Assembly (NCBI RefSeq): GCF_003351745.1
Contig: NZ_CP031222.1
Coordinates: 2,462,207-2,526,206 of the forward strand
Source: Aquirhabdus parva
Lineage (GTDB): Bacteria; Pseudomonadota; Gammaproteobacteria; Pseudomonadales; Moraxellaceae
Direction of reading: 5' to 3'
Length of the DNA: 64,000 nucleotides
In this document: piece by piece, positions 1-64,000 of the stretch
Position numbering within the stretch: position 1 is the first letter of the stretch
How the letters are laid out: the number at the start of each line of letters is the position of its first letter
Notes under the pieces: model-generated
Told to the model about the DNA's origin: nothing
Database searches by the model: none
Seen by the model: only the letters and a program-made list of their open reading frames with translations
Program-made: the position numbers and the translations under genes

Positions 1-808
1 CATCGCTGTATACGCCCATAGAAACCCAATCACCCTCTTCAGTACCGAGAGCCCAAGTACGCATGTGATCGATTGCAGCGTTTGCAGCAGATGCAGCAGA
101 AGATGCACCACGTGCTTTGATGATTGCAGCACCACGTTGTTGAACAACAGGGATGAATGTGCCTTCGTACCATTGACGCTCAACCAGTCCTTCAGCAGCA
201 GCACCTTTAACAGTAGCTTGTGAAATGTCTGGATATTGAGTCGCTGAGTGGTTACCCCAGATGGTCATTTTCTTCACGTCGTTTACAGTTGCATTGGTTT
301 GCGCTGCAAGTTGAGCAATTGCACGGTTATGATCCAAACGGGTCATTGCAGTGAATTGACGTGGGTTGATGCTTGGCGCGTTGCGCTGAGCGATCAGTGA
401 GTTAGTGTTTGCTGGGTTACCAACAACCAATACTTTGATGCCACGGCTTGCGTTGTCATTAATCGCTTTACCTTGTACAGAGAAGATCGCAGCGTTAGCT
501 TCGAGCAAATCTTTACGCTCCATACCTGGGCCACGTGGACGTGCACCAACGAGCAATGCATAGTCTGCATCTTTGAATGCAACATTCGGATCATCAGTTT
601 GTACGATGCCAGCCAACAGTGGGAATGCACAATCATCCAATTCCATCGCCACGCCTTTTAACGCTTCGAGTGCTGGGGTGATTTCAAGCAATTGTAAAAT
701 GATCGGCTGATCTTTACCCAACATATCACCAGATGCGATACGGAACAGTAATGAATAGCTGATTTGACCAGCAGCACCAGTAATGGCAACGCGGACGGGT
801 TGCTTCAT
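1..808 (-). CDS. mdh: Malate dehydrogenase, C-terminus cut off by window edge
   Basis: NAD-dependent oxidation of malate to oxaloacetate in the cytoplasmic TCA cycle. The reading frame is open from an ATG at 806-808 to the window edge and gives about 269 of the roughly 325-330 residues usual for this family. The N-terminus reads [16 protein letters not shown], the Rossmann NAD-binding motif. A substrate-binding RLDHNRA segment and the catalytic histidine in IWGNHS (about residue 184) are both present. A GGAG ribosome binding site lies just upstream of the ATG. The missing part is the C-terminal helices beyond the window. The gene reads away from the DUF1853 gene and shares a short intergenic promoter region with it. 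Identification is by family motifs and is secure. Confidence 0.95.
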
Positions 809-975
809 CGTTTTTCTCCAGATTGGGCAAAGATTGGTTTTTAAAATATCAAGTCTCAGGCGCCCCACTTTTAGCAGTGGTTCGTAGTGAGCGGACATAT
901 TGTACTTGAAGCTGCGAACTTGTGCGAGTAAGCTGATCACTGCGTGAGGTAGGTATTTACAATCGAGTACAAAAT

Positions 976-1917
976 ATGACGGTTTTAGAACCGCCCCAAT
1001 CGACCTTTGAATGGCTTAATTTTAAACAACCCGCAGTTCGTGACCTCGCATTTGCGCTTGCTAGTCCACCACTTTTGGCACATTGGCCAGAATTGCTTGC
1101 GCCAACTCCGCACATTGACTTGCCCGACTTCACCTTTTGGCAACAGCACTACCGTAACTATCTTCCACGTTTACAAGAACTTGACGATAACCCGTCTGTA
1201 TTAAATCAAGTCCTTTCTGATCTTCCCAGCACAAGACTCGGTATTCGCTTTGAAGCCCTGTTAAGTTTCTGGTTAAAAGATCAAACTGGCTCTTGGCATG
1301 AGTTCGAACTTCTTGCACAAAACATTCAATTAAAAGACCATAAACGTACAATCGGTGAAATTGATTTTTTAATTAAAAATAAATTATCTGGTGAGATCGA
1401 GCACTGGGAGCTCAGCCTCAAATTTTATTTGGGTGAAGGTCATCTTAAACCATTTGAATGGCGTGGGCTGAATGATCGCGATACCTTCGGCCGTAAAATC
1501 AAACATACGGTCGAACGACAATTTAACGTCAACGAAATTGAGTACGAAGGGCTAGGCAAACTACTGATTCAGAAAAGACGTGCAGTCTTTAAAGGTCGGT
1601 TGTTTTATCCAGATACGCTTCTAAATTCAGTAGCAACGCAGACCCATCTTGACTGGCTCCATCCAGCACATTTGCGTGGCAGTTGGGGCTATCAACTACC
1701 GGACAACGTCAATTGGCGACGTGCTGCGCGACGTGAATGGCTCACCCCAGAAGCTCAAAACCGTGATGACATGAGACCTCGTTTCTTAACACATGGACTT
1801 TATCTCGGTTATCCATTGGATCTGACGGATTACAGCCTTACGATGATCCCTATTGAAAGAATGATTCGCCTGCCCATACGAAGAATTCCTTACCTGACTT
1901 CACTTTATAAACATTGA
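976..1917 (+). CDS. DUF1853 family protein
   Basis: A 313-residue cytoplasmic protein of the DUF1853 family, whose biochemical role is not established. Recognisable family features are the N-terminal [14 protein letters not shown] segment, a central region rich in charged residues around residues 125-150 (TIGEIDFLI, then [10 protein letters not shown]), and a Trp-rich C-terminal half. The GEIDFL...WELSLKFYL arrangement of acidic and Lys residues resembles a PD-(D/E)XK nuclease-like core, but that is my inference and is not proven. No signal peptide or membrane segment is seen. It is divergent from mdh and stands alone, followed by a short lipoprotein gene with its own promoter. Confidence 0.8.
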
Positions 1918-2012
1918 TGCGATGAGCTTTGGATCGAATCCTTGCTCATCTAAAAAAGAGATTACTAAATTACATTCGCTTACTTCGCGTTACGTTGCTG
2001 CAACGCCACTAC

Positions 2013-2041
2013 ACTTGTGAGATAAGAACCCTTGTTATAAT
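2013..2041 (+). promoter_or_regulatory. Extended -10 promoter for the small lipoprotein gene
   Basis: A perfect -10 hexamer TATAAT (2036-2041) is preceded by TGT, giving the extended TGn motif. The -35 region is poor (ACTTGT at 17-bp spacing). It lies 42 bp before the lipoprotein start codon, with TGGAGA as ribosome binding site. Confidence 0.6.
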
Positions 2042-2082
2042 CTGAATTTACACATTACAGTGTCATTTATTGGAGAATATCA

Positions 2083-2223
2083 ATGATTAAAGTTATCGCC
2101 GCTGCTGCTTTGGCAACTATGCTACTAACTGGCTGTAACACCATGAAAGGTGTGGGGCAAGATGTTTCTTCAGCTGGACAAGCAGTCACTGGCTCTGCAG
2201 AAAAAACCCAAGACAAACTCTAA
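2083..2223 (+). CDS. Entericidin-like small lipoprotein
   Basis: A 46-codon gene. The product has a short hydrophobic signal (IKVIAAAALATML), a lipobox LTGC with the cysteine at residue 18, and a polar Gly/Ser/Gln/Lys tail that includes VGQDVSSAGQAV. This is the architecture of the entericidin A/B family, small envelope lipoproteins produced in stationary phase or stress, where EcnA and EcnB act as antidote and toxin. Only one copy is present here, so a toxin-antidote pair is not supported. The start is supported by TGGAGA seven bases upstream, and an extended -10 promoter and a rho-independent terminator flank it, so it is a single-gene unit. Confidence 0.85.
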   Translation: MIKVIAAAALATMLLTGCNTMKGVGQDVSSAGQAVTGSAEKTQDKL

Positions 2224-2244
2224 TCAGTTGTCTTGAATAATAAG

Positions 2245-2269
2245 AACTCGCCTTAGTGCGAGTTTTTTT
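2245..2269 (+). terminator. Rho-independent terminator of the lipoprotein gene
   Basis: Inverted repeat AACTCGC / GCGAGTT with a 6-nt loop, followed by a run of seven T, 22 bp after the stop codon. Confidence 0.85.
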
Positions 2270-2405
2270 ATGGCAAAAAAATAAGTGACTAGATTATATC
2301 AACAACATGCTTAAGACACCGTGATTGGGAGATGTTCAGTCTCGGACAATCAGCGTTATACTGAGTCATCGCTAAATAGCACCTCATGACCCTTTATAAA
2401 CGACT

Positions 2406-4580
2406 ATGCCACAGCCCCACTCATCACAAACCTCCGCATTACAGATACTGTCCCAGACTTTTGGCTATGATCATTTTCGCGGTCAACAAGCTCAGATTAT
2501 TGAAACTGCCGTGCAAGGTAAAAATGCCTTAGTCTTGATGCCCACTGGCGGTGGCAAAAGTGTGTGTTATCAGATTCCAGCGCTATTACGTGCAGGTATT
2601 ACCATCGTGGTATCTCCCCTTATCGCTTTGATGAAAGATCAAGTGGATACTTTACGGGAACTGGGGATTCGCGCAGCGTACTTGAATAGCTCTCTCTCCA
2701 TGAGTGAGCAACGAGATGTTGAGTCCGCTCTCCAGCAGGGCAACCTAGATTTGCTCTATGTCGCTCCAGAGCGACTATTAAGTGAACATTTTTTAAATCG
2801 CCTTGATCAAACGCAACTCGCTCTATTTGCCATAGATGAAGCGCATTGTGTCAGTCAATGGGGACACGATTTCCGCCCCGAATATCAGCAGTTGGGCTTG
2901 CTTGCGACACGCTACCCTCATATCCCGCGCATGGCCCTCACCGCTACTGCCGATAAGCGAACAAGAGCAGACATTATTCAGGTCTTAAGCCTGCAAAATG
3001 CGCCTGTTTTCCTCTCCAGTTTTGATCGCCCCAATATTCGCTATAGCATTGTTGAAAAAGACAATGGACGCAAACAACTGATCGATTTTATCCAGCAGCA
3101 GCCCGAAGGTTCGGCGGGAATCGTCTATTGTCTTTCCCGCAAGCGCGTTGAGGAAACCGCAGAGTTCTTACAAAGTAAGAACCTTCCTGCCCTCGCCTAT
3201 CATGCGGGTTTACCTCAAGCCGAACGCATCCGGGTTCAAGATGAGTTCTTGCTTGAAGAAGGGAGAATTGTTTGCGCAACTGTTGCTTTTGGTATGGGGA
3301 TTGATAAGCCCAATGTGCGCTTTGTCGCGCATCTAGACTTACCGAAATCCCTTGAAGGATATTATCAAGAAACGGGTCGTGCCGGACGTGATGGATTACC
3401 TTCTGAAGCCTGGATGGCGTATGGGCTTGGTGATGTCGTATCTGTACGCCGGATGCTGGCGATGTCCGATGCGCCACCCGAAGTTAAACGTATCGAAGCA
3501 GGAAAGCTGGATGCACTCTTGGCTTACTGTGAAACGGCCAGTTGCCGTCGCCAAATCTTACTCACCTATTTTGGAGAAATGGGTTCACTGCCCTGTGGCA
3601 ATTGTGATATTTGTCAGAACCCACCCAGCACTTGGAATGCTACGGTTGCCGCCCAAAAAGTGTTGTCTGCCGCAATTCGCACAGGAAATCGCTTTGGCGC
3701 GGCTCACCTCGTTGATGTGCTACTCGGCTCAGAGACTGACAAAGTCAAACAGTTTGGACATCATGAATTGCCTACCTTTGGTATTGGGCAAGACTTATCC
3801 GAAGCAACATGGCGTAATGTGATTAGACAACTCGTCGCTTTAGGCTATCTGTTACCGGACTTGGAAGGCTTTGGCGGTTTGATGAGCAGTGAGAAAGCTA
3901 GAGACCTGCTCAAAGGGAAAGAGACGCTTTGGTTACGGGAACTGCCTGCCGTGAAAGTCAAAACCTCTCGCCAAGATCGAACATCACCTAAAGCTAGTGA
4001 TCTCCCTGCTGATGCACAGCTCCGCTTTGATGCCTTACGTGCCCTGCGTCTGTCCTTTGCACAAGCTCAGAAAGTTCCTCCCTATATTATCTTCAACGAT
4101 GCGACCTTACGTGAGATGGCACTTCTCGATCCCGACACCACCGAGAAGTTGAAAATGATCAGCGGGGTTGGTGAACAGAAACTTGCACGCTATGGACAAG
4201 GTTTTCTAGATCGCTTAAGTGAAGTCCGTTCAGCGCCTACAGACCAACCGATGAGTTACCCAGAGCCTGCGCAAGAGAAAGTCGACACGTTGACTGCAAC
4301 ACTAGAACTGGTGAATCGCGGTATGGATCGCGCGCAAATTGCAGAACACAGAGGACTTTCTGTTGATACGATCGGAGGACATTTACTCAAGCTGTATCAT
4401 GCCAGCAAGGTGACGAAGCATGAGATTTTGTTCTTAGAATCTCATGAGCTGCTTGAGATTCAAAAGACCGCTCAAGAACTTAACCTTAAACCCAAACAGA
4501 CCGCCACCAAAGCACTTAAAGAAGCGCTTAATCACCAATATGGATACGCCGATTTAAATGTGGCACTGTGGTTGTGGTAA
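2406..4580 (+). CDS. recQ: ATP-dependent DNA helicase RecQ, long form with C-terminal helix-turn-helix
   Basis: 3'-5' DNA helicase used in recombination and replication-fork repair. In order it shows Walker A MPTGGGKS (about residues 47-54), the DEAH box [19 protein letters not shown] (about 147-165, including the RecQ aromatic-rich loop), and motif [12 protein letters not shown]. These are followed by zinc-binding cysteines (CETASC near 375 and CGNCDIC near 400), a winged-helix region, an HRDC domain (about 536-605, ending in the [13 protein letters not shown] hairpin), and a tail of about 100 residues. The tail ([19 protein letters not shown] onward) looks like the HTH_40 helix-turn-helix extension. 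At 724 residues it is longer than the roughly 600 residues typical of enteric RecQ because of this extension. Monocistronic, with a terminator immediately after. Confidence 0.95.
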
Positions 4581-4600
4581 TTGATCCACGCTTCTCAACA

Positions 4601-4629
4601 AAAAGGCCAGAATAAATCTGGCCTTTTTT
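4601..4629. terminator. Bidirectional terminator between recQ and the solute-binding protein gene
   Basis: AAAAGGCCAG / CTGGCCTTTT inverted repeat with a 7-nt loop and T-rich runs on both strands, placed between two convergent genes. Confidence 0.85.
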
Positions 4630-4657
4630 ATGCGACTCGCTTGAAATAACTTAAGGA

Positions 4658-5650
4658 TTATTCATCCGTCAAAGTACATTCAAAATTCGTCGGCTCTTGC
4701 CCACAGCGTACTTTCTTCAAAATGCTCATCATCTTTTTGTTGTAAACATCATCACGTGCAAGACTTAAGCGTGCTTCGCGCAAAATCTTAACGTAACCCG
4801 CCTTATCATTGGCTGGTAAATCCATCCAATAGCGTGGCTCTATGCTTTTTTCTACACGAGCGACTGTTGCCAATTGGCGATCTAACTGTTCTGCAACCCA
4901 TGTACGGCTTTTTTGACCATAGCCATCAGGAAATCTGGAAGGGCGAATCAGAATATCACTGGTCACGTGTGCAACAGGGAAACGCACAATCGCCCCTTTG
5001 GAGCCAATACCTTTACTGAGTTCTAACGGTTTAAATGCCATCGCAGGAACCGCAATCACATCCACTTGCCCATTGTTAAATTTTCCGCCAATTGACGTCA
5101 GATCAACAGAAACAGCTTGGGCACCGACCTTTTGTACTAGAATTTCTTCAGCTTTGTCATAATCTAAAACACCGAATCGCTTACCCATCACTTTCAGTAG
5201 GGAATTAATACTTCGATCATTGACGACAATATAAACAGACCCAAGTGTAGAAACACCGACCACTTCATAGCCTTTATTCAGCATATAGGGCGCAACTTTA
5301 GGGCTCGCCATTAAAGAGATCACCGCTTTTGCCGCATTATTGTTTGGCAAGCCGCCTGCTGCATCTATGGAACCGGTAAAATTATTGAATTGACGCGCAC
5401 GTACACCCGTAATTGATACACCGTCACACTGCCCAGCTTTAAAATCCTCAGCGGCAATACGCTCATCGGTATACGGTTTCAACGTAATATCTGCACCCCA
5501 CTGTTTTGCAGCTAGCGCGTAATCCTTCATCATCGAATAAATATCGCCTTGCGTTCCGAGCGGGTCAAAAACACAGACTTTTTGTGCATATGAGGAAGTT
5601 GCGAGGGTCAGCAATGCCGCACCTGCAAAAAACTTGAATGGAGTCGTCAT
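4658..5650 (-). CDS. Putative periplasmic solute-binding protein (DUF6091-like)
   Basis: A 330-residue exported protein. The N-terminus has a clear Sec signal peptide (FKFFAGAALLTLATSSYAQ, cleavage predicted after Ala-22), followed by KVCVFDPLGTQGDIYSMMKDY. The body has the flavour of TRAP or ABC substrate-binding proteins (segments such as CDGVSITGVRARQF and GQVDVIAVPAMAF). It fits the family annotated in Moraxellaceae as putative solute-binding protein (DUF6091), whose ligand is not known. Paired cysteines near the C-terminus (CGQ...FEC) could form a disulfide. No transporter membrane genes lie beside it, so it may serve a distant permease or act as a sensor. An AAGGA site seven bases before the ATG supports the start. 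Confidence 0.7.
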   Translation of the reverse strand: MTTPFKFFAGAALLTLATSSYAQKVCVFDPLGTQGDIYSMMKDYALAAKQWGADITLKPYTDERIAAEDFKAGQCDGVSITGVRARQFNNFTGSIDAAGGLPNNNAAKAVISLMASPKVAPYMLNKGYEVVGVSTLGSVYIVVNDRSINSLLKVMGKRFGVLDYDKAEEILVQKVGAQAVSVDLTSIGGKFNNGQVDVIAVPAMAFKPLELSKGIGSKGAIVRFPVAHVTSDILIRPSRFPDGYGQKSRTWVAEQLDRQLATVARVEKSIEPRYWMDLPANDKAGYVKILREARLSLARDDVYNKKMMSILKKVRCGQEPTNFECTLTDE

Positions 5651-5892
5651 GAAAAATTCCTTTTATAAAAATCGCATATCTTCGAACAATCCTTGCCCGA
5701 TAATAGATGCATCATCGTCTTTGCATCATGCAAACTATCAGTACACATCATAAAACAACTCGGGGGTGTAGGAACAGAACTAGATGATCTTTTTTATAGA
5801 TATCGTCCATATCAATTTTAAGCGGATAATTTCGCATAAATTGACGAAACTGCTCTAAAATAAGCTAGACCGTTTAATTTAAAACTTATTTT

Positions 5893-6105
5893 ATGAATAC
5901 TTTTCACCTTGAAGGACGCTCACACGTCACCCTCAGCAATCTTTTAAAAATTGAAGGCTGGTGTGAAAGTGGTGCCGCAGCAAAACATGCCATTGACGAA
6001 GGCCGAGTCACAGTTGATGGACAAGTCGAGCTGCGTAAACGCAACAAGATTGTCGCAGATCAAGTCGTGCGGTTTGCAGGGAATACGATTAAAGTGGTGG
6101 AGTAA
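5893..6105 (+). CDS. Small S4-domain RNA-binding protein (YbcJ-like)
   Basis: A 70-residue protein that is essentially one S4 domain: NLLKIEGWCESGAAAKHAIDEGRVTVDGQVELRKRNKIVADQ has the two-helix plus beta-hairpin S4 pattern with the basic RKRNK turn. Proteins of the YbcJ type bind structured RNA and are linked to ribosome biogenesis or RNA modification, but the target is not known. Monocistronic, divergent from the solute-binding protein gene across 242 bp. The length matches the family, so the ATG at 5893 is accepted although no strong ribosome binding site is visible. Confidence 0.85.
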   Translation: MNTFHLEGRSHVTLSNLLKIEGWCESGAAAKHAIDEGRVTVDGQVELRKRNKIVADQVVRFAGNTIKVVE

Positions 6106-6185
6106 TTTTTTTTAAATTGACGTTTTGCTCGGCATAGAATAATGTAGCTCTACAGTTCTAGTGCGTACGATGGTACGCCTCTTTT

Positions 6186-6809
6186 ATGTCCTATCGCTAT
6201 ATTGTTTCTAAAAAATCTTTCTTTTCTACTCTTACTAATGCCGCTGGAATGCTTGATAGCTTAGGAAGGTTTTCCTCTCCTCAGCCGTTTAGTCATCGGT
6301 ATCGTCTTTACGCAATCCGAAGCTATAGCAAAGCTGATCCTGAGTCCTGGTTGAAGCAAACCTATATACTTGACATTGCTGACTGGATGATCGGTTTAGA
6401 AAACGATCCATATACAGATTTAAAACCAGAATCTAAACTCACAAAATATGATGTGTTGATATCCATTCAATCGGATCGTTTTATCAATGCCGAATCTTTT
6501 ATCAAAACACAATTGAATACAGGACTTATTAAATTAGTGCCTGAAACGAACCTGCGAGAGCGGTTCGAACACTCTAATGCGCTTGTTGCATGGAAAGTCG
6601 CTGACCAACTGATGTTCATGAGTGATGGGTGGAATTGGAATCTTCCAGCATGGTATATTTCACTGAAAACGGCACGCTATGAATCACATATCATGTGTAT
6701 CGCGATGAAATTCGGTTTAGTTTTTATAAACTTTTACTACCCAACAGCTAATCATGCGCTCAATAAAGAAAGTCCTCGTGCACAGATTAATGTTACCCAT
6801 TTGCACTAA
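6186..6809 (+). CDS. Hypothetical protein, 207 residues
   Basis: I do not recognise this protein. It has no signal peptide. It is rich in aromatic residues (Trp, Tyr, Phe), with a WNWNLPAWYISLKTARYE segment near residue 160 and one short hydrophobic stretch close to the C-terminus (IMCIAMKFGLVFINFYYP) that is probably a buried strand rather than a membrane anchor. The region around residues 78-150 (KLTKYDVLISIQSDRFINAESFI) looks like a folded globular domain. It sits alone between the S4 gene and dapE, 30 bp before dapE, so it might be cotranscribed with dapE. The upstream ribosome binding site is weak. Base composition resembles the neighbours, so there is no sign of recent transfer. Confidence 0.6.
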   Translation: MSYRYIVSKKSFFSTLTNAAGMLDSLGRFSSPQPFSHRYRLYAIRSYSKADPESWLKQTYILDIADWMIGLENDPYTDLKPESKLTKYDVLISIQSDRFINAESFIKTQLNTGLIKLVPETNLRERFEHSNALVAWKVADQLMFMSDGWNWNLPAWYISLKTARYESHIMCIAMKFGLVFINFYYPTANHALNKESPRAQINVTHLH

Positions 6810-7967
<1,158 letters not shown>

Positions 7968-7982
7968 GTCTCTTAAAGATAA

Positions 7983-8010
7983 AAAAAGCCGAATCATTAT
8001 TCGGCTTTTT
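7983..8010. terminator. Bidirectional terminator between dapE and chpC
   Basis: GCCGAAT / ATTCGGC stem with a 4-nt loop, flanked by seven A and five T, between convergent dapE and the pil-chp cluster. Confidence 0.9.
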
Positions 8011-8054
8011 AGATTCATCAATTAAAGAAATTCAAAACAGAGTTTAACAACTCA

Positions 8055-8549
8055 TTAGACAGAGCCACTCTCTTTCAGCTCACGCTCAATCAATTCTAAA
8101 TCAGGCACTATCCAAAGTTGGTCTTCATGTTGCACATACTGATAGGTATAATGATGAGCTGGGTGGTTGGCTAAATGCTTATCCACACTATCGATATCTT
8201 TCATCGCGGATATACGGATTTTACGGGTAATTGGTGCAGATATGAGGGCAAATGCATACTGTAAGTGATCTTCCACGCCCTCTATAACCAGTGCATGTGT
8301 TCGTCTTGCATTTGCAACTGAGATCAACGGGATTTTCTTTTCCTGCCAAGTAAAATAAGTATCGTTGGCTTCACTTGGATTAAGCGCCACAATGTCCAAG
8401 ACCAATGATTGTGGTAATACTCCGAGAATGCCGTCATCAAGTGCAAGCACATAAAGTTCAAGCGTTCCAGAAGTGGTAATCAAACTCATGGTTTGATTAA
8501 AATTCTGCTGTTGCGCTGATTTACTCCCAGCGGATTTCATCTCATTCAT
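8055..8549 (-). CDS. chpC: CheW-like adaptor ChpC
   Basis: Last gene of the Pil-Chp chemosensory cluster. ChpC is a second CheW-type adaptor that links a receptor to the ChpA kinase. The 164-residue product has a CheW-like fold: LYVLALDDGILGVLPQSLVLDIVAL near residues 35-60 and IPLISVANARRTHALVIEGVEDHLQYAFALI near 75-110. The longer reading frame opens with a TTG at 8582, but I chose the ATG at 8547-8549 because AAGGAAG stands six bases upstream of it. This start leaves about 29 bp after the chpB stop. Identification rests on the cluster order as much as on the weakly conserved sequence. Confidence 0.8.
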   Translation of the reverse strand: MNEMKSAGSKSAQQQNFNQTMSLITTSGTLELYVLALDDGILGVLPQSLVLDIVALNPSEANDTYFTWQEKKIPLISVANARRTHALVIEGVEDHLQYAFALISAPITRKIRISAMKDIDSVDKHLANHPAHHYTYQYVQHEDQLWIVPDLELIERELKESGSV

Positions 8550-8578
8550 TATCGACTTCCTTGATAAACCACTCCAAT

Positions 8579-9781
8579 TCAATCAATGGAAATGGATTGC
8601 TCACTAATAAACTGTTGTAAATGCTCAGCTAAAATTTCTGGTGTACCATTAAAACTGACTTTGCCAGAGGCCCGTACATGATCGGGCTGGCTTGCACAAA
8701 CACAGGATGATGCTGTTTGTGCCCAGATTACGCCATGTACGCGTTGAACATCATCGACAGCATCACTGCCATCATCACCCATGCCACTAAAGACGATAGT
8801 CATTAGCCGTGAACCAAATGCTTCTGCAGCGCGCCGCATGACTTCGTTAATGGATGGCTGATAATGACCCGGCCACGGTTCATATTTCACAGGATCAGAC
8901 TCAATCTCGTCAAACGCAAATACCTCACCATTGGCCCCAAAATCAATTTGACGCGCGGCTGGTACTAAAAGCACATGTCCCGACTTCAAGAATAAGCTCG
9001 GTTGCAATAACCCGCCTTGTTCGGTAAAACTTTGCTCGGTATCAAACTGCCATGAATTATGACGGCTTAAAACTCGGGGTAATACTGACTGCATATTAGG
9101 ATCGATATGCTGTACGAGGATAAAAGTCACGGGCACACTAACTGGTACGCGGTCAAGAAAACGCTTCACTGCCTCGGGGCCGCCCATTGAGGCAGCTAAA
9201 ATACAGACATACTGCCAGTCAGTTGATCCTGTATGGTTCAGTTCACCTATAGCATCAGTTGCATGAACATGACCCTGTTTTTTGGGATGACTGGGTACAT
9301 GAACCTGTTCATGGCTAGTGGTATGACGCGAAGGGCGGTCTTCTGCCCCTTCCATGATCACGAGTTGCGGCTCGACCTCACGTGATAACTCAACATTTTT
9401 TTGTTGTACGACCTCAGCCTCAGGCGCAAGTTCAATAACCTCAGTCAATAAAGGCGGTGCATTACCCAAGAACTTAATGACTTTATCACTTAAGGTTTTA
9501 ACCCAATGTGCATAGGCTTTTTGATGGACTGGAGAAGGTGCTCGGGTAATCCCGATCATTAGCGGTGCATCATCCCCAATCATATCTAGCACGTTATCAT
9601 CATGCTCCACATCTAATAACCATAAACTGGGCAGAAGATGGCAGTGTTCAGGCTTTAGGCGATTGGAATGAATATTATGGAGTACATCAAAGCCGCACTG
9701 CATCATGGCATCAGCCAAAGCAATTCGTTGTAGCGGATTGTCCGCTACAATAAAAAGCTGTGGTGAATCCGCATGCATCAT
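8579..9781 (-). CDS. chpB: Chemotaxis methylesterase ChpB (CheB-like)
   Basis: Protein-glutamate methylesterase predicted to demethylate the receptor PilJ, opposing PilK. The CheB catalytic domain fills the C-terminal half. The serine lies in CILAASMGGPEAVKRF (about residue 195), the histidine in LVQHIDPNMQS (about 221) and the aspartate in FSGMGDDGSDAV (about 333). The N-terminal 120 residues look like a degenerate receiver (VADNPLQRIALADAMMQCGF, then LWLLDVEHDD) without a full acidic pocket. A His/Pro-rich linker joins the two. The open frame begins at a GTG, but the ATG at 9779-9781 lies nine bases from AGGT and is preferred. Eight to eleven bases separate it from chpA. Confidence 0.9.
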   Translation of the reverse strand: MMHADSPQLFIVADNPLQRIALADAMMQCGFDVLHNIHSNRLKPEHCHLLPSLWLLDVEHDDNVLDMIGDDAPLMIGITRAPSPVHQKAYAHWVKTLSDKVIKFLGNAPPLLTEVIELAPEAEVVQQKNVELSREVEPQLVIMEGAEDRPSRHTTSHEQVHVPSHPKKQGHVHATDAIGELNHTGSTDWQYVCILAASMGGPEAVKRFLDRVPVSVPVTFILVQHIDPNMQSVLPRVLSRHNSWQFDTEQSFTEQGGLLQPSLFLKSGHVLLVPAARQIDFGANGEVFAFDEIESDPVKYEPWPGHYQPSINEVMRRAAEAFGSRLMTIVFSGMGDDGSDAVDDVQRVHGVIWAQTASSCVCASQPDHVRASGKVSFNGTPEILAEHLQQFISEQSISID

Positions 9782-9792
9782 CACTACTCTAC

Positions 9793-12700
9793 CTATGCTG
9801 TCCTATGAGCCGACTGCGACTCAGCCAAAAGCTCTGCGATGTTTTCAAGCAAAATCTGCTCTTGGAATGGTTTGCCCATATAGCCATTCACACCCGCACT
9901 AAAGGCGCGTTCACGATGTTTTTCACCCGTCCGTGATGTGATCATGATGATAGGCAGCTCAGACAACCGTGGATTATGACGAACCAGATTTGCGACTTCG
10001 AAACCATCCATACGCGGCATTTCAATATCAAGCAGCATCAGATCGGGATGGACTTCCTCAAGCTTACTCATCGCATCGACACCATCTTTAGCTTGTACAA
10101 CTTGATAGCCTTGGCGTTCAAGCAGGCGCGTTGTCACCTTACGCACAGTCACAGAATCATCGACAACCATAATGACTTTCTTCTGTTGCGAAGAGCTCAA
10201 TGACGTTTCAACCACTTCGCGAGTTGTTGTGGTGTACACGCGGGTCTGGCTGGCTGCGATACGCGCAAGCGCGGCAAGATCGAGAATAATAACGACTGAA
10301 CCATCACCCAGAATCGTCGCGCCAGAGATACTGCTGACACTCGCGAGTTGTAAACCAACGGGCTTAATCACAATCTCTTCACGTGATCCCACTAATTGGT
10401 CGACTTGAATCGCAACTTGCTGACCTTCGTATTTCACAATCAATAACGGTAATGGAAGAATCTGCCCATACAAAGTGGGTGATGTCTGACCACCGATTAA
10501 CTCGCCCAAATAACGCAAGCGATAAGGCTTACCTGAAAATTCAAATAACTCTTGTTGAGAACCGTAGAATTTTGCCAGTTCATCTGGACTTACGCGGACA
10601 ATACGTTCAATTTGCGACAATGAAATGGCAAAGGTACGATCGCCAACGCGTACACGTAGTGCATCGGTCACAGCAACGGTTAAAGGTAAACGTAAGGTAA
10701 ATGTCGTTCCGCGCCCTTCAACGGAGTCAACAGTCACCACACCGCCCAACTGACGAATCTCACTTTGCACGACATCCATACCCACACCACGACCCGAAAT
10801 CTGAGTCACCTGCTTGGCTGTGGAGAGTCCGGCATGGAAAATTAACTGCATGATTTCATGTTCAGTTAATTCAGCTGAAGCATTTATGATGCCACGTTCA
10901 ATCGCACGTTGACGTACTGCCTCAACATGAATCCCTGCACCATCGTCTTGCAAGGTTAAAATCACCTCACTGCCTTCACGTTGTACGGACAAGGTGATAG
11001 TGCCTTTCTCTGACTTTTGCTGTTTGATCCGGTCATCTGCAGATTCCAGACCATGATCAACCGCATTACGCAGCATGTGTTCCAAAGGCGCAATCATCCG
11101 CTCCAGTACACTACGGTCCAGCTCGCCCTCAGCATTTTGGATGACCAGATTAACTGACTTACCCAGCTCAGTTGCGGTCTGACGTACAACACGCTGCAAT
11201 CGAGGGACCAGACGTGAGAAAGGAACCAAGCGTGAACTCATTAAGCCTTCTTGCAACTCTGATTGAATTCGAGATTGTTGTAAAAGTAGGCTTTCTGAAT
11301 CCCGCGCTTTTTCAACGAGGGTATTTTTAAAATCAAGTAAGTCAGAGACGGACTCTGCCAAAGACTTGGACAACTGATTGATAGATGAATATTGATCCAT
11401 TTCAAGCGGGTCAAAGTCTTGATATTGGCCACTGGAGAGCGATCCCAGATCTTCTTGGTGACGCGCGATAATCTGAGACTCGAGCTCGCCATCCATCCGA
11501 CGCAGTTGCTCAGCAATCCGCTTAATCGTAGCGCCCATTTCGTCAACGATCTGAGCGACTCCGGTCAGTCCCATTTCAATTCGCGCGCGGTTAATGGCAT
11601 TTTCACCCACAAGATTAATCATCTTGTCCATGAGATTCGCAGAAACACGCACCATTTCTGATGAGGAGACATCTAGGGTATCCAGTTTTGGAAAAGCCCC
11701 TTCGATTGGCGGTAAATCGGCTGCTACACCACTATTCACTTTTGGTTCAGTAACAACATGATCCGTCATGGATACTTTCAACGAAGCAACTGGCTCGTCC
11801 GCGTTTACGTCAGCCTGAACATCATGGACAACGGCTTGAAGAATTTCAATCTTCGTACTCACCAGTGATGCTGGGTTCTTACGGAATAAGCGTAATGCAT
11901 CAATCAATACTTGTGGTGTTTGAGGACGTTCACCACGATCGAGGATCGCAACCGAATCCGCTAACCAGTCATGACTTTGATTCAGAAGCTGGCCAATCTC
12001 AACAGTGACTGGCGTCTTACCTAAGGCAAGATCCTCGTAAACAAACTCCATCTCATGGGATAAGTCTCCTAGTGCAGTGACACCAGCCATCCGCGCTCCG
12101 CCCTTGAACGTATGCAGATTACGCTGTAACTCTTTCAACAATGACTTACTTTTTGGATTATCTTGTGTCTGACCCGATTCTGGGGATACAAGTGTAAGCC
12201 ATTCAGTCAATTGCAGACTGGTCTGATTAATAATTTCTGCCGCTTCATCCAGAAAAATCTCGAGAACTTCAGGATCGGGTGCACTGCCCTCATCCCATGC
12301 TTCTGCTAGGACCTGCATTTGACCCAAGCGTGGTGCCTCATCAACGGGCTTCGTAACAACCGGTGAACTCGGTGCTTTAGGGGTAGTTTTAGTTGAAAGC
12401 ACTGCCTCTGGATTAGGTCTAACAACCGAGACCACTTTTGATGCGACAGCAGAGACAACAGAAGCAACTATGGAGGGTTTTGCCGCTGTGGGTTCAACAG
12501 GTTTCGGCGTTTCTTTTTCAGCAGCAGGCTCGTGCGATACGGCTACTTTTTGGACTACGGGTTCAGCATCTAGACTGCGGACTGGTGCATCAGTCGCGAT
12601 CACTTCTTTTGGAGTACCCGCTAAACGGATTGATTCCAACAGATCAAAATAGTCTTGTAAAACCTGCTCATTAGAAGACTTGATATACGCTTGTAATGTA

Positions 12701-15700
12701 CGGGTTTCTGTTGGTGTAAAAAATGAATGCTGAAGCTGACTCAATTGGTCGACTTGTTGTGCCACCTGATCTTGTGCATGGCGTAAGAACTTCACAAGGA
12801 TGTCCGAACTTTGAGTACGACCTTCAACCAAACGCTCATAAACCGTTTCAAGCTCATGGGTATAATCGCCCAAGCTTTGTACGCGCCCCATGCGCGCGCC
12901 ACCTTTCAAGGTGTGCAAGTGACGCTGTAATGCTTTGAGGGGGGCGCTGTCACTGGGACTAGCAGCCCATAAGGAGAAGCTTTCATCAATTTCTTGAATA
13001 AGCTCCTCAGCCTCTTCCATGAAAATTTCAAGCAACTCCGCATCGTTCTCTTGATCAACGGGATACTCTAAAGTGGCAGCGACGTTAGGCTGAGACTCCA
13101 CCGCAGTAACAGACGGCACCTCTGTAGGCGCTTCAACGATCGGAGTCGGCTCAGATACTTTAGGCAGATATTGCGGTTTGATCGCGTCTGCAGGTACTTC
13201 CACTTTTCGTTGCCAATCACGAAGTACATCAAGCACATCAGACTCTGATTGCACCTCTTGACTTGCTGCAAGAGAGTCAAACATGCGTGTCAGAGTTCCA
13301 TGCGCAGAAAGCAAATCATCAATCAATGCCGGAGGTGCAGCATCAACAATCGCAGGATGAGCTTTTAGATGTTTGTAGGTCTGGTACAGCTCGATCACTA
13401 AGTCGTTCAAAGGGGCAATGGGCACGTGTACCACTGCTGAAGCCAAATGCTCTAACTGCTCATTCATAATCGCAATATAGGTGAGCGTATCGGGCTTTGA
13501 AAAATGATCCTTTAGCGTCCACTCAGCATCCAGTACCTCATCGATCCCGATATCCATCAGTTCTGTGACTAGACCGGTGAAGACAGGGCTCGCCTCCCCA
13601 GCGTGATCCTTTTGAGGACTCATCGATTCAACATGATCGATAAAGGCTAAGCCCGTTGCATCAAGCTCAGGCATATGAGCAGATTTCAGCATCGACAACT
13701 GTGTATTGGTCAAACGAACCAGTTCGATTAATGCATCAATATGATCATCATTTATCGGCAGATGCTCGCGCATCAAACGCTTGCACTCATGTTCCATCAC
13801 ATGCGCAAGTTGATAAATTGATTCAATTCCAGTCATTCCCGCACTACCACGAAGCGTGTGTAATGCACGCAGCAATACATCGCTTACCATGACTTGATCA
13901 GAATGTGCACTCATCGCTTGCATCGCAAACTGCTGAATATCGTGCAGGTAGCCTTCGGCCTCTCCGACAAATATCTCTAACAATTGCGGATCTAACTCAT
14001 CAATAGAAATCTCTTCTGGCACAATAGCTGATTGAGCCACTTGTGCATGTTGAGCTTGTGAGGGTGCTTCCGACAGGGCTTCAGAGTCACTTAACAAGGC
14101 AGCCATTTGATCAAAGTCAGTATTCGTCGCAGTATCATCATCCAGCTCATCTGCCGATTGATCAACCGCATTTAAAACTGCTGATTGAACTTGCCCTGAA
14201 CTTAAGGCGTGGCCATCACGTAAGAGCCAAGCCGCCTGAACAATGGGCAGAACGTTGATACTCGGTGCACGCTGTGCAGAGAAGTCTTTAACCAGGTCAG
14301 GAATCAGAGCAATCACTTCGCCCAATAGCTGTACCATACTTTGATTCGCGGTGACGGTATGCTCTCGGATGGCATTCAAGAGACGCTCTATGGACCAAGA
14401 CAACTCCCCAATCACATGAGCACCAACCATACGACCCGAGCCTTTCAGGGTATGAAAGCTACGACGGATAATTTCAAGTGCCGATTGATTATCAAAATTG
14501 ACGGCCCATAAAGGAAATTGCTCGGCAATCTCCTGCAGAACTTCCTCAGCCTCTTCTAAGAAAATTTCACGAACGGCATCATCATCCCCAAAATAACTGA
14601 CCAGATCATCGTTTGGGATCACCTGCGGGGCATGGCTATTCAACAAGGCCAACGGCAACGCTTCTTTCTTAAAACCTGCACTCGACTTGGATACTACATT
14701 TTGAGGTTCAGCGGCGGGTGCTTGAATGGCTGGCGTATTCTCTTTAGACTGATCTTCTGACAAAGATTCTTCTGTAGTTAGGCTCTCATCCAATAAGAAC
14801 TCATCGTCATCAGCTACAATCGCTGTGCTTTGTCCTTGACTTGGCACTTGACGCTGCGTCAGCGCCTCAGCAGTTTGTATCGCACCTAAAACATGATGAA
14901 TGATTTCAGCACTATTCAAACGCTTATTCGTATAACTGGTCACCAAAACGGGGATGGTTTTATACACATCATCAATCAATAGGGTCGCTTGATTCGAAGG
15001 CTCAATGCTGCCTTCCATAATCCGATTCAGCAAATTCTCGATAGACCACGCCAACTCGCCAACCGTACGCGCTCCAACCATGCGCCCTGACCCTTTAAGG
15101 GTATGAAATGCACGGCGCACTTCTTTAAGGGCGGTTTCATTTTTAAAATCCAGCTTCCATTTAGGATAATGGACTGCAATGCTATCCAATACTTCATGGG
15201 CTTCTTCAATAAAAATGCTGCGGATTTCATCATCCTGACCAAAATCATCTTTATAAGGATTTGGAGGAACGATATCTTCATGGGTCGCTTCGGCATGAAT
15301 ATCATCAAGGCCAAAATCCTGACCACTAGACACCGCAGCAAGATGGCTCGCTGCAGCACTGATGTCTTCAAGAACAACATTTTTCTGAGTATCGGAAGTT
15401 GATCCGTTTTCTAATTCTGGATTAAAGAGCGTATCGCCTTGCTCTTCGACAAAACCTAGCATCGCAAGCGTCGTTTCATCGTGATACAACTTTGCACCAC
15501 CGACGGGTACGGGCTCAGCCTGACCTTGAGGCTGCTTAAACTCTGCCAAGGTTTTCTCAGCCACATCAAGAATACTTTCATCTTGATAATGTCCTGCGAG
15601 TTGGTCCAGATAATACTCAATGGAAGAAACCAGCTCCGCCAACAAATCTACTTGCTTCCAATGCGGTTTGTAACCCGCAACCAAGACAGTGGTTTGTATC

Positions 15701-17061
15701 GCAGAAACCGACGCAGACAATAAATTTGCTGCACGGGATAGTCCCAGTATTTCAAATGCCCCACGAACCAGACCAAGCAATTCTGGCACCGATTCTAACG
15801 CTTCAACATCACCGCGGCTCTGATGATAGATGGCGAGTGCAGACTTGGTTTTTTCAAGAGCAGCACGTGACTCACGGACTGCAGCATGGCGAGCATTCTC
15901 CACCAGACTCTCATCCGAAACCGGACTGGACAGCACGGTCAAATCAATCGTGCGCTGTAATTGATCAGCAAACGCGGTGAGGTCAAGTGCAAGACCCTTG
16001 ATCACTGCCTCATCATGTAGATATTTAGTCAGTAAAGCATCCAATTGAGCCTGCGCATCAAGTGCAAGACTGTTCCAACCCGAGACATGAAGTAAGCGAA
16101 TAGATTCGCGAAGTGCAATAGCAGCGGTGTCTCGATTAACAGATAAGCCTTCACGGGCATTCATGACCTGTCTGAGTGCAGAATCCAACAACAAGTGAGA
16201 AGTTCCCTGATCCGCAGGTAACTCCATACCATAGAACTGACGTAACTGTTGCACGCGTGGATCACTTACCTGCTTTGGATCAAGCGCTTGCAGCAAATCA
16301 CCTAAGAGCAGCTCTTCATCTTCAGGATGGGTACGGTCAAGTGGAACAAGTGACCGCTCTAGTCGAATAAGCAATGATCGCAGTTCATCATTATCCTGCA
16401 GTTGCCGAGCAACAATCGCCTGATGGAAGACATCAGCGACTTGCCATAATGCAGCTTGTTGTTTAGTTTGCGCCCCTTGTTGAAGTAAGCCTGCGACACG
16501 AGCCAGCCCTTGTAAGACAGGGGCTGACTGATCCCCAGCCAACCATAGACTGAGGAAGTGCTGATAGGCTTGTGTCAATTTCGTTTGAATTTCCAGACTT
16601 TGTGGCTGAACAACAAACTGCTCATCCAACAGAGAAAAATCAGGCTTAAATTTAGCGTGATTGACAACTGACACCGCATCAGCCGAACTATGAATCAACT
16701 GTTTATTGATGCTATCGACTTGAGCAAACAGCGCAACATTGCGACTGCTCTTCGTCCGTTGTAAGTAGTCAAGCTCTTCGATTAGCAGCGCAACCGATTC
16801 ATTCACGACAGATTGAATGCTTAAAAATGAGATCCGACCCGATATGGCGTTATCCAGCGCCCTTTCCAGAGTCTCAGATAATAATAAGGTGTCATCCAAT
16901 TGAGCCATGTGTAGTGTGCCACTGACTTGATGTAGACCATTGAATGCATCGATTAATGCCTGAGGCGTAGTATCGCGTAACGTAAATTGCACTTGAGCTA
17001 ACGTTTCATCAAGTGCATCTTTAACCCAGTCGAGGGCGATATAAGGCTGCTGAAGACTCAT
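9793..17061 (-). CDS. chpA: Hybrid chemosensory histidine kinase ChpA (PilL-like), 2422 residues
   Basis: CheA-type kinase that phosphorylates PilG and PilH to control type IV pilus extension and retraction and, in Pseudomonas, cAMP-dependent virulence. Five canonical phosphotransfer domains carry H-T-[LF]-[KR]-G at about residues 652, 869, 1067, 1381 and 1649. The N-terminal 600 residues contain further HPt-like helical repeats, including NGLHQVSGTLHM near 44 and an RESIRLLHVSGW segment near 325, that lack the standard motif. Next come the dimerisation helices (NLMDKMINLVGENA, about 1804), the ATPase (MLRNAVDHGLE, GAGIHVEAV, SGRGVGMDVV), a CheW-like P5 domain (about 2127-2265) and a C-terminal receiver (VVDDSVTVRK, LLDIEMPRMDGF, GKPF; about 2290-2404). 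Acidic linkers separate the HPt domains. Its ATG overlaps the TGA of the small gene upstream. Confidence 0.96.
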   Translation of the reverse strand: MSLQQPYIALDWVKDALDETLAQVQFTLRDTTPQALIDAFNGLHQVSGTLHMAQLDDTLLLSETLERALDNAISGRISFLSIQSVVNESVALLIEELDYLQRTKSSRNVALFAQVDSINKQLIHSSADAVSVVNHAKFKPDFSLLDEQFVVQPQSLEIQTKLTQAYQHFLSLWLAGDQSAPVLQGLARVAGLLQQGAQTKQQAALWQVADVFHQAIVARQLQDNDELRSLLIRLERSLVPLDRTHPEDEELLLGDLLQALDPKQVSDPRVQQLRQFYGMELPADQGTSHLLLDSALRQVMNAREGLSVNRDTAAIALRESIRLLHVSGWNSLALDAQAQLDALLTKYLHDEAVIKGLALDLTAFADQLQRTIDLTVLSSPVSDESLVENARHAAVRESRAALEKTKSALAIYHQSRGDVEALESVPELLGLVRGAFEILGLSRAANLLSASVSAIQTTVLVAGYKPHWKQVDLLAELVSSIEYYLDQLAGHYQDESILDVAEKTLAEFKQPQGQAEPVPVGGAKLYHDETTLAMLGFVEEQGDTLFNPELENGSTSDTQKNVVLEDISAAASHLAAVSSGQDFGLDDIHAEATHEDIVPPNPYKDDFGQDDEIRSIFIEEAHEVLDSIAVHYPKWKLDFKNETALKEVRRAFHTLKGSGRMVGARTVGELAWSIENLLNRIMEGSIEPSNQATLLIDDVYKTIPVLVTSYTNKRLNSAEIIHHVLGAIQTAEALTQRQVPSQGQSTAIVADDDEFLLDESLTTEESLSEDQSKENTPAIQAPAAEPQNVVSKSSAGFKKEALPLALLNSHAPQVIPNDDLVSYFGDDDAVREIFLEEAEEVLQEIAEQFPLWAVNFDNQSALEIIRRSFHTLKGSGRMVGAHVIGELSWSIERLLNAIREHTVTANQSMVQLLGEVIALIPDLVKDFSAQRAPSINVLPIVQAAWLLRDGHALSSGQVQSAVLNAVDQSADELDDDTATNTDFDQMAALLSDSEALSEAPSQAQHAQVAQSAIVPEEISIDELDPQLLEIFVGEAEGYLHDIQQFAMQAMSAHSDQVMVSDVLLRALHTLRGSAGMTGIESIYQLAHVMEHECKRLMREHLPINDDHIDALIELVRLTNTQLSMLKSAHMPELDATGLAFIDHVESMSPQKDHAGEASPVFTGLVTELMDIGIDEVLDAEWTLKDHFSKPDTLTYIAIMNEQLEHLASAVVHVPIAPLNDLVIELYQTYKHLKAHPAIVDAAPPALIDDLLSAHGTLTRMFDSLAASQEVQSESDVLDVLRDWQRKVEVPADAIKPQYLPKVSEPTPIVEAPTEVPSVTAVESQPNVAATLEYPVDQENDAELLEIFMEEAEELIQEIDESFSLWAASPSDSAPLKALQRHLHTLKGGARMGRVQSLGDYTHELETVYERLVEGRTQSSDILVKFLRHAQDQVAQQVDQLSQLQHSFFTPTETRTLQAYIKSSNEQVLQDYFDLLESIRLAGTPKEVIATDAPVRSLDAEPVVQKVAVSHEPAAEKETPKPVEPTAAKPSIVASVVSAVASKVVSVVRPNPEAVLSTKTTPKAPSSPVVTKPVDEAPRLGQMQVLAEAWDEGSAPDPEVLEIFLDEAAEIINQTSLQLTEWLTLVSPESGQTQDNPKSKSLLKELQRNLHTFKGGARMAGVTALGDLSHEMEFVYEDLALGKTPVTVEIGQLLNQSHDWLADSVAILDRGERPQTPQVLIDALRLFRKNPASLVSTKIEILQAVVHDVQADVNADEPVASLKVSMTDHVVTEPKVNSGVAADLPPIEGAFPKLDTLDVSSSEMVRVSANLMDKMINLVGENAINRARIEMGLTGVAQIVDEMGATIKRIAEQLRRMDGELESQIIARHQEDLGSLSSGQYQDFDPLEMDQYSSINQLSKSLAESVSDLLDFKNTLVEKARDSESLLLQQSRIQSELQEGLMSSRLVPFSRLVPRLQRVVRQTATELGKSVNLVIQNAEGELDRSVLERMIAPLEHMLRNAVDHGLESADDRIKQQKSEKGTITLSVQREGSEVILTLQDDGAGIHVEAVRQRAIERGIINASAELTEHEIMQLIFHAGLSTAKQVTQISGRGVGMDVVQSEIRQLGGVVTVDSVEGRGTTFTLRLPLTVAVTDALRVRVGDRTFAISLSQIERIVRVSPDELAKFYGSQQELFEFSGKPYRLRYLGELIGGQTSPTLYGQILPLPLLIVKYEGQQVAIQVDQLVGSREEIVIKPVGLQLASVSSISGATILGDGSVVIILDLAALARIAASQTRVYTTTTREVVETSLSSSQQKKVIMVVDDSVTVRKVTTRLLERQGYQVVQAKDGVDAMSKLEEVHPDLMLLDIEMPRMDGFEVANLVRHNPRLSELPIIMITSRTGEKHRERAFSAGVNGYMGKPFQEQILLENIAELLAESQSAHRTA

Positions 17062-17303
17062 AATGTTTTGCTCTTGATGCGATTCGCCGCTAATAACACC
17101 AAATCCAATACATAGTCGCAGAAAGCTTCATGAGAATTGGATAGATGATGAATAATATTAGTCACATTAAACATTGATTTTAATCTTTGTTTTATATAAT
17201 TTTTCTCAGTACAAGTTCTATAAAAAATCGATTGCATATTGAGTATTATCGTTTGCAAAGCCATCAAGAGAATTCGCCCAAACCCCATGCCAGCATACAT
17301 CAT
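17058..17303 (-). CDS. Unrecognised small protein between pilK and chpA (81 residues)
   Basis: I do not recognise this product, and the P. aeruginosa cluster has no gene at this place. The case for a gene comes from the sequence. An AAGGA sits seven bases before ATG ATG at 17298-17303, the frame stays open for 81 codons, and its TGA overlaps the ATG of chpA (ATGA), the signature of translational coupling. The N-terminus is hydrophobic and methionine-rich (MMYAGMGFGRILLMALQTII), possibly a membrane-binding or amphipathic helix. The middle is basic (EKNYIKQRLKSMF) and the end is helical (EAFCDYVLDLVLLAANRIKSK). The same frame extends upstream to 17348 inside pilK, but the ribosome binding site argues for 17303. 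The stretch is more AT-rich than its neighbours. It could also be a non-coding spacer with a chance open frame. Confidence 0.45.
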   Translation of the reverse strand: MMYAGMGFGRILLMALQTIILNMQSIFYRTCTEKNYIKQRLKSMFNVTNIIHHLSNSHEAFCDYVLDLVLLAANRIKSKTL

Positions 17304-17313
17304 GCTGATATCC

Positions 17314-18207
17314 TTATTTAATTCGTTCATATGCCAACGTCCCTGCATGTTTAATTCTCATCATGGCTGGATGATCCCAATCCGCCATCTCCCCAGGCCC
17401 AAGTACCAGCAGCCCACCAATCTCTAAACGTTGCACCAACGCATCCAAAATATCTCGACGATCAAATTGACGAAAATAAATCAAAACATTCTGGCAAAAA
17501 ATAACCTGCAAGCGCCGAAAAGGTACTTGCCCACTGTCCATCAAATTAAGGCGATGAAAAAAGACATGTTCTCGCAGTACATCGCTCACTTGCCAATCTT
17601 GCCGTGTAAGTGCAAATAAATGCGCGACCGATGCCTGTGTCGACTCAGGTAACGCAACACAAAATTGACGATAAAGCAGGGGGATGCGTTCTGACTTACG
17701 CCATGAGTAACGCCCCACTTGTGCTGTCGCGAGTGCTGCATCACTGATGTCACTTGCCATCACACTATAGCCCTGAGTGACATGTGCCTCGGCAAGCATC
17801 GCGAGTGACCATGTTTCCTCGCCTGTCGCACAGCCAACACTCCAAATATGGACAACCCCCTTAAACAAAGGTAGCCTCTGCTCAAGAAGTTCAAATGAAG
17901 GTAAATGGCGAAAGAAAGCCGTCTCATGCACGACTAAATCTTCGACCAAACGCTGCCACTCTACCGCACTGGTTTGAACATACTGATAGTAGGATGCTGA
18001 ACTGAGATCGCAAATCCGCATACGATCCCCAACACGCAGCTCAAACAAACCTCGTTGAATATCAGGCAGAACCATGCCTATCCGTGACTCAATCAATGAG
18101 CGCCAGAGTGCATATTGCTCATCATCAAACTTTTCTCGAGCAGATCCCGCAGCATGGCTGGGCTGAATGCTGAGGTTGGTCAATGCTGGCGTCATCATTG
18201 TTTTCAC
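17314..18207 (-). CDS. pilK: Chemoreceptor methyltransferase PilK (CheR-like)
   Basis: S-adenosylmethionine-dependent methyltransferase predicted to methylate glutamates on PilJ for adaptation. The 297-residue protein has the CheR N-terminal helical domain (about residues 30-100, LIESRIGMVLPDIQRGLFELRV), then VHETAFFRHLPSFELLEQRLP, the SAM-binding motif IWSVGCATGEETWSLAML (about 135), ASDISDAALATA, and the CQNVLIYF motif near residue 245. The first codon at 18207 is GTG, with GGATGG eight bases upstream. The ATG at 18198 is an alternative. It follows pilJ closely and belongs to the same transcript. Confidence 0.92.
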   Translation of the reverse strand: MKTMMTPALTNLSIQPSHAAGSAREKFDDEQYALWRSLIESRIGMVLPDIQRGLFELRVGDRMRICDLSSASYYQYVQTSAVEWQRLVEDLVVHETAFFRHLPSFELLEQRLPLFKGVVHIWSVGCATGEETWSLAMLAEAHVTQGYSVMASDISDAALATAQVGRYSWRKSERIPLLYRQFCVALPESTQASVAHLFALTRQDWQVSDVLREHVFFHRLNLMDSGQVPFRRLQVIFCQNVLIYFRQFDRRDILDALVQRLEIGGLLVLGPGEMADWDHPAMMRIKHAGTLAYERIK

Positions 18208-18226
18208 AAGTTAAGCCATCCAAGCA

Positions 18227-20374
18227 TCAATGCACAGTCAGTTCATCAGGCAATTTAAAGCCTGATACGGACTCACGTAGATTTGCTGCCATTTCAGCCA
18301 AGTTACCCACTGAACGTGCGGTCGCCATGGTCCCTGCAGTTGTTTGTGTCGTAATTTCTTGAATGACATTCATGGTGTTCGAAATATGGCCTGCAGAAGC
18401 TGCCTGTTGGCGCGCTGCTGACGAAATATTTTGAATCAAGTCAGCCAACGTTCTGGAAACCTTCTGAACATCATCGAGTGCAATTCCCGCGTCTTGTGCA
18501 AGACCCGCTCCACGCACGACCTCAGAGGTTGTTTGCTCCATGGAGATAACCGCTTCATTGGTATCACTTTGAATGGCTTTAACCAAACCTTCGATCTGTT
18601 TGGTTGCACCAGCTGAACGCTCAGCAAGACGCTGAACCTCATCCGCAACCACCGCAAAACCACGACCGGCTTCACCGGCCATCGAAGCCTGAATCGCTGC
18701 ATTCAACGCCAAAATGTTGGTTTGATCCGCAATGTCGTTAATCAACGAAACGATGTCACCGATTTCCTGTGAAGATTCACCCAGACGTTTAATACGTTTC
18801 GCAGTTTCTTGAATCTGGTCACGGATGATATTCATACCTTCGATTGAACGCTGAACAACATCCCCACCATTCACAGCAATCTCCACGGAACGTTCAGCAA
18901 CGGCAGCTGATTCAATCGCATTGGCAGAAACCTGATCAATAGAAACCGCAATTTCATTCACCGCGGCCGACGCGCCCGCAATTTCTTGCGCTTGATGTTC
19001 AGAAGCTTCCGCCAACTGCATCGCGGTTTGCTGGGTATCTTGTGAAGAGCCCGCAACTTGCAGAGCGGTGGTATTAATCGCCGAAACCAGCAAACGCAAC
19101 TGGTCGATCGCAAAATTAACCGAATCCGCGATCGCCCCAGTAAAGTCTTCAGAAACTGTAGCGTTTGCAGTCAAGTCACCATCCGCAAGATCACCCAACT
19201 CATCGAGCAAACGTAAAATCGCAGTCTGATTACGCTCACTTTCGGCTTGAATGCTACGCGCACGTTCTGCTTCTTTTTGCGCATCAGCCATCGCGCGTTC
19301 CTGATCGATTCGACCACGCATCATAAACATTTTGATCAACGCATAACCAAGCCCAATCAAACCTAATAACATCAAAGCACTCGGAAGAATAGTCGGATAT
19401 TTCGTTTGCACAGATCCCGACAAAGTATCGAGACGTTTTAGAAGATCCGCCGATGCTGCGTATAGATTTTTTGCTGAATCACGGACCTGAGTAATTTGTG
19501 GCGAACTGATAAACATTTTTACTGCAGAAGGGTTCAATACATCGGTATACGATTTTTCAACGGCGGCAAGTGCAGTTCGTGCGGTCGGATCAGTAATAGC
19601 TTGAATGCCTAAACTGGCATCCCCTTTTAACTGACCTTGCAGCACTTTACCAAAGGTTTGCGCATCATCTGAGAATCCTGATGCGGACGAAATTGCCGTC
19701 GTATCACCAGACAAGACCACCGTAATCGATTTCAGAATACGTTCAGATAATAGAACTTGATTACGCGCAAAAACAACCTGACTCGCAGGTGCACCCGACT
19801 TCACCATCTGATCTGTGATCGTGTTGTAATTGGTTTGAATGAGCGGCACTACATCACGAGTTTGTACACCGACATCATGCAAATTGTTCACGAGATCCTG
19901 ATTTGTCAGAATATCATTAACCCCAAGCTCTGTGCCTTTCCATGCAGCCAGCACAGCTTTCATATCATCATTGCTGGATCCATAATTAGAAATTAAGCTT
20001 TCCAAACGATCATGGAATTTCTTTTTAGATATTGCAAGACGCTTAAATGCCTCATCCGAACTTCCCGTGGAAGCCTCACTCGCATTCTTTGAAATCTGCT
20101 CAGAGAGCACGCGTAACTCACCCACATCTCGAACCATTTTGTTACTTTTGGGAACGGTATATGCTAAGTAGATGAGCGAAAACAAAAACAGAATTAGGGC
20201 TAAAATAGCGAGTAGCAATAAAGGCTTGACCTTTTTCGCATCACCAAAAGACCCTGCAATCTGATCAATATACTGAGTCAAACGTTGCTTCGCTGTTGAG
20301 GCTTGATGACTCAAAGCATTCGTATTTATTTTCTTTTTGACATTAGTACTTACATTCGAACGACGAAAACTCAT
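18227..20374 (-). CDS. pilJ: Type IV pilus chemoreceptor PilJ
   Basis: Methyl-accepting chemotaxis protein of the Pil-Chp system. In Pseudomonas it senses pilus engagement with a surface and signals to ChpA through PilI. The 715-residue product has a first membrane segment (LLLLAILALILFLFSLIYLAY, about 52-72), a helical periplasmic domain (about 75-325), a second membrane segment (PSALMLLGLIGLGYALIKMF), a HAMP-like linker and a cytoplasmic signalling hairpin (about 540-600, IADQTNILALNAAIQASMAGEAGRGFAVVADEVQ). The open frame starts at a GTG, but the ATG at 20372-20374 has GGAG eight bases upstream and is the better start. Confidence 0.95.
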   Translation of the reverse strand: MSFRRSNVSTNVKKKINTNALSHQASTAKQRLTQYIDQIAGSFGDAKKVKPLLLLAILALILFLFSLIYLAYTVPKSNKMVRDVGELRVLSEQISKNASEASTGSSDEAFKRLAISKKKFHDRLESLISNYGSSNDDMKAVLAAWKGTELGVNDILTNQDLVNNLHDVGVQTRDVVPLIQTNYNTITDQMVKSGAPASQVVFARNQVLLSERILKSITVVLSGDTTAISSASGFSDDAQTFGKVLQGQLKGDASLGIQAITDPTARTALAAVEKSYTDVLNPSAVKMFISSPQITQVRDSAKNLYAASADLLKRLDTLSGSVQTKYPTILPSALMLLGLIGLGYALIKMFMMRGRIDQERAMADAQKEAERARSIQAESERNQTAILRLLDELGDLADGDLTANATVSEDFTGAIADSVNFAIDQLRLLVSAINTTALQVAGSSQDTQQTAMQLAEASEHQAQEIAGASAAVNEIAVSIDQVSANAIESAAVAERSVEIAVNGGDVVQRSIEGMNIIRDQIQETAKRIKRLGESSQEIGDIVSLINDIADQTNILALNAAIQASMAGEAGRGFAVVADEVQRLAERSAGATKQIEGLVKAIQSDTNEAVISMEQTTSEVVRGAGLAQDAGIALDDVQKVSRTLADLIQNISSAARQQAASAGHISNTMNVIQEITTQTTAGTMATARSVGNLAEMAANLRESVSGFKLPDELTVH

Positions 20375-20574
20375 TGTCACTACTCCATATTTATCGCATT
20401 GAGTTTATATCCATGACTCAACCGACGTGAACGCTAGAGCGCCGCTACGAACTTGCATTCGTATGATCGACGACGAAAATTTCATTACAGTCTAAATACT
20501 TAGGCTGACAAACCCCAAACAACCAAAACCAACAATAACAAAGGATCAAATCTTTATCTCATGTGCAGAACACA

Positions 20575-21099
20575 CTACAAACTCGCACTTAAAAATCGCG
20601 GGTCTGCTGCTAATCGACTGAGCATAAATACATGCCAATGCTGCCCAGTACGAAAAAAACCACCTTGCACATACGGCGAAACGCCTGCTGCGACATCAGT
20701 CACTTCAGTCTCATAAGATGCTTTACTAAAATGTTGAATACCAAGTACTTCATCGACGATTAAGCCACTGAATAAATCACCATGATCGATGACCATAACT
20801 TTACTCTGTAGACTATCGCGAGCCGTCACCCCTGTGAAACTAGCCAGATCGGTCAAAGGCAGTAAACGACCACGTACATTAGCAAGACCGAGTAACCAGC
20901 GCTGTACACCATGAACAGGTGAATAATCGGGTACACGAAGAACTTCGGCCACCTCTCCCAGAGGTGCGACAAATCGTTGACCTGCAAGCATGAACGCAAC
21001 CCCAGACCAGCGGTCTGATTGGCTTTCTTGATCTTGTTGAATACGACGACGGCCTTTTTCTGAAAGACGTAGGAGCTGAATAAATCCTTTAGCAGCCAT
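20575..21099 (-). CDS. pilI: CheW-like adaptor PilI
   Basis: Scaffold that couples PilJ to the kinase ChpA. The 174-residue protein has the CheW fold, with the hallmark beta-barrel segments GVAFMLAGQRFVAPLGEVAEVLRVPDYSPV (about residues 33-62) and WLLGLANVRGRLLPLTDLASF (about 68-88), then VMVIDHGDLFSGLIVDEVLGIQ. It lies between pilH and pilJ as in P. aeruginosa, with 72 bp to pilH and about 200 bp to pilJ. The longer gap before pilJ contains no gene. Confidence 0.92.
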   Translation of the reverse strand: MAAKGFIQLLRLSEKGRRRIQQDQESQSDRWSGVAFMLAGQRFVAPLGEVAEVLRVPDYSPVHGVQRWLLGLANVRGRLLPLTDLASFTGVTARDSLQSKVMVIDHGDLFSGLIVDEVLGIQHFSKASYETEVTDVAAGVSPYVQGGFFRTGQHWHVFMLSRLAADPRFLSASL

Positions 21100-21171
21100 A
21101 TTTAATCATCCTAATGATCCACCAACGCTATACGAGCGATGATCAATAACATCCCTATAGAAAACTCTTCT

Positions 21172-21537
21172 TTATCGAGGTAACAACCCATCTATCACTT
21201 GAATTAACATCGCCTCATCCACTGGCTTGGTTAAATAATCCTTCGCCCCCTGACGTCTTCCCCAAACACGATCCGTTTCCTGATCTTTGGTACTGACAAT
21301 CACGACAGGAATATGGCTGGTTTCCACACCGCGAGAAATTTGCCGCGTCGCCTGAAATCCATTCATGCCCGGCATGACCACATCCATCAGTACAAGATCT
21401 GGTTTTTCAGCAAGTGTCAGTGCCACGCCATCAGCACCATTTGTTGCCTCAAGTACATCATGACCATTGCGCTGCAACATTTCACGAAAACGAAACGTCT
21501 CCGTTGGGGAATCATCTACCACTAAAATCTTTGCCAT
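21172..21537 (-). CDS. pilH: Response regulator PilH
   Basis: Single-domain receiver phosphorylated by ChpA. In Pseudomonas it is linked to pilus retraction and to acting as a phosphate sink. It shows ILVVDDSPTE (acidic pair), LVLMDVVMPGMNGFQATRQ (phosphoacceptor Asp near residue 52), VIVSTKDQETDRVWGRRQGAKDYLTKPVD (Thr/Lys switch residues). The open frame begins with GTG at 21540, but the ATG at 21535-21537 has AAGGG seven bases upstream and gives the family N-terminus MAKILVVDDS. It lies 21 bp after the pilG stop. Confidence 0.95.
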   Translation of the reverse strand: MAKILVVDDSPTETFRFREMLQRNGHDVLEATNGADGVALTLAEKPDLVLMDVVMPGMNGFQATRQISRGVETSHIPVVIVSTKDQETDRVWGRRQGAKDYLTKPVDEAMLIQVIDGLLPR

Positions 21538-21558
21538 CACACCACCCTTAAATGTTTT

Positions 21559-21951
21559 TTATGCGACGCCTGCAACGACGTGCTGACGAATTGCACTAAA
21601 CAGCTCTTCCTTGCTGAATGGCTTGGTTAAATAATCATCCGCACCAACGATACGTCCTTTAGCCTTATCAAACAATCCATCTTTTGAAGATAGCATGATG
21701 ACAGGTGTTTTTTGATACGCGGGGTTGTTTTTGATTAAAGCGCAAGCCTGATAGCCATCTAAACGCGGCATCATGATATCGACAAAGATAATATCGGGGC
21801 GTGTATCGGCGATTTTCGCCAAGGCATCGAATCCGTCGACAGCGGTATGAACCGTGCATCCTGCTTTTTGTAAAAGAGTTTCAGCTGTTCGACGAATCGT
21901 TTTGGAATCGTCAATCACCATCACTTTCAGTCCATCAAAACTTTCTTCCAT
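21559..21951 (-). CDS. pilG: Response regulator PilG
   Basis: Single-domain receiver at the head of the Pil-Chp operon, linked in Pseudomonas to pilus extension and surface-induced cAMP signalling. Key features are KVMVIDDSKTIRRTAETLLQKAG, FVDIMMPRLDGYQACALIKNN (phosphoacceptor Asp near residue 58), and VIMLSSKDGLFDKAKGRIVGADDYLTKPFSKEEL. The frame is open back to 21996, but I place the start at the ATG 21949-21951 (MEESFDGLKVMVIDDS). AGGAAG is nine bases upstream and the result aligns with known PilG. An ATG nine bases earlier (21960) is too close to that ribosome binding site. Confidence 0.95.
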   Translation of the reverse strand: MEESFDGLKVMVIDDSKTIRRTAETLLQKAGCTVHTAVDGFDALAKIADTRPDIIFVDIMMPRLDGYQACALIKNNPAYQKTPVIMLSSKDGLFDKAKGRIVGADDYLTKPFSKEELFSAIRQHVVAGVA

Positions 21952-22425
21952 TTTAGTCATCTTCCTGATAGTACGAAGTTGCAAACTAGTACTCACTAAA
22001 TCGCCATTCCTGACGGATTATGGGCGATTAAGAGTATTATTTTGTGTAGCATAAAACGTTCAGAGAGACTAAACCAGTGTTTAAGTTATTTTTATTTTCA
22101 CCTACGACCTATTCTCACCCACCCCACCATAACTTTTACTGCGATTCTTACCTAAATCATAAACATGCCCTTATTTTTAGTCATACCATAATTTAAAGTT
22201 TGGCTGCATAATTGCATCTACTCGCAAAGGAATTGCGATTTATGATATTACTTCAGGACGAGAGCTCGGCACATGCCCACCACCTATAGCCCCAGAACAA
22301 AAGCACATTGTATGCCAACCGTATTTTTTGCTCGAAAATTCTTTTTCAATATATTCAGTTTGTTGAAAAGGCATTCTCAGCATTCTGTGCAAGGTTTGGC
22401 ACAAATATTACAATTACCGTCAGTT
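21952..22425. other. Intergenic region upstream of pilG
   Basis: 474 bp between the divergent pilG and the coiled-coil protein gene. It should hold the pil-chp promoter. On the minus strand TAATAC occurs about 85 bp before pilG, but without a good -35. An inverted repeat AATCGCC (21999-22005) / GGCGATT (22023-22029) lies in the presumed pilG leader. The open frame at 22273-22425 may be an N-terminal extension of the next gene. I see nothing else. Confidence 0.4.
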
Positions 22426-23073
22426 ATGGACAAAAGATTGCTGACGTCATGCGTGCTATGTGGGCTAACACTCTCTTCTATTACGGCACTAGCTGCCACA
22501 ACCACACCGAATCGCTGGTATCGCTATTATGACAATGGGATTCCAACGCTAAGCTCCTCTGTCAGCGAACAACATATGTCACATGGCTACGATGTATTGG
22601 ATAGTCATATGCAGATCATCAGGCACGTCCCGCCTTTTTCAACGCAGCGCTATGATCAGCAGAAGGCACAACGTGAGCAGGCGATCGAAAAACAAATCGC
22701 CGATCGTCACTTAGTAGAAACTTACACCTCATCAGACCGTGCAGTACTGCAACGGGACCGAGAACTCAGCGAAATAGATAATCAAATTAAACGCGGAGAA
22801 CAGCAAAGCCAGGAGCTCACTACCGCTCTCAACAGCAGTATATCCCTAGCAGCGGGTTATGAGCGGAATAACAAACCGATTCCTGTAAACATCAAATCCC
22901 AGCTTGACAATAATCGACAGCTACTCGCTCAGTCCACAACCAATGTTACCTCACTCAAAACCAAGCGTGAGCAAGCGGCAAAACAGTTTGCAAATGATAT
23001 TATCCAGTTGAAACGCATTGAACGACAACGTATGACCCAGCAAGAGGGTACGATAGAATCTAACCCACGATAG
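22426..23073 (+). CDS. Secreted coiled-coil protein of unknown function
   Basis: A 215-residue protein with a Sec signal peptide (DKRLLTSCVLCGLTLSSITALA), then a compact segment RWYRYYDNGIPTLSSSVSEQHMSHGYDVLD and a long charged, probably coiled-coil helix region (about residues 80-210: QQKAQREQAIEKQIADRH, REQAAKQFANDIIQLKR). The RWYRYYD...GYDVLD segment is a recurring feature of uncharacterised exported Pseudomonadales proteins and recalls a DUF4124-like module. The open frame begins at 22273, but the ATG at 22426 places a normal signal peptide at the N-terminus, so I prefer it even though its ribosome binding site is weak. Divergent from pilG. A link to pili is only suggested by position. 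Confidence 0.65.
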   Translation: MDKRLLTSCVLCGLTLSSITALAATTTPNRWYRYYDNGIPTLSSSVSEQHMSHGYDVLDSHMQIIRHVPPFSTQRYDQQKAQREQAIEKQIADRHLVETYTSSDRAVLQRDRELSEIDNQIKRGEQQSQELTTALNSSISLAAGYERNNKPIPVNIKSQLDNNRQLLAQSTTNVTSLKTKREQAAKQFANDIIQLKRIERQRMTQQEGTIESNPR

Positions 23074-23278
23074 ATTTTTCCGATCATGAATATCATTATT
23101 TCCATGCTGGAAAAATTGCAAAACACCCCATTGATAAGTGTAGGATTGCATCTTGCTTTTATGAATCACTTATGGACAACCCATTTTGCTAAACGCTGCT
23201 GATATACATCGTGTCATGCACGATGATGCTGTTCTTTTGAGCGATTGAAACTTTCTGGTTACATCCTGTCAATCTTGA

Positions 23279-24316
<1,038 letters not shown>

Positions 24317-24369
24317 TTGCCTTTAATGACTACAAGCTCGCCCCTACTGCATCGCCATGAGTGTGTGTG

Positions 24370-25131
24370 ATGCAGTCCACTCAATTACCGCCGAGTCTTT
24401 GGCAATTCCCCGATCCTACTCAGGCTGACCCAGAAGGCGAAGGTTTGGTCGCGGTTGGGGCAGATCTGGCACCTGAAACGATTCTTGCTGCGTATCAAGC
24501 GGGTATTTTCCCTTGGTTTAATGAAGATGACCCCATTTGCTGGTGGAGTCCGGAACCGCGCTGCATCATCATCCCCCATACATTCAAGCCCTCAAAAACA
24601 CTGATTCGCGCGCTTAAAAAGAACCGATACACCCTCACCCTCGACCATAGTTTTGCAGCAGTCATGCGTGCTTGCGCAGGGGTTCGTGCTTATGCCGAAG
24701 GGACATGGATCAATGAAGAGATCATCACCGGCTATTGTGGACTACATGCTGCAGGCTTAGCACATAGTGTGGAGGTCTGGGAGCAAACTGAGCAAGGTGA
24801 TACAACGTTAGTGGGTGGATTGTATGGTGTCCAAATTGGACAGGCATTCTTTGGCGAATCGATGTTTAGCCTCCGCACTGATGTCTCAAAAATGGCCTTC
24901 ACCTTTTTGATGAAACTCTGTGCGGCATCTAACTTCCCCTTTGTGGACTGCCAACTGCCAAACGATCACCTGATGAGTCTTGGCGCAACCACACTACCAC
25001 GTGCACAATTTTTGCATCAATTAAAACAAGTGCTCGCTGAATCTGCCCCAGATTGGCATTTGTTACAGAATCGTCACTTTAACTGCGCCGAACTGTTGAC
25101 CCCGGAACTTTTTTCGGGCTTGATTAAGTAA
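24370..25131 (+). CDS. aat: Leucyl/phenylalanyl-tRNA-protein transferase
   Basis: Adds Leu or Phe from aminoacyl-tRNA to proteins with N-terminal Arg or Lys, creating a destabilising residue for ClpAP through the N-end rule. Family segments are FPDPTQADPEGEGLVAVGADL, AYQAGIFPWF, WWSPEPRCII, EGTWINEEIITGYCGLH, VGGLYGVQIGQAFFGESMFS, and FPFVDCQLPNDHLMSLGA. Three in-frame starts cluster here (GTG 24361, GTG 24367, ATG 24370), and I chose the ATG. No clear ribosome binding site is seen. It is followed by bpt, the second N-end-rule transferase, an arrangement common in proteobacteria. Confidence 0.95.
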   Translation: MQSTQLPPSLWQFPDPTQADPEGEGLVAVGADLAPETILAAYQAGIFPWFNEDDPICWWSPEPRCIIIPHTFKPSKTLIRALKKNRYTLTLDHSFAAVMRACAGVRAYAEGTWINEEIITGYCGLHAAGLAHSVEVWEQTEQGDTTLVGGLYGVQIGQAFFGESMFSLRTDVSKMAFTFLMKLCAASNFPFVDCQLPNDHLMSLGATTLPRAQFLHQLKQVLAESAPDWHLLQNRHFNCAELLTPELFSGLIK

Positions 25132-25215
25132 AGGATCCAAACGTTTTGGAATGATGAGCAATAACCTCACATTATTTTCAAATTTTATTCAAATGGCACC
25201 GGAGTATGTCGCCTC

Positions 25216-26010
25216 ATGTCTAACATGAAAAACATTCGGTTTTACATCACACCGCCTCATCCGTGTAGCTATTTGGATGACCGTGCTGCACGCATGGTTT
25301 TTATTGATCCCGTTCGTGATCTTGATTTATCAACACTCTCTGAACTTTCACGTCAAGGATTCCGTCGCAGCGGCGATTTTATTTACAAACCGGAATGCCA
25401 TCATTGTCGTCAGTGCTTGTCATCGCGTATTCCTGCCGAAGAGTTTCAACCAGATAGTAGTCAACGTCGCGCCATTAATCGCAATAAAGATCTGCGCATG
25501 GCGATCCGTTCAACCCGACATGCAACCGATATTCACTATCGTCTTTACGCACGCTATATCATTGAGCGCCATGCAGATGGCGATATGTTCCCGCCGACAC
25601 GTGAGCAATTTGAGAAATTCTTGGTCACAGGAGGCGCTAATAGCTTCTTTATTGAATTCTGGCTGAATGATCGCCTGATGGTCGTGGCAACCTGCGACCC
25701 TCTAGATGATGGTATCTCAGCGGTTTACACCTTCTATGATCCGGATGAAAACAAGCGTAGCCTCGGTACCTTTGCCATCATGCAGCAAATTGAATGGGCA
25801 CGAGCCAATCGCCTTCCCTATGTTTACTTGGGTTATTGGGTGCCGCAATCTGAAAAAATGCGCTATAAATCCAACTTCCTACCCATAGAAGTGCTATTGG
25901 ATGGACGCTGGCAACGTATTTCCCGTCCGATGACGGTGACTGAAATGGATATTCTCGTCAAACGATTGTCGCGGGATGAAAGTATTCAGGATTATAAACG
26001 CCTGCGCTAG
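25216..26010 (+). CDS. bpt: Aspartate/glutamate leucyltransferase (bacterial Ate1 homologue)
   Basis: Transfers Leu to N-terminal Asp or Glu, feeding those proteins to the N-end-rule pathway. The 264-residue product has the family features: the N-terminal PPHPCSYLDDRAARMVFIDP, the cysteine pattern PECHHCRQCLSSRIP (about residues 60-75), the SQRRAINRNKDL segment, and the acyltransferase-like core AVYTFYDPDENKRSLGTFAIMQQIEWA and YVYLGYWVPQSEKMRYKSNFLP. It lies 84 bp after aat and probably shares its transcript. A GGAG lies about 11 bases before the ATG. Confidence 0.95.
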   Translation: MSNMKNIRFYITPPHPCSYLDDRAARMVFIDPVRDLDLSTLSELSRQGFRRSGDFIYKPECHHCRQCLSSRIPAEEFQPDSSQRRAINRNKDLRMAIRSTRHATDIHYRLYARYIIERHADGDMFPPTREQFEKFLVTGGANSFFIEFWLNDRLMVVATCDPLDDGISAVYTFYDPDENKRSLGTFAIMQQIEWARANRLPYVYLGYWVPQSEKMRYKSNFLPIEVLLDGRWQRISRPMTVTEMDILVKRLSRDESIQDYKRLR

Positions 26011-26021
26011 ACATCAAGCGA

Positions 26022-26495
26022 TTAAGCAAAAGGATTACCCCGCGTTAAAGCCATCAAGACTGCATCTTCTTTGCCACTGGCAAAGTGAGCACGATCGGCG
26101 AGATAATAATTTTTGCGTATACCCATTTGATGAAATCCCGCCTTTTGATATAAACCAATGGCCGCTTGATTGCTTTGCCGCACTTCAAGAAAGATCATGA
26201 CGCACCCTTCGCCCAAGCGTTCAATAGACTCTTCAAGCAATAGATAGCCCAGTCCCTGCCCTTGCAGGGCTGGATCAATCGCCATCAACAGTAAATTAGC
26301 CTCATCAAGAACGGGTTGTAAAATACAAAAACCCACCACCTGCTGACCATCTGTAATCACCGTGCAGCGTTGGCCCGCGTTTAAACTTTCATGAAACTGG
26401 TTCGCTGTCCATGGATGATATTCCACTTGTTGCTCAATCGCTGCGACTGCAGAGACGTCTTGTGCCTGCATCACACGAATAGCATATTTCGACAT
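26022..26495 (-). CDS. rimI: Ribosomal protein S18-alanine N-acetyltransferase RimI
   Basis: GNAT-family acetyltransferase that acetylates the N-terminal Ala of ribosomal protein S18. The 157-residue protein has the acetyl-CoA motif LLLMAIDPALQGQGLGYLLLEESIERLGE (about residues 68-97), followed by MIFLEVRQSNQAAIGLYQKAGFHQMGIRKNYY, which is typical of RimI. It converges with bpt with only 11 bp between the stop codons. A related GNAT cannot be fully excluded. Confidence 0.88.
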   Translation of the reverse strand: MSKYAIRVMQAQDVSAVAAIEQQVEYHPWTANQFHESLNAGQRCTVITDGQQVVGFCILQPVLDEANLLLMAIDPALQGQGLGYLLLEESIERLGEGCVMIFLEVRQSNQAAIGLYQKAGFHQMGIRKNYYLADRAHFASGKEDAVLMALTRGNPFA

Positions 26496-26612
26496 AGTGA
26501 GTCCGAGGGGTATTGAATTTTAAATACGTTAATAAGGATCATTATAACAGGTCAATTTTAAAGCTTGACTTAAACCCGCACAGACTAGCCTCTAAACGTA
26601 AAGAACATCCAT

Positions 26613-26643
26613 AAAAAAAGAGGCTCAAATGAGCCTCTTTTTT
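26613..26643 (-). terminator. Rho-independent terminator of the rpoBC operon
   Basis: AGAGGCTC / GAGCCTCT stem with an AAAT loop and long A and T flanks, 37 bp after the rpoC stop codon. It also insulates rimI. Confidence 0.92.
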
Positions 26644-26679
26644 ATTTGAATTGCGGATCTAAGGACTTCATCGAAGTTG

Positions 26680-29600
26680 TTAGATTTGCTCTTCGTTCAA
26701 TGCCTGACTGAATGCTTGATCCACTTCAGAGAAGTCGGTTGCTAATGTTGATAGCTCAACTTCAGCTTCCAAAGCTTCTTGCTGACGGCGTGCCAAGTGA
26801 TAGGCCAGACCCGTACCTGCAGGAATCAAACGACCTACAACCACGTTTTCTTTCAAGCCACGCAGATCATCTTCTTTACCCGTTACTGCAGCTTCGGTCA
26901 GAACACGAGTTGTTTCTTGGAAAGACGCTGCAGAAATGAACGAGTCAGTTGACAACGATGCTTTGGTGATACCCATCAGGATACGCTCAAAACGTGCTGG
27001 GAACTTACCTTGGGCCAGCAATGCTTCATTTTCTTCAGAGACGCGCGCGTATTCTGCTTGTTCGCCTTTGATGAACGATGAGTCACCGCCTTCGATGATG
27101 TCCACTTTACGCAGCATCTGACGAATAATAACTTCGATGTGCTTATCGTTGATCTTAACGCCCTGTAAGCGATAAACGTCTTGCACTTCGTTGACAATAT
27201 AAGTCGCCAATTGCTCTTCGCCTTTCAGACGCAGAATGTCATGCGGGTTCTGTGGACCATCACTGATCACTTCACCTTTTTCTACATGCTCACCTTCGAA
27301 CACGTTGATTTGACGCCATTTTGGAATCAACTCTTCATGCACTTCACTGCCGTCTTCTGGAGTGATCAGCAAGCGATTCTTACCTTTGGTTTCTTTACCG
27401 AAAGTGATCACGCCGCTAACTTCAGCCAGAATCGCAAACTCTTTTGGTTTACGCGCTTCAAACAAGTCGGCCACACGTGGCAGACCACCGGTAATATCAC
27501 GAGTACGTGATGATTCTTGTGGTACACGACCAATCACATCACCAACACCGATCACATCACCATCACGCACTGTAAGAACGGTTTGTGCTGGCAAGAAGTA
27601 TTGAACTTGTTGATCCGTTCCCTCAACCATCAGCGGTTGATCGTTTGAATCAAACAATGCGACCGAAGGACGCAGTTCCTTACCTGATGCTGGGCGGTCT
27701 TTCGCTTGAAGAATCTCAATAGAAGACATCCCCGTTGCATCCTCGGTTTTGGTCGTTGCAGTCACACCTTCGGTGATTTGAACGAACTTAACACGACCCG
27801 CAACTTCGGTGATCAGTGGATGTGTATGCGGATCCCAGTTCACAATGATCTGACCTGCTTCAACAGCTTGTCCATCTTGTACACTGATCGACGCACCGTA
27901 TGGCAAGCGATAACGCTCACGCTCACGACCGATATCATCCGCCACACCAATTTCAGCAGAACGTGATACGGCAACCAAATGACCTTTATGGTGATTTACG
28001 GTTTTGATGTTGTGGAAACGAATCGTCCCTTTGTTACGCACTTGAATGCTGCTGACCGCAGAAGCTCGGCTTGCGGCACCACCCACGTGGAACGTACGCA
28101 TGGTCAACTGAGTACCTGGCTCACCGATCGACTGTGCAGCCATAACACCCACAGACTCACCCGCATTTACCAAGTGACCGCGTGCTAGATCGCGACCATA
28201 ACACTTCGCACAGACACCAAAGCGTGTACGGCAGCTAATCACTGAGCGAACTTTAACTTCATCCACACCAGCAACTTCTAAGGTATCAACCCACTTCTCA
28301 TCCAGCAGCGTACCAGCAGGAGCCAGCACTTCATCGCTACCCGGTGTCAACAAGTCAACAGCAACCACACGACCCAATACACGGTCACGTAGTGGCTCGA
28401 TCACGTCACCACCTTGAATCAAGGGCGTGATGTAAATACCGTCATCGGTGCCACAATCTGGCTCAGTGATCACCAAATCTTGTGCCACGTCAACCAAACG
28501 ACGGGTCAAGTAACCAGAGTTCGCAGTTTTCAGCGCCGTATCCGCCAAACCTTTACGCGCACCGTGTGTCGAAATAAAGTACTGCAGAACGGTCAGACCT
28601 TCACGGAAGTTCGCCTTAATAGGCGTTTCAATGATTTCACCTGATGGTTTAGCCATCAAACCACGCATACCGGCAAGCTGACGAATCTGCGCTGCAGATC
28701 CACGCGCACCAGAGTCGGACATGATGTAAATCGAGTTGAACGATTTCTGTCTTTCTTCATCGCCTTTCTTATTGATGACGACTTCAGTAGACAGGTTGTC
28801 CATCATCGCTTTCGCAACTTGTTCGTTGGTACGTGACCAGATGTCGACCACTTTGTTATAGCGTTCACCAGCTGTTACGAAGCCTTGCTCAAATTGATTT
28901 TCGATTTCGCGAACTTCAGTATCCGCTTTACCAATAATCTCTTCTTTGTTTGGCGGAATCAGCATGTCTTCCATACCGACAGATACACCAGAGTGAGTTG
29001 CTTGCGCAAATCCGAGGTACATCAATTGGTCAGCAAACAATACGGTCGCTTTCAAGCCCAAAGTACGGTAAACCGAGTTGATCAGTTTAGATACGTTCTT
29101 TTTGGTCATGACTTGGTTGACTTGGTCGAAGGTCATCCCTTCTGGCAAGATTTTCCAAAGCAAGCAACGACCTGGTGTGGTATCAACCAAGAATGTGGTT
29201 GTTACTTTTTCGCCATTTTCATCAAATACGGTCTGGTTCACACGCACTTTAATGCGACTGTGTACTGTCACGAATTTGGTTGCCAAAGCACGATCCACTT
29301 CTTGCGTATCGGCAAACACCATGCCTTCGCCAGGTGCATTGATCGTGTCACGGCTGATGTAGTACAGACCCAACACAACGTCCTGTGACGGTACGATGAT
29401 TGGTTCACCGTTCGCTGGAGACAAGATGTTGTTGGTTGACATCATCAAGGCACGCGCTTCTAGCTGTGCTTCGATAGTCAACGGCACGTGAACCGCCATT
29501 TGGTCACCGTCGAAGTCGGCGTTAAACGCGGTACAAACGAGCGGATGCAACTGGATCGCTTTACCTTCAATCAGTGTCGGTTCAAACGCTTGCAGACCCA

Positions 29601-30906
29601 AACGGTGAAGCGTTGGCGCGCGGTTCAACATGACTGGATGTTCACGAATTACGTGCGCAAGAACGTCCCACACTTCTGGGGTTTCGCGTTCAACCATTTT
29701 CTTCGCAGCTTTGATGGTTGTTGCCATGCCTGAAGATTGCAGTTTTGCAAAAATAAACGGCTTGAACAGTTCCAATGCCATTTTTTTCGGCAGACCGCAT
29801 TGATGCAGACGTAGCGTTGGTCCAACCACAATCACTGAACGACCCGAGTAATCCACACGCTTACCGAGCAAGTTCTGACGGAAACGACCTTGTTTACCTT
29901 TGATCATATCAGCCAAAGATTTCAGCGGACGCTTGTTGCTACCCGTAATCGCACGACCACGACGACCGTTATCAAGTAGCGCATCAACTGCTTCTTGCAA
30001 CATCCGTTTTTCGTTACGCACAATAATGTCTGGAGCAGACAATTCAAGCAAACGCTTCAAGCGATTGTTACGGTTAATGACGCGACGATACAAATCGTTC
30101 AAGTCAGAAGTCGCAAAACGACCGCCTTCTAGTGGAACCAATGGGCGCAAATCAGGCGGCAAAACTGGCAGAATGGTCATGACCATCCATTCAGGCTTGT
30201 TGTTTGAATCGCGGAATGCTTCCATCAATTTCAAGCGCTTTGAAGATTTTTTCAGCTTGGTTTCTGATGTCGTATTTGGAATTTCTTCACGCAAGCGTGC
30301 AATTTCTGATTCCAAGTCGATGTCACGCAATAAGTCCTGAATCGCTTCAGCACCCATTTTTGCAGTGAACTCATCGCCATGCTCTTCCAGCGCATTGAAA
30401 TATTCTTCATCGCCAAGCAATTGGAATTTTTCAAAAGGTGTCATGCCTGGATCAGTCACAACATAACTTTCGAAATAAAGAACGCGTTCGATATCACGCA
30501 AAGTCATATCAAGCAACAAACCAATACGGCTTGGCAGTGATTTTAAGAACCAGATATGCGCAACTGGTGATGCAAGGTCAATATGACCCATGCGCTCACG
30601 ACGAACTTTTGCTGTCGTTACTTCAACGCCGCATTTTTCGCAGATCACGCCTTTATATTTCATACGCTTGTATTTACCACACAAGCATTCGTAATCTTTG
30701 ATCGGTCCAAAGATTTTTGCACAGAACAAACCATCACGTTCTGGTTTGAACGTACGATAGTTAATGGTTTCTGGCTTCTTCACTTCACCGTGTGACCATG
30801 ACTTAATCATTTCTGGTGAAGCAAGACCAATCCGAATACGGTCAAAGTTCGCTAGAACTTCATCCGAACCCGGCTTTTTACGCATAATATCGAGTAAGTC
30901 TTTCAA
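26680..30906 (-). CDS. rpoC: DNA-directed RNA polymerase subunit beta'
   Basis: Largest subunit of RNA polymerase, 1408 residues, full length for gamma-proteobacteria. It begins [34 protein letters not shown]. The N-terminal zinc site CLCGKYKR...CEKCG (about 70-88), the clamp/coiled coil, the active-site magnesium motif [13 protein letters not shown] (about 463), the trigger-loop region ([16 protein letters not shown]) and the second zinc site [16 protein letters not shown] are all seen. It lies 189 bp after rpoB and is the last gene of the operon. Confidence 0.99.
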
Positions 30907-31095
30907 GTCATTTCTCCGTTGTCCGAGGTGTGTTCACTCGGAAGGGGTCATTTGTATACTGTCTAATGCGCTAAGCCCACTTGTCACAACTATAGCAAGC
31001 AAGCTTCGCGAAAATTTCACACTTTTCCAGTCAACTCATTGATCTTAAACAACCGTAAACCGACATCAACATCGATTTACGGCTTTGGAAAAGGC

Positions 31096-34000
31096 TTAAT
31101 CTTCGCCTTTTAACTCAATATTAATACCCAAAGAACGAATCTCTTTGGTCAACACGTTGAAGGACTCAGGCATGCCCGGATCCATGTAGTGATTGCCATC
31201 CACGATGTTTTTGTAGATACGAGTACGACCTTCGACATCGTCTGACTTCACAGTGAGCATTTCTTGCAAGGTATAAGTTGCACCGTATGCTTCCAGTGCC
31301 CACACTTCCATCTCCCCGAAACGCTGACCACCGAACTGCGCTTTACCACCGAGCGGTTGCTGTGTAACCAGTGAATACGAACCGGTTGAACGCGCATGCA
31401 TTTTGTCGTCAACCAAGTGATTGAGTTTGAGCATGTACATATAACCAACGGTCACAGGACGATCAAACTGGTCACCTGTACGTCCATCAAACAGTACTTG
31501 CTTACCGGTTTCTGACAAGTCAGCCAAGGTCAACAATTGTTTGATTTGACTTTCTTCTGCACCATCAAATACTGGCGTTGCGATAGGAACACCGCCACGT
31601 AAGTTTTTAGCCAATGCCAAGACTTCATCATCAGACAAGCTCGCCAGTTCTTCTTGCTCACCACCGACTTGATTGTAGATTTGATCCATGAATTTACGCA
31701 GATCAGCAACTTTCCGCTGTTCTTGCAACATGCGATCAATCTTTTGACCCAAGCCTTTGGCGGCCCAGCCCATATGGGTTTCAAGAATCTGACCCACGTT
31801 CATACGAGATGGAACACCAAGCGGGTTCAGAACGATATCAACAGGTTCACCGTTGATGTCATATGGCATGTCTTCGACAGGCATAATGACCGAAACCACA
31901 CCCTTGTTACCATGACGACCCGCCATCTTGTCACCCGGTTGGATGCGACGTTTGACAGCCAAGTAAACCTTAACCACTTTCAACACGCCATGAGCCAGCT
32001 CATCGCCTTGGTTGATTTTGCGTTTTTTCTCAACGAATTTCGCTTCAATCTCAAGATCTTTCTCTTTCAAGTATTCTTGGATTTGGCTTAAACGCGCTGC
32101 AATATCATCATCAGCCGGTTGGATCTCAAGCAGTTGCGCTGTTTCTAAACCATTGATGGTTTCTTCATCCAGCACCACACCACGCTTGATACCGCCACCG
32201 CCATTGACTTTCTGACCATTCAACAAGCGTTCAACACGATTACGCGCCGCTTCTTCGAAAGTACGGAACTCTTCTTTCAAGTCTTTGCGGTATGCATCCA
32301 GTTCTGCTTTATCAATAGCAATCGCACGTTCGTCTTTTTCAAGGCCATCGCGAGTAAAGACTTGAACGTCGATAACTGTTCCCTTAGTACCTGATGGTAC
32401 GCGCAAGGAAGAGTCTTTCACGTCCGCAGCTTTTTCACCGAAAATCGCACGCAGCAGTTTTTCTTCTGGGGTCAGCTGGGTTTCACCTTTAGGCGTAACC
32501 TTACCGACCAGAATGTCGCCTGCGCTCACTTCAGCACCGATATAAACAATCCCGGCAGCATCCAGTTTTGACAACGCGGCTTCGCCAACGTTTGGAATGT
32601 CGCCAGTGATTTCTTCAGTACCCAATTTGGTATCACGTGCAACACATGACAATTCTTGGATATGGATCGATGTGAAACGATCTTCTTGTACAACACGCTC
32701 AGACAGCAAGATCGAGTCTTCGAAGTTATAACCATTCCATGGCATAAATGCCACGCGCATGTTTTGACCGAGCGCAAGCTCACCGAGATCCGTTGAAGGA
32801 CCATCTGCGAGGATGTCGCCACGTGCCACAACATCACCACGATTCACAATTGCATCTTGGTTAATACAGGTGTTCTGGTTAGAACGGGTGTATTTGATCA
32901 AGTTGTAAATATCAACACCAGCCTCACCTGCATGCATTTCAGACTCATGCACACGCACAACGATACGGCTCGCATCAACGTAGTCAATCACACCACCACG
33001 ACCAGCAACCACACACACACCAGAGTCACGTGCAACGTGACGCTCCATGCCTGTACCCACGAGTGGCTTGTCAGAACGCAGTGTAGGCACCGCCTGACGT
33101 TGCATGTTTGAACCCATCAATGCACGGTTCGCGTCGTCATGCTCAAGGAACGGAATGAGCGAGGCGGCTACCGAAACCACCTGACGTGGTGAAACGTCCA
33201 TGTGGGTGACCTTCTCTGGGGTCATACGAATGAATTCGCCATGATGACGAACGGACACGAGGTCATCCGTCAACTCACCTTTCTTGTTCAGTGGTGAGTC
33301 AGCTTGTGCAATCACGGTATCGGTTTCTTCAATCGCTGACAGATATTCGATATGGTCAGTTACCACACCATTTTCAACACGGCGATATGGTGTTTCCAAG
33401 AAACCGAACTCATTGGCTTTTGCATAAACCGCCAAGCTGTTGATCAAACCAATGTTTGGACCTTCAGGGGTTTCAATTGGACAAACACGACCATAATGGG
33501 TTTGATGAACGTCGCGAACTTCAAAGCCAGCGCGCTCACGAGTCAAACCACCAGGTCCAAGTGCAGAAACACGACGTTTGTGCGTGATTTCTGACAATGG
33601 ATTGTTTTGATCCATGAATTGTGACAATTGGCTTGAACCAAAGAACTCTTTGATCGCTGCAGCCACTGGCTTAGCATTGATCAAGTCTTGTGGCGACAAA
33701 CCTTCAGTTTCAGCTTGGTTCAGACGTTCTTTAACTGCACGTTCAACACGGACCAAACCAACACGGAATTGGTTTTCAGTCATTTCACCGACAGAGCGTA
33801 CACGACGGTTACCCAAGTGATCGATGTCATCCACTTCGCCTTTACCGTTGCGGATATCAACCAGCATTTTCAGCACGTCAACCACGTCTTCGTTGGACAA
33901 GATGCCTTCGATTTCACGGGTGGCTTGATCAGTACCCACTTCGTATGGACGACCTAAACGACGGTTGAACTTCATACGGCCGACAGGTGACAAATCATAA

Positions 34001-35187
34001 CGTTCTGAGCTGAAGAACAGGTTGTTAAACAGGTTCTCTGCCGCATCTTTAGTTGGTGGCTCACCCGGACGCATGACTTTGTAGATTTCGACCAAAGCTT
34101 CTTCACGGTTGCGAGTCGTATCTGCGCGTAAAGTATCCGCAACGAATGATCCACGGTCGATGTCGTTGGTGAACAGCATGTTGAACTCTACAACACCTGC
34201 TTCAACCAGCTTTACGAGTACTTCATGAACCAAAACAGTGTTTGCTTCAACGATCAGATCGCCCGCTTTGTTGTAAACGTTGTGTGCCAGAATACGGCCA
34301 TACAAGTATTCATCAGGAACTGGCAGCTTGGTCAGGCCAGCTTCTTCCATTTGACGAACATGGCGTGCGTTGATACGTTTGCCTTGTTCGACGATGATTT
34401 TGTTGCCTTTACCAACGATGTCAAACTGAGCCATTTCGCCGCGTAGACGTTCTGGAATCAAATCGATCTGATAACCACCGTCTGCCAAATAGACAGGCAC
34501 TTTCTCGTAGTACATATCGAGAATTTGTTCAGTGGTGTAGTTCAATGCACGCAGCATAATCGTAGCAAGGAGCTTACGACGACGGTCGATACGAACGAAA
34601 ACCAAATCCTTCGCATCAAACTCAAAGTCCAACCATGAGCCACGGTAAGGAATGATACGTGCGGAATACAGTACTTTACCTGAGCTGTGGGTTTTACCCT
34701 TGTCATGGTCAAAGAACACACCGGGTGAACGATGTAACTGACTCACGATCACACGCTCAGTACCGTTGATCACGAATGTCCCGTTATCGGTCATCAGTGG
34801 CATTTCGCCCATGTACACTTCTTGCTCGCGTACGTCTTTAATCGATTTGGTTTCACGGTCATAAATGATCAAACGAATTTTGACGCGCATTGGTGCAGCA
34901 TACGTTGAACCACGCAAAATACATTCGCGTACGTCAAACTCAGGCTTACCTAAATGATATTCAACAAACTCAAGTGCAGCATTACCCGAGTAACTGACGA
35001 TAGGAAACACCGAACGGAAAGCCGCTTGCAGACCGAAGTCTTCGCGTTGCTTCGCAGTTTTACCATCTTGTAAAAAAGCGCGATAAGAATCAACTTGGAT
35101 GGAAAGCAGGTATGGCACTTCCATCACATTGGGCAATTTGCCGAAGTTCTTGCGAATCCGTTTCTTTTCGGTATAGGAGTATGCCAT
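31096..35187 (-). CDS. rpoB: DNA-directed RNA polymerase subunit beta
   Basis: Second-largest RNA polymerase subunit, 1363 residues. The N-terminus is [19 protein letters not shown]. The rifampicin-region segment [44 protein letters not shown] carries wild-type-looking residues at the D, H, S, L positions used for resistance ([22 protein letters not shown]). The C-terminal [50 protein letters not shown] clamp-binding region is intact. A GAGGA site precedes the ATG. An unusually long spacer of 814 bp separates it from rplL. Confidence 0.99.
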
Positions 35188-36001
35188 TGGAAGTCCTCAA
35201 AAAAGTAGGTGCAAGATAATGCTCGCTTCATAAAACAAAAGACAAAAGCATTCAATCAAAAACTTAAAACCAAAAAACTCTACAACTTAATCTGAACAGA
35301 AATACCCTACCCTTTAGACCTACAAAGATGAGACTTTGCATGGAGGGCAAAATAGAACTGTTTCAATCTGCATAACCACACATCGCTATGTAGAAAATCA
35401 TGCAGAACAGCGAAACCACATGAACTTTGAAAACCTGCTGTTAAATCAAGTTGCAACAGGACTTCCATTCATTTACCACATACGTCGATTCTAAAAAGTC
35501 CTTTACTTAGACCACCCTAGAACCAAGACAACGAAAACGACAAAACCACAAACGAGCAAAACACTCCAATTCAAGAAACTGGAATGCATAAACTCGTTCA
35601 TGGAAGAACGTTTAAATCTACATTTTTGAATGAAACTTTTTACTCATAAAACGACAACAATGCAGATTTAAAAATTCTTTTTCGCGACTTAACTCTACGG
35701 ACACCTCATCAATAAAAACCCCATTGAAAACTATCCTTAAAAGAGCAGACCATTACGATAAATGGACGCGCTGCACTGTGAAAATTGATCTCTTGTACAA
35801 CTATCATGACCTCACCATTGCGCAATACACGCAAACGACCACAAAAACAAGAGCCGCATAGTATAATAAAAAAAGGCGCACAAACGCAAGCGCTTGTCCA
35901 CCTTTTTTTTGAAACTAAATAAAGTCTTTTTCTAGAATCTAGTACTTTATCGAGATCTTTAAGATTAAGCAGCCATTTGCAAGCAAACAGCTTCTTCAGT
36001 C
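35188..36001. other. Long rplL-rpoB spacer with attenuator and structured leader
   Basis: No convincing open frame lies in these 814 bp. Seen on the minus strand: the terminator-like hairpin just after rplL (35868-35910), a possible promoter within and after it (TTGCGT at 35884-35889 and TATACT at 35860-35865, 18-bp spacing), and at least two long-range inverted repeats. These are TTTAAATCTACA (35611-35622) against TGCAGATTTAAA (35661-35672), one mismatch, and AGGACTT (35458-35464) against AAGTCCT (35496-35502). The region is likely to be the rpoB mRNA leader. Confidence 0.5.
35868..35910 (-). terminator. rplL-rpoB attenuator (partial terminator)
   Basis: On the minus strand a hairpin ACAAGCG / CGTTTGT with a 4-nt loop is closed by A-run, GG and CC, and ends in a run of seven T. 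Attenuation between ribosomal protein and polymerase genes is well known in enterics, where most transcripts stop here. The position matches. Confidence 0.8.
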
Positions 36002-36376
36002 TTATTTGATTTCGACAGTTGCACCAGCTTCTTCGACTTTCTTTTTAAGCGCTTCAGCGTCGTCTTTGCTCACGCCTTCTTTCAGCGGTTGCGGTGCGCC
36101 TTCAACGAGGTCTTTAGCTTCTTTCAAGCCAAGGCCAGTTACTTCGCGAACGATTTTAATAACTGCAACTTTGTTTGCGCCGAAGCTAGTCAGAATGACG
36201 TTGAATTCGGTTTGTTCTTCAGCAGCAGCCGCGCCTGCACCAGCAGCAGGACCAGCAACTGCAACAGCAGCAGCAGAAACGTTGAATTTTTCTTCGAATG
36301 CAGAAATAAGTTCAACCAATTCAACAACTGATAATTCGCCAACGGCGTTCAGGATGTCTTCTTTTGACAGTGCCAT
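36002..36376 (-). CDS. rplL: Large ribosomal subunit protein bL12 (L7/L12)
   Basis: Stalk protein that recruits elongation factors to the ribosome. The 124-residue product has the N-terminal dimerisation domain ([31 protein letters not shown]), an Ala/Gly-rich hinge (about residues 35-53) and the factor-binding C-terminal domain ([39 protein letters not shown]). The frame is open to 36421, but the ATG at 36374-36376 has GGAGC seven bases upstream and yields the standard N-terminus. The gap from rplJ is 45 bp. Confidence 0.98.
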
Positions 36377-36421
36377 GAGTAAAGCTCCAAAATGTGTATA
36401 GGTGGGTGAGGCAAGATGCAA

Positions 36422-36928
36422 TTAAGCAGCTTGTTCGTCCTGTTTGTCTTTGAGTGCTGTAAGTAAACGAGCAAACTTGGAAACAGGCGCTTGCAGAACC
36501 GACGCCAGCATCGTAAGAGCGGTGTGCAGATTCGGCAGATTTGCCAATACGTCGATTTGATCAGCAGCATAAAGCTTGCCGTCAAATGCAGCCGATTTAA
36601 TGACCAGCTTGGCATTGTCTTTTGCAAAGTCTTTCAACAAACGAGCAGCAGCGCCCATGTCGTCTTCAGAAGTTGACAAAGCAATGATCGATGGACCAGT
36701 CAGAGTTTCATTCAAAACAGCGAATGGTGTTCCTTCCAGTGCACGACGTGCCAGCGTGTTACGAATAACGCGCAGGTATACACCTTGCTGACGGGCTTTA
36801 GAACGTAGAACAGTCATCTGACCTACGGTTAAGCCACGATAATCGGCGACCACAGCAGAGAATGCACCAGACGCAGCTTCACTCACTGCGGCGACGATCT
36901 CTTTTTTGTCCTCTAGTCTTAGAGTCAC
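36422..36928 (-). CDS. rplJ: Large ribosomal subunit protein uL10, GTG start
   Basis: Anchors the L12 dimers on the ribosome and represses its own operon by binding the leader. The protein reads TLRLEDKKEIVAAVSEAASGAFSAVVADYRGLTVGQMTVLRSKARQQGVYLRVIRNTLARRAL. The open frame extends to 37012, but the extension does not resemble L10. The start is the GTG at 36926-36928, with the near-perfect AAGGAGG five bases upstream, giving 168 residues, which is the family length. Regulatory hairpins lie just before it. Confidence 0.96.
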   Translation of the reverse strand: MTLRLEDKKEIVAAVSEAASGAFSAVVADYRGLTVGQMTVLRSKARQQGVYLRVIRNTLARRALEGTPFAVLNETLTGPSIIALSTSEDDMGAAARLLKDFAKDNAKLVIKSAAFDGKLYAADQIDVLANLPNLHTALTMLASVLQAPVSKFARLLTALKDKQDEQAA

Positions 36929-37264
36929 TGTAACCTCCTTCGTGTATAGATGAACACAATGTTCATCACCATGATTTGCATACCAGCTATCAATCCAAAG
37001 ATTGACAGCCAATCTACACGCGGAAAGTCTAAACCCTAAGATTTACACCACCGCGTCTACGTAGGACTCATTAAGAAAAGTGCATTCAAGAACGCATTTT
37101 TCGCCTACGGTCTTTGACGCCGATTAGAATGCAGAACATATCCAACCACTTCAAAGCCCACTCAACCTGCCCCTACTTATAAATAAACCAGGGCAATCAA
37201 GATTTTTACTCGCCGAATGACTTTTTCAAATCATTCAGCAAAATCGGATTAACAACGCAAATAA
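36929..37264 (-). promoter_or_regulatory. rplJ leader with L10-type regulatory hairpins
   Basis: A 336-bp spacer between rplA and rplJ with two clean hairpins close to the rplJ ribosome binding site: GATGAACA / TGTTCATC with a 3-nt loop (36949-36967), and GCTGTCAATC / GATTGATAGC with a TTTG loop and one G-U pair (36986-37009). In bacteria L10 with L12 binds this leader and blocks translation. The purine-rich TAGGGTTTAGACTTTCC stretch just upstream could be the kink-turn contact, which is inference. A weaker stem (37215-37236) follows rplA. Confidence 0.6.
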
Positions 37265-37960
37265 TTATGCAGAAACAGAAGCAACATCAATCGTTAAGCC
37301 AGGACCCATGGTCGATGACAAAGTGATTTTCTTGATGTAGATCCCTTTAGAAGTTGCAGGTTTTGCACGCTTCAGATCAGAAACCAACGCTTCAACGTTT
37401 TGACGAATCGCAGCAGCTTCAAAGCCAACTTGGCCTACAGCTGCGTGAATGATACCGCCTTTGTCAACGCGATAGCGCGCTTGACCAGACTTAGCATTCT
37501 TAACAGCAGTACCCACATCAGGGGTAACCGTACCGACTTTCGGGTTAGGCATCAAACCACGTGGACCCAAGATCGTACCGAGTTTACCAACCACACGCAT
37601 CGCGTCTGGAGCAGCAATCACGACATCAAAGTCAAGGTTACCCGCTTGGATGCTTTCTGCGAGATCATCCATACCAACGATGTCTGCACCTTCAGCTTTA
37701 GCCGCTTCAGCAGCCGCACCTTGAGCAAATACTGCAACACGTACGGTTTTACCGGTACCCGCTGGCAATACAGTTGCACCGCGAACGATTTGGTCTGATT
37801 TACGTGGATCAACACCAAGGTTGATTGCAACGTCCAATGACTCTTTGAATTTAGCCGCTGGAAGGCTATTCAAAATAGCAACTGCAGAATCCAAATCGTA
37901 AACTTTATTGGCTTCTACTTTTTCAGCGATAGCTTTTTGACGCTTAGTTAATGTTGCCAT
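37265..37960 (-). CDS. rplA: Large ribosomal subunit protein uL1
   Basis: L1-stalk protein that also represses the rplK-rplA transcript. The 231-residue product contains [58 protein letters not shown], the diagnostic [25 protein letters not shown] segment, and [24 protein letters not shown] at the end. The frame is open to 37981, inside rplK. The ATG at 37960 gives [11 protein letters not shown] and the normal length, one base after the rplK stop, so the two are tightly coupled. Confidence 0.98.
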
Positions 37961-37961
37961 G

Positions 37962-38396
37962 TTAAACCACTCCTTCCACATTCAGACCCATCGAACGTGC
38001 AGAACCTGCAATCGTACGAACAGCCGCATCCAAATCAGCAGCAGTCAGATTCGCTTCTTTCGCTTTAGCGATTTCTTCTAACTGAGCACGGGTAATGGTA
38101 CCGACTTTTTGAGTATTAGGACGCGCTGAACCGCTAGTCAGGTTCATGGTTTTTTTCAAGAAGTAAGTCGCAGGTGGCGATGCCATGATGAAAGTAAACG
38201 ACTTGTCAGAATAAACAGTAATCGTTACTGGAATTGGCATGCCAACTTCCATCTTTTGTGTTGCAGCATTGAATTCTTTACAGAATGCCATAATGTTTAC
38301 ACCACGTTGACCCAATGCAGGACCGATAGGTGGTGATGGATTTGCTTTACCAGCCGCAACTTGCAGCTTGATATATCCGTCGATCTTCTTCGCCAT
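37962..38396 (-). CDS. rplK: Large ribosomal subunit protein uL11
   Basis: Protein of the GTPase-associated centre. It includes [73 protein letters not shown] and the C-terminal RNA-binding domain ending in [17 protein letters not shown]. The length of 144 residues is normal. GAGGAG lies before the ATG, and the leader carries a hairpin that may bind L1. Confidence 0.98.
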
Positions 38397-38412
38397 TAGA
38401 AACTCCTCATAT

Positions 38413-38437
38413 GGGTACGAACGCCTTGCGGCTCCCC
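38413..38437 (-). promoter_or_regulatory. Candidate L1-binding hairpin in the rplK leader
   Basis: On the minus strand GGGGAGCC-GCAA-GGC-GTTCGTA-CCC folds as an inner GCC/GGC stem with a GCAA tetraloop, an asymmetric internal loop and an outer GGG/CCC stem, directly upstream of the rplK ribosome binding site. L1 is known to bind an asymmetric stem-loop in this leader in enterics. The match here is by shape and place. Confidence 0.5.
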
Positions 38438-38495
38438 TTTTGGCTTACAACTATAAATTCTTTACTCGATCACTTTAAGAAAAACACACTAAAAT

Positions 38496-38533
38496 GAAAA
38501 AGCCACCAGACTTTTCAAAAAAGACGGGTGGCA
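38496..38533 (-). terminator. Terminator between nusG and rplK
   Basis: GCCACC / GGTGGC stem with an A/T-rich, partly paired loop and a T run on the minus strand, separating secE-nusG from the rplKAJL-rpoBC transcript. Confidence 0.7.
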
Positions 38534-38588
38534 AATTATACACGAAAAACAACTAAACTCTACAAGCAGACTAAAAATAAAATCTCAA

Positions 38589-39125
38589 TTAGTCAGTTTT
38601 TTCAACTTGCTTAAACTCAAGCTCAACTTGGGTTGGACGATTAAACACGTTGATGGTCAAGGTCACTTTAGACTTATCATAGTCCACTTTCTCAATGACA
38701 CCTTTGAAATCCACAAACGGACCATCGATAACCAACAACTCTTCACCGGGCTCAAACATCGTCTTCGGTTTCGGAGCAGTTTCACCTTGCTGTTGAATAC
38801 GACTAAGAATCTTGTCAGCTTCTTTTTGCGTTATCGGCGCTGGCTTTTCTGGCGTACCACCGATAAAGCCCAATACTTTTGGCGTCTCTTTTACAGTGTG
38901 CCAAGTCGCTTCGGTCATTTCCATTTCAACAAGCACGTAACCAGGAAAGAACTTACGCTCACTCTTACGCTTCTTGCCGTCTTTCATTTCTACAACTTCT
39001 TCAGTCGGCACAAGCACTTCACCGAAGCTTTCCAGCAAATCACTACGCGCAATACGATCTTTAAGTGAACGCATTACTTGCTTTTCATAGCCTGAATAGG
39101 CATGTACGATATACCAACGTTTCAT
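38589..39125 (-). CDS. nusG: Transcription termination/antitermination factor NusG
   Basis: Binds RNA polymerase and Rho or ribosomal protein S10, linking transcription to translation. The 178-residue product has the NGN domain (KRWYIVHAYSGYEKQVMRSLKDRI, then KSERKFFPGYVLVEMEMTEATWHTVKETPKVLGFIGG) and the C-terminal KOW domain (EPGEELLVIDGPFVDFKGVIEKVDYDKSKVTLTINVFNRPTQVELEFKQVEK). Length is normal. It lies 71 bp after secE and is followed by a terminator. Confidence 0.98.
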   Translation of the reverse strand: MKRWYIVHAYSGYEKQVMRSLKDRIARSDLLESFGEVLVPTEEVVEMKDGKKRKSERKFFPGYVLVEMEMTEATWHTVKETPKVLGFIGGTPEKPAPITQKEADKILSRIQQQGETAPKPKTMFEPGEELLVIDGPFVDFKGVIEKVDYDKSKVTLTINVFNRPTQVELEFKQVEKTD

Positions 39126-39196
39126 AGCTTTTATCCGTTGATTCTTTAATAAACTGACTTTACAAAATAGACGTTAAACCCAGCCAAAGAATCATT

Positions 39197-39673
39197 TTAT
39201 CCAATGATTAATTTGATTGCCCAGCCAAAAAACATATCCAACAACCACAGAATAATCGCCATGACCACCACAACGACCAAAACAATCCATGTGGTATGCA
39301 ATGTATCATTCTTGGTTGGCCAACTAATACGACCCAACTCAACACGGGAATCTTTCAGCAAGGTCACAAAACCCTTACCCTGTGAAGTGGTATACAGCAA
39401 AACCAATGCCACCACAACCATACCTACAATCACACCTACGCGTACCCAGACACTAGCAGCTGGCGCCCAATAGGCAGGCAGGTATTGCGGCACAATCGTC
39501 GCACCAATCAACAAGACAATCGCAAGCAACCAAAAAATAGGATCAATGGCTGAACGCGACTTAACAACATCAGCTGGCGACAAAGCACCACCCAAATTAT
39601 TAATTGAGCTATTGATCGATTTGCCGACATTCGACTTATCAGTCGTTGATTGATTTTGCGGATCAGTATTCAT
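39197..39673 (-). CDS. secE: Preprotein translocase subunit SecE
   Basis: Membrane clamp of the SecYEG channel. The 158-residue form has three hydrophobic segments: FWLLAIVLLIGATIVPQYL (about 48-66), VWVRVGVIVGMVVVALVLLY (about 76-95) and WIVLVVVVVMAIILWLLDMFFGWAIKLI (about 128-156). The conserved cytoplasmic SRVELGRISWPTKNDTLHTT amphipathic hinge lies before the last. A hydrophilic Asn/Ser-rich N-terminus of about 40 residues makes it longer than the E. coli protein. It forms the secE-nusG pair, 207 bp after tRNA-Trp. Confidence 0.97.
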   Translation of the reverse strand: MNTDPQNQSTTDKSNVGKSINSSINNLGGALSPADVVKSRSAIDPIFWLLAIVLLIGATIVPQYLPAYWAPAASVWVRVGVIVGMVVVALVLLYTTSQGKGFVTLLKDSRVELGRISWPTKNDTLHTTWIVLVVVVVMAIILWLLDMFFGWAIKLIIG

Positions 39674-39879
39674 ATTTTGAGTGGCTCATTGGGTTAAACC
39701 AAAGATATACAAGGAAGTGAATATGAGCTAAATGGAGAGGCTACAGGTATTCTTTTAAAAATTGTTTCATACCAAAACATTTGGTTCAAGCAACTACCCT
39801 ATTCCTTCAGGTAAACCACGTCTTCAACCAAGTTTAAAACCATGTTTAAAAAAACACTATCTATATCTTAAAACAAATA

Positions 39880-39955
39880 TGGCGGGCCAGGAGAGACTCG
39901 AACTCCCAACACCCGGTTTTGGAGACCGGTGCTCTACCAATTGAACTACTGGCCC
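39880..39955 (-). tRNA. trpT: tRNA-Trp (anticodon CCA)
   Basis: 76 nt including the encoded 3' CCA. Acceptor stem GGGCCAG / CTGGCCC, D arm AGTTCAATTGGTAGAGC, anticodon loop CTCCAAA on a CCGGT-type stem, T loop TTCGAGT, discriminator G. It lies between tuf and secE. Confidence 0.97.
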
Positions 39956-39960
39956 TGCAA

Positions 39961-39990
39961 TTGGAAAGCATTCTACAGAACACTTTCCAA
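39961..39990 (-). repeat. Hairpin upstream of tRNA-Trp
   Basis: Inverted repeat TTGGAAAG / CTTTCCAA with a 14-nt loop, five bases upstream of the tRNA-Trp 5' end. It may be an RNase processing site between tuf and the tRNA. Confidence 0.6.
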
Positions 39991-40002
39991 ATTTACTACT
40001 GC

Positions 40003-40034
40003 AATATCAGAAGTTTAATTAAACTTCTGATATT
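40003..40034 (-). repeat. Perfect 32-bp palindrome downstream of tuf
   Basis: AATATCAGAAGTTTAA followed directly by its reverse complement, 18 bp after the tuf stop codon. As RNA it forms a stem of up to 14 bp with a 4-nt loop. There is no T run after it on the minus strand, so a processing or stability element is more likely than a simple terminator. Confidence 0.7.
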
Positions 40035-40052
40035 AACTCAACCTACAAGAGA

Positions 40053-41243
40053 TTAAGCAAGAACGTTAGCAACTACACCCGCACCAACAGTACGACCACC
40101 TTCACGGATCGCGAAACGTAGACCTGGGTCCATCGCGATTGGGTGAATCAGTTCTACTGTCATTTGGATGTTGTCACCTGGCATAACCATTTCTACGCCG
40201 TCTGGCAAGCTGATTGCACCAGTTACGTCCGTTGTACGGAAGTAGAACTGTGGACGATAGCCTTTCAGGAACGGTGTATGACGACCACCTTCATCTTTAG
40301 ACAGAACATAAACTTCTGCTTCAAATTTGGTATGTGGTTTGATTGAACCTGGTTTCGCCAATACTTGACCACGTTGTACGTCTTCACGCTTGGTACCACG
40401 GAGCAATACACCACAGTTCTCGCCTGCACGACCTTCGTCGAGCAATTTACGGAACATTTCAACACCAGTACAGGTCGTTTTTACGGTGTCTTTGATACCA
40501 ACGATTTCAATTTCTTCACCAACTTTGATGATACCTGACTCTACGCGACCGGTTACAACGGTACCGCGACCAGAGATCGAGAATACGTCTTCGATTGGCA
40601 ACAGGAATGATTTGTCGATTGCGCGTTCTGGTTCTGGGATGTAGCTGTCCAGAGTTTCAACCAGTTTAAGAACTGATGCAACGCCGTAAGGACCTTCACC
40701 ACCGTTCAACGCTTCGAGTGCTGAACCACGGATGATTGGGGTGTCATCACCTGGGAAGTCGTATTTAGACAACAGGTCACGCACTTCCATTTCAACGAGT
40801 TCAAGCAACTCTTCGTCGTCTACCATGTCACACTTGTTCAAGAATACAACGATGTATGGCACACCAACTTGGCGTGACAACAGGATGTGTTCACGAGTTT
40901 GTGGCATTGGACCATCAGTTGCTGAACATACAAGAATCGCGCCGTCCATCTGAGCAGCACCAGTGATCATGTTTTTAACATAGTCAGCGTGGCCTGGGCA
41001 GTCAACGTGTGCGTAGTGACGGATTGGGCTGTCATATTCTACGTGTGCAGTATTAATGGTAATACCACGTGCTTTTTCTTCTGGTGCTGAGTCGATTTCG
41101 CTCAATGCTTTGACGTCACCGCCGTAAGCTTTTGCACAGTTCAAGCTGATAGCAGCAGTCAGAGTGGTTTTACCATGGTCAACGTGACCGATGGTGCCGA
41201 CGTTAACGTGCGGCTTGTTACGTTCAAACTTGGCCTTTGCCAT
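40053..41243 (-). CDS. tuf: Elongation factor Tu
   Basis: GTPase that delivers aminoacyl-tRNA to the ribosome. The 396-residue protein contains P-loop [14 protein letters not shown], switch [24 protein letters not shown] and SALEALNGG, then domain 2 and domain 3, ending in [19 protein letters not shown]. Full length, with a strong GGGAGACTCTC-type leader upstream. It lies between tRNA-Thr(GGT) and tRNA-Trp, the same order as the tufB locus of enteric bacteria, so a second copy is likely elsewhere, probably with fusA. Confidence 0.99.
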
Positions 41244-41464
41244 GAGAGTCTCCCTCGTTCACGTCGGATGTCAACTATCCGGCTTATTTAGAAAATTTGT
41301 TGCAAGACTGGCATGATTGCCAACTGCAAGTTACCACCCAACAAACATCAAATCTTCAATCTAACAACACAAATCTTTCACACAAAACAATAAGCAGGCA
41401 CTAGGCCTGCCCGTTACAACAATATTCAACAAACTCACTACTCATCAGTACAACCAACAAATAA

Positions 41465-41539
<75 letters not shown>

Positions 41540-41651
41540 GCAACCGCTAAATGCGACAAAACAGCTATTATGCAGCAGAACACTAAATCTATTAAAACAG
41601 CAGATCCAGATCAACAAACCGCAAACAACCTAATCACAAATCTACAAAATA

Positions 41652-41727
41652 TGGAGCGGGAGACGAGGGTCGAACTCGCGACATTCAGCTTGGAAGGCTG
41701 ACGCTCTACCAACTGAGCTACTCCCGC
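41652..41727 (-). tRNA. glyT: tRNA-Gly (anticodon TCC)
   Basis: 76 nt including CCA. Acceptor GCGGGAG / CTCCCGC, anticodon loop CTTCCAA, T loop TTCGACC. Confidence 0.96.
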
Positions 41728-41766
41728 ACAACTGGTAACTTACATCTAAACTATCTACATCAAATA

Positions 41767-41850
41767 TGGTGGTGAGGGAAGGATTCGAACCTTCGAAGCT
41801 TTCGCGTCAGAGTTACAGTCTGATCCCTTTGACCGCTCGGGAACCTCACC
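41767..41850 (-). tRNA. tyrU: tRNA-Tyr (anticodon GTA)
   Basis: 84 nt including CCA, with the long variable arm (GACGCGAAAGCTTC) typical of bacterial tRNA-Tyr. Acceptor GGTGAGG / CCTCACC, anticodon loop CTGTAAC. Confidence 0.96.
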
Positions 41851-41962
41851 TACATCAAACCCACATTATCAACATTTGTTTACCCATTTAAAAACTTCAA
41901 ACAAATCCTGATTAACATCAGTTTATTTCACATCAACATCATCATCAAACATGTCTTAAATA

Positions 41963-42038
<76 letters not shown>

Positions 42039-42076
42039 TAAAAGTACACATCAATAACTGCATCGAAGCGGCGTGC

Positions 42077-42104
42077 ATTGTAGCAGAGAGTTTTAATCTT
42101 ACAA
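42077..42104 (-). promoter_or_regulatory. Promoter of the tRNA-tuf operon
   Basis: On the minus strand TTGTAA, 16 bp, TACAAT, followed by the GC-rich GCACGCCGC at the expected start site. A GC-rich discriminator is usual for stringently controlled stable-RNA promoters. It is about 40 bp before tRNA-Thr(TGT). Confidence 0.65.
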
Positions 42105-42123
42105 CCCCGTTTTTTCAAAAAAA

Positions 42124-43641
42124 CTAAAAAACCAGTCCGTTTGCCGATAATTCAACCGCTCTGATCACTGCGCGAGCTTTAATAAGCGTTTCATTCCATT
42201 CACTAACTGGAATTGAGTCCGCAACCACCCCTGCGCCAGCCTGCACATGAACTTGTCCATCAGTGATGACCGCTGTACGAATCGCGATGGCGGTATCCAT
42301 CTCTCCATGCCATCCTAAATAGCCCACCGCCCCACCGAACACGCCACGCTTGACGGGTTCTAATTCGTCAATAATCTCCATTGCACGAATCTTCGGTGCT
42401 CCCGATAGGGTTCCCGCCGGAAACGTGGCTTTAAACACGTCTAAAGCATCCAGCTCTGGGCGCACCTTCCCTTCCACATTCGACACGATATGCATCACGT
42501 GTGAATACTTCTCGATACTCATCCGCTCGGTGACTTTGACTTGGCCAATTTGACTCACACGCCCCACATCATTACGACCTAAATCAATCAGCATCAAATG
42601 TTCAGCGATTTCCTTACCATCCGCCAAAAGATTCGCTTCAAGATCCGCTTCTTCCTCTGGGGTCTTACCGCGCGGTCTCGTCCCAGCAAGCGGACGCACT
42701 GTCACGATTCCATTTTCCAAACGCGTCAAGATTTCCGGCGAAGAGCCCACCAACTGAAAGGGTTTTGCCACACTCTTGCTATCAGGCAACGTGACACCAT
42801 CCACTAAGAACATATAAGGCGACGGATTCAGATGCCGTAGCGCGCGATACACCGATAACGCATCGCCATCAAAGTCACTGGTCATACGCTGACTCGGCAC
42901 AACCTGCATCACATCGCCAGCTTTAATATATTCCTGTATTCGCGCTACATCATGCTGGAATTTTTCATCGCCTGTATGCGATACAAAAACAGGTGCAGTA
43001 TGTGGCTTTGCCGTAAGATCTAGTGGTGCAGCCAGTAGCACCTCCAATGCCTCCAATCGCGCAATAGCGTTTTGATAGGCATCAGGCTCACTGCTGTCCG
43101 CATGAGTGATCAGTGACAAAGTATCGCGTAGGCTATCAAACACAATCACCGTATCTGAAACCATCAACCAAATATCCGGTAGATTGATCGGATCCTGTGC
43201 TGGCACATTCTTCAAGCGCGGTTCTATATAGCGCACAGAATCATAAGCAAAATAACCCACTAGACCACCGGTAAAATTCGGTAATGCTGGGGTTTCGCTC
43301 GCCGGTGGTAAATTAAAACTGGCCTGAAACTTGCGGATATAAGCAAAAGGATCCTGACATTCAGTAACCTCAAGTGCTTGATCAGGTTTTTGAATACGCA
43401 TTTCACCTTGGCGATATTGCAGGGTCGTACCACTACCTAAACCGATAATAGAATAGCGACCCCAACGCTCTCCGCCCTGTACAGACTCAAACAAGTACCG
43501 GGCAGTTTGATCGTCGCCATTGGCGCGCAAACGTGCAAAAACTGATACAGGGGTATCTGTATCAGCTAAGCGTTGGTGAAATACGGGAATATGGCGATAA
43601 CCAGCTGCAACCAGCCGTTGAAACTCGGAAAGGCTCATCAT
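42124..43641 (-). CDS. trpE: Anthranilate synthase component I
   Basis: Converts chorismate and ammonia (or glutamine with TrpG) to anthranilate, the first step of tryptophan synthesis. The 505-residue protein has the N-terminal feedback region, including LFESVQGGERWGRYSIIGLG with the regulatory ESVQ-type Ser, and the chorismate-binding domain: FQLVGSSPEILTRLENGIVTVRPLAGTRPRGKTPEEEADLEANLLADGKEIAEHLMLIDLGRNDVGRV, SNVEGKVRPELDALDVFKATFPAGTLSGAPKIRAMEIIDELEP, GVFGGAVGYLGWHGEMDTAIAIRTAV. It lies 183 bp after gph, and a candidate leader peptide with attenuator occupies that gap. Confidence 0.97.
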   Translation of the reverse strand: MMSLSEFQRLVAAGYRHIPVFHQRLADTDTPVSVFARLRANGDDQTARYLFESVQGGERWGRYSIIGLGSGTTLQYRQGEMRIQKPDQALEVTECQDPFAYIRKFQASFNLPPASETPALPNFTGGLVGYFAYDSVRYIEPRLKNVPAQDPINLPDIWLMVSDTVIVFDSLRDTLSLITHADSSEPDAYQNAIARLEALEVLLAAPLDLTAKPHTAPVFVSHTGDEKFQHDVARIQEYIKAGDVMQVVPSQRMTSDFDGDALSVYRALRHLNPSPYMFLVDGVTLPDSKSVAKPFQLVGSSPEILTRLENGIVTVRPLAGTRPRGKTPEEEADLEANLLADGKEIAEHLMLIDLGRNDVGRVSQIGQVKVTERMSIEKYSHVMHIVSNVEGKVRPELDALDVFKATFPAGTLSGAPKIRAMEIIDELEPVKRGVFGGAVGYLGWHGEMDTAIAIRTAVITDGQVHVQAGAGVVADSIPVSEWNETLIKARAVIRAVELSANGLVF

Positions 43642-43824
43642 TTTTAATTCAACTCAAATCAGGGGTTTGAAAAAATCAACGCAAGGTAGCGCTATAAGAA
43701 CTCATTAGGTATGAGCAAATGATTAGCGACGCCAGCGAAATCCGCCTGCTGAAAGAATCATGATGTCCTCTAATACAATACTGTTAGTCAATGGTGCGGT
43801 CATTTTTTGAAATCAAAACTAAAT
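43642..43824 (-). promoter_or_regulatory. Candidate trpE attenuator leader
   Basis: The gap between gph and trpE carries a 12-codon open frame (43723-43761), then a hairpin CTCAT-ACCTA-ATGAG, then a GC stem (AGCGC / GCGTT, extended to ATAGCGC / GCGTTGAT with one bulge) ending in six T. This is the order expected for ribosome-mediated attenuation of a tryptophan gene. The structure was read by eye. Confidence 0.5.
43723..43761 (-). CDS. Candidate trpE leader peptide, 12 residues
   Basis: Minus-strand ATG with AGAGGA five bases upstream, reading MILSAGGFRWRR then TAA. It contains one Trp in an RWRR context near the end, where a ribosome stalled for Trp-tRNA could affect the following hairpins. 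Trp leader peptides usually carry two or more Trp, so a single one is weak evidence. It lies 82 bp before trpE. Confidence 0.45.
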   Translation of the reverse strand: MILSAGGFRWRR

Positions 43825-44511
43825 CTATAACAATTCTGCCAATGAATCAAGCAGCAAATCAGGCTCACTGGCAGCAATGGGTTCACCATGATTATACCCA
43901 TAGCTGACCGCAATACTGCGGATCGAAGCAGCGCGCGCAGACTCCACATCATTACGCGAATCACCAATCATGAGTGCATGTTCAGGCTTTAAACCATAAT
44001 GAGATAACGCATGCAATAAAGGCGCTGGATGAGGTTTGCGATGCTCCAAACTATCACCCCCTAGAACCAAGGAAAAATATTCGAGTAGATTAAGCGCTTT
44101 GAGTAGCTTTAACGCAGGTTGATAAGGCTTATTGGTAATACAAGCAACATGGATTTTATGCTGCTGGCACCAGGTCAGAAATTCACGGACACCCGCGTAC
44201 ACCGTACTGTCCACACAAACATCTGCCTGATAATGCTTCATGAAGGAAGCCAGGAGTTCTTCATGACGTTCTGGTGCAATACCGCGATACTCACGAACAC
44301 ATTGAATGAGGCGTCCTGCCCCACGGCCAACCCACAGCCGCACCTGCACATTGGTAACAGGATCAACACCAATATCATAAAGTGCAAAGTTCACAGCACG
44401 CAAAATATCAGCGGCAGAATCAACAAGCGTTCCATCCAGATCAAAAAAGATCGCCTGAATATGGTCAAAGCTTGCTACAGATACCCCTTTTTCCACAGTG
44501 GATTGTGACAT
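43825..44511 (-). CDS. gph: Phosphoglycolate phosphatase (HAD family)
   Basis: Hydrolyses 2-phosphoglycolate formed by DNA repair, a cytoplasmic HAD phosphatase. The 228-residue product has HAD motif I AIFFDLDGTLVDSAADI (about residues 15-31), a helical cap, motif II VACITNKPY (about 129), motif III KPHPAPLLHAL and motif IV MIGDSRNDVESARAA (about 177). Gph next to trpE is a recurring arrangement in Pseudomonadales. A related HAD phosphatase cannot be excluded by motif alone. Confidence 0.9.
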   Translation of the reverse strand: MSQSTVEKGVSVASFDHIQAIFFDLDGTLVDSAADILRAVNFALYDIGVDPVTNVQVRLWVGRGAGRLIQCVREYRGIAPERHEELLASFMKHYQADVCVDSTVYAGVREFLTWCQQHKIHVACITNKPYQPALKLLKALNLLEYFSLVLGGDSLEHRKPHPAPLLHALSHYGLKPEHALMIGDSRNDVESARAASIRSIAVSYGYNHGEPIAASEPDLLLDSLAELL

Positions 44512-44578
44512 TGAAACTCTCCCTCTTGGATGATCATTTCCATCTCACAGTTCGCAGTTCGCAAATCAGCCCACTTAA

Positions 44579-46840
44579 TCAGGGCTGAGTTTGTGTCGGT
44601 GGTGTCTTCTCCGGCAAAGCTGCAGGGGTCACCGGAACAGTACTGGATGGCTTGGTATTCTGTGATTCATTTGGAACGACAGCGGCAGGCTTATCTCGTC
44701 CTAAATTATTATTCAACGCTGCTCTAAATGACGGAGTAATGTTGGTCACAGCACTCGCATAAATGTCATTCACGTTTGCGGGTAAACGTGTGAACTGCCC
44801 TTTAGGATCCAACTGTAACTGTAAAATCCTAGTCCGCTCATAACGATCTTGACTAATCGCTTCCACATTACTGCCGTCTCTAAGGATGGTCGGCTGTAAG
44901 AAAATCAGCAAGTTATTTTTTGTGGTTGAATTGGCCTTAGAACGAAACAAACCGCCAATCAGTGGCAAGCGACCTAATCCAGGCACCATATCCATTTGCT
45001 GAGTATTATCATCCTGCATCATGCCGCCGAGTACAATGGTTTGCCCATCATCAGCCAATACCGTTGTTTTCACCGAACGCTTGTTGGTCACCAGATCCGA
45101 GGTTGTAGCACCAATGGAACTTGCCGCTGCGATTGAAGAGACTTCCTGCTCGACATCTAAGCGGATCGTGCCACCTTCGCCAATATGCGGCGTGACCTTC
45201 AGCGTCGTACCAACATCTTTCCGCTCAATTGAATTAAAAGGGGCGACACCAGCTGTCGTACTCGCCTGCGTTCCGGTAATAAATGGGACGTTTTGCCCTA
45301 CCACCATTTCGGCTTTCACATTATCCAGCGCCATCACGGAAGGCACCGAAATTAGATTATTACTTGTTGTGGAGTTAAGGGCATTTAACACAGCACCATA
45401 AAAACTGGTTTCGCCTTTGCTATTTGTTTTACTGGTTCCCAAACCAATCAAGGCACCTGCCGGATTAATGCCAGTATACGTCTTACTCGCAATCGCCGTT
45501 GCTATGTTGGCTAGACTTGTTCCCGTTCCCGCCGTACCAAAGTTCACCAACCCCACACCAGTCGATGCATTACCCAGCGCCCATTGAACACCTAGCTGTT
45601 GCGCATTTGTTCCCGACACTTCGACAATAGCGGCTTGAATCAAAACCTGTGCACGACGAACATCAAGTTGCTCAATGGTGCTTGCAATCTCCCGCATCAT
45701 CGATGGATCTGCTTTCACCACAATAGAATTCAGCTCTTCATTAGCAATGATACTGATACCATTGGCCGAGAACACACTGGATTGTGCGGTACTATTCGAC
45801 CCTGAACTACTTGTTCCTGTTGAACCGGTTGTCGATCCACTCGCACTGGTACCACTCCCCAGACTACTCGTCGAACTACCAGAATAGTTTGAGCCAGAAG
45901 AGCCTGAGCTACTGCGACTTCCATTACTGCTTCCGGTCACAATCCCCTGCAGGATATCCGCCATGGATTTCGCACTGGCATTCTTCAAACGGAAGACACG
46001 CAGACCGCCTAAGCGATCACTGGCAACATCCAATTGAGCAACCATATTCTTGATGCGATTACGTGCCTTCTCATTACCTTTAACCAACAAGCGATTATTT
46101 TTACTGTCGGCAATTAAACGTAAACGTGACCCCCGAGGATCTTTGGAAGGGGATGTTGAAGTCAAGGCTTCAATCTGACCAACAATATCATCCACACTGG
46201 TTTCTTTGAGTTGAATGATATCCATCTGATCATCCGCGCCACCATCCAGACTTCTCACCAACTCCGCCAACTGATCAATACTTTGTGCTCGATCAGACAC
46301 GATTAGCGCATTAGTTCCCGGCACTGCAGCCAGATGAGCAAACTGTGACAGCAATGGGCGTAAAGCAGGAACGAGATCATTGGGATTGGTGTTATCCAGC
46401 CAAATCACTCGCGTCACGACACCATCGCCACGTGCTCTATTTCTAAAGTCGAAAGGGACACCCGATTGCTTTGCATTGACATCAGGAACCAGTTTAATGG
46501 TGTTCCCTGAAGGAATAGCTACGACACCATTAACGTTCAACACCCCTTCAAAGAGCTCATAAACCTGCTGTTTATTGAGTTCTTTATTGGAAATCACCGT
46601 TACATTGCCTTTGACACGAGGATCAACCGCAAAGTTCTTGCCGGTAATATCTGCAACCTCAGACACAAACGCATTGATATCGGCATTGAGTAAATTAATC
46701 TTCCAAGTCTGACCGAAAGCGGGAAAAGCCAGTGATGTCAGCAATGGAACCGCAAGCCAAAACAGCGGGCGATGAGTAAGGTGTTGCTTTGGCTTCATAT
46801 CGTGTGAATCCATGACTGTAGGGATGGTTGGCTTGTTCAT
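44579..46840 (-). CDS. gspD: Type II secretion secretin GspD
   Basis: Outer-membrane pore of the type II secretion system. The 753-residue protein has a signal sequence after a basic N-terminus (PLFWLAVPLLTSLAFPAFG), N0 (about 46-120, INAFVSEVADITGKNFAVDPRVKGNVTVIS), N1-N3 KH-like modules (GTNALIVSDRAQSIDQLAELVRSLD and ADSKNNRLLVKGNEKARNRI), and the secretin channel core (AEMVVGQNVPFITG, GTTLKVTPHI, TTVLADDGQTIVLGGMMQD, LPLIGGLFRSK, LLIFLQPTILRD). About 55 residues of nearly pure Ser/Gly/Thr (about 302-357) interrupt N3. The C-terminal 60 residues are Pro/Thr/Gln rich. It is in one group with gspC and gspN, 77 bp after gspC. Confidence 0.95.
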   Translation of the reverse strand: MNKPTIPTVMDSHDMKPKQHLTHRPLFWLAVPLLTSLAFPAFGQTWKINLLNADINAFVSEVADITGKNFAVDPRVKGNVTVISNKELNKQQVYELFEGVLNVNGVVAIPSGNTIKLVPDVNAKQSGVPFDFRNRARGDGVVTRVIWLDNTNPNDLVPALRPLLSQFAHLAAVPGTNALIVSDRAQSIDQLAELVRSLDGGADDQMDIIQLKETSVDDIVGQIEALTSTSPSKDPRGSRLRLIADSKNNRLLVKGNEKARNRIKNMVAQLDVASDRLGGLRVFRLKNASAKSMADILQGIVTGSSNGSRSSSGSSGSNYSGSSTSSLGSGTSASGSTTGSTGTSSSGSNSTAQSSVFSANGISIIANEELNSIVVKADPSMMREIASTIEQLDVRRAQVLIQAAIVEVSGTNAQQLGVQWALGNASTGVGLVNFGTAGTGTSLANIATAIASKTYTGINPAGALIGLGTSKTNSKGETSFYGAVLNALNSTTSNNLISVPSVMALDNVKAEMVVGQNVPFITGTQASTTAGVAPFNSIERKDVGTTLKVTPHIGEGGTIRLDVEQEVSSIAAASSIGATTSDLVTNKRSVKTTVLADDGQTIVLGGMMQDDNTQQMDMVPGLGRLPLIGGLFRSKANSTTKNNLLIFLQPTILRDGSNVEAISQDRYERTRILQLQLDPKGQFTRLPANVNDIYASAVTNITPSFRAALNNNLGRDKPAAVVPNESQNTKPSSTVPVTPAALPEKTPPTQTQP

Positions 46841-46917
46841 ATTACTTATCTAAAACTCTAAAATTCTGTAGATTTAAAACGATTTCACTCATTTCGCTCG
46901 TAAAACAAAATCAATCA

Positions 46918-47805
46918 TTAAAAACTTTGTTGAATCGTTAATGTCTGATCACCACGCTGAATTTGCACTTGCGCCGAATGGCTCTGCTGAACTTGCTGCA
47001 CCAACTGCGCATCAGTCGCAGGATTACCAACAGGTTGTCCATTAACCGAGATAATTTTATCCCCAGTACGCAAACCCAATTGCGAGCGGATATTTGGAGG
47101 CACATTATTGGTCACCTCATACCCTTTCCCTGCACCCGCGGCAACCAGACCCATCTGACCAATATAGCCATTTGGATTTTCTTTTAACTGGCGGACTGCA
47201 TCACCAAGCGCAGCCTGCGCTTGCTGAGCAGGGTTCATCCCAGCACGTGGGGCAGCTGCTGGCGGAGGTACAACAGCAACAATCCCTTGATTGGGCTGCA
47301 CGGGATCATTACTGATTCCTGAAGCATTGGCATCACCAAACTTGAGCTGTTGCATCGAACCATCACTCAATTGCAGTGAGACCACATTCCAACTAACCGC
47401 AGCGAGCTGATAATTCGTACCATCAATTTGCTGCCCAACGCGATAGCGAGTAGAGACATTATTGACATTAATCACCGCGGCAGACTGGCTGGCGGGCTGT
47501 GCAACAAATACGCCCTCTAAATGCATGGGCACATTGGACTGTACATCGGTACTGACACTATTTTCTGCAAATAATTTAAAGCCAATGATATTTGGAATAT
47601 TGGCAGACGCATTCCCCCCTAATGCAACCATACGCGCCACGGGTGCTGTTGGGGGGTTGAGCATGAGCCAGAATAAACTGGCCAATTGCCAACATAACCA
47701 GCTCACCAAGATAAACAATATCCACGGAGCAATCGAATCAGTTTTTGTAAGATCAAATCGCGGACGCGCAAAAGATGGACGATGCTTGACAAAACGTTTG
47801 ATCAT
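46918..47805 (-). CDS. gspC: Type II secretion inner-membrane protein GspC with PDZ domain
   Basis: Connects the inner-membrane platform to the secretin. The 295-residue protein has a cytoplasmic N-terminus, one membrane segment (PWILFILVSWLCWQLASLFWLML, about 27-50), the homology region (GNASANIPNIIGFKLFAENS, LEGVFVAQPASQSAAVINVNNVSTRYRVGQQIDGTNYQL, about 65-140), a Pro/Ala/Gln-rich linker, and a C-terminal PDZ domain (SQLGLRTGDKIISVNGQPVGNPATDAQLVQQVQQ, about 240-290). Its ATG overlaps the gspN stop by four bases. Confidence 0.93.
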   Translation of the reverse strand: MIKRFVKHRPSFARPRFDLTKTDSIAPWILFILVSWLCWQLASLFWLMLNPPTAPVARMVALGGNASANIPNIIGFKLFAENSVSTDVQSNVPMHLEGVFVAQPASQSAAVINVNNVSTRYRVGQQIDGTNYQLAAVSWNVVSLQLSDGSMQQLKFGDANASGISNDPVQPNQGIVAVVPPPAAAPRAGMNPAQQAQAALGDAVRQLKENPNGYIGQMGLVAAGAGKGYEVTNNVPPNIRSQLGLRTGDKIISVNGQPVGNPATDAQLVQQVQQSHSAQVQIQRGDQTLTIQQSF

Positions 47806-48635
47806 TGTGCGGCCCCCAATGCTGCTAAAGGCTGCCGTGTTGAAATCACCGCCGTATCCAATCCTGCTTGTCCATGGTAGCCCGCAACATTGAGCAATAA
47901 ACGCTGTGTGAGTTGGACATCCAGCATCATGTCTTTCTGAGTAGCGCTGTTTGTAGATAGATAGAGATCACCCATCCGCTCCTTTTGCCCATTCGTCATC
48001 GCAAGATGCAAACGATCGTGATCGTCATTTAACACGCCACGCAGCGGAGGTAATGTAGCGCGTTCAGTATGGCCTTCATAAGGGTAGCCAATTAATCCAC
48101 CGCCCCAGTTAAGCTCACCTTGGACCGAAGAAAATCCTTTCATATCTTGCTGAACAAAGGCGATGTCTTTAAAAATGATTGGGCTTGCTGGCCACTGCCA
48201 AGGCATTAGGGCTTGTAACGTATCAGACTCAATACGACCACTGAGCTCATCGACTTGCAAACGTTTCGAACTTCGGGTCAATATCCCATGAAGATGTGTA
48301 TCGCCTGTTTTAATATCGACATCAGCACTCAGACGTAATAACAGAAACATCCACGGGCGAACTTGCCAAGACACAACGCCTTGCACATTTTGATAATGCC
48401 AATCCCCTTGACCCCGCCAAATGTTCCCGCTCACATTATCAAGATAAGGGTTATTGGGTAATGCGCGCGCTAAAATCCATGCTGCGGGTAATTGCAGCAT
48501 GATAAAAAATGACAACAGCACTGCCGCCAGAATCCACCAACGCCAGCTCGGCCTATTTTTCTTCCCTATTTGCGCAACTCGAGTCACAAACCACTCATCC
48601 AATATGAATTCAAAATAATCCCTGATTATGCGCAA
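47802..48635 (-). CDS. gspN: Type II secretion protein GspN
   Basis: Inner-membrane protein of the GspN family, an accessory of type II secretion. The 277-residue protein has one N-terminal membrane helix (WWILAAVLLSFFIMLQLPAAWIL, about 33-56) and a periplasmic beta-rich domain (YLDNVSGNIWRGQGDWHYQNVQGVVSWQVRPWMFLLLRLSADVDIKTGDTHLHGIL). Position immediately before gspC and gspD supports the call, because gspN-gspC-gspD is a known Moraxellaceae grouping. The other gsp genes are not in this window. It appears to be the first gene of this transcript. Confidence 0.85.
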   Translation of the reverse strand: MRIIRDYFEFILDEWFVTRVAQIGKKNRPSWRWWILAAVLLSFFIMLQLPAAWILARALPNNPYLDNVSGNIWRGQGDWHYQNVQGVVSWQVRPWMFLLLRLSADVDIKTGDTHLHGILTRSSKRLQVDELSGRIESDTLQALMPWQWPASPIIFKDIAFVQQDMKGFSSVQGELNWGGGLIGYPYEGHTERATLPPLRGVLNDDHDRLHLAMTNGQKERMGDLYLSTNSATQKDMMLDVQLTQRLLLNVAGYHGQAGLDTAVISTRQPLAALGAAQ

Positions 48636-48791
48636 TAATTATGACAAACAAAATCCCCGCGACAGTAAGATTTGCCTATCAGTTGCCGATCAACACTAAA
48701 CTACAACAGCAAATCGCTCATTAAAACAACAAATCAATCCATTTAGATTGGTCACCATATCCTTATCTGATCTTTTTATAAACCTACAGGC

Positions 48792-48824
48792 AAAAAAACA
48801 CCCGAAAGATCGGGCGTTTTTTTT
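48792..48824 (-). terminator. Terminator of the H-NS family gene
   Basis: CGCCCGA / TCGGGTG stem (one G-T pair) with a TCTT loop, flanked by seven A and eight T, 29 bp after the stop codon. Confidence 0.9.
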
Positions 48825-48852
48825 AGACATCATAGAGGTGCAAACAGGATTC

Positions 48853-49188
48853 TTAGATTAAGAAGTCTTCTTTCTTGGCACCCGCATTAATTTTCGCTGC
48901 AAGCCAGCGTGGCGGTTTACCGCGACCCGTCCATGCTTCTGCAGGATTTTGTGGATTGCGATAACGTGCTTCTACTGGCTTACGCACTGTAGACGTACGG
49001 CGCGATCCACGGGTACGCCCCGCTTCAACCAACTCATCCAGCGTCATATTTAAACTTGCTGCGATTGCTTCAATTTGTGCATAACCATTTTTAATGGCAT
49101 CAACTTGCTTTACTTCAACCAAGCTTTTGGCCTGATTAATGACTCGCTCAAGTTCCGCAACCGATAATTGACTTAAATCAGTACTCAT
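48853..49188 (-). CDS. H-NS family nucleoid-associated protein
   Basis: Global silencer that oligomerises on AT-rich DNA. The 111-residue protein has an N-terminal helical oligomerisation region (SVAELERVINQAKSLVEVKQVDAIKNGYAQIEAIAASLNMTLDELVEAG, about 10-60), a basic linker (RTRGSRRTSTVRKPVEARYRNP) and the C-terminal DNA-binding AWTGRGKPPRWLAA motif, where TGRGKPPRW matches the H-NS core TW(T/S)GRGRxP. Short H-NS-like proteins of about 110 residues are usual in Pseudomonadales outside the enterics. A long non-coding AT-rich region lies immediately upstream and may be its autoregulatory target. Confidence 0.93.
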   Translation of the reverse strand: MSTDLSQLSVAELERVINQAKSLVEVKQVDAIKNGYAQIEAIAASLNMTLDELVEAGRTRGSRRTSTVRKPVEARYRNPQNPAEAWTGRGKPPRWLAAKINAGAKKEDFLI

Positions 49189-49375
49189 AACATTTCCCCA
49201 TCTCTTAAAACAGCCAATAAAATCATTTGATTCTTTTGATCTATTTGTTTAATTATAACGAATATATATCGAGACCAAAAAAATCTCCTGACGCATAATA
49301 TCAAAAGGCTAAAAATAAATCTATATTATAATTTCCATTTATACACTCCGCTGACAGAACATCTTATTTACGAGG

Positions 49376-49404
49376 GAAATTATGGAGAACTTCTCCATAA
49401 TTTC
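49376..49404. repeat. Perfect 29-bp palindrome (14-bp arms, 1-nt centre)
   Basis: GAAATTATGGAGAA, then C, then its exact reverse complement. Flanking GAGG on the left and a CCCCCTC run a few bases to the right extend the symmetry loosely. It lies about 190 bp before the H-NS gene start. Confidence 0.85.
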
Positions 49405-49524
49405 ACATCTTCCCCCTCAGAGATGAATTAAGTCTATTAATAAAACGCGATGAGTATAAAGCATCTAAGCAAAACCATATTACACCTAGATGCACAGATG
49501 CACGGCTTGAATCTTAAGCACGCC

Positions 49525-49554
49525 TTGACAGCATAGACATACGCGCTGTAATAC
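49525..49554 (+). promoter_or_regulatory. Orphan sigma-70-type promoter
   Basis: TTGACA, 18 bp, TAATAC on the plus strand. No gene follows for 1.5 kb on this strand, but a strong terminator lies about 390 bp downstream, so a non-coding transcript is possible. Confidence 0.45.
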
Positions 49555-49650
49555 AAACGTCTGAGCAACAAATATGATTAAAACCCTTATCCGTATAAAT
49601 TGAGTTAATTAATACTTTTTTTAACAATCAGATTATCTTAAATTATTTAT

Positions 49651-49678
49651 ATTAATACAGACTAGTCTGTCTATTAAT
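49651..49678. promoter_or_regulatory. TetR-operator-like palindrome
   Basis: ACAGACTAGTCTGT (49657-49670) is a perfect 14-bp palindrome. The flanks ATTAAT on both sides extend it to a near-palindrome of 28 bp with a 2-base offset. This resembles operators of TetR-family repressors, but no TetR gene is in the window. Confidence 0.5.
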
Positions 49679-49947
49679 TTCACCAACTTCATCACAATTA
49701 AATACAAAAAATTGAACCATTAAATATGAGGATAAATGGCGAGGACGATTAACATACCAGAGTATGTCAATAACAATGCAGATCAGCAGCATGAACGGAT
49801 AGATACTGATGTTTAGATGGAAACAATTAGGTAGAACTTCTCATATCTGGAGAAGTATTCGTCTCTATATAAATCGACGACCAACTTGAATGGCGAAGAT
49901 ATAAGCATACTTGTTTACGCAATCACATAAAAAAGAGATCTCCTGAC

Positions 49948-49993
49948 AAAAAAAAAGCCCGCTCTAATCTTTGCCGTTTAGAGCGGGCTTTTT
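49948..49993. terminator. Bidirectional terminator downstream of ssb
   Basis: A long stem AAAAAGCCCGCTCTA / TAGAGCGGGCTTTTT with a 12-nt loop, 80 bp after the ssb stop codon. It could end both ssb and a plus-strand transcript. Confidence 0.9.
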
Positions 49994-50072
49994 GGTTCTA
50001 TATACTTCGAACTATGGGTTCCAAAAGCATACAGACACAACATCCAGATATACGATAAACGCCTTATCGATA

Positions 50073-50549
50073 TTAGAACGGCAAATCATCATCTAAATCA
50101 CCTGCAGAGTAGCTACTTTGCACAGGTGCATTATTTGAAGAAGATTTAGCTTGATTATTTTGCGGTGCTGCTGCATAAGGCTCGTAATCATTCTGACCAC
50201 TGGAATTGCTCTGCCCCTTACTATCGAGCATTTGCATAGAGTCACCACGCACTTCTGTTGAATAACGCTCTACACCTTCTTTATCTGTCCATTTACGAGT
50301 CCGTAAGCTACCTTCAATATAAACCTTACTACCTTTTTTGAGGTATTGCTGAGCCACTTCACCCAAACGATTATTCAAAACGATACGGTGCCACTCCGTT
50401 TCTTCACGTGGTTCACCTGTATTTTTATCTTTCCAGCTTTCACTGGTCGCAATCGAAAATTGCGTAACTGAACCGCCACTTGGAAATGTTTTGGTTTCCG
50501 GATCTCGACCGAGTGTACCGACTAAAATAACCTTATTAACGCCGCGCAT
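50073..50549 (-). CDS. ssb: Single-stranded DNA-binding protein
   Basis: Coats single-stranded DNA in replication, repair and recombination. The 158-residue protein has the OB fold ([79 protein letters not shown], about 1-105), a flexible Ser/Asn/Gln-rich linker, and the conserved acidic tip DLDDDLPF that recruits partner proteins. Divergent from uvrA, an arrangement shared with E. coli and many gamma-proteobacteria. Confidence 0.97.
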
Positions 50550-51027
50550 AGTTTTTCCCTTAAGCCTAAGTCTTCACTTTTTGAATCGCTAAACTGTAAA
50601 CCAGTTGCCTCAAAAATACTACTTCTAATCGGCTCAGGATGAGTGATTTAAAGTTCACAACCACCTGCCTTCACGTTGTCTGATAAAGATATCAGCCCAT
50701 TTTATAAATTTTTCCTTTTGCTTAAATTTTGACATCCTAGCGACTTGGACTTAATTCCTACTGCCTCTTCACAATTCTATTTCTTCACTAAAATCATCGA
50801 TAGGATATAAAATTGTTTACAATTTAAGAGGATGAATACTGAAGAAACCTTTCATCTATGATCACATCTATTCACGTAATCTTATGCACATTGCGGTTGT
50901 TTTGAGTCACAATTGGGATATCCAAAATCAATGATGTTTTTTTGCAGGGTTGATTTGAACAAATGGATCAAAACTGATCTTTTGAACGTTCAAGTCTCCA
51001 AGCTCCGCTTTTTCCGAGTAATCGATA
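50550..51027. promoter_or_regulatory. ssb-uvrA divergent promoter region
   Basis: 478 bp between two repair genes. In it is a palindrome AAATTGT-TT-ACAATTT (50810-50825) next to TATAAA, which could be an operator. I see no E. coli-type LexA box (CTG-N10-CAG). Otherwise AT-rich with no open frame. Confidence 0.45.
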
Positions 51028-53862
51028 ATGAGTCAAAGTTATATCCGCATTCGCGGCGCACGCACGCATAATCTGAAGAACATTTCTCTTGATATTCCAC
51101 GTGATAAATTCGTCGTCATTACCGGACTTTCAGGCTCCGGGAAATCATCACTTGCTTTTGACACCCTTTATGCCGAAGGTCAACGGCGATATGTTGAAAG
51201 TCTTTCGGCTTATGCCCGCCAGTTCTTATCGCAAATGGATAAGCCCGAAGTGGATAGCATTGAAGGCTTATCACCTGCCATTGCCATCGAGCAGAAATCA
51301 ACGAGCCATAATCCACGCTCAACGGTCGGCACCATCACCGAAATTTACGACTATCTGCGCTTACTCTATGCCCGAGTTGGCACGCCTTACTGTCCAGAAC
51401 ACAACCTGCCGATGGTCGCCCAAACCGTCAGTCAAATGGTTGATACCGTCAAAGCCATGCCTGAAGGCACAGCGCTGATGCTCATGGCCCCAGTCGTCCG
51501 AGATCGTAAGGGTGAACATGCATTGTTGTTTGAACAACTCCGCGCACAAGGCTTCGTACGCGCACGCGTGGACGGTGTCTTGATCGACCTAGATGATGTG
51601 ACCGATCTTGATAAAAAGAAGAAACATACCATTGAAGTGGTGATTGATCGTTTCAAAGTGCGCGATGACTTAGGCAATCGCTTAGCTGAATCCTTTGAAA
51701 CAACACTGCGTTTAGGTGACGGTTTGGCACTACTAAGCTGGATGGACGAAAACCAGCCGGATCAAACGTTCTCTGCCCGCCATAGCTGCCCCGTCTGTGA
51801 TCGCGCTGTTGGCGACCTCGAACCCCGCTTATTCTCATTTAATAATCCCGCTGGCGCATGCCCCGTCTGTGATGGCTTAGGTCACCGTAGTCACTTTGCC
51901 GCAGAAAAACTGATTAATAACGCTGAACTCTCTATGAACCAAGGCGCTATACGCGGCTGGGATAAACAGCGTCCGTATTATTTCAGAATGCTCAATACTG
52001 TGGCCGAGCATTATCAGATTGACATGGATGCGGCATGGCAAAACCTTGATGAAAAACAGCATGCCATTATTTTAAATGGTTCAGGACGAGATAAAATCGA
52101 CTTTCACTACACCGATGAACGGGGTCGTAGCCAAAAGCGCACCATGGTCTTTGAAGGCGTACTGCCCTACCTTGAGCGCCGCTATAAAGAAACCGAAAGT
52201 AATCTGGTCCGTGATGAATTGGCGCAATATTTATCGAATGCGCCTTGTGATGTTTGTCACGGTTCCCGCCTGAACGAAATAGCACGTCATGTCAAAGTCG
52301 CGGATGTCACCTTGCCCGAAATCGTACAAAAGTCGATTGGTGCCGCTGAACAGTACTATCAAGGCTTGGAACTATCCGGTGCCAAAGGTGAGATTGCAGA
52401 TAAGATTTTTAAAGAAATTCGTGAGCGTTTACAGTTTCTAGTCAGTGTCGGGCTTAACTACTTAAGTTTGGCTCGCTCAGCCGATACGCTCTCCGGCGGT
52501 GAAGCACAACGGATTCGTCTCGCCTCGCAAATTGGTGCAGGTTTGATGGGTGTGATGTATGTACTTGATGAACCGTCTATTGGACTGCATCAGCGCGATA
52601 ATGATCGCCTACTTGGCACGTTAGTGCGCCTGCGAGATTTAGGGAATACCGTACTGGTGGTTGAGCATGATGAAGATGCTATTCGGGCGGCCGATCACGT
52701 GATAGATATTGGTCCTGGTGCTGGGGTTCATGGTGGACAGATCATTGCAGAAGGGACAATGGCCGATATTGTCGCCAACGAAAACTCACTGACAGGACAA
52801 TATCTCTCGGGCAAGAAAAAAATTGCTGTCCCTAAAGTCCGCAATAAACCCGATCCAGAGAAAATGCTAACCCTGACCGGTGCAACAGGTCATAACTTGC
52901 AAGATGTGACCTTAAAACTACCGATTGGTCTCATGACCTGCGTCACCGGCGTATCTGGCTCGGGCAAATCAACATTGATCAATCGCACCTTGCTACCACT
53001 GGCATCCACGCAGTTGAATGGTGCAACAACCCTCACTGCTGAAAAGCACGTGTCGATGGATGGTCTGCAATATCTCGACAAAGTTGTGGATATTGATCAA
53101 AGCCCAATTGGACGCACACCGCGCAGTAACCCCGCAACGTATACGGGTTTATTCACCCCTATTCGTGAACTACTGGCGCAAACACCGGAATCCAAAGCCC
53201 GCGGCTATATGCCTGGACGCTTTTCCTTCAATGTTAAAGGCGGGCGTTGTGAGGCCTGTGAAGGTGATGGCGTTCTGAAAGTTGCGATGCATTTCCTGCC
53301 GGATATGTATGTGCCTTGCGATGTCTGTCATGGCAAACGTTATAACCGGGAAACGTTGGAAGTCGCCTATAAGGGGCGCAATATCAGTGATATCCTCGAT
53401 ATGACGGTTGAAGATGCTGCAGTCTTCTTTGATGCGATTCCAACAATCTCGCGCAAATTGGAAACCCTCATTCAAGTGGGTTTGGGCTATATTCGTCTTG
53501 GGCAGGCAGCAACTACACTTTCAGGTGGTGAAGCCCAGCGTGTCAAACTGGCCCGCGAACTGGCGAAACGCGATACAGGGCAGACGTTGTATATTTTGGA
53601 CGAGCCGACCACAGGTCTACACTTCCATGATATAGCCAAGCTTCTTGAGATTCTGCATCACCTTCGCGACAAGGGTAATACGATTGTGGTGATTGAGCAT
53701 AATCTCGACGTGGTCAAAACCGCCGATTGGATTGTGGACTTAGGCCCTGAAGGTGGTTCAGGTGGCGGTGAAATCATCGCTGAAGGAACGCCTGAACAGG
53801 TGGCGAAAGTCAAACGTTCTTTCACTGGGCAGTTTCTGGGTCCGCTGTTAAAACAAGCCTAA
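51028..53862 (+). CDS. uvrA: Excinuclease ABC subunit A
   Basis: DNA damage-recognition ATPase of nucleotide excision repair. The 944-residue protein has two ABC ATPase units: Walker [10 protein letters not shown] (about residues 31-39) with signature [16 protein letters not shown] (about 487), and GVSGSGKST (about 641) with [16 protein letters not shown] (about 831). Zinc modules CPVC...CPVC (about 253-280, in [34 protein letters not shown]) and CEACEGDG...CDVCHGKRY (about 737-770) are intact. The N-terminus [30 protein letters not shown] is typical. Full length. Confidence 0.98.
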
Positions 53863-54013
53863 GGATTGGCTCGTCATCAACATGACATACAAGATAAGTT
53901 ATCTTCACTTCTTATCTTGTATTCGTAAGATAAAACAACTCAAATCGATGATGTGATAGAAAAATAATCCGCTCATAAATATCACTAACACCTTGTAAAG
54001 AGGGAGAGCTCAC

Positions 54014-54733
54014 ATGCTGCAAGCGTGGCAAAATCTAAATTCTGCAGACTCTCTCGATTCTTTTGTCAGTCTGACCACCGCATTTATACTGGGTTCAGTC
54101 ATTGGCTTCGAACGTCAATATCGTCAGCGCACGGCCGGCCTACGGACCAATGCGCTGGTTGCGGTCGCGGCAGCATCGTTTGTTGATCTCGCATCACACT
54201 TAAACGGCAATATCGGTGCGACCCAAGTCACGGCATACGTAGTCTCAGGTGTTGGCTTCTTAGGTGCCGGCACGATTATGAAAGAAGGCTTGAATGTCCG
54301 TGGGCTCAATACGGCAGCAACGCTTTGGGGATCTGCGGCAGTGGGAGCCTGTGCAGGAGCTGATCTCATCGTCAACGCCTTACTCGCCGCAATCTTCGTT
54401 CTTGCTGCCAATACCTTGCTGCGCCCCGTAGTGAACACCATCAATCGTACGCCGATCAATGATGAAACCAGTGAGGTCACCTATCAACTCCATGTGATTG
54501 TTGCAAACGATGAGCAAAAACATGCCATGGTCACACTAGAGCATCTACTGGATCACGCGGAATACCCCTTGGCACATCTGGATGTCGAATCCTTTAATGA
54601 ACATGAAGTGGAAATCACGGCCACACTGCTTTCCACCTCTGCTAAATCTGAAGTCCTTGATCGGATTACCGCACGTTTGGTTGAAAAGCCTTATGTGAAG
54701 CAGGCCTTTTGGAACCCAAGTACGACAGAATAG
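54014..54733 (+). CDS. MgtC/SapB family membrane protein
   Basis: A 239-residue inner-membrane protein. The N-terminal two-thirds carry MgtC motifs: SLTTAFILGSVIGFERQYRQRTAGLRTNALVAVAAASFVDLAS (about residues 22-64), then TAYVVSGVGFLGAGTIMKEGLNVRGLNTAATLWGSAAVGACAGADLIVNALLAAIFVLAANTLLRP, with four or five membrane segments. A soluble ACT-like C-terminal domain follows (YQLHVIVANDEQKHAMVTLEHLLDHAE). MgtC proteins support growth in low magnesium and acid, by inhibiting ATP synthase in Salmonella. The role here is inferred. GGGAGAG lies before the ATG. Confidence 0.9.
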   Translation: MLQAWQNLNSADSLDSFVSLTTAFILGSVIGFERQYRQRTAGLRTNALVAVAAASFVDLASHLNGNIGATQVTAYVVSGVGFLGAGTIMKEGLNVRGLNTAATLWGSAAVGACAGADLIVNALLAAIFVLAANTLLRPVVNTINRTPINDETSEVTYQLHVIVANDEQKHAMVTLEHLLDHAEYPLAHLDVESFNEHEVEITATLLSTSAKSEVLDRITARLVEKPYVKQAFWNPSTTE

Positions 54734-54861
54734 ATATGCTTTTATCGAATGGTAGGGAGCTTATGATCAAACGGTAGGAAACCTAGGCCTCATTTCACGT
54801 AACTGACACGTTCACACGCTAGATTCAAGCCTTATCAATTTCTTGATTTGGAATAAAGCGC

Positions 54862-56229
54862 ATGCGCCCATCAACACTGCACAGTCGTTTAAAAATCATC
54901 GTAGTCACAAGTCTAGTCGCCTCGCTAGCCGCTTGTGGTAATAAAGATGATGCACAAGACGCCGCCCTTCCTACACTTGGAGGCCAGACCCCGCTCATCA
55001 TTAGCCATCGCGGTCTACCCGGACTCTACCCAGAAGAAACCAGCATCGCCTATGAGAAAGCCGCGGATGCGGGTGGAGACTCTCTAGAAACCGATCTTCA
55101 TTTGACTAAAGACTGTGTATTAGTTGCACGTCATAACCCCTGGCTCAGTGATAACACCAATATTGCGGACGTCGCCAAAACCAATCCAGTTGTTGCTGCA
55201 CGTAAACGTACCGTTCCGGGTGTATTGGTCAATGTGACCTATCCTGCGATTCCTGCAAATGGTCCGGCACAATACCTAAGTGACCTCACCGATCCGAAAG
55301 ATCCAAAATCCGTATTGAAATCCTTAATCGTAGATGGCGAAGATCATACCAATGATTGGTCAATCACCGACTTCACCATGGCGGAACTCACACAGTGGAT
55401 TGGTGGCACCACATATGATGCACGCGACCAACGCCCTGCCGACCTTAATGGCAAGTATCCACCGATTAGCTTTCAAAACCTGATCGACATTGCAAAAGCC
55501 AAGAGCCAAGCACTCGGACGAACCATTTCGGTCTACCCAGAGAGCAAAAACCCTTACTGGAATAATGCGCAAGCGATTGCTAACGGTTGCGATATCAAAG
55601 GCACAAAACATCCTTTTGAAGATGCTATTTTAAAAGCAATTACTGACAATAACTTGAATAGTAAAGATGCCGCAATCTACGTGCAAAGCTTTGACCCCGC
55701 CAGCTTAAAATACTTACGCAGCATCGGCCTTAAAACCAAAGCCGTACAGCTGATTGATGGCAATAGCGTGAACTATCAGACTGGTGAAGTGAATTTCATT
55801 ACCAATGACTCGGATACCTTTGTCAGTGCCCGTCCTTATAGCTGGACAATCAATGGCGACTCGCGAACCTTTGCCGCCATGCTCACCCCATCAGGTCTTG
55901 CTGAAATCAAAACCTATGCCGATGGTATTGGTCCTTGGAAACCTGAACTCATGAAATGGACCGTATCCCCATGGAAAGCAGGCAGTACATTGGCTGATGT
56001 GAATACGTTGACTTCTACAGGCGTGATTGAAAACGCGCACCAAGCCGGTCTGTTTGTTCACAGCTTCACGTTCCGTAATGAAGCCAAGTATCTGGCAGGC
56101 GTGTTTAAAGGGGATCCAATTGCTGAATATCAGGTTTACTTTAAAGCAGGTATAGACGGTGTCTTTACTGACTTTACCAATACCGGCGTTGCTGCACGTG
56201 CCGCCTACTTGAAGTCGGTTGGACGCTAA
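54862..56229 (+). CDS. Glycerophosphodiester phosphodiesterase, lipoprotein
   Basis: Hydrolyses glycerophosphodiesters to glycerol 3-phosphate and an alcohol. The 455-residue protein has a lipoprotein signal with lipobox SLAAC (Cys at about residue 25), so it is anchored to the membrane facing the periplasm. GDPD motifs follow: LIISHRGLPGLYPEETSIAYEKAADAGGDSLETDLHLTKDCVLVARHN, giving the catalytic HRG, the metal-binding ETD and a terminal HN where HD is more usual. Further pieces are ISVYPESKNPYW, YVQSFDPASLKYLRSI and AYQVYFKAGIDGVFTDFTNTG-like segments. It is longer than cytosolic UgpQ and resembles the periplasmic GlpQ class. Confidence 0.88.
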   Translation: MRPSTLHSRLKIIVVTSLVASLAACGNKDDAQDAALPTLGGQTPLIISHRGLPGLYPEETSIAYEKAADAGGDSLETDLHLTKDCVLVARHNPWLSDNTNIADVAKTNPVVAARKRTVPGVLVNVTYPAIPANGPAQYLSDLTDPKDPKSVLKSLIVDGEDHTNDWSITDFTMAELTQWIGGTTYDARDQRPADLNGKYPPISFQNLIDIAKAKSQALGRTISVYPESKNPYWNNAQAIANGCDIKGTKHPFEDAILKAITDNNLNSKDAAIYVQSFDPASLKYLRSIGLKTKAVQLIDGNSVNYQTGEVNFITNDSDTFVSARPYSWTINGDSRTFAAMLTPSGLAEIKTYADGIGPWKPELMKWTVSPWKAGSTLADVNTLTSTGVIENAHQAGLFVHSFTFRNEAKYLAGVFKGDPIAEYQVYFKAGIDGVFTDFTNTGVAARAAYLKSVGR

Positions 56230-56241
56230 ACCTCCCTTGTT

Positions 56242-56285
56242 AAAAAAATCCCCGATGCCAAAGCGGCATCGGGGATTTTTTTTGC
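56242..56285. terminator. Bidirectional terminator after the glycerophosphodiesterase gene
   Basis: ATCCCCGATGCC / GGCATCGGGGAT stem with a 5-nt loop, flanked by A and T runs, between convergent genes. Confidence 0.92.
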
Positions 56286-56320
56286 TCTAGAATAAATAAT
56301 ATATGCGGTAAAGACGATCT

Positions 56321-56731
56321 TTAACTACGACGAATGGTCCGCAAAATGCCTAACTGTCGACGTCGTGAACGAACCATAGAGGTCGGTTTATTCAGTACTT
56401 GAGCCAGCTTTAAAATCGTAAAATCCTGATGATCCAGTAAGAACTCATCATCAGACTCCGTCCAATTCTCTCCAATCATTTTTTGTTTAATGATTTCTTC
56501 AAATTGAAAGGCTTCTTGTGCATCAAAAAAACGAATCTCACGCAATTTATTAATTTCATCCACATTGAAATCAGTCCGGGCAAATTGCGAAGCGAGCCAT
56601 GGGCCAAGTACAGAGTCGGGTAAAACCTTCAATTGACCATGTTTTTTGAAATGATCCACAGCGATTCGGTAATAATCATCCCAGGTGTCGAAGTCATCGT
56701 TCGAATTTCCTTGATCCATCTCTGAACTCAC
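56321..56731 (-). CDS. Small acidic protein with helicase-associated-like and Myb-like segments
   Basis: A 136-residue protein I cannot assign to a named family. Residues about 15-50 (WDDYYRIAVDHFKKHGQLKVLPDSVLGPWLASQF) have the W-x-F-HG-x-LG-x-W pattern of a helicase-associated (HA) domain. Residues about 90-130 (WTESDDEFLLDHQDFTILKLAQVLNKPTSMVRSRRRQLG) look like a Myb/SANT or homeodomain-like helix-turn-helix, with a basic end RTIRRS. This suggests DNA binding, but no function is established. Its ATG overlaps the stop of the upstream AraC-type gene (ATGA), so the two are translationally coupled. Confidence 0.6.
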   Translation of the reverse strand: MSSEMDQGNSNDDFDTWDDYYRIAVDHFKKHGQLKVLPDSVLGPWLASQFARTDFNVDEINKLREIRFFDAQEAFQFEEIIKQKMIGENWTESDDEFLLDHQDFTILKLAQVLNKPTSMVRSRRRQLGILRTIRRS

Positions 56732-57765
56732 CCCTCAATAATATGTCGACGATAAGCACTTGGCTGCTTATTGGTCCACCGCTTGAATGCCTTACGAAAA
56801 CTGGCACTATCACTAAAACTCAGTTTAATCGCAATTTCGCTATGTGTTAAATCCGTTTCAATGAGGTATTTAATCGCGAGATACTTCCGCATATCCGTTA
56901 AAATTTTCCGATATGAGGTTCCTGCAAGCCCAAGCTTCCTTCTAAGCGTACGGGGATGCATGGCCAAGCTTGCAGCGATTTCATCAATATCAGGGAAACG
57001 CTCAGTCTGGGTCATCAATAACTTACGAATATGTGCCTCGATACCAATATCCGCATAAATTTTAACGAGCTCATTATTACAATAATCAATAACAATCTGC
57101 TTAGTAATCGGATTAGCGGTCATCAATAAACGATCTAGGTGCTTAGCACTCATACTCAGTGTATTGGTCGGCTGGTTGAATAAAATCGGACAACCAAAAA
57201 CCTGACGGTATAACGCCGCATGTGCAGGCTCATCGTACGTTAATGTCACCTGTTTAAGTGCAATATCAGGTCCAAATGCAATCCGTAAAACCGCTAATAG
57301 TTTACTTAAATGAAACTCTATCGAAAACAAATGCTCGCGGTCTTGCTTATTGAAATCAAGAATAGACCGATAGGTCCACATCGCAATGTGGTCAATCTCA
57401 CTAAACTCCACCTCAGCAAGAGGTCCAAGTAATAACTGATATTTACATCCAAACCTGATGGCATCTCGATAAGATTCGCTACTGAGCAGTCCAAACCCCC
57501 ACATGCCAAAATCTGTGATCTGCACAGATAAGCCTGCATGAAAAGCGGCAGAAGGATCTAGAGATTTTGTTGCATGATGGATGAAACGCTGTAACTGTTT
57601 ATAGGTCACTCTGGGTGCAGGGCTAATTAAGTCTCTCTCATCAATACCACTAACCCTGAGCACCTCCTGAGTATCGACTCCAAGTTGGGCAAGCTCATTC
57701 ATAAGGATGACAGTGATAAATGACGGATAAAATATACTTTTGAGGTCAGTAGCGGTACTCGTCAT
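56728..57765 (-). CDS. AraC-family transcriptional regulator (OruR/ArgR-like)
   Basis: A 345-residue regulator. The N-terminal ~220 residues form the arabinose-binding-like domain seen in Pseudomonas AraC regulators such as OruR (FITVILMNELAQLGVDTQEVLRVSGIDERDL, then SFEYR-like segments). The C-terminal ~100 residues have two helix-turn-helix motifs: FPDIDEIAASLAMHPRTLRRKLGLAGTSYRKILTDMR and HSEIAIKLSFSDSASFRKAFKRWTNKQPSAYRR, the AraC signature. The inducer is unknown. A direct repeat with 21-bp spacing lies about 110 bp before its start, and a small DNA-binding-like protein gene overlaps its stop. Upstream is a divergent lipoprotein hydrolase. Confidence 0.9.
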   Translation of the reverse strand: MTSTATDLKSIFYPSFITVILMNELAQLGVDTQEVLRVSGIDERDLISPAPRVTYKQLQRFIHHATKSLDPSAAFHAGLSVQITDFGMWGFGLLSSESYRDAIRFGCKYQLLLGPLAEVEFSEIDHIAMWTYRSILDFNKQDREHLFSIEFHLSKLLAVLRIAFGPDIALKQVTLTYDEPAHAALYRQVFGCPILFNQPTNTLSMSAKHLDRLLMTANPITKQIVIDYCNNELVKIYADIGIEAHIRKLLMTQTERFPDIDEIAASLAMHPRTLRRKLGLAGTSYRKILTDMRKYLAIKYLIETDLTHSEIAIKLSFSDSASFRKAFKRWTNKQPSAYRRHIIEG

Positions 57766-58226
57766 TTTATTCCTTAATTATTGATCATCGCTTTGTCTAT
57801 CGATATGCAGTTCCTATGAAACCCAAAAAAAATTTACCGACAATTACTATGACTGGTTTGAAGGGTCTCAAATAGGTTAATAAAGGACAGAATTGGGTTA
57901 AGTTAGGACAACTTGATTGAAGAAGACTTTATTTGTTTAATTTTTTTTGAGACAAGTTTACACACTTCACTTTTAAACCGATCGAACGCGCAGATAAATG
58001 AAACTACCATGGACACTCGCACTACTATATATAAATTTGTATAAAAATAAATCATCATTTATTCATTTTGACAAACCATGCTTTGCAGCAATATTGTCTA
58101 AAACACCTCGAACACACCTCACTCTGGATCATACTCATTACTTAAGAAATACAGCAGATGAAATCAATGCTCATCTTATTTTGCTAAGATGATCTACATC
58201 CCCACTCTTTCATTTGGTCTAATCCT
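57766..58226. other. Intergenic region between AraC-type gene and hydrolase gene
   Basis: 461 bp, very AT-rich. It contains the direct repeat described separately (57875-57910). An open frame of 64 codons at 57998-58192 has no ribosome binding site and no recognisable content. Nothing else is seen. Confidence 0.5.
57875..57910. promoter_or_regulatory. Tandem direct repeat, probable AraC-type operator
   Basis: GGTTAATAAAGGACA (57875-57889) and GGTTAAGTTAGGACA (57896-57910) match at 12 of 15 bases and are spaced exactly 21 bp, two helical turns. This is the geometry used by AraC-family dimers on direct repeats. The nearest candidate binder is the AraC-type protein encoded about 110 bp away. 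Confidence 0.6.
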
Positions 58227-59084
58227 GTGAATGCTCAAATCAATCCGAAAGGCATCTGGCACCGTTTCGCACTGACTCTCTTCTACTGTTATGCAATTTT
58301 CTTAACGGGTTGTGCAAGCCTTCCCAACAAGACCGTCACACAACTCGATCAACGACAAGTTGAATACGTTGCAACCCATCATGGTCAGCCCGTAATCGTT
58401 TTTGAAAGTGGTATTGCTGGAACGATTGATGAATGGTCAGATGTTTTTCCAACTATTTCAAAAGAATATAGTGCCCTGACCTATAATCGTCCGGGACATG
58501 GAAAAAGTGTCACCACGCAGTCCCCGCGCGATGGTGATCACATCATTGACGAGTTACGCTTGCTGCTCCTTCAGCAAGGGTACACACCGCCTTATATTCT
58601 AGTGGGTCATTCGATGGGTGGGTTTTACATGCAATACTTTGCTCGCCGTTACCCCGAAGAAGTCCAAGCCCTGGTTCTAGTTGATTCTGCCCACCCGAAG
58701 CAAGTCGAGGGCAATGGTTCTATTGAGCACTACCCGCTTGTCTTTCGTTTAATGTTTGATTGGTTAGCATCGCCAACGACCAAAGAAGAGTATCTCGGCA
58801 TGTTCAGTACGGGTCGGAAAATGCTTGCTCTCCCCACTGTCACAGGCAAGCCTGTCATCATTCTCAATGCTGCAAAAGCGCTTAAAGATCATTCAGCGCT
58901 TGCCAATGACTGGAATGCGATGCGCTGGGATCTGCCAAAGCTATATCCAGGTAGCCAGCAAATCTGGGTCGACAGTAACCATGATATCCCCCATGAGCAG
59001 CCACAGGCTGTGATTGATGCAATACATACTGCGGTTGCTACATCTACTCCGCCTACGGCCATAGAATCGTCATCAAACAAATAA
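58227..59084 (+). CDS. Alpha/beta hydrolase, putative lipoprotein
   Basis: A 285-residue alpha/beta hydrolase fold protein. The N-terminus ends in a lipobox-like FLTGCASLP (Cys near residue 29), predicting membrane anchoring, and a hydrophobic FALTLFYCYAIF segment. The catalytic machinery is seen: oxyanion-loop VIVFESGIAGTIDEWSDVF, nucleophile elbow GHSMGGFY (Ser near residue 130), the acid-loop region, and the histidine near the C-terminus (VDSNHDIPHEQP). Substrate is unknown; esterases and lipases share this fold. The first codon is GTG and has no clear ribosome binding site. It faces away from the AraC-type gene, and a direct repeat lies between them, so regulation by that protein is possible. 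Confidence 0.8.
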   Translation: MNAQINPKGIWHRFALTLFYCYAIFLTGCASLPNKTVTQLDQRQVEYVATHHGQPVIVFESGIAGTIDEWSDVFPTISKEYSALTYNRPGHGKSVTTQSPRDGDHIIDELRLLLLQQGYTPPYILVGHSMGGFYMQYFARRYPEEVQALVLVDSAHPKQVEGNGSIEHYPLVFRLMFDWLASPTTKEEYLGMFSTGRKMLALPTVTGKPVIILNAAKALKDHSALANDWNAMRWDLPKLYPGSQQIWVDSNHDIPHEQPQAVIDAIHTAVATSTPPTAIESSSNK

Positions 59085-59239
59085 TCAACGCGGTCGTGAA
59101 TTCACTGTAGACGAGGCTGTGATACGCTATTTTTGGCTTTAGCGCATGGAATACATAAAGATTCCGTCATGATGCATCGACATGAAGGGGTGTTATAACT
59201 TCACCCCAGATATACAAAACCACAAAATAAGGATATGTG

Positions 59240-60415
59240 ATGACACTCGAAAAATTACCGCGCAATAAAACCAACGATTACACAACAGAGATGGCTGCCG
59301 AACGACGTGCGATCGTCGAGAAACACAGTGGGCACTCACTCTTTCATACAGGTCAGTTCTCCATCCCACCAGCAGCCTTGCCCGGTAATATCGAAGGTTT
59401 TAGCGGTATCGTGCAAGTGCCTATGGGCTTTGCGGGTCCTTTGCTGGTTAACGGTGAACACGCTCAAGGTGAATTTTATGTACCGATGGCGACAACCGAA
59501 GGGACGCTAGTTGCCAGTTATAGTCGCGGCATGGCGCTTACGCGAGCTGCGGGTGGCATTACCACCACAGTCATTGATGATGCCATGCAACGCGCACCCG
59601 TATTTGTCTTTAAAAATGCCCGAGCAGCGCGTGATTTTGGACTTTGGGTCACAGCGCATTTTGACGAGATTAAAGCTGCGGCAGAGACAACAACTCAGAG
59701 TGGTAAACTGCGGGATATTGAGCAATATGCAGCGAGTAAGATGCGCTGGCTACGCTTCAATATGACCACTGGCGATGCCGCAGGACAGAACATGGTTTCC
59801 AAAGCAACCCATGCAGCATGTCAATGGATATTGGCGCAAAAGCCTGCCGACCTTGAGCACTTCACTCTTGCCGCTAACTTCGATACCGACAAGAAGCATT
59901 CCGTCGTCAATAACTTGCATAGCCGCGGTAAACGCGTCGTCGCAGAAATCACTATTCCAGCAGGTTTGCTTGAGCCAATTATGCATTGCTCTGCACAAGC
60001 ATTGTCCAAACAACGCGGACTGTCGAACTTAGGTGCATTTATGGCAGGAGCAGTCAGCAATGGCGCGCATTTTGCCAATGGCGTTGCGGCAGTGTTCTTA
60101 GCTTGTGGACAGGATATTGCCAATGTTGCCGAATCCAGCGCAGGTTTTGTGTATACCGAACTGATGGAAAATGGTGATTACTATATGTCTGCCACCATTC
60201 CATCATTAATTGTCGCGACCTATGGCGGTGGCACGGGGCTACCGACACAGCGAGAGTGTCTGGAGTCGATGGATTGTTATGGTACGGGCAAAGCTTACAA
60301 ACTGGCAGAAATTATCGCTGCAACCGTGCTCTGCGGCGAGTTGTCTTTAGCTTCCGCGATTGTGTCCAATGAATGGGTATCGAGTCATGATGCCTATGGG
60401 CGAAATCGACCATAG
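59240..60415 (+). CDS. Hydroxymethylglutaryl-CoA reductase
   Basis: Reduces HMG-CoA to mevalonate with NAD(P)H. The 391-residue protein carries all four catalytic residues expected of the family: Glu in MATTEGTLVAS (about residue 88), Lys in DTDKKHS (about 222), Asp in ACGQDIAN (about 292), and His in VSSHDAYGRNRP near the C-terminus. The cofactor motif TGDAAGQNM is present, and EGFSGIVQVPMGFAGPLLVNG resembles class I enzymes more than the degradative class II. The start is the ATG at 59240 with AGGA six bases upstream (the frame opens one codon earlier with GTG). No other mevalonate gene is nearby. Monocistronic with a terminator behind. Confidence 0.93.
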   Translation: MTLEKLPRNKTNDYTTEMAAERRAIVEKHSGHSLFHTGQFSIPPAALPGNIEGFSGIVQVPMGFAGPLLVNGEHAQGEFYVPMATTEGTLVASYSRGMALTRAAGGITTTVIDDAMQRAPVFVFKNARAARDFGLWVTAHFDEIKAAAETTTQSGKLRDIEQYAASKMRWLRFNMTTGDAAGQNMVSKATHAACQWILAQKPADLEHFTLAANFDTDKKHSVVNNLHSRGKRVVAEITIPAGLLEPIMHCSAQALSKQRGLSNLGAFMAGAVSNGAHFANGVAAVFLACGQDIANVAESSAGFVYTELMENGDYYMSATIPSLIVATYGGGTGLPTQRECLESMDCYGTGKAYKLAEIIAATVLCGELSLASAIVSNEWVSSHDAYGRNRP

Positions 60416-60424
60416 ACAACAGGC

Positions 60425-60458
60425 AAAAAAAAGCGCTTCATTCGAAGCGCTTTTTTTT
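60425..60458. terminator. Bidirectional terminator between HMG-CoA reductase gene and ettA
   Basis: AAGCGCTTC / GAAGCGCTT stem with an ATTC loop and runs of eight A and eight T, between convergent genes. Confidence 0.94.
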
Positions 60459-60460
60459 AA

Positions 60461-62122
60461 TTAACCACCAATCTTCTTAAACTTGGTACGTTTTGGACCG
60501 GCATCTTTACCGTACTTCGCCTTACGATAGGCTTCGTATTCGGTATAGTTACCGTCGTACCACTCTGGACCTTCTGCTTCAAATGCCAAGATGTGGGTTG
60601 CGATACGATCGAGGAACCAGCGATCATGCGAAACGACCATAACACAGCCCGGGAAGACCAAAATCGCGTCTTCCAGTGCACGTAAGGTTTCAACGTCCAG
60701 ATCGTTCGATGGTTCATCGAGCAGGATCACGTTGGCACCTTTTTGCAGGACCTTAGCCAGTTTCAAGCGGTTACGCTCACCACCAGACAGCTCACCTACA
60801 CGCTTCTGCTGATCAGACCCCTTAAAGTTAAAGCGACCGATATATGCCCGTGAAGGAATTTCGTATTCGCCAATCTTCAGGATATCGAGCCCTTGAGAAA
60901 TCTCTTCCCAAACCGTCTTTTTGTCATCCAGTTCATCCCGCAACTGACCGACGTACGCCACTTTAACCGAATCGCCAAGACGCACGGAACCCGTATCTGG
61001 CACCTGCTCTCCAGTCATCATGCGGAACAGTGTGGTTTTACCTGCACCGTTTGGCCCAACGATGCCGACAATCGCAGTCGGTGGAACGTTAAATGACAGA
61101 TGTTCATAAAGCAGACGACCATCAAAAGACTTACTGATGTCTTCCACTTCACAAACGATATTCCCCAAGCGCTCGCCAGGTGGAATGTAAATTTCAGAGG
61201 TTTCATTACGCTTTTGGAACTCTTTAGAGTTGAGCTCTTCAAAACGCTCCATACGCGCTTTGGATTTGGCTTGCTGACCTTTGGTATTTTTACGGACCCA
61301 CTCCAGCTCTTTTTTCAACGCTTTAGCAAAGGACTCTTCTTGCTTGCCTTCAATTTCTAGGCGCGCATTTTTTTGCTCAAGCCATGTGCTGTAGTTACCT
61401 TGGTATGGAATCCCATGTCCACGGTCAAGCTCCAGAATCCACTCTGCGACATTATCCAAGAAATAGCGATCATGGGTAATGGCCACGATCGTACCTGGGA
61501 AGCCTTTTAAGAATTGCTCAAGCCAAGCCACGGACTCTGCGTCCAAATGGTTGGTCGGCTCATCCAGGAGCAACATATCAGGCTTGGACAATAGCAAACG
61601 ACACAGCGCTACACGGCGTTTCTCACCACCGGATAACAGTGAGACATCGGCATCCCATGGTGGCAAGCGCAGTGCATCGGCAGCTTGCTCAAGTTGATTG
61701 TTAAGGTTGTGCGCATCCCACGCTTGGATGATCGCTTCAAGCTTGCCCTGCTCTGCAGCAAGCTTATCGAAATCCGCATCGGGATCAGCGTATTCAGCAA
61801 ATACTTGATCCAAGCGCTCAAGTGCATCTAATGCTTCACGTACACCATCTTCCACATTACCACGCACATCTTTAGTCGGGTCCAGAGGTGGTTCTTGTTC
61901 AAGGTAACCGATTTTGATACCAGGTTGCGCACGCGCTTCGCCTTGGAAATCTTTATCAATACCAGCCATGATTTTCAGTAAAGTGGATTTACCTGAACCA
62001 TTAAGACCCAACACGCCAATTTTGGCGCCGGGGAAGAAAGACAATGAAATGTCTTTGAGGATCTCTCGCTTGGGCGGAACGATCTTCGACACACGATTCA
62101 TCGTGTAAATATACTGTGCCAC
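60461..62122 (-). CDS. ettA: Energy-dependent translational throttle protein EttA (ABC-F)
   Basis: Ribosome-associated ABC-F ATPase that gates the first peptide bond in response to the ATP/ADP ratio. The 553-residue protein has two nucleotide-binding domains without membrane domains: Walker A GLNGSGKST (about 40) and GPNGAGKTT (about 356), signatures LSGGEKRR (about 164) and LSGGERNR, and Walker B segments LLLDEPTNHLD and ILLDEPSNDLD. Between them is the basic P-site-tRNA interaction motif (EIEGKQEESFAKALKKELEWVRKNTKGQQAKSKARM, about 245-285). N-terminus MAQYIYTMNRVSKIVPPKREILKDISLSF is characteristic of EttA. Confidence 0.97.
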   Translation of the reverse strand: MAQYIYTMNRVSKIVPPKREILKDISLSFFPGAKIGVLGLNGSGKSTLLKIMAGIDKDFQGEARAQPGIKIGYLEQEPPLDPTKDVRGNVEDGVREALDALERLDQVFAEYADPDADFDKLAAEQGKLEAIIQAWDAHNLNNQLEQAADALRLPPWDADVSLLSGGEKRRVALCRLLLSKPDMLLLDEPTNHLDAESVAWLEQFLKGFPGTIVAITHDRYFLDNVAEWILELDRGHGIPYQGNYSTWLEQKNARLEIEGKQEESFAKALKKELEWVRKNTKGQQAKSKARMERFEELNSKEFQKRNETSEIYIPPGERLGNIVCEVEDISKSFDGRLLYEHLSFNVPPTAIVGIVGPNGAGKTTLFRMMTGEQVPDTGSVRLGDSVKVAYVGQLRDELDDKKTVWEEISQGLDILKIGEYEIPSRAYIGRFNFKGSDQQKRVGELSGGERNRLKLAKVLQKGANVILLDEPSNDLDVETLRALEDAILVFPGCVMVVSHDRWFLDRIATHILAFEAEGPEWYDGNYTEYEAYRKAKYGKDAGPKRTKFKKIGG

Positions 62123-62798
62123 GCGGCATTTCTCCGATTAGACCAACATTTAACGAAAAACAAAGGATTAAAAATGTATTAATAAAAATCGAGTTAAAGA
62201 TTCAGAACGAACATTAAATCAAATTTTTTATGAGCACTTAAAACAAGCGCAAATTTCATGGATGCTAGTATAGCCGTTTTGCCGATACTCGCGTTGAATC
62301 AACGACAGCATTTTTTAACTTTCCGTCTCCATCAGATACAACATTAAAAACGCCTAAAAGAATAGCCACCCCGTCCATTCTCCATGGCAATGATTAGATA
62401 GAAGTAGCTGCTCGATCAGCATCAAGCACATCTGTAGATAAGAGCAAAGACTCTATCAGTGGGTGGTTTAATTTATTTCAAAAAATAGAGTAATTAACCT
62501 AATATAACTAGAGTAATTAATCTAAAACTCTAGAGCAAATAATCCAATATACCTAGAGCATTTATTCTAATATAAAATAGAGCAAAGACTCGATTAAAAA
62601 ATAAACAACATATATTTAACTATTATAGGTAAATTACTGTAAATAAATAATATTTATTTTTTAAAAATATTTAATATCCGACGACTGGTCTATTTATTTT
62701 TTTCAAAAGTTGTTAAATTAATTTCACGCCTAAAACAATCAATTTTAAGCGAGAGCAATCATTAATAAACTTTACAAAAATACTCGAGGAAATCGAAA
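62123..62798. other. AT-rich intergenic region with 23-bp tandem repeat
   Basis: 676 bp between divergent ettA and the Acr1-like gene. The right half is extremely AT-rich. A 23-bp repeat occupies about 62440-62600. No open frame is apparent. The ettA promoter should lie in the left part and that of the reductase in the right part. Confidence 0.55.
62440..62600. repeat. 23-bp tandem repeat, consensus starting TAGAG
   Basis: TAGAG motifs begin at 62486, 62509, 62531, 62554 and 62578 (spacings 23, 22, 23 and 24). The units resemble TAGAGyAAwTAATCyAATAT. The 13-mer AGAGCAAAGACTC occurs at 62441-62453 and again at 62579-62591, exactly 138 bp (six periods) apart, showing the array reaches further left with a decayed unit between. 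Confidence 0.75.
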
Positions 62799-63701
62799 AT
62801 GACCAAGTTAAATCAAACTGCACTGCGTAATGCGGTTAAAGGCAAAAAAGCCGTCGTCACTGGCGCATCCAGCGGCATCGGCCTTAAAGTTTCCCACCTA
62901 CTCGCCCAAGCAGGCGCCCATGTTATTCTGGTATCGCGCACACGCGAAACTCTTGAGGAAGTCAAAGCAGAGATTGAAGCCGCTGGAGGGAGCGCTGCAG
63001 TTTATCCTTGTGACTTGAACGATATGGATGCTGTCGATGTAACCGCTAAACAAATTCTTGCCGATGAAGGCGCTATTGATATTCTGATCAATAATGCAGG
63101 ACGCTCGATCCGCCGTGCGGTCTCTGAATCCGTTGATCGTTTCCACGACTTCGAACGCACCATGCAACTTAACTACTTTGGTGCGGTGAAGTTCATCCTT
63201 GCGCTTCTGCCTACCATGATTGAACGCAAACGTGGTCATGTGGTTAATATCAGCTCAATCGGTGTACTCACCAATACACCGCGTTTTTCTGCTTATGTTG
63301 CCAGTAAAGCAGCACTTGATGCATTCAGCCGCTGTCTTGCTTCCGAAGTCAAAGGCAAAAATATTCACTTGTCGACCATCTATATGCCGCTCGTACGCAC
63401 ACCGATGATCGCACCGACCAAAATGTACGATCACCTGCCGACCCTGACTCCAGACCAAGCCGCAGATCTGGTTGGCAAAGCACTGATTCGCAAAGCGAAG
63501 AGTATTGCAACGCCAGCAGGTTCATTGGGTGCACTCAGTTATGCGATTGCACCGAAGGTCAACGATTCAATCCTGTCCGTTGCTTATCGGATGTTCCCAA
63601 GCTCGGCAGCATCCCTTGGCAAAAATGCACCACCCGTCAATGAAAAACCTACCTTGGTACAACGTGCATTCACACTAATTCGTCCGGGTGAGCACTGGTA
63701 A
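62799..63701 (+). CDS. acr1: Acr1-like fatty acyl-CoA reductase (short-chain dehydrogenase)
   Basis: Short-chain dehydrogenase resembling Acinetobacter Acr1, which reduces long-chain acyl-CoA to fatty aldehyde for wax-ester storage. The 300-residue protein has the NADPH motif VVTGASSGIGLKVSH (about residues 19-33), NNAGRSIRRAVSESVDRFHDFERTMQLNYFGAVKF (a signature run shared with Acr1), active-site Ser in NISSIGVL and YVASKAALDAFSRCL (catalytic Tyr and Lys, about 167-171), and a C-terminus that ends in RPGEHW as in Acr1. GAGGA precedes the ATG. Monocistronic, with a tandem-repeat region upstream. Other SDRs of this subgroup exist, so the acyl-CoA activity is inferred from resemblance. Confidence 0.85.
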   Translation: MTKLNQTALRNAVKGKKAVVTGASSGIGLKVSHLLAQAGAHVILVSRTRETLEEVKAEIEAAGGSAAVYPCDLNDMDAVDVTAKQILADEGAIDILINNAGRSIRRAVSESVDRFHDFERTMQLNYFGAVKFILALLPTMIERKRGHVVNISSIGVLTNTPRFSAYVASKAALDAFSRCLASEVKGKNIHLSTIYMPLVRTPMIAPTKMYDHLPTLTPDQAADLVGKALIRKAKSIATPAGSLGALSYAIAPKVNDSILSVAYRMFPSSAASLGKNAPPVNEKPTLVQRAFTLIRPGEHW

Positions 63702-63731
63702 TAGCAAACGGCTTCTATGGTAGCCCCCAAT

Positions 63732-63773
63732 AAAAAACCTGCTTTTCATGTGCATGAAAAGCAGGTTTTTTTT
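63732..63773. terminator. Bidirectional terminator after the Acr1-like gene
   Basis: AAAACCTGCTTTTCATG / CATGAAAAGCAGGTTTT stem with a 2-nt centre and A/T runs, between convergent genes. Confidence 0.93.
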
Positions 63774-63790
63774 ACGACATCAAAGGCTCA

Positions 63791-64000
63791 TTATTTTGAG
63801 CCCTTGATCCCCGCTTGCGCCAGTAAAGCACCGAATGAACCAATCTTTTCTTCTTTCGGTTTTTCCTCACGTGCTGGACGTTCCTGACGCGGACGCTCAT
63901 CACGTGGTTTATCTGAACGAGGACGGTCTGAACGTGGGCGATCCTGACGATCTCCCCGTTTTTCAGCGCCCTCTGCACGTACAGGACGATCTTCAGGTTT
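63791..64000 (-). CDS. C-terminal part of an Arg/Pro/Asp-rich protein
   Basis: The minus-strand frame from the window edge to TAA at 63791-63793 encodes 69 residues. The first 48 are low-complexity and highly charged (repeats of DRPRSDRPRSDKPRDERPRQ), followed by KEEKIGSFGALLAQAGIKGSK. Such tails are typical of RNA-binding proteins (RNA helicases, Tex, pseudouridine synthases), but the catalytic part lies outside the window, so I do not name it. It is the true frame here; the overlapping frame at 63772-63978 is a shadow. Confidence 0.7.
   Translation of the reverse strand, partial: KPEDRPVRAEGAEKRGDRQDRPRSDRPRSDKPRDERPRQERPAREEKPKEEKIGSFGALLAQAGIKGSK

Follow-up and report, generated by a model that had tools for sequence, protein, structure and literature searches.

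The region upstream of trpE raises the question of whether a short open reading frame (ORF) with a single Trp codon controls the gene behind it and, if so, at which step of expression. The DNA analysed is a stretch of 64 kb, referred to as the window, from a genome consisting of one contig of 3.78 Mb, and four genomes of its genus were present in the collection. Going by gene order, we took this genus to belong to Moraxellaceae and g15, the largest of the related genera, to correspond to Acinetobacter.

Organisation of the trpE upstream region

Read along the minus strand, gph is followed by the leader ORF, a gap of 81 nt and trpE. The ORF at 43825..44511 (minus strand) is presumably gph, coding for a HAD phosphatase, as judged from its sequence character, and the ORF at 42124..43641 (minus strand), the putatively regulated gene, was taken to be trpE from its protein family, with relatives retrieved by search. 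Beyond trpE, four tRNA genes, tuf and a tRNA-Trp gene follow, the last of which (39880-39955) adjoins tuf about 2.2 kb past the end of trpE.

The leader ORF (43723..43761, minus strand) comprises 12 codons and a stop codon (ATG ATT CTT TCA GCA GGC GGA TTT CGC TGG CGT CGC TAA, 43761-43723) and encodes the peptide MILSAGGFRWRR, whose RWR ending is kept in both sister genomes with a trpE start and at many loci of the order. Both sister leaders read MTYPTGGLRWRR. The initial annotation, which left the strand unnamed, had described a 12-codon frame with a good ribosome binding site and a Trp within RWRR. The frame was confirmed, with a Shine–Dalgarno (SD) motif GAGG (43767..43770, minus strand) 5 bases upstream of the ATG, and so was the Trp, which is specified by one UGG at codon 10 (43732..43734, minus strand), placed between the Arg codons CGC and CGT and aligned with that of the sisters.

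A promoter scan of the minus strand between 43400 and 44100 yielded no sigma-70 promoter. Rfam searching of the window at gathering score returned only tRNAs, as it did for 10 other loci, and at E values up to 10 the region 43500-44000 gave just four weak snoRNA/miRNA matches. The two sisters (L084 and L085) carry a hairpin and then a T run after gph and before the leader (ACGGTGCTGA..TTCAGTGCCGTTTTT and ACGGTTCTGA..TTCAGAGCCGTTTTT); one pair of this hairpin is altered on both sides between them, and the element resembles a gph terminator. By eye, no hairpin with T run was seen at this position in the window.

Conservation of the leader ORF in the order

Leaders were counted by a rule that asks for an ORF upstream of trpE with RWR or WRW and an SD match of at least 3 bases. 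Such an ORF was found at 67 of 90 loci of the family and at 47 of 69 further loci, compared with 1.0% of shuffled upstream regions (dinucleotide shuffles, 159 loci x 20). The family search covered 149 genomes, 124 of them with a trpE match; the 90 loci examined from these are the best 30 and 60 picked for genus spread. The 69 further loci (29 best others and 40 hand-picked, from 194 genomes of the order searched) include three from the window's family again, all without leader, hence 47 of 66 in other families. Short ORFs are common, and the leader RNA folds no better than chance (z -0.38, see below), as would be expected of an ORF that arose by chance and has no function; conservation against 1% in the shuffles refutes this reading in the main, and it is considered highly improbable.

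By genus, the leader was present in g1, that of the window (3/3), g2 (5/7), g3 (1/2), g4 (2/2), g5 (3/3), g6 (3/3), g8 (1/1), g10 (4/4), g12 (1/1), g13 (5/5), g15 (38/39) and g16 (1/1). Under the same rule, it was absent in the family genera g9 (0/6), g11 (0/12) and g14 (0/1), where trpE may have lost this control or acquired another in its place. In the window's genus, the fourth genome (G003) offers no trpE start for inspection; although 99% complete, it contains only a distant trpE match with 33% identity over residues 172-496.

The single Trp codon had been raised as a caution in the initial annotation, where conservation of the Trp codon and of the stems among trpE leaders of relatives had been named as the test. 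Conservation answers this caution: one Trp codon is present in 3/3 leaders of the window's genus and 38/38 g15 leaders, as well as in all leaders of g3, g8, g10 and g16, and the first half of the proposed test thereby came out in favour of the leader. Among the 51 leaders from other families, 8 have one Trp codon, 26 two, 15 three and 2 more. A related, Trp-richer form with at least four Trp codons was observed upstream of trpE at L023, L024, L026, L027 and L052 (mostly titled Burkholderiales), with leader ends such as WRWWCW or YRWWCW.

The trpG genes of the window's genome and three genus mates (L251, L258, L267, L271) were not preceded by any ORF that combines a Trp codon with an SD match of 4 bases. 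The trpG set comprised 30 loci, all of them oriented except L273, and in several others trpG directly follows trpE.

Conservation of the peptide ending across many families of the order would also be compatible with a peptide acting in trans, or with a nascent chain that stalls while sensing free Trp, in the manner of peTrpL or TnaC, respectively. The N-terminal part of the leaders is freely variable, however, and the ORFs as called range from 6 codons up, which leaves little for a trans role, and a TnaC-like motif was not apparent. A leader peptide with a role in trans is on record in the available text of PMC7298713. Altogether, we regard action of the peptide itself as improbable. Judged by sequence comparison, the ORF is very probably a Trp-responsive leader acting in cis before trpE.

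Codon choice next to Trp

In the leaders, Arg between two Trp codons was encoded by CGA in 84% of 62 cases, and Arg before Trp, but not after one, in 59% of 100 cases. By comparison, CGA accounts for 7.6% of 1796 Arg codons in trpE sequence. CGG, which makes up 11.6% of trpE Arg codons, occurred before Trp in 0 of 162 cases. These counts are conditioned on RW/WR and not on the choice of Arg codon, and related species are counted repeatedly. In other bacteria, CGA, which a wobble tRNA decodes, is translated slowly; a slow CGA could aid a one-codon sensor. The bias is seen in many trpE leaders (for instance L143, L189 and L202), and the window and its sisters use CGC at this position, not CGA. 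A downstream complement (ATCG) of a CGATGG core was tried as a reason for CGA and rejected, its enrichment being confined to g15 (18/38 versus 7.3 expected; elsewhere 10/58 versus 9.7; leaders without the CGATGG core 6/21 versus 4.9).

Terminator-like elements in the leader

Downstream of the leader stop, the window contains a small hairpin GCUCAU/AUGAGU (43700..43716, minus strand), recognised by eye in the sequence and a three-sequence alignment. The two sisters have a hairpin of different sequence at about the same spot and then a CUUUUUG tract, likewise seen by eye and in three sequences only. In the window, the small hairpin is followed by a weak terminator-like hairpin UAGCGC/GCGUUG of 6 pairs (43677..43694, minus strand; -6.1 kcal/mol) and the T run TTTTTT (43670..43675, minus strand). 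On paper, CGCUA and UAGCG can pair as an alternative to this weak hairpin.

The initial annotation had read alternative hairpins and a T run as ribosome-mediated attenuation. The T run and the pairings on paper do exist; folding of the whole window leader, as the annotation had advised, gave a structure no better than that of shuffled sequences (z -0.38; 66/200 shuffles as good), and a terminator scan of 43400-44100 returned 1 site, where shuffled sequence gave 0.8 on average. The hairpin/T-run part is not above chance in the window sequence. Of the attenuation proposal, the leader peptide is thus the strongly supported part, and attenuation by an intrinsic terminator, which is near chance, is left unsupported.

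These elements bear on classical transcription attenuation, in which the leader ribosome would decide between an antiterminator and the weak hairpin with its T run before trpE. In its favour, a U tract accompanies a terminator-like hairpin in each of the three leaders of the window's genus (-6.1, -7.4 and -9.3 kcal/mol), and plausible terminators occur in some distant lineages, such as that of L186 (-9.2 kcal/mol, with 25% of its shuffles at or beyond the cut-off of -5). Of 20 shuffles made for each of the three genus leaders, however, 15%, 45% and 50%, respectively, attain the same cut-off, and over the whole set such a hairpin with U tract was found in 9 of 87 leaders with short spacing (5.2 expected) and in 10 of 41 with long spacing (7.5 expected). 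Neither placement nor stems are alike between the window and its sisters, as read from the alignment. Moreover, as we read the footprints, CGCUA, the arm that would compete with the hairpin, is covered whether the ribosome stands at UGG or at the stop, which gives no consistent sign of regulation. The intrinsic terminator was therefore rejected as the main device, being near chance over the set, and was retained as a rival for the window's genus, where we consider transcription attenuation unlikely.

Predicted pairing between the leader and the trpE ribosome-binding site

Each leader, taken from 15 bases upstream of its start codon through its stop, was evaluated for pairing with the trpE ribosome-binding site (RBS; -32 to +6), with shuffled leaders as the reference. 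The sets used for this, for the ribosome model and for the ATCG comparison cover spacings of roughly 21-130 nt, with a short class of up to 75 nt from leader stop to trpE and a long class, to which the window (81 nt) belongs. The leader-calling rule underlying all these statistics rewards RW/WR and SD, and the start codon it assigns may be off by some codons (for example, MVFRWRV versus MNKRMVFRWRV). Six named loci from outside the searched genomes are included in the pairing and opening sets (L003, L010 and L017, short; L022, L024 and L052, long); L002, a duplicate of L086, is part of the set of 118 leaders and was removed from later ones.

Over these 118 leaders, pairing with the trpE RBS exceeded that of shuffled leaders by 1.44 sd on average. 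The mean z was -1.73 (sem 0.14) for 87 short-spacing leaders and -0.59 (sem 0.22) for 30 long-spacing leaders. Controls were flat, both for the sequence upstream of the leader against the RBS (z 0.02, n=87, and 0.13) and for the leader against trpE+30 (z 0.05, n=69, and 0.16); loci without leader gave z -0.25 (n=41) and 0.05 (n=66). When the leader's own RBS was compared with dissimilar RBSs of like composition, the mean z was -1.12 for the 111 leaders with enough comparisons, and the two spacing classes gave -1.17 (short, 85 leaders) and -0.95 (long, 26 leaders); these values being similar, the gap between the spacing classes is smaller in this second control. As the leader-level means count related species repeatedly, values per taxon provide an alternative view: 19 of 22 short-spacing taxa were negative (Wilcoxon p 5e-5), and so were 9 of 12 at long spacing (mean -0.55, p 0.09). 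Statistically, over the leader set, the leader ORF is complementary to the trpE RBS.

For the three leaders of the window's genus, the mean pairing z was -1.85. The 5' arm of the helix predicted in the window begins 4 bases upstream of the leader ATG and reaches codon 7 (43742..43765, minus strand; duplex -17.9 kcal/mol), and the 3' arm from the same duplex prediction (43636..43665, minus strand) spans the weak SD (GAG) of trpE and AUGAUG. Taken alone, the window helix had a p value of 0.087, and those of the sisters 0.0375 and 0.0275 (2000 shuffled leaders each), where the two sisters are closely similar and hence not independent. In the printed examples, arm sequences vary by lineage and the 3' arm often reaches the trpE SD or AUG: in the g15 leader L101, UAUUUCGAUG lies opposite CAUCGAAAUA, and in many other g15 leaders AUGGUUU..CGAU lies opposite AUCGAAACCAU. 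A loose alignment of 38 g15 leaders nevertheless yielded no consensus structure in RNAalifold, which speaks against the helix.

This complementarity is left unexplained if the stalled ribosome merely shields the gap between leader and trpE from Rho. Such Rho-dependent attenuation would agree with a conserved leader and with intrinsic terminators occurring without clear excess; we hold it to be rather unlikely, more so than attenuation at an intrinsic terminator.

Modelled effect of a leader ribosome on the trpE start

To represent a ribosome on the leader, the bases under it were blocked, with the first Trp codon in the A site, and the cost of opening the trpE RBS was computed. The mean opening cost was 10.3 kcal/mol in both spacing classes without a ribosome; with one at Trp, it fell to 6.3 kcal/mol for the 87 leaders with short spacing and to 9.1 kcal/mol for the 30 with long spacing. 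The corresponding values were 8.0 (short) and 9.7 kcal/mol (long) with the ribosome at the leader stop, and 6.0 (short) and 8.6 kcal/mol (long) with the ribosome at the leader start. For the sisters, a ribosome at Trp lowered the cost from 9.3 to 5.5 and from 10.7 to 5.9 kcal/mol; for the window, it did so just from 8.9 to 7.8 kcal/mol, with AUGAUG staying paired, and an initiating ribosome reached 6.3 kcal/mol versus 7.8 kcal/mol for the Trp-stalled one.

A sliding footprint revealed a gain at the Trp codon of 4.3 kcal/mol in g15 (38 leaders) and of 5.5 kcal/mol in 20 other short-spacing leaders of the family. It came to only 1.5 kcal/mol in other families (26 leaders with short spacing) and to 0.9 kcal/mol among 27 leaders with long spacing, some of them from the window's family. 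Outside the family and at long spacing, a larger gain was obtained with the ribosome further upstream than Trp. The gain is broad: most ribosome positions on the leader as far as the Trp codon produce it, and in g15 it fades about 12 nt past Trp. Since an initiating ribosome opens the RBS equally and the gain is broad, dwell time rather than a special position would carry the signal. The fit of the model is better for the window's family than for other members of the order. For this species, the explanation is weakest in that the opening gain of the window is small and its helix marginal.

Proposed mechanism and comparison with known systems

The best explanation, which we favour with moderate confidence, is that trpE is controlled in cis by a leader ORF that senses Trp, with translation initiation as the most likely point of control; whether control in this species is mainly at translation we judge to be evenly balanced. 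With enough charged tRNA-Trp, the ribosome would complete the leader and depart, and the freed leader RNA would pair with the SD and AUG of trpE, allowing little trpE translation. Upon Trp shortage, the ribosome would linger at the single UGG and cover part of the 5' arm, and the trpE start would become more open.

More tentatively, we propose that in a large part of the order trpE is under a leader family outside Rfam, which ends in RWR or WRW with mostly the slow CGA for Arg before Trp, and that in the window's family ribosome delay at one Trp codon exposes the trpE RBS with no terminator involved. If true, Proteobacteria would possess a translational attenuator that responds to an amino acid, in which a slow Arg codon would have been retained because it sharpens a sensor of one codon. 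The textbook Trp attenuator would then gain a sister form that acts on translation start and reads one Trp codon, a simple system would be at hand for how ribosome delay at one codon becomes a signal, and an Rfam gap spanning many genera would be filled.

The E. coli trpL-trpEDCBA attenuator has a short leader ORF with two adjacent UGG codons just before trpE. The window shares with it a short Trp-codon leader ORF just before trpE and differs by one UGG, complementarity to the trpE RBS and no conserved terminator found. In the f21 leaders, which from sequence we take to be those of Pseudomonas, two Trp codons are present near the end (LARWRWRA) with little RBS pairing (4 leaders, mean z -0.27), whereas in the window there is a single Trp codon and RBS pairing is present to some extent. 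An older paper on Acinetobacter calcoaceticus trpE reportedly may treat its leader.

In ermC-type translational attenuators, a leader ribosome frees a sequestered RBS, with stalling induced by a drug. RBS release by the leader ribosome is shared with the mechanism proposed for trpE, and the difference is between drug stalling and amino-acid supply. In the available text of PMC2965389, ermC is named as a leader controlling translation.

For the same gene as in the window, attenuation of trpE/trpGDC in Pseudomonas putida is reported by title, which also names miaA (Olekhnovich and Gussin 2001, J Bacteriol 183:3256; reference line in PMC8297930), and for P. aeruginosa trpGDC a figure legend gives premature 3' ends near a possible uORF (PMC8297930). 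Among the literature matches listed, none describes the trpE leader of the window in its title or abstract start, and neither RBS helix, single codon nor CGA bias was found there.

In the available text on C. glutamicum hisD, an SD-sequestering leader without leader peptide is presented (PMC3896937). The LEU element of actinobacterial leuA, as far as the available text goes, has a leader ORF in which a run of Leu codons can base-pair with the SD preceding the biosynthetic gene (Seliverstov et al. 2005, PMC1262725). It has in common with the leader of the window an ORF for the amino acid of the pathway that is able to pair with the downstream SD, and differs by its occurrence in Actinobacteria, leucine, a pseudoknot and a run of Leu codons. 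The trpE leader is a variant of an already known kind of regulation.
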